DNA from: Thoreauomyces humboldtii
Taxonomy: Eukaryota > Chytridiomycota > Chytridiomycetes > Spizellomycetales > Powellomycetaceae
DNA length: 18,657 bases
Direction of reading: 5' to 3'
NCBI GenBank assembly: GCA_027596035.1
Contig: JADGJA010000440.1
Coordinates: 1 to 18,657 of the forward strand
Position numbers and translations under genes: made by a program. The notes under the pieces were generated by a model. It searched no databases. It was not told the DNA's origin and saw only the letters and a list, made by a program, of their open reading frames with translations. Shown piece after piece: positions 1-18,657 of the stretch (positions within the stretch are counted from its first letter, which is position 1; each line of letters starts with the position of its first letter).

Positions 1-110
1 GCGTAAACGCGGGTGGAATGGGATGTTCTGTGAACTTTCGTGATGGATAGGGATCTGATTTCGCCCGAGCCAACAAAAACAGGTTGACGAGGAATATCAA
101 GCGAGTGATC

Positions 111-140
111 TGGGCTGCGGGGCGATGGGCTGCGGGGCGA
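111..140. repeat. 15-bp perfect tandem duplication (2 copies)
   Basis: The unit TGGGCTGCGGGGCGA occurs at 111-125 and again, without any mismatch or spacer, at 126-140. It is G-rich and lies in non-coding sequence. It is probably a simple slippage duplication; no function is implied. Confidence 0.9.
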
Positions 141-353
141 AAGAGCGCTGGCGGATCCCTGCTGACTCACGACTGAATGCTGGATGAGAGGAGGAGAGGG
201 TGAGGATCCTTTCTGAGCCCTCCGTGGATCGGAAGAGGGAATTATGGGAAAGAGCGAACGGATCGGGAAAATCCTTCTGAAGGAAACGTTCTCGAATGCA
301 TCCGGGCCCCCCTTTCTCTTTTCATTTCGTTTCTGGCTGTACATGTTACGTTC

Positions 354-935
354 CTAAGTGGGTTCCAAGCTGGTGGGGGAGTTCTCATCCCTCCGTCCCG
401 CGACCGCCCCTGCCATGATACCGGTATGTGTGACGAGTCTGAGGGCTCTGAGGGGGTTGCTGCTGCTGTCCGATCCTTCTTGTCGTTGACGCGGATGCAT
501 CATTAGGTCAGCACTCCGCTCCGACGGGACACCCTTGGACAGCACGAACACGTAGCTAACCAGGACACTAAAGGTGAGACCAAGGACCTCAACAGCTGCG
601 GACATGGAGAGGTGCGGGGCAAGGTCCAGGATCCTGGAGTCTACAGGCTCGCCGTTGTCAAGGCATGCCCCCCTCCCCGGACATCCGAAAATCCCTTTTG
701 ACTGTCTCACGTATGAATTGCTGCCTCTTGATCCCGCGGCGTTCGACGAAAGCCTCCCTCCCCCCCTTTCCCTCTCCCCTTTCCCTCCGCTAACGATGAT
801 GGAATACCGTGCTCGTTCCGCAGGTTGTTGCAGCTGTTCTATTTCGTTCGTACTGGGTCCCTGGAACTCTACTGGAAACTGAATTCTCGGAAGAGGCTTT
901 CTCCATCCTTGCCATTCCGCATGTTCGGTAGCCAT
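354..935 (-). CDS. Weak candidate ORF, 193 aa, unknown
   Basis: This is an uninterrupted minus-strand ORF of 193 codons. Its ATG at 935-933 sits in a strong eukaryotic start context (ACCATGG), and the gene would be divergent from the kinase-PDE gene. Residues 107-131 are hydrophobic (run AAVEVLGLTFSVLVSYVFVL) and could be one membrane segment. Residues 40-70 are Gly/Arg/Glu-rich and look like translated purine-rich non-coding DNA. The plus strand carries a 102-codon ORF over the same bases. I recognise no family. It may be a real small membrane protein, perhaps spliced, or chance. Confidence 0.2.
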   Translation of the reverse strand: MATEHAEWQGWRKPLPRIQFPVEFQGPSTNEIEQLQQPAERARYSIIVSGGKGERERGGGRLSSNAAGSRGSNSYVRQSKGIFGCPGRGACLDNGEPVDSRILDLAPHLSMSAAVEVLGLTFSVLVSYVFVLSKGVPSERSADLMMHPRQRQEGSDSSSNPLRALRLVTHTGIMAGAVAGRRDENSPTSLEPT

Positions 936-1734
936 GGTAATAAACTCCCGATGGTGCCAGCTTGAATTCTTGGTAAAAGGGTGTGACTTTGGTACGCAGA
1001 GTGTCGCGCGCGCGTGTTGACGCCACTAGTCCCCGACCGGGTGTGTGTTGTCTCCCCGCCTGCCCAACCCGTTGCTGACGAGGGTGCTTGGTGAGAGAGA
1101 GGCCAGGCTCCCCACCCAGATGGTACACCGCCCGTCCCGTGGCCCCGCTCCCAAACACGCATATCCTCTCCTCAATCCTCAGAACTTCGTCCTCTCCCGT
1201 CCTTACTCAATCCGCGGCGTCCCATCGTGCGAGAGGAAAACCTTGCCGTCTCTTACCTGACCCACATTCACGAACAAGACCAGCCGTCAGGGTGCCTCCC
1301 CCTGTCACGCCCCAGTCCTCCCCCTTCTGACCTCGGTTGGTCGGTCATCCCCAGAGAGTCGGAGTCTCTACCCTTCCGGCGCTTGACCTCTGCATCCCAC
1401 CGTCTTTTACTTTTCGTCACCAAGGAAAGTCAACAGGGAATCGGGTCGGCGCTATTCTCTTTTCGCATGCATGCGTCACTGAGACGGTCTACAGTACACT
1501 CCTCTCGGTTTTGCCCTGACCCGTCGTCGCGGACCGTGTAGTCGAAAACCAAAAACTTTGAAACTCCCGTGCGGATCAGTTCAACAGCAAAAAGGAAGAG
1601 CTGTCCTGGTAGTTTTTTTACGACTCCCTTCACACACACCTCCCGCGGCGGGATAAACTGCCCGGCTCACCACCCGTAAAACGACTGAACCCATCCATCC
1701 CTCCACGGAGGTTCTTCTGCGTCGGCTTTCCAAC

Positions 1735-4700
1735 ATGCCGCTGAGCGTGGCACCCATAAAAGTCCCGGGTCTGACCGACCTGAAGGTGATCCACTACAAC
1801 CACAGGTCGTCGCTCATGATCCAACGAGGTCATCGAGTGGACCATCCGGAGGAGACGGTCGTGTGCAAGGCGAACGCCTTTTTCGACGAGGACGAGAACC
1901 TGAAGCTGAAGCACGAGTTCGAGCTGTTGAACCTCATACATGTGACGTTGAACGACATCGTGGCGACCAGGAAGCAGGGCGCTTCGACGACGGGTGCCTC
2001 CGTCGACAGCAAGTCGGGGTCGGGCGGTTCGACAACCACCGGCGGAGGCGGAAAGGTGGTGGGAGCTGCTGCGAGGACGAGCAATCCTCCCCTTCCTTCC
2101 GTGTCCGAAGAGTCAACTTCTCCTAGCTCGCCCGTCACGACTCCGCCTCTGCCGATCCCTGAGATGGAGACCTCGCCTCCAAAAACTCAGAATCGGACAG
2201 ACAGCGGCAACGGCAGCGGTAGCAACACCATCACCACCAGCACCACCAGCATCACTCCAAAACCGTCGCAGGGTAGACCATCCCGTCGACCGCGGAGCAC
2301 CAGTCTCTCGCACGACTCGATCCAGGGGTCACTGACGGATCGCATCATCCGTCCCCTCAGCCTAGAGGACTTCAACGGTCAGTTCATACTGATACTCGAG
2401 GACTACGGAGCGTTGTCACTACGCGAGTTCGCCATCGGAACACCGAAACGATCCAGTCCCGTCGTCTCTCCGACTTCCATCTCCACTTCTCCAGAACCCC
2501 TGGCGCCGGTCAAAGCGGTCTCCACGGCGCTCGTCGGCGGTTCCGATCTCGGGACCGGCATCGGCGGCAGCGTGGCGGGAACGAGCGACTCGCCCGTCGT
2601 CGTCGCACCACCCGCTCCCGGAACTCCCGAAAAGACTCCGCGAAAAGGAACCCGTCAACTCCCGCTGGAAGAGTTCCTCCACATCGCGACCCAGCTCGCG
2701 GAAGCGCTCGAGATCGTGCATGCGGCTCAGGTGATGCACAAGGACATCAACCCTGACAACATCGTGATCAAGAGGTTGGCCAACAACCAGGTCGGTGTCC
2801 AACTCATCGATTTCAACCTCGCCGAGGTCACCGACATGGGGAGTCAGGGTCAGAGGAACTATCTGGAGGGAACCCTCGCGTATCTCTCTCCGGAGCAGAC
2901 GGGTAGGATGCAGAGGGTCGTCGATTATCGGACAGGTGAGGAGAAAGCGCGAGTGGAAAGCGTGACGAGTGAAACGATGGAGGTCTGATGTGGGGTTTGC
3001 GTGCGTCCTTTTAGATTTTTACAGTCTCGGCTTGACGCTGTGGGAAGTGATCGTCGGCAGCCCTCCTTTTCAGTTCGACGATGCAACCGTAAGCTTTTGA
3101 TGGCGCTTGTTAAATTTTGTTCTACGTTTCCGGTTATTGATGGTTGTTGATACGTAGGAGTATGTCCACGCTCACCTAGCGAAAGAAGTCGAGCCCGCCA
3201 CAGCCTTTGACCCATTGATACCCAAAGCATTCTCGGACATTATCGCGAAGGTAGGGATATCCAGCGTGGGAAATATCAACAACCAAAAAGCGGAAGAGCT
3301 CATTTTCCTTACAGCTAGCAAGCAAAGCACCGGAGGATCGATACCAATCCGCCTCCGGACTTCGCTACGATCTAATGCAATGCATCAACCGTCTCCAACG
3401 GGCACGATCCGAACGTCACCTCCCCATCGCCACCCGTCTCTCCGACGCCGAGGTCGCTGCTGCCTTCGCTTCCTTCGATTTGCGACTCGGAGCTCGAGAT
3501 CATTCCCACCACATCAGCATCCCAGATCGATTGTACGGGAGGGAGAGTGAGACCCAGGAGCTCACGACCGCATATCAGAACATCGCGTCCGGGAAGAGCA
3601 GGTCCGAGCTTTGCTTGGTTTGTGGGAGCAGCGGGGAGGGAAAGAGTTCTCTTATCAATCATTTGAGAAAACACGTCATGGGAAATCGGGGATTCTTCGG
3701 TGAGTGTTTGATTTCTGTCGTTATGAAATCCGTCGGTCTGTTGTCGTGAGTGGTTCCTAAGATTAGCTGAAACCTCTATCTGCTTGGGTTTTTCTAGTGC
3801 ACGGAGCTTACACTCAGTACAACCGGGATCGACCATACGGCGGTCTGGTGCAAGCACTCGACATGCTGATACGACAGCTTCTAGGGGAACCTGTCAACGT
3901 GTTGGACAAGTGGCAGAACCTGCTCACCACTGCACTAGGTCCCGCGTACCTTTCCATCGTCACGGATGTGTTGCCCGACCTCGAGATGATCGTCGGTGCT
4001 CAGCCGGCTCTGGATGCTGCTCGTGTGGACGCCACGAGCGCCGAGCAGAACACGTTCATCAGGGCCATGCAGGCTCTCATCGGATGTTTCGCCAAAGCGG
4101 ATCATCCTTTGGTGGTCTTCTTGGACGATCTGCAGGTATAGTATCTTGTTCTACAAATATTAGGGCAACCCACAAAAAATAAAAATCTCACGTTTCCTTA
4201 CAGTACGCCGAGCCCGCATCGCAAAAACTGCTACAAACCATCCTCTTCGACAAAAAGATTGCACACCTCCTCATCGTAGCAACACAACCACACAGCGGAG
4301 GCCCCTTATCTAGCGCATACGGACCAACGGTGCAACGGATCCAGTTCGAAGCGCCACAACGTCTACGTCGGATCGAACTCGGTCCCCTTCCTCCAACCGG
4401 TCTACGAGAGATGCTCGCGGACACTCTCAAGCCCGCAACAGAGGAGCTCGACGCTCTCGCATCGCTGCTGTACAGGAAGACGATGGGAAACCCTTTCCAC
4501 ATCCGCGAGTTCCTCCGCTACGCGGAGCAGCACACATTGATCTACTTCGACGACGTTGCGGGTGGATGGGCGTGGGATCTCCACGAGTTGGACAGACAGA
4601 CGGTGTTGAGTGAGAGCGTGGCGGAGTTGCTCTTGACGAGGTTGAGACAGTTTCCGCCAGAAACGCAGACGCTGTTACAGCAGGCTGGTGAGCGGAGGGT

Positions 4701-7700
4701 TTGTTTCGCTCGCCATCTGTCCAAGAACGCGTTGCTGAAAGCCCTTCCTGGTTTCGTTCCTTTGTGCAGCATGCATAGGCGATTCATTCGACCTCCGGTT
4801 ACTGGCCTTTGTGGCCGACTCGAGCATCGTGCAAGTCGCGACGCATCTTTGGGCGGCAGTAAAGGAGGGATTTCTGCTTCCTCAGTCCAACGACGTCACG
4901 CTTTTCCGAACTCCGTCGGCGTTGTCGAGAAGTTCGTCTGGATCGGTTGGTTCACACACGGGCCGACATGGACACCGTTCCTCTTTGTCGTTGAGCACAC
5001 GATCGATGGGTGGGATGGTTCTTTCGTACAAGGTAGGAAGTTGCGCCATCTTCGTGTGGAGGAGTGGAGTACTTACACTTCCGTCCCCGGCTGCAGTTCT
5101 GTCACTCGCGTCTCCATCAATCATGTTACGAGATGATCGACTCGGAAGCTCGCCAAAAGCTTCATCTACAAATCGCCCGTCTCCTCCGTCGCAATGTGGC
5201 CGAAGAAGAAATCCACGAACACCTCTTCGGTCTCGTGCTTCAATACAACAAAGCTCTCCCACTGCTAAGCGACCCAGAAGAACTTACTTACGTAGCACAA
5301 CTGAACTACGACGCCGCTCTCCGTGTCAAACGATCCGGTACCCACAGCGCAGCGAGAAGGATGCTCGACACAGCACTATCCCTGATCACCTTCGGTCCGG
5401 AGACCGAGGAGACGGCTTGGAAGACGCACTATCGACTGCTGTTCAACATCAAGAAATCTCTGGCCCAGGTCTGCATCGTCGACAACGCTTACGATAAGGC
5501 GACGGCGATCCTTCGGGACATGGCGAAACGTGCGACGTGCGTGCAGGATCAGTTGGTCGCTACCAGCATCTTGGTGGGATCGTATCATGTTCAGGGTCAG
5601 TTCAAGGATATCTTGGAGATGGGGTTGAAAGAGCTTCAGCATTTCAACATCCCCGCGCCCGACAACGAGCAACATGCCATCGAGATGGTCAAGAAGGAGT
5701 TCAAGACTTTGGAAGGCATCCTTGGAGATCGGACTGTCGAGGAGTTCTCGAAGGGGAATTTCGTCGGGGAACCCGTCACGGAGATGTTGGAGACCGTGCT
5801 TGTTTTCATCGGCGGCGCCGCCGGATCTCTTGGACAGTTCTACCAGGCTCAGTACTTCTATCTAAAGGTACGGCAGCTTTCCTTCATGAGCAGAGCGCGC
5901 CATGCGAGGTTTCTTGCTGACACGTAATGGATTCCTTCAGGGTTGTGTTTTAGCCTGTCAGAACGGGCTTGGTTCCCAGAGTGCTGTCCTCTTCGCCAAT
6001 GTCCTTCGGACCTACACATCGACTCCCGATGGCCCCTTCTTCGACCGGATGCGATGGATCTGCAAGCTCGTGTTCACTCTCCTCGCGAAAACTCCCTACG
6101 AGATGTCAGCGCGTGCTCGTCTCGGACTCCTTCTCAACGGCTACGTGTATGTTGCCACGTTTAAAGAGTTCGAAGACAACGCGGAAAAGTGCATCATGGC
6201 GGGAATGGAATCAGCCCACTACTCTGTCCTCACGTACGCCATGTGCGCCTGGCCTGGGATTCTTCTCTCCTTTGGTCGACCCGTGGCGCTGTGGCGGGAG
6301 TGGGAGGCAAGACATCAGCCGTTCATGGAGCAGTTCAAGGGATACTTTCTCAACGTATGGAGAGGCACCATGGCGGAACTGGAGGCCATTGCTTCTGGGA
6401 CCGAATGCGTGTTCCAGAACAGGGACGTCATGGCTACCGGAATGAGCAGGGCGCAGGTGTACTACTATCGGTTGGTAAACGCGATGGTTTACAACAGGGA
6501 GGACAAGAGGGCTTTGCTCGAGCAGTACAAGCTGGATGATGCTATGAATGCGTATATCGGTCTGCCGAGGTAACAGGGATTTTGAGCTTCCTTGATTCGA
6601 GTCGGTGGCGAATTCTTACATCTTTGCCAGATTCGTCGACGTGTTCGTATATCAAGCGTTGATCGCTGCATCCGAATTCCATCTGCCCGGCTACGATCAG
6701 GAACGACTACTGGCCGAGGTCGATTCCGCCTATGACCGGATAGCTGTTTTTGCCGAGCAGTCGAACGAGATCCACTGCAAACTATACCTCGTGTCCGCGG
6801 AAAGGGTTAGTACAAAGACGGCGCAAAATAACCACCGTGCTTTATGCTCACCCTGCGGTCTCCCACATGACTTCAGGAGCGGATAAAAGGCAACGCAGAA
6901 GCCGCACGTCAAGACTACGAAAAAGCGTTGGATCTCGCACACGAGCACGGATTCCGATTCCAGGAAGCCGTCACCATGGAACTGTACGGAAAGTACTGGC
7001 TCGACCTGGGATCCAAGCGACTTGCGAAGACGTGTCTCCAGGATGCATACGCGCTCTGGGGATCTTGGGGATCGGAAGGAAAGTGTAGACAGCTTCAGAC
7101 CATCTACGCTGGCGTGGTGGACCTGTTCGTTCCGTTAAAGGGCATGTCGACTTCCAGGTTCAACCATAGTAACGGTGGTACCAACTCCGGACGGTCCAAT
7201 GGGACGGAACAGCAGGACAATTCCATCGATCTGGATCTCACCACCGTTCTGAAAGCTACCCAGTCCATCAGTAACGAGACGAGTCTGGAGATACTGCTCA
7301 CGAAGATCATCAAGTTTGTGATGGAGAACGCGGGTGCAGAGAAGGGTCTCCTCGTCCTTCAGCAGGACGGAAAGCTGTTGATCGAGGCTCTCGGCATCAT
7401 CGTGGAAGGGGAAGAGCACCACCAGGTCCTTCAACAGACTCCCATCGAGGAAGCGACGCCAGAGAACGGTGGACCCCTCTCCATCATCTACTACGTTTAC
7501 CGGACCCGAGAACCTCTGGTCCTCACCGAAGCCGTCCAGGACGAGACATACGGGAAGGACCCATACATTTCGAAGCGACGCACCAAATCCACCCTGTGCT
7601 GTCCCATCATGCATCAGAACACGGTCACCGGAGTCGTGTACCTCGAGAACGATCTTCAGAGCGGTGCCTTCACAGGAGACAGGCTGGAACTCATTCAATC

Positions 7701-10273
7701 CCTCATGGCTGCCGCATCCATGTCCATCGAGAACGCGAAACTGAGCAAGACCAACACGGAGCTGACGGCCGCCCTCAAGGATTCGAGCACGAAGACGGGT
7801 CCACGATACAACCTCGACGGTCCGATAAAGAAGACGATCGACATGCTCCAGAGCTTCAAGTTCAGACTTCCACCGGGTGATCCAGGGATCAAGCAGATCG
7901 ACTTCATCATGCGAGCGTTGACGTCCACGGACCTCTTCTCGTCCAACATCGATGAGATAAACGACGAGACCGGTAAAGGTCTCGACTCGGACACCAAGAA
8001 CTGGATCGAGAACTCTCTCCTTCAAAGAGAATCTCGACCGAGTCGGGGACGTCTTGATTCGAAGGACCTCATGTTCGGTGCCGCTCAGCAGCTCAGCGCC
8101 GCGGGGACGATGACACCCACGAAACCCGTCCTTCGTCCCTTGCAGGAGATTCCGCTGCTGAACATGGTTCGCGTGAACGCTCTCTTGAAGCAATCCACGA
8201 CGTTGGATTTCAACATCTACGATCTTGCGGAAGCGACAAACGGAAGACCTTTGTACTTCCTTGGTGTCCACCTCCTGGAACACTGGGGTCTACTGCAGCA
8301 TTTCTCGCTGGATGAAACCAAACTCAGGACATTTTTCGAGCAGATTGAAGCGAGCTACCACCCTCTACCGTACCATAACAGCGTTCACGGTGCGGACGTG
8401 CTGCAGACCGTCAACATGCTGCTCCTCAGCGATCCGAAGATGGCGGCGAATTTCACGAAATTGGAGATCTTCTCGGCGTGCATCGCCAGTGCCGTTCACG
8501 ATGTGGATCATCCTGTAAGTTTTCGTTTTGCTCGTGCTGCTGATGTGTTGCTGCCTTCCGGCGTTGTCTAACACAAGGTCGCTTTTCATCATCACAAGGG
8601 ATTGAACAACAACTTCCTCGTTCAATCCTCCCACCCACTGGCCATTTTCTACAACGACATGTCAGTCCTCGAGTTCCACCACGCTGCCAAGGCGTTCGAG
8701 ATCGCACGAAGACCCGAGACGAACGTGTTCGACAGTCTGACCAACGAGCAGCAACGAGAGTCTCGAAAGCTCATCATCAGCATGGTCGTCGCCACCGGTG
8801 AGCAAAACCATCGCTTGCTCTCAACCATTTCGTTCTGTCCTTACATTTTCTTCTCTTCATTGTTTCGTTTCGTAAAGACATGTCGCAGCATTTCCACTAC
8901 ATCAACAAGCTGAAGGGAAAGATCGCAGCTTCCGCTCTCAACTGGGAGGAGTCGAACGACAGGTCGTTGATCCTCGAATGTGCGATAAAGTGCGCCGATC
9001 TCAACAATTCGGCGAAACCGTTGGACCAGTCAAGAAGGTGGGCGTTCCAGGTCATGCAGGAGTTCTTCCTTCAGGTAAAACATCTAGGCACCCGACTCAA
9101 CCACTCCCACCTGTCGTCAACTCTCAACTTTGCTGCATCTGTCGCGACCTGCGGGAGGAGATTACAATCTGACCCTGATTCTTTGGTTGTTCATAGGGTG
9201 ATCGAGAACGCAAGCTCGGAATGCCGGTATCCAAATTCATGGACCGCTACGACACGCACATTCCCAAATGTCAGATCGGGTTCATCGACATCCTCGTGAC
9301 GCCCCTGTTCGACTCCTGGAGTCAATGCATTCAAACCCCGTTCTCGCGTCAATGCGTGGACATGATCGCGCAAAACCGTCGCCACTGGGAGTCCATCCTG
9401 GACAAACCCGACGCCGTGCCCGTGTTCCCAGCCCCAGCCGAGGACGAAAGGGAGGATTTTCAGATCACCGCTCCTTCGACGCCGCCGTTCACGCCGGGGT
9501 CCGGGTCGAGGGGCACGCCTCCGATCGGGGAGGAGAGCGATCCGTTCGCGAGCCGGTCGGCGTTGTTGGTGGGATCGTTGACAATCGCGGGGGGTGTCGC
9601 CGGGAAGAGATCCGGGTTGGGGGGTGGTAGTGGGAATGGGACCACGACTACTGCCAATGCAACTTCGACGGGGGAAGGATCGATCGGAGTCGGGGCGGGG
9701 GGTACGGGTCGTCGGATGAGTTCACCCCACGTGTTGTCCTCCATGCCGAGACATCACGTACACGGTGCGAGACCGCCGGGTGATCTCGTCAAGGCCAAGG
9801 TGCTGCAGAAGAGCGCGTCGGGTGGAAGCATGCAGCAATGGACCAGTCGGGATCCGAACTCCACCATCACGGGCGTCACTGCGATCGGTAATCCCGGTGG
9901 AGGACAGATACCTCATCCACCCCTCACGTCCTGGGATCGCTCTTACACGACGACGTCGGATGTTCCGTCCGGTCGAGACTCTGCGAGTGCTCGTCGACGC
10001 TCCATCGCCACGACGACTCCCAGCGAAAGCGTGGGAGGCGGTAGTGGTGGACAGCCGATCCCCAGCAAAGGACCACGGGAAGGGACGGGTCCCGGGACTG
10101 CTTTAGGGGGTGGGAAGCTACTCCTACCATCTCTGTCGTCCGTCCCTCGAAGTTCGGTCACAGAGGACAGCGCATCGAACGAAGGATCACCGGCGCTCGT
10201 CAGATCGAGACAACCGTCGGTCACGAGACCGGCTTCGTCGGCAGCGAATCGACCCACCGGTTTGGCCACCTAG
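1735..10273 (+). CDS. Ser/Thr kinase-like / STAND ATPase / TPR-like / GAF / class I cyclic-nucleotide phosphodiesterase fusion
   Basis: Exons: 1735-2935, 3015-3088, 3158-3250, 3315-3699, 3798-4135, 4204-4687, 4770-5032, 5097-5867, 5941-6569, 6631-6805, 6877-8514, 8599-8797, 8878-9074, 9197-10273. They total 7524 nt, or 2507 residues, with every phase matching. Domains in order: kinase-like 1-475 (K45, catalytic loop HKDINPDN 335-342, DFN 359-361, SPEQTGR 385-391) with low-complexity inserts at about 75-205 and 235-305; AAA_16/STAND ATPase about 520-860 (Walker A GSSGEGKS 560-567, Walker B LVVFLDDLQ 689-697); helical TPR-like region about 860-1500; GAF about 1595-1760; linker helices about 1780-1860; PDE about 1910-2190 (HNSVH 1971-1975, HDVDHP 2012-2017, D2124, Q2175); Ser/Gly/Pro-rich tail to 2507. 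The family front end normally feeds a histidine kinase; none is present. The likely reaction is cAMP and/or cGMP to the 5'-nucleotide. No signal peptide or membrane segment is visible, so it is probably cytosolic. The start is the first in-frame ATG after a TAA at 1654. Nucleotide specificity and kinase activity are not known. Confidence 0.9.
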
Positions 10274-10733
10274 GGATCACTCATCCGAGAGACCGAGACG
10301 ATACACACACCTATCCGATCGCAAGGATCGCGCGCTTCCTGACTTTGTTCCCCTTTGCACTCCACTTTCTTTCTACTTTTTTTTTCTTGCGATGCCGCAT
10401 AGAGCGCAGCCCTTTCCATCCTTGATGTCGGGGTCGCGGGACCGATAGAGAAGCCTGGACCCTACCTATCCCGCAACATTTCTTTCTTTTTTCTTCTTTT
10501 TACACATAAATTATCATCCACATAAATCTGTTGCAGATAAAAAAAAACCGGTTCCATCCAGATCCGTTCGATGAGGCAGAATCGAGAAGAAGACGTAGTC
10601 GCATGGGAACATTCGATACGCCGACGCCCAAAGGACGTTGAGTCAGGAAAAATGAAGAGGGCCTCTCGCTATTCCTGAGGGCCTTCCCTTCGAATATCGA
10701 ATCACCCCTGCCAGTGGATCTGATCAGTCCTGA

Positions 10734-10740
10734 TATAAAA
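10734..10740 (+). promoter_or_regulatory. TATA-like box
   Basis: The heptamer TATAAAA sits between the PDE fusion and coronin, about 800 bp upstream of the coronin ATG, which is far for coronin unless its leader is long or spliced. It lies 42 bp before an ATG that opens only a 40-codon ORF (10782) and 226 bp before the 84-codon Cys-rich ORF. It could drive a small transcript or be chance. Confidence 0.3.
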
Positions 10741-10965
10741 ACGCTTGGCTTGTGGGAGTCCACCAGTCGCTCTTCCTGATCATGCCTCACGAGACGAACG
10801 TCTCTTCGTGTTCCAGAAACCGGACCGGACCGGACGAAACGTCTCCAGGTCTTCCATCGATCCCCAAAGACTCAGCGACGAGTTCCCTCCGGACATCCCT
10901 ATGACACGGCATCGGCTTGCACCAACAACCCAACGTCTTTCCCTCTCAGTTCAAGCAACGCGGCC

Positions 10966-11220
10966 ATGAGCGCCGGACTGTTCACGAGATGCGTCCTTTA
11001 CCTCTGCAGCACCTTCTCGGCCGATCCGTGCTCTTTGATGGAAATGGGTTGGCTTTCCTTCAGGGACCAACCTCCACGGTTGCAGTGCCGTCCGATGTGG
11101 ACGTCCCAGTCCTGTGTGACTCTTCCCGCTTGTCGACTCGACGGATGCGCCCAATGCGTGGAATGTCGGGGTGGGATTCTTGCCGGGCGAAAGACGTTGA
11201 GAGGCTTCTCCGAATCATGA
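10966..11220 (+). CDS. Candidate small Cys-rich protein, 84 aa
   Basis: This ORF encodes 84 residues with nine cysteines (positions 9, 14, 22, 41, 50, 56, 61, 64, 67), the last three as CX2CX2C. Its codons favour C and G at the third position, like the confirmed genes around it. The ATG is preceded by GCC. The frame stays open upstream to 10780 but offers no earlier ATG. No family is recognised and there is no clear signal peptide. It could be a small metal-binding or disulfide protein, an exon of something larger, or chance. Confidence 0.25.
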   Translation: MSAGLFTRCVLYLCSTFSADPCSLMEMGWLSFRDQPPRLQCRPMWTSQSCVTLPACRLDGCAQCVECRGGILAGRKTLRGFSES

Positions 11221-11716
11221 GCGGGTTATAGCCGTAGCGTGGAGAGCATGGGCAGCCTGGTAAAGCCGCGAGACTGAGCAAATGGCAAAGAGGCAGCGTT
11301 GGGAAAAGAGGAGGGCTGGCGGCTAGCGGGGCGCTGAGCCCGAGGCTACTGACGACTTTCGAAGGGTACGAGGAGTGAGAAAGAGGATACCTGTAGTCGA
11401 GCCGAGAGCGCCGATAATCCACTGTATGGCAGTGTAGAGTTCCGTTTGAGGAGATGGGGTCTGCCAGTTCCCACGGCTCCACATGGGAGTGTCAGAGGTG
11501 AGCATCAGCTTTTGGACTCACCCCACCGCAATGTCGCGATTTGTACGAGCCTCCAAATGTAAGGCTATAGTTCCACGCGAATTCGTCCCTTCGTTGCATC
11601 GCTCCCGCGGCCGGGGCAGACTCTGGAGGAAACACCGCGTCGATGGTGCTGCTGGCAAAGGACGACGCGAGGAATGAGAAGCGGTCGAGCGGCTGGGTAC
11701 TGATGGCGACGCTCAT
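11215..11716 (-). CDS. Candidate spliced antisense gene overlapping the coronin 5' end, about 107 aa
   Basis: The proposed exons are 11716-11522, 11460-11391 and 11273-11215, with frame kept throughout (324 nt including stop). The first intron is 61 nt, begins GTGAGT and ends in CAG, matching the intron size used by neighbouring genes. The second (11274-11390) begins GTATCC and ends TCAG. Exon 2 encodes a hydrophobic stretch, TAIQWIIGALG. The model overlaps coronin exon 1 and intron 1 on the other strand, which counts against it because those coronin elements are secure. I recognise no family; this may be coincidence. Confidence 0.2.
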
Positions 11717-13661
11717 CTTGGAATCTTCCAGACCGCCACGTCTTCGGACAGGCAACGAAACGCGATCAATGCTACGATAACATCAAGGTGATCTTTCGTC
11801 TTAGCGGGTTGCAAGCGATGTGCCCCGCAACTTTATACTCACGCGGTTGATATTCAGGTCTCTCGCAACGCCTGGGATACCAACCTGGTCAAAGCGAACC
11901 CTCTGTACATTTCCATCAACATCGAGGCCAGCGGAGGTATGATGACATGCTCGCCAGCGGCATCTTGGTTATACCGCCATGGTGACCGTGTTCTTTGCGA
12001 TCCATTTCGCTCTTATTCAGGCGGAGCTTTTGCTGTCATCGCACACAACAACACCGGGAAGCTTGCGGACAACCTCCCTGTCTTCAATGGTCACACTGCT
12101 GCCGTTTTGGACACGGACTTCCACCCTTTCATGGATAACATTGTCGCGTCCGCATCCGAGGACACTACGGTCAAGATCTGGACCATTCCCGAAGGTGGAC
12201 TGACCGAGTCCATCTCCACCGCTTCGCTCACTTTGAATGGTCATGGACGAAAGGTAAAGCCTCACTCGTGCCTGCCCTCACCGGAACGTACTTGTGCTAA
12301 ACAGCGTTGCGCGATGACTAGGTCGGTCACGCACTTTTCCATCCTTCGGCCGATAACGTCCTGGCTACTGCCAGCGCCGATTTCACTGTCAAGCTATGGG
12401 ACATCTGCGCTGGAAAGGAAAGGGTAGAGCTCACGGGCCACACCGAGATCATCCAGTCGCTGGCCTGGAACTACGACGGCACCCTGCTCGCAACGACGTG
12501 CAAAGACAAGAAGCTTCGCGTCTTCGACGTTCGCGCAAACAAAGTGGTTCAGGTGCGTGCCGAGGCATATAACTTTCTTGTCATTTCCATCCTTTTTCCG
12601 TCGCTTATTCTTGGGTACCAAAGGAAACGAACGGGCATCAAGGCATCAAAGGTGCTCGCGTTGCTTGGATGGGCAACGCGGATCGATTCGTCACTACCGG
12701 CTTCAGCCGCACGAGCGACCGCCAAGTTAACGTCTACGATTCGAAGAACCTCGAGACCCCACTGAAGTCGGAGACGATCGACACTGCCTCGGGGTACGGC
12801 TAGACAACGGTGCCACCATGCATTCTTTGGCATCGTGACTGAAACATCCATCCTCGTCTTAGGATGCTCATGCCCCACTTTGACGCCGACACTAGCATGT
12901 TGTACTTGGCGGGCAAGGTAAGCTGGTCTAGGACCATCTCACGGAACACGACCAAAAGACTTGCTTAATTGCTTTTGTGCTGCTCGTAGGGCGACGGAAA
13001 CATCCGCTATTACGAATGGGTGGATGATGAGAAGGGTCTGTACTTTTTGTCGGAGCACAAGTCCGCCGAGCCTCAGCGTGGCATCAGCTTCCTTCCGAAG
13101 CGTGCTTTGAACATCGCCGAGACTGAGATTGCCCGCGCGTACAAGGTCCACCCGACGCTCGTCGAACCCATCCCTTTCAAGGTGCCACGCAAGGTAAAAG
13201 ATTCGTGCGGCGCCTTGCCGAACCATGCTTACATAAGCAGCTAAAGAATGTTTGTCTGCTTCTCTGTAGTCTGACTTGTTCCAGGCGGACTTGTACCCAG
13301 ACTGCATTGGCGGAGAACCCGCACTTGATTCAGCCGACTTTTTCAACGGCAAGAGCGCACCACCGAAGCTGATTAGCCTGGAGACAGGCTTCACGGCTCC
13401 TCCCACTCGGGAGTTCGTCACGGCAGCCGTTGTGGCCGATGCCACCACGGAAAAGGCTCCTCAGACGGAGAAGGAGGTAATGCTGATCTTTACCAAGTGC
13501 TTCCCAAACTTCGGGCTTAAACCGGAATTTCGCTTGGACAGTACCAAGACGCGTACCACACGCTCCGAAAAGAGAATGACGATCTCAAGAACCAGGTTTC
13601 CAACCGGGACGCTCGGATACGTCAGCTGGAGGCGCAGGTCGAAGGGGCCAGCAAGAAGTAG
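11531..13661 (+). CDS. crn1: Coronin (WD40 actin-binding protein)
   Basis: Coronins bind F-actin, regulate the Arp2/3 complex and act at cortical actin patches. Exons: 11531-11558, 11732-11787, 11858-11936, 12021-12253, 12322-12552, 12624-12793, 12863-12917, 12990-13193, 13270-13476, 13542-13661, giving 460 residues with all phases consistent. The N terminus has the coronin signature (MSRFVRASKYRHVFG, then EASGGGAFAVI at 51-61). WD40 units are clear at 78-108, 128-158 and 171-208, with more divergent blades to about 350. The coronin-type C-terminal extension carries RALNIAETEIARAYKV and is followed by a short variable stretch. Residues 422-460 form a coiled coil with RIRQLE (446-451), which fits the coronin trimerisation motif R-h-x-x-h-E. 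K28 aligns with the actin-binding R30 of animal coronin 1B. It is a short form, lacking the long acidic, microtubule-binding insert of budding yeast Crn1. Intron 1 (173 nt) is the longest in the window. Confidence 0.95.
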
Positions 13662-13846
13662 AGGGACAGTATTGGAGAGGCAGGTCACGAGAGCTGGCTC
13701 GCTGCGCTCTGGGGGCACCGTTCGCAGATAGCAGCTTGAGGACTGAGGGACTGAGGGACAACACAAGACCCATCGTTGAAAATTGATTCAGCTGACTTGG
13801 CAAGTTTTTTTGGTCATCAGGTCATATCAGGGTTCATTTTCATTGT
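13662..13846. other. Convergent 3' intergenic gap (coronin / ABC transporter)
   Basis: These 185 bases separate the coronin stop (+) from the transporter stop (-) and must hold both 3' UTRs. A T8 run lies at about 13805-13812. No canonical AATAAA is evident on either strand. The transcripts may overlap tail to tail. Confidence 0.6.
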
Positions 13847-16800
13847 TCATCCGGTGCTAGCGTACAGCTGCGAAAAGAGAGACATCGGGTCTTTTTGAAG
13901 GTCCGATGGGGCACCGTCTTCGACAACGCTTCCATCCTTCATGCACAGGATGCGATCCATGGCAATCAACCCCTCCGTGCGGTGGCAGATGGTGAGCACC
14001 GTGCAGCTAGCAAACGCCACATCCACGGCGAGGGTGACTTTGGCGTAGGTCGCAGGGTCGACCGAGGAGCTGGGCTCGTCCATGACGACGATGCGTGCGT
14101 TGTGGATGATGGCTCGTGCTATGCAGATCAGTTGTCTCTCGCCGGCAGAGAAGTTGTCGCCGTTGACGGATACCGGTGCATCCAGTGCGCTTCCAGCCGA
14201 CGTGTCCACGGCCAGTCCGACAATCTTCAAGGCCCGCCACAGCGCTTCGTCGTCGTGCTCGCCTTTCGGATCCAGATTACTCCGTAATGTGCCGGCAAAA
14301 AGGACAGGGACCTGCGGAATGACGGTCATTTTGGACCGTAAAGATGCAAGGCTGAGCGACGAGATGTTGACCGAGTCGATAAAGATTCCAACGTTGTTGA
14401 TCTCGGGGCCGTGTGACGCCTCGCTGCATTTTTCGTCTTCTGTGCCTGGTTTGCAGAGTTCTGCAAGGCGGAGCAGAGCAATCGCCAATGAACTCTTGCC
14501 GGCACCTGTTCGGCCGACTGAGGCAGATAAAAAAGGAATGTCAGACGTCAAAGCTGCAAGGACGTGGGATCGCCGAGCACTAACCGATGGCGACCTTGCT
14601 CCCACCGGGAATATCGAAGGATACATTTCTCAAAGCCAAATCGAGCCCGCTGCGATAGCGCATGTTGACATTTCTGAATTCGACGGCGCCCAGCCGCGGC
14701 CAATCCTCTGGCGCATCCTGACCCTTGGCAACGTCTTCGGGTGGCAGGTCAATATACTCGACAAGTCGCTCAAAGTAAACCATTTGCAAGCTGAGCATCG
14801 CGAAGTAGGAGATTAGTTCTGCGATGTCTTGCGTGGCACCCGTGGCGTAGCTCAGGGCAAGGCCAACCCTTGCCGCGTTCAGCGAGCCCGCGAAGTGGAC
14901 CGAAAGCGCGGTAATAGCGAAGACGACGACGCTACCGACAGACTGAATGCACATGGTAAACCACTGACTGCCGATCAGGGACAGATAAGTGGCAGCCTGC
15001 TCCGCATCGATCATTTTTCGGTTGTTGTCGATGGCGACGGCCTCGCGCTTGAACGCATGGATCGTCGAAATGCCGTCCAAGGTCTCTGACAAATTGTTGC
15101 AGACCGGCGATCGCAACGCAGCTCCGAGGCGCTTCAAGACTCTTTGGGAAGCCAGATAAAAACGGCCGTACATGCTGAATAACAGGGCTAGGTGCAGGAT
15201 AAGACGGAATGTTAGGAACTTGACGAGGAGCAAAGACAACCACCGCAGCTAAAGCGCTTTACCGACGGGTATCATCACGACAAGAATGACAGGAGTGTTG
15301 ACTATGCTCGGAATCAAACTAGCCACCAGTCCAACAAACAAGTTGAAAGTGGACATGTAGATTGGGGGCAGAGCCATATCAGTCATATGCACGTCGTCGG
15401 TAAACCGGTTGGCGATGCGGCCTTGCGGAGTCGTGTCGAGCCACGACATTGGCTGACGCAACACAGAGTTCGCCAGCTCCTTATGAACTTGGTCGGACGC
15501 CTTGATCGCACAGACTCCCATCCACGTGTACGCGGGAACGGTGGTCATGAGAGCCCCAGCGAGAGTGAGAGCGACATAGATTCCGAGATAGTAGCCAAGC
15601 GAGTGTGGCAGCGCCGTGCTGTTTTGTTGAGCATTGCCTGAATCTGTGAACCAATGCTCCAACCAGAATCGTGCGGCCAACACGGTTCCAGTCGCAAGAA
15701 GACTCGTACCAACGTAAGCTGCGACTCGGTAAAGGTTTCTGCGGAGGAGCAACACAGAAAGGTCAAAAGACTGTCCGTAACGGAGAAACGGAATAACAAC
15801 TGAGAATAATCTCACGCAAAGACAAGGTATCGCCAGTATACGGACCAGCCCAGGCTTTCCGGTTTGATACGCTCTTCCTTGTCACTCGGCGAGTCGATCC
15901 GGATCTGACCGGGAGGCGCCCCGCTTCGGGGCTTGCTCTTCTTCTTGTCCCCTGGCGATGGGCCTTTCTGGAGGTACATGACTTTGCCGCCGGACGGCGC
16001 CGAAATTTCGTTATCGTCATCCGGTGGGGTCTTTTTGAAGGACATGACCTTGCCTCCTGATGTCTCCGAACCCTCTGATTCGTGCTGCCCATGCTCTGAG
16101 GCAAGGGACTGCTCTTGTGCGAGTTTTGTGGCCGCGCTTTCCAAAGCGGCCATCCGTTCACGGAGAGATCCAGTCTCTGCGATGGGAATCTCGGAGGCCA
16201 TGCCTGCCTCGATCAGGAAGACGCGATCACATCTGGGAACAATGTGCAAGGCGTTGGTGACAAGCACGCGCGTCTTCCCGCTCAGGAGGCCTGCATTGCC
16301 GAAAAGTTTGTCAAAGACTTCCTGGGCGACATGCGCGTCCAGCGCAGAAAGCGGGTCATCGAAGAGATAGATGTCGGCGGACGCGCAGTATGCGGCTCGG
16401 GCCAGACACAGCCTCTGTTTCTGTCCGCCGGACAGGTTGCCGCCACGCGTAGCAACCAGGGCCTGGTCTCCTCCGTCCAGATCGACAAGGTCCTTGGTCA
16501 GGGAACACGCATCCACGACCCGGGCGAAGCGGTCCTCATCGTAAGCCGATCCGAAAAGAATGTTGTCTCGAACGGTTGCATTCTGCAGCCAAGGAGCTTG
16601 AGATGCCAGCGCAAAGGTGCCAATTGCTTCCACTTTCCCCGAGGATGCGTCCATCTGACCGATGATGGCAGCAAGGAGTGCTGATTTTCCTTGCCCGGTC
16701 CTGCCGACAATGGCTGTGAGGCTCCCTGCACTCAGGTTCATATTGATATCGTTGAGGACCATCCGCTCAGACGTCGTCAGCCAGCCAAAGTTTCCGTGAG

Positions 16801-18642
16801 CGATTTGAATCGAGCCTGCTGATTTTCTTTCCGATGGCGCAATCTGACCGGATGTCGCCGGCTCCTGCATTTCGAAAGTATGCTCAGAGTGGATGCTCCC
16901 GTCGTCGCCGCCGCCCCATTGGGCATACGAATCGACGTCACCGTCCTCCCGATCTTGCATGACGAGCAAGTCCCCGATCCTCTCCATTGACGAAAGGCCG
17001 GCCATGAAGAACGAAAGGGCTTGCGAGACATTGCCGAGCGGTGCTCTCAGGAGTTGAAAGGTGGTGAGCGATACGAACACGGTGCTCGACGTAAGAGGAG
17101 GCAGACTGGATACAGCGGCGTGCGTCCCGATCATGAGAACAAAGGCAACCACCGGAAGTCCCGACGAAAGAAGCACCAAGGAAAAGCTTGCGCGGGCGAG
17201 CGACCGTAGGGGAACGAGTTCCTTCACGCGCAGAGCTTCTAACTCCAGACCAGAAGGGTCAGCCTCATCCGCGCTGTCAGCTATGCCAACCTTTTTTTTT
17301 GAGGGCTCTTACCTTGCTCAAAAAGTTGGTTTCCAATCCAAGCATCTTGATGCTCAGCAAACCAGCCAGAATCTCGTTTGTAAGACGTAGGCGGACATCC
17401 ATGGCCTTTCTCTTGGCGAGAAACCACTGTCGTATGTTTTTGGCCAGATGTCCTTGAAGTGGCCCAGAAAGAAGCAGGAGTGCAAACCCGATGAAGGCAG
17501 GCCATGACAACTGCATGTAGAGAATGAGCATGGCGACGATAACCTGCAGGAAAGGTTGCTAGGTCAGCTCGAAAAGCGAGATGATATTCCAGAGGTCAAC
17601 ACGTGCTTTTACCTGTAGCCCTGCGCCGATCAGCATGATCAACCAGTGGTGAAGGGACAACGCTCCTTCGGCGTCCGAAGTCAAGCGGTTCATGATCTCT
17701 CCCACTCCGAACTCGGCTCGCGATGTCGCATTGAGTTGCATGGACTTTCGAAAGATCGCACCGCTTATGCCAGACCGTCTGCAGCATTGAAGATAAGAAA
17801 CGAGGTTCCATTCAAACAGCATCCCGAGGCTAGTCTCGCAGGCTCTGCTTGGAAACTTACGCTTTGAAGCCGATCAAGCGGACCTGTTGTTCCGCCCACA
17901 CCGAGCACAGCGTTCCCAGGGTGGCGACGAACAACATTGCGCCCGCAACCGCAAAGCCCGTGGAACGGAAACTAGGGGCTTGGGGAGACGCGAACTCCTC
18001 CAGTAGAATCTGCAAGAGCAACGGCTGGGCGTATACGAAGGCCGTGTTGGCGATCGTAAGGATGACTGGCGCTACCGTATCCGATGCATATCCAACGAGC
18101 AAGGCTCGCCCGAGCGATGGCGCTGCCCGCTTCTTTTCCTTGTCCCAAGCGGCTTTGAAACGCGGGTAGGTGGCGGTGCCACTCAGAGAGTGACTGACGC
18201 TTCCCAGGTCGGCCTCGGTGAGCGGGCGGCGATGGCCGGTCGAGAACAGCGGCACGATCCACGAGAACAGCAGGCTTCCGAGAGGTCCCGCACGCTCCTC
18301 TGGCGAGAGGCCGGGCATTGTCTCGCACTGCTTGAGCTGCTCTCCGACCAGGCAGATGACGTCCATGACAAGGAGCAAAGGGAAAACGGGGCCAGGCCCG
18401 CCCACGTTGGCAGTTGCGAGGGTTCTGAGGGCGATGGCGTGTCCCGTGCCAGAGATGAACCAGTACAAAGAGATGGCCGTGGCGTAAGGGGAGCATCCGG
18501 AAATGTTCCTGCGTCGGAAGAGGCCGACGGCGAAAAGAATGAAGACGATGGCGACGCCCACAAGTTCAAATATGGCGGAAATGCTCGAGAAATGGTCGAC
18601 GGGCCTGACCAGGAAGGCGATTCTGGAAGCCATGGCTATCAT
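13847..18642 (-). CDS. ABCC-type (MRP/YCF1/YOR1-like) full ABC transporter
   Basis: ABCC pumps use ATP to export organic anions, conjugates or drugs across the plasma or vacuolar membrane. Exons in coding order: 18642-17861, 17778-17613, 17543-17313, 17242-15816, 15738-15263, 15187-14585, 14517-13847; 4356 nt, 1451 residues, phases consistent. About three N-terminal membrane segments (22-42, 52-72, 85-100) precede the elbow LFSWIVPLFSTGHRRPLTEADL (125-146). TMD1 is about 180-500. NBD1 has Walker A GRTGQGKS 573-580, signature LSGGQ 663-667, Walker B DD at 688-689, and Asn723 where the H-loop His is expected. A charged linker spans about 745-855. TMD2 is about 870-1150. NBD2 has Walker A 1230-1237, Q-loop Q1297, signature FSAGE 1351-1355, Walker B DE 1375-1376 and H1407. 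NBD1 Asp-Asp with NBD2 Asp-Glu is the usual ABCC asymmetry. An in-frame TAG lies at 18654-18652. The start is M1 or M4, the latter in a better context (GCCATGG). An upstream exon outside the window cannot be excluded. The substrate is not predictable. Confidence 0.93.
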
Positions 18643-18657
18643 CAGAAGCGTCTACAC

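What the first reader, a model, noticed from the sequence alone, without database searches (positions are those of the whole stretch)
1735..10273. Sensor-kinase front end rewired to a cyclic-nucleotide phosphodiesterase
The order kinase-like, AAA_16/STAND ATPase, TPR-like, GAF matches the N-terminal half of cyanobacterial HstK-type proteins and, in part, fungal group X hybrid histidine kinases (Chk1, Mak2/Mak3 relatives). Those end in a histidine kinase, often with a receiver. Here no H-box (HExxTP-like) or receiver is seen after the GAF, and a complete class I PDE follows with its metal-binding residues (H1975, H2012, D2013, D2124) and the invariant Gln (Q2175). This implies a one-protein switch that couples ATPase, GAF and kinase input to cAMP or cGMP destruction. 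I am not aware of a described protein with this architecture. All 13 introns join in frame, so it reads as one gene.
Basis: partly seen in the sequence, partly recalled or inferred. Interest (0 to 1): 0.88.

Follow-up and report, generated by a model that had tools for sequence, protein, structure and literature searches.

The report
Bacterial-type sensor fused to cAMP phosphodiesterase
What looks like a flagellated fungus carries one large gene in which a sensor front end of a bacterial histidine-kinase type is joined, in a single unbroken exon, to an enzyme domain that should destroy cAMP, so a signal could act on cAMP directly instead of through a phosphate relay.

Summary
Window 1735-10273 (+) splices through 13 GT-AG introns into one 2507-residue frame with Pkinase, AAA_16, a TPR-like region, GAF and a class I PDE; Pfam shows no HisKA, HATPase or receiver. 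GAF and the first PDE motifs lie in one uninterrupted exon (6877-8514).

The same genome holds a group X-type hybrid histidine kinase on contig C268 with kinase, AAA, GAF, HisKA, HATPase and receiver, so the absence here is not a search failure. The nearest PDE found in the genome, C54 (47% over 303 residues), is receptor-like and shares the pre-catalytic linker. The junction lies at about residues 1757-1780 (window 7732-7803).

The front end matches 79 of 79 bacterial HstK-like loci kept. Of 72 complete ORFs, 58 match HATPase_c, 8 SpoIIE, 4 a nucleotide cyclase, none a PDE.

Best reading: an HstK/group X-type sensor re-wired to a PDE4/7/8-like, probably cAMP-specific enzyme. Catalysis, ligand and regulation are inferred. 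Its spread in other eukaryotes could not be tested. New variant of a known kind; interest 0.62.

The parts
1735..10273 (+). whole coding region, 14 exons: 1735-2935, 3015-3088, 3158-3250, 3315-3699, 3798-4135, 4204-4687, 4770-5032, 5097-5867, 5941-6569, 6631-6805, 6877-8514, 8599-8797, 8878-9074, 9197-10273
   Evidence: 13 GT-AG introns, 2507 aa, no internal stop; no transcript data
1777..3356 (+). protein-kinase-like domain, residues 15-470 (N-lobe about 15-75 and 204-236, C-lobe 309-470), with low-complexity inserts at about 79-203 and 237-306
   Evidence: Pfam Pkinase 309-470; D337, N342, D359 in columns kept by 72 of 72 bacterial proteins, DFN in place of DFG; N-lobe limits by alignment and eye
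3528..4278 (+). AAA_16 (STAND-type) ATPase, residues 528-722
   Evidence: Walker A GSSGEGKSS and Walker B LVVFLDD read by eye
5015..7233 (+). TPR-like helical region, residues 941-1590
   Evidence: blastp to 79 of 79 bacterial HstK-like proteins; TPR_12 only sub-threshold
7285..7728 (+). GAF domain, residues 1608-1755
   Evidence: about 47% identical to cyanobacterial HstK-type GAFs, 77 of 79 matched; confident in the AF2 model
7675..7791 (+). single long helix, residues 1738-1776, leaving the GAF towards the PDE
   Evidence: AF2 model of window 7222-8019, helix 152-190 of the model
7732..7803 (+). module junction, residues 1757-1780: HstK homology ends and receptor-PDE homology begins, inside exon 11
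7801..8019 (+). pre-catalytic linker, residues 1780-1852, shared with the PDE gene on contig C54
   Evidence: pairwise blastp E 7e-08; residues 1766-1890 match 0 of 79 bacterial proteins
8146..9397 (+). class I cyclic-nucleotide phosphodiesterase, residues 1895-2216 (H1971, H1975, H2012, D2013, D2124; N2127; Q2175)
   Evidence: Pfam PDEase_I 273.9 bits; best solved relatives PDE4D, then other PDE4, PDE8A and 7A; positions
9440..10270 (+). low-complexity Ser/Gly/Thr-rich tail, residues 2231-2507
   Evidence: sequence; no Pfam hit, 0 of 79 bacterial matches

Best explanation
The gene encodes one multidomain protein: an HstK/group X-type sensor front end (kinase-like, STAND ATPase, TPR-like region, GAF) that carries, in place of the histidine-kinase output of its relatives, the linker and catalytic unit of a PDE4/7/8-like class I phosphodiesterase. 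Proposed working: the STAND/TPR and GAF parts sense a cytoplasmic cue or partner; the state of the GAF passes along the long helix (residues 1738-1776) and the pre-catalytic linker to the PDE, which hydrolyses cAMP. The kinase-like domain may bind ATP and phosphorylate the protein itself or a partner. This would couple the kind of cue read by group X histidine kinases directly to cAMP loss, without a phosphorelay. Shown: architecture, single frame, module kinship, intact PDE active-site residues, absence of histidine-kinase parts. Inferred: cAMP as substrate, allosteric control, ligand, kinase activity.
For: One frame over 14 exons with GAF and PDE entry in one exon; domains; HisKA and receiver searches of the whole genome have no match on this contig but do find the C268 paralogue; front end homologous to bacterial HstK-like proteins from kinase to GAF, linker and PDE not; linker plus PDE homologous to the C54 gene; closest solved relatives are PDE4, then PDE8A/7A; catalytic residues present; continuous helix leaving the GAF in the model; outputs on this front end are exchanged in bacteria.
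Against: No transcript, protein or activity data. The kinase has no clear glycine loop (by eye), DFN for DFG, and V43 stands in the column of the bacterial beta3 Lys with K45 two residues on; its first 80 residues alone match 0 of 79 bacterial proteins. No GAF ligand is known; the recalled NKFDE motif is absent. cAMP preference rests on a recalled Asn position and on the ranking of relatives. The model's linker beyond the helix is low in confidence in part.
Confidence: 0.8

Rival explanations
1. Two products from one locus: an internal promoter in exon 10 or 11, or alternative splicing, gives a short PDE apart from the front end, so the fusion is mainly a genomic arrangement.
For: Animal PDE genes often use internal promoters (general knowledge); linker and PDE also occur together behind another front end in C54.
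Against: Exon 11 carries GAF, linker and the first PDE motifs with no stop and steady coding frame. Promoters inside the gene were not searched for.
Confidence: 0.1
2. The PDE is weak or dead and serves as a cyclic-nucleotide-binding part that regulates the kinase-like or ATPase part (reverse direction of signalling).
For: The kinase C-lobe keeps D337, N342 and D359, so the front could be an output as well as an input.
Against: Metal and catalytic residues, the signature and the Gln are intact, with a 273.9-bit Pfam score.
Confidence: 0.07
3. Assembly chimera joining a group X-type gene to a PDE gene.
For: Draft assembly of 823 contigs; no read data here.
Against: The join lies inside one exon, in frame, with continuous coding score; the related genes C268 and C54 are far diverged from it (33% and 47% identity), so neither is the source of a half.
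Confidence: 0.02

Closest known systems
Cyanobacterial HstK / cbSTKIII dual kinases and relatives with other outputs
   Same: Same front end in the same order; kinase-AAA matched in 79 of 79 loci kept (36-43% identity in the best segment), GAF in 77 of 79 at up to about 47%
   Different: Outputs there: HATPase_c 58, SpoIIE 8, Guanylate_cyc 4, PDEase_I 0, of 72 complete ORFs. PMC2176072 (passages seen) lists a kinase-GAF-CYCc protein, Tery_2857
Fungal group X hybrid histidine kinases
   Same: PMC9069115 (passages seen) describes Chk1 with S_Tkc, AAA ATPase and GAF; that Chk1 is group X is recalled. A copy of this kind lies on C268 of the same genome
   Different: They end in HisKA, HATPase and receiver; this protein has none of these
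PDE4/PDE7/PDE8 class I phosphodiesterases
   Same: Catalytic domain, 214-244 bits
   Different: No Pfam domain of an N-terminal PDE4/7/8 region (such as PAS) found
GAF-containing PDEs (PDE2/5/6/10/11)
   Same: GAF followed by class I PDE; generic GAF fold
   Different: One GAF, of HstK sequence type; none of these PDEs is among the 60 of 151 solved catalytic matches shown; no NKFDE motif
Dictyostelium RegA (recalled)
   Same: Links histidine-kinase-type sensing to a cAMP PDE
   Different: RegA is a separate receiver-PDE reached by a phosphorelay; no receiver here

Membership tests
HstK / cbSTKIII dual kinase | N-terminal Ser/Thr-kinase domain | tested here: met
   Pkinase above cut-off
HstK / cbSTKIII dual kinase | GAF domain between kinase and output | tested here: met
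HstK / cbSTKIII dual kinase | C-terminal HisKA and HATPase | tested here: not met
   neither at E<=0.1; HisKA search gives 17 exon-level places in the genome, none on C380
Fungal group X HHK | kinase-related domain, AAA, GAF front end | tested here: met
   same order as C268
Fungal group X HHK | HisKA/HATPase/receiver core | tested here: not met
   HisKA and receiver; all three present in C268
Class I cyclic-nucleotide PDE (PF00233) | Pfam score, metal ligands, signature, invariant Gln | tested here: met
   (signature pattern recalled)
Class I cyclic-nucleotide PDE (PF00233) | hydrolysis of cAMP or cGMP | not testable with these tools
   needs an assay
GAF-PDE (PDE2/5/6/10/11) | tandem GAF domains | tested here: not met
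   one GAF region
GAF-PDE (PDE2/5/6/10/11) | NKFDE cyclic-nucleotide-binding motif (recalled) | tested here: not met
   pattern absent from residues 1591-1765
RegA-type receiver PDE | receiver domain | tested here: not met

The most novel reading that the evidence does not exclude
A new way to wire histidine-kinase-type sensing to cAMP in eukaryotes: the HstK/group X front end fused directly to a PDE, bypassing the phosphorelay. It is the mirror image of bacterial proteins in which the same front end carries a nucleotide cyclase. The front end may have come into this fungal lineage separately from the group X histidine kinase of the same genome.
Probability: 0.35. Interest if true: 0.78.

Novelty: new variant of a known kind. 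Interest (0 to 1): 0.62.

Why it matters
Group X histidine kinases are linked to oxidant response and development in fungi (PMC4965123, passages seen), and a review lists their stimulus as 'Oxidant stress ?' (PMC6944256, passages seen). A natural protein with the same sensor half on a PDE would give a simple enzymatic read-out of what that half does. It would also show a bacterial-type sensor front end wired to the eukaryotic cAMP system, opposite in sign to the cyanobacterial cyclase version.

Tried and rejected
Eukaryotic survey: the protein database was off, so I used bacterial genomes and viral contigs (pattern matches, no confirmed relative). A tree of kinase-AAA modules (26 of the 79 bacterial loci plus window and C268) did not settle whether the window and C268 front ends are sisters: they did not group, one clade is not rejected (p-AU 0.22), and both branches are very long. 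Solved GAF matches and the fold search do not tell GAF types apart. Species identity by rRNA was not obtained. Rejected: a split between GAF and PDE (same exon); a hidden HisKA/HATPase between residues 1760 and 1910 (none; H-box patterns absent from the whole protein, where the ATPase G-box pattern hits once, at 271, in a low-complexity insert). No cyclase contig is among the contigs, so no cyclase in this genome was seen with this front end. One cyclase locus read in the three frames of one strand gave no families, not even its own cyclase domain, possibly the wrong strand; I drew nothing from it.

One search showed 60 of 151 matches. In C268, two downstream pieces that I took by eye for a second receiver gave no family (proteins 9 and 10), so only one receiver is claimed.
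Full report
Observation. Splicing window 1735-10273 at 13 GT-AG introns gives one frame of 2507 residues. Pfam finds, in order, Pkinase 309-470, AAA_16 528-722, GAF 1608-1755 and PDEase_I 1970-2197, all above their curated cut-offs, and no HisKA, HATPase or receiver at E<=0.1. The strongest single fact is that GAF, junction, linker and the first PDE motifs (H1971, H1975, H2012, D2013) lie in one exon, 6877-8514, 546 codons without a stop. In 200 mononucleotide shuffles of that stretch the longest open run was 204 codons, and a codon-usage score trained on the other exons is positive in this frame, and negative in the other two, in all nine windows across it.

Control in the same genome. The window is contig C380 of a 20.7 Mb, 823-contig assembly. 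The genome has IFT57 matches (three, on one contig) and 36 Chitin_synth_2 matches, which I read as a flagellated, chitin-making, chytrid-like fungus (inference). The HisKA search gives 17 exon-level places, none on C380, one on C268 at 14630-14788. C268 also carries the front end, including part of the TPR-like region. Pieces of it match Pkinase, AAA_16, GAF, HisKA, HATPase_c and Response_reg: a group X-type hybrid kinase. The receiver search gives 33 places, none on C380 and one on C268. HATPase was not searched genome-wide; it is absent from the window protein and present in C268. So I take the missing histidine-kinase parts as a true absence.

Where the halves come from. Cut into pieces, the window protein matches these 79 as follows: kinase-AAA 79, TPR-like region 79, GAF 77 (best rows about 47% identity), first 80 residues 0, linker 0, PDE 0, tail 0. 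Of the 72 ORFs not cut by a contig edge, scanned from ORF residue 1441 on, 58 match HATPase_c, 49 HisKA, 8 HisKA_3, 8 SpoIIE, 4 Guanylate_cyc and none PDEase_I; the cyclase four appear to be L094, L115, L131 and L106. Output exchange on this front end therefore occurs repeatedly in bacteria, and PMC2176072 lists a kinase-GAF-CYCc protein (passages seen). The PDE half has other kin: the C54 gene of the same genome matches the window PDE at 47% over 303 residues and also its pre-catalytic linker (pairwise E 7e-08). C54 itself looks like a receptor: an ANF_receptor domain, then by eye a membrane helix, linker and PDE. HstK homology ends and receptor-PDE homology begins between about residues 1757 and 1780.

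Activity from residues. The best solved relatives of the PDE are PDE4D (244 bits), then PDE4B/4C/4A (235-233), PDE8A and 7A (214), PDE3 (194) and PDE1 (182); 60 of 151 matches were shown. N2127 sits where PDE4 has an Asn tied to cAMP selectivity (recalled), so I favour cAMP. The kinase keeps D337, N342 and D359, in columns kept by 72 of 72 bacterial proteins, but has DFN, no clear glycine loop by eye, and V43 in the column of the bacterial beta3 Lys with K45 two residues on: activity is open. In C268 the same motifs are lost (HKN, GFQ). The GAF has no NKFDE motif (recalled).

Coupling. An AF2 model of residues 1587-1852 with 39 bacterial GAF rows (mean pLDDT 84.9, pTM 0.70) has a GAF followed by one helix from 1738 to 1776, then linker helices of mixed confidence; the bacterial rows were cut at the GAF and do not cover the linker. 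Long helices leaving a GAF are the usual coupling element in GAF-PDEs and histidine kinases (general knowledge), so control through this helix is plausible; it is not shown. The fold search gives generic GAF matches, PDE2, 5, 6 and 10 among them, and does not discriminate.

History. In a tree of 28 modules the window and C268 front ends are both very long branches and do not group, but one clade is not rejected (p-AU 0.22). The two differ more from each other (33% identity) than each from its best bacterial match (43%), but the bacterial set was picked by likeness. Output replacement after duplication and separate acquisition from bacteria are both open.

Novelty. Searches of open papers (listings seen; passages of PMC5285503, PMC4965123, PMC6944256, PMC9069115, PMC2176072 and PMC1262709) showed no protein of this order. 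Subscription papers and eukaryotic protein databases were not searched, so the architecture may already be catalogued in chytrid proteomes. I file it as a new variant of a known kind.

Noticed in passing
L062 (G000 contig C54), about 2328-6482 on the - strand: A receptor-like phosphodiesterase: by-eye signal peptide, ANF_receptor domain (55.2 bits), by-eye membrane helix, linker and class I PDE in one spliced frame of 1071 residues, 3' end not determined; the mirror image of a receptor guanylyl cyclase.
   Followed up: partly
L058 (G000 contig C268), about 18-8812: Group X-type hybrid histidine kinase whose kinase-like domain has HKN and GFQ in place of the catalytic Asp and DFG motifs, so probably a pseudokinase, unlike the window copy.
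   Followed up: partly
G000 contigs C25, C650, C372: Further class I PDE matches with no Pfam domain above cut-off in the five upstream pieces scanned (one, three and one); a C650 upstream frame has a hydrophobic stretch that may be membrane helices (by eye).
   Followed up: no
G000: Twelve exon-level Guanylate_cyc matches on eight contigs: more than the single adenylyl cyclase usual in Dikarya (recalled).
   Followed up: no
window 11795-13731, + strand: Coronin-like gene (DUF1899, WD40, WD40_4; the name coronin is recalled).
   Followed up: partly
window 13847-18651, - strand: ABC transporter gene with two ABC_tran matches and one ABC_membrane match, running towards the contig end; the last piece, 17857-18651, matched no family.
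   Followed up: partly
L094, L115, L131, L106: Cyanobacterial proteins with the same front end and apparently a nucleotide cyclase output, the opposite enzyme to the window's PDE.
   Followed up: partly
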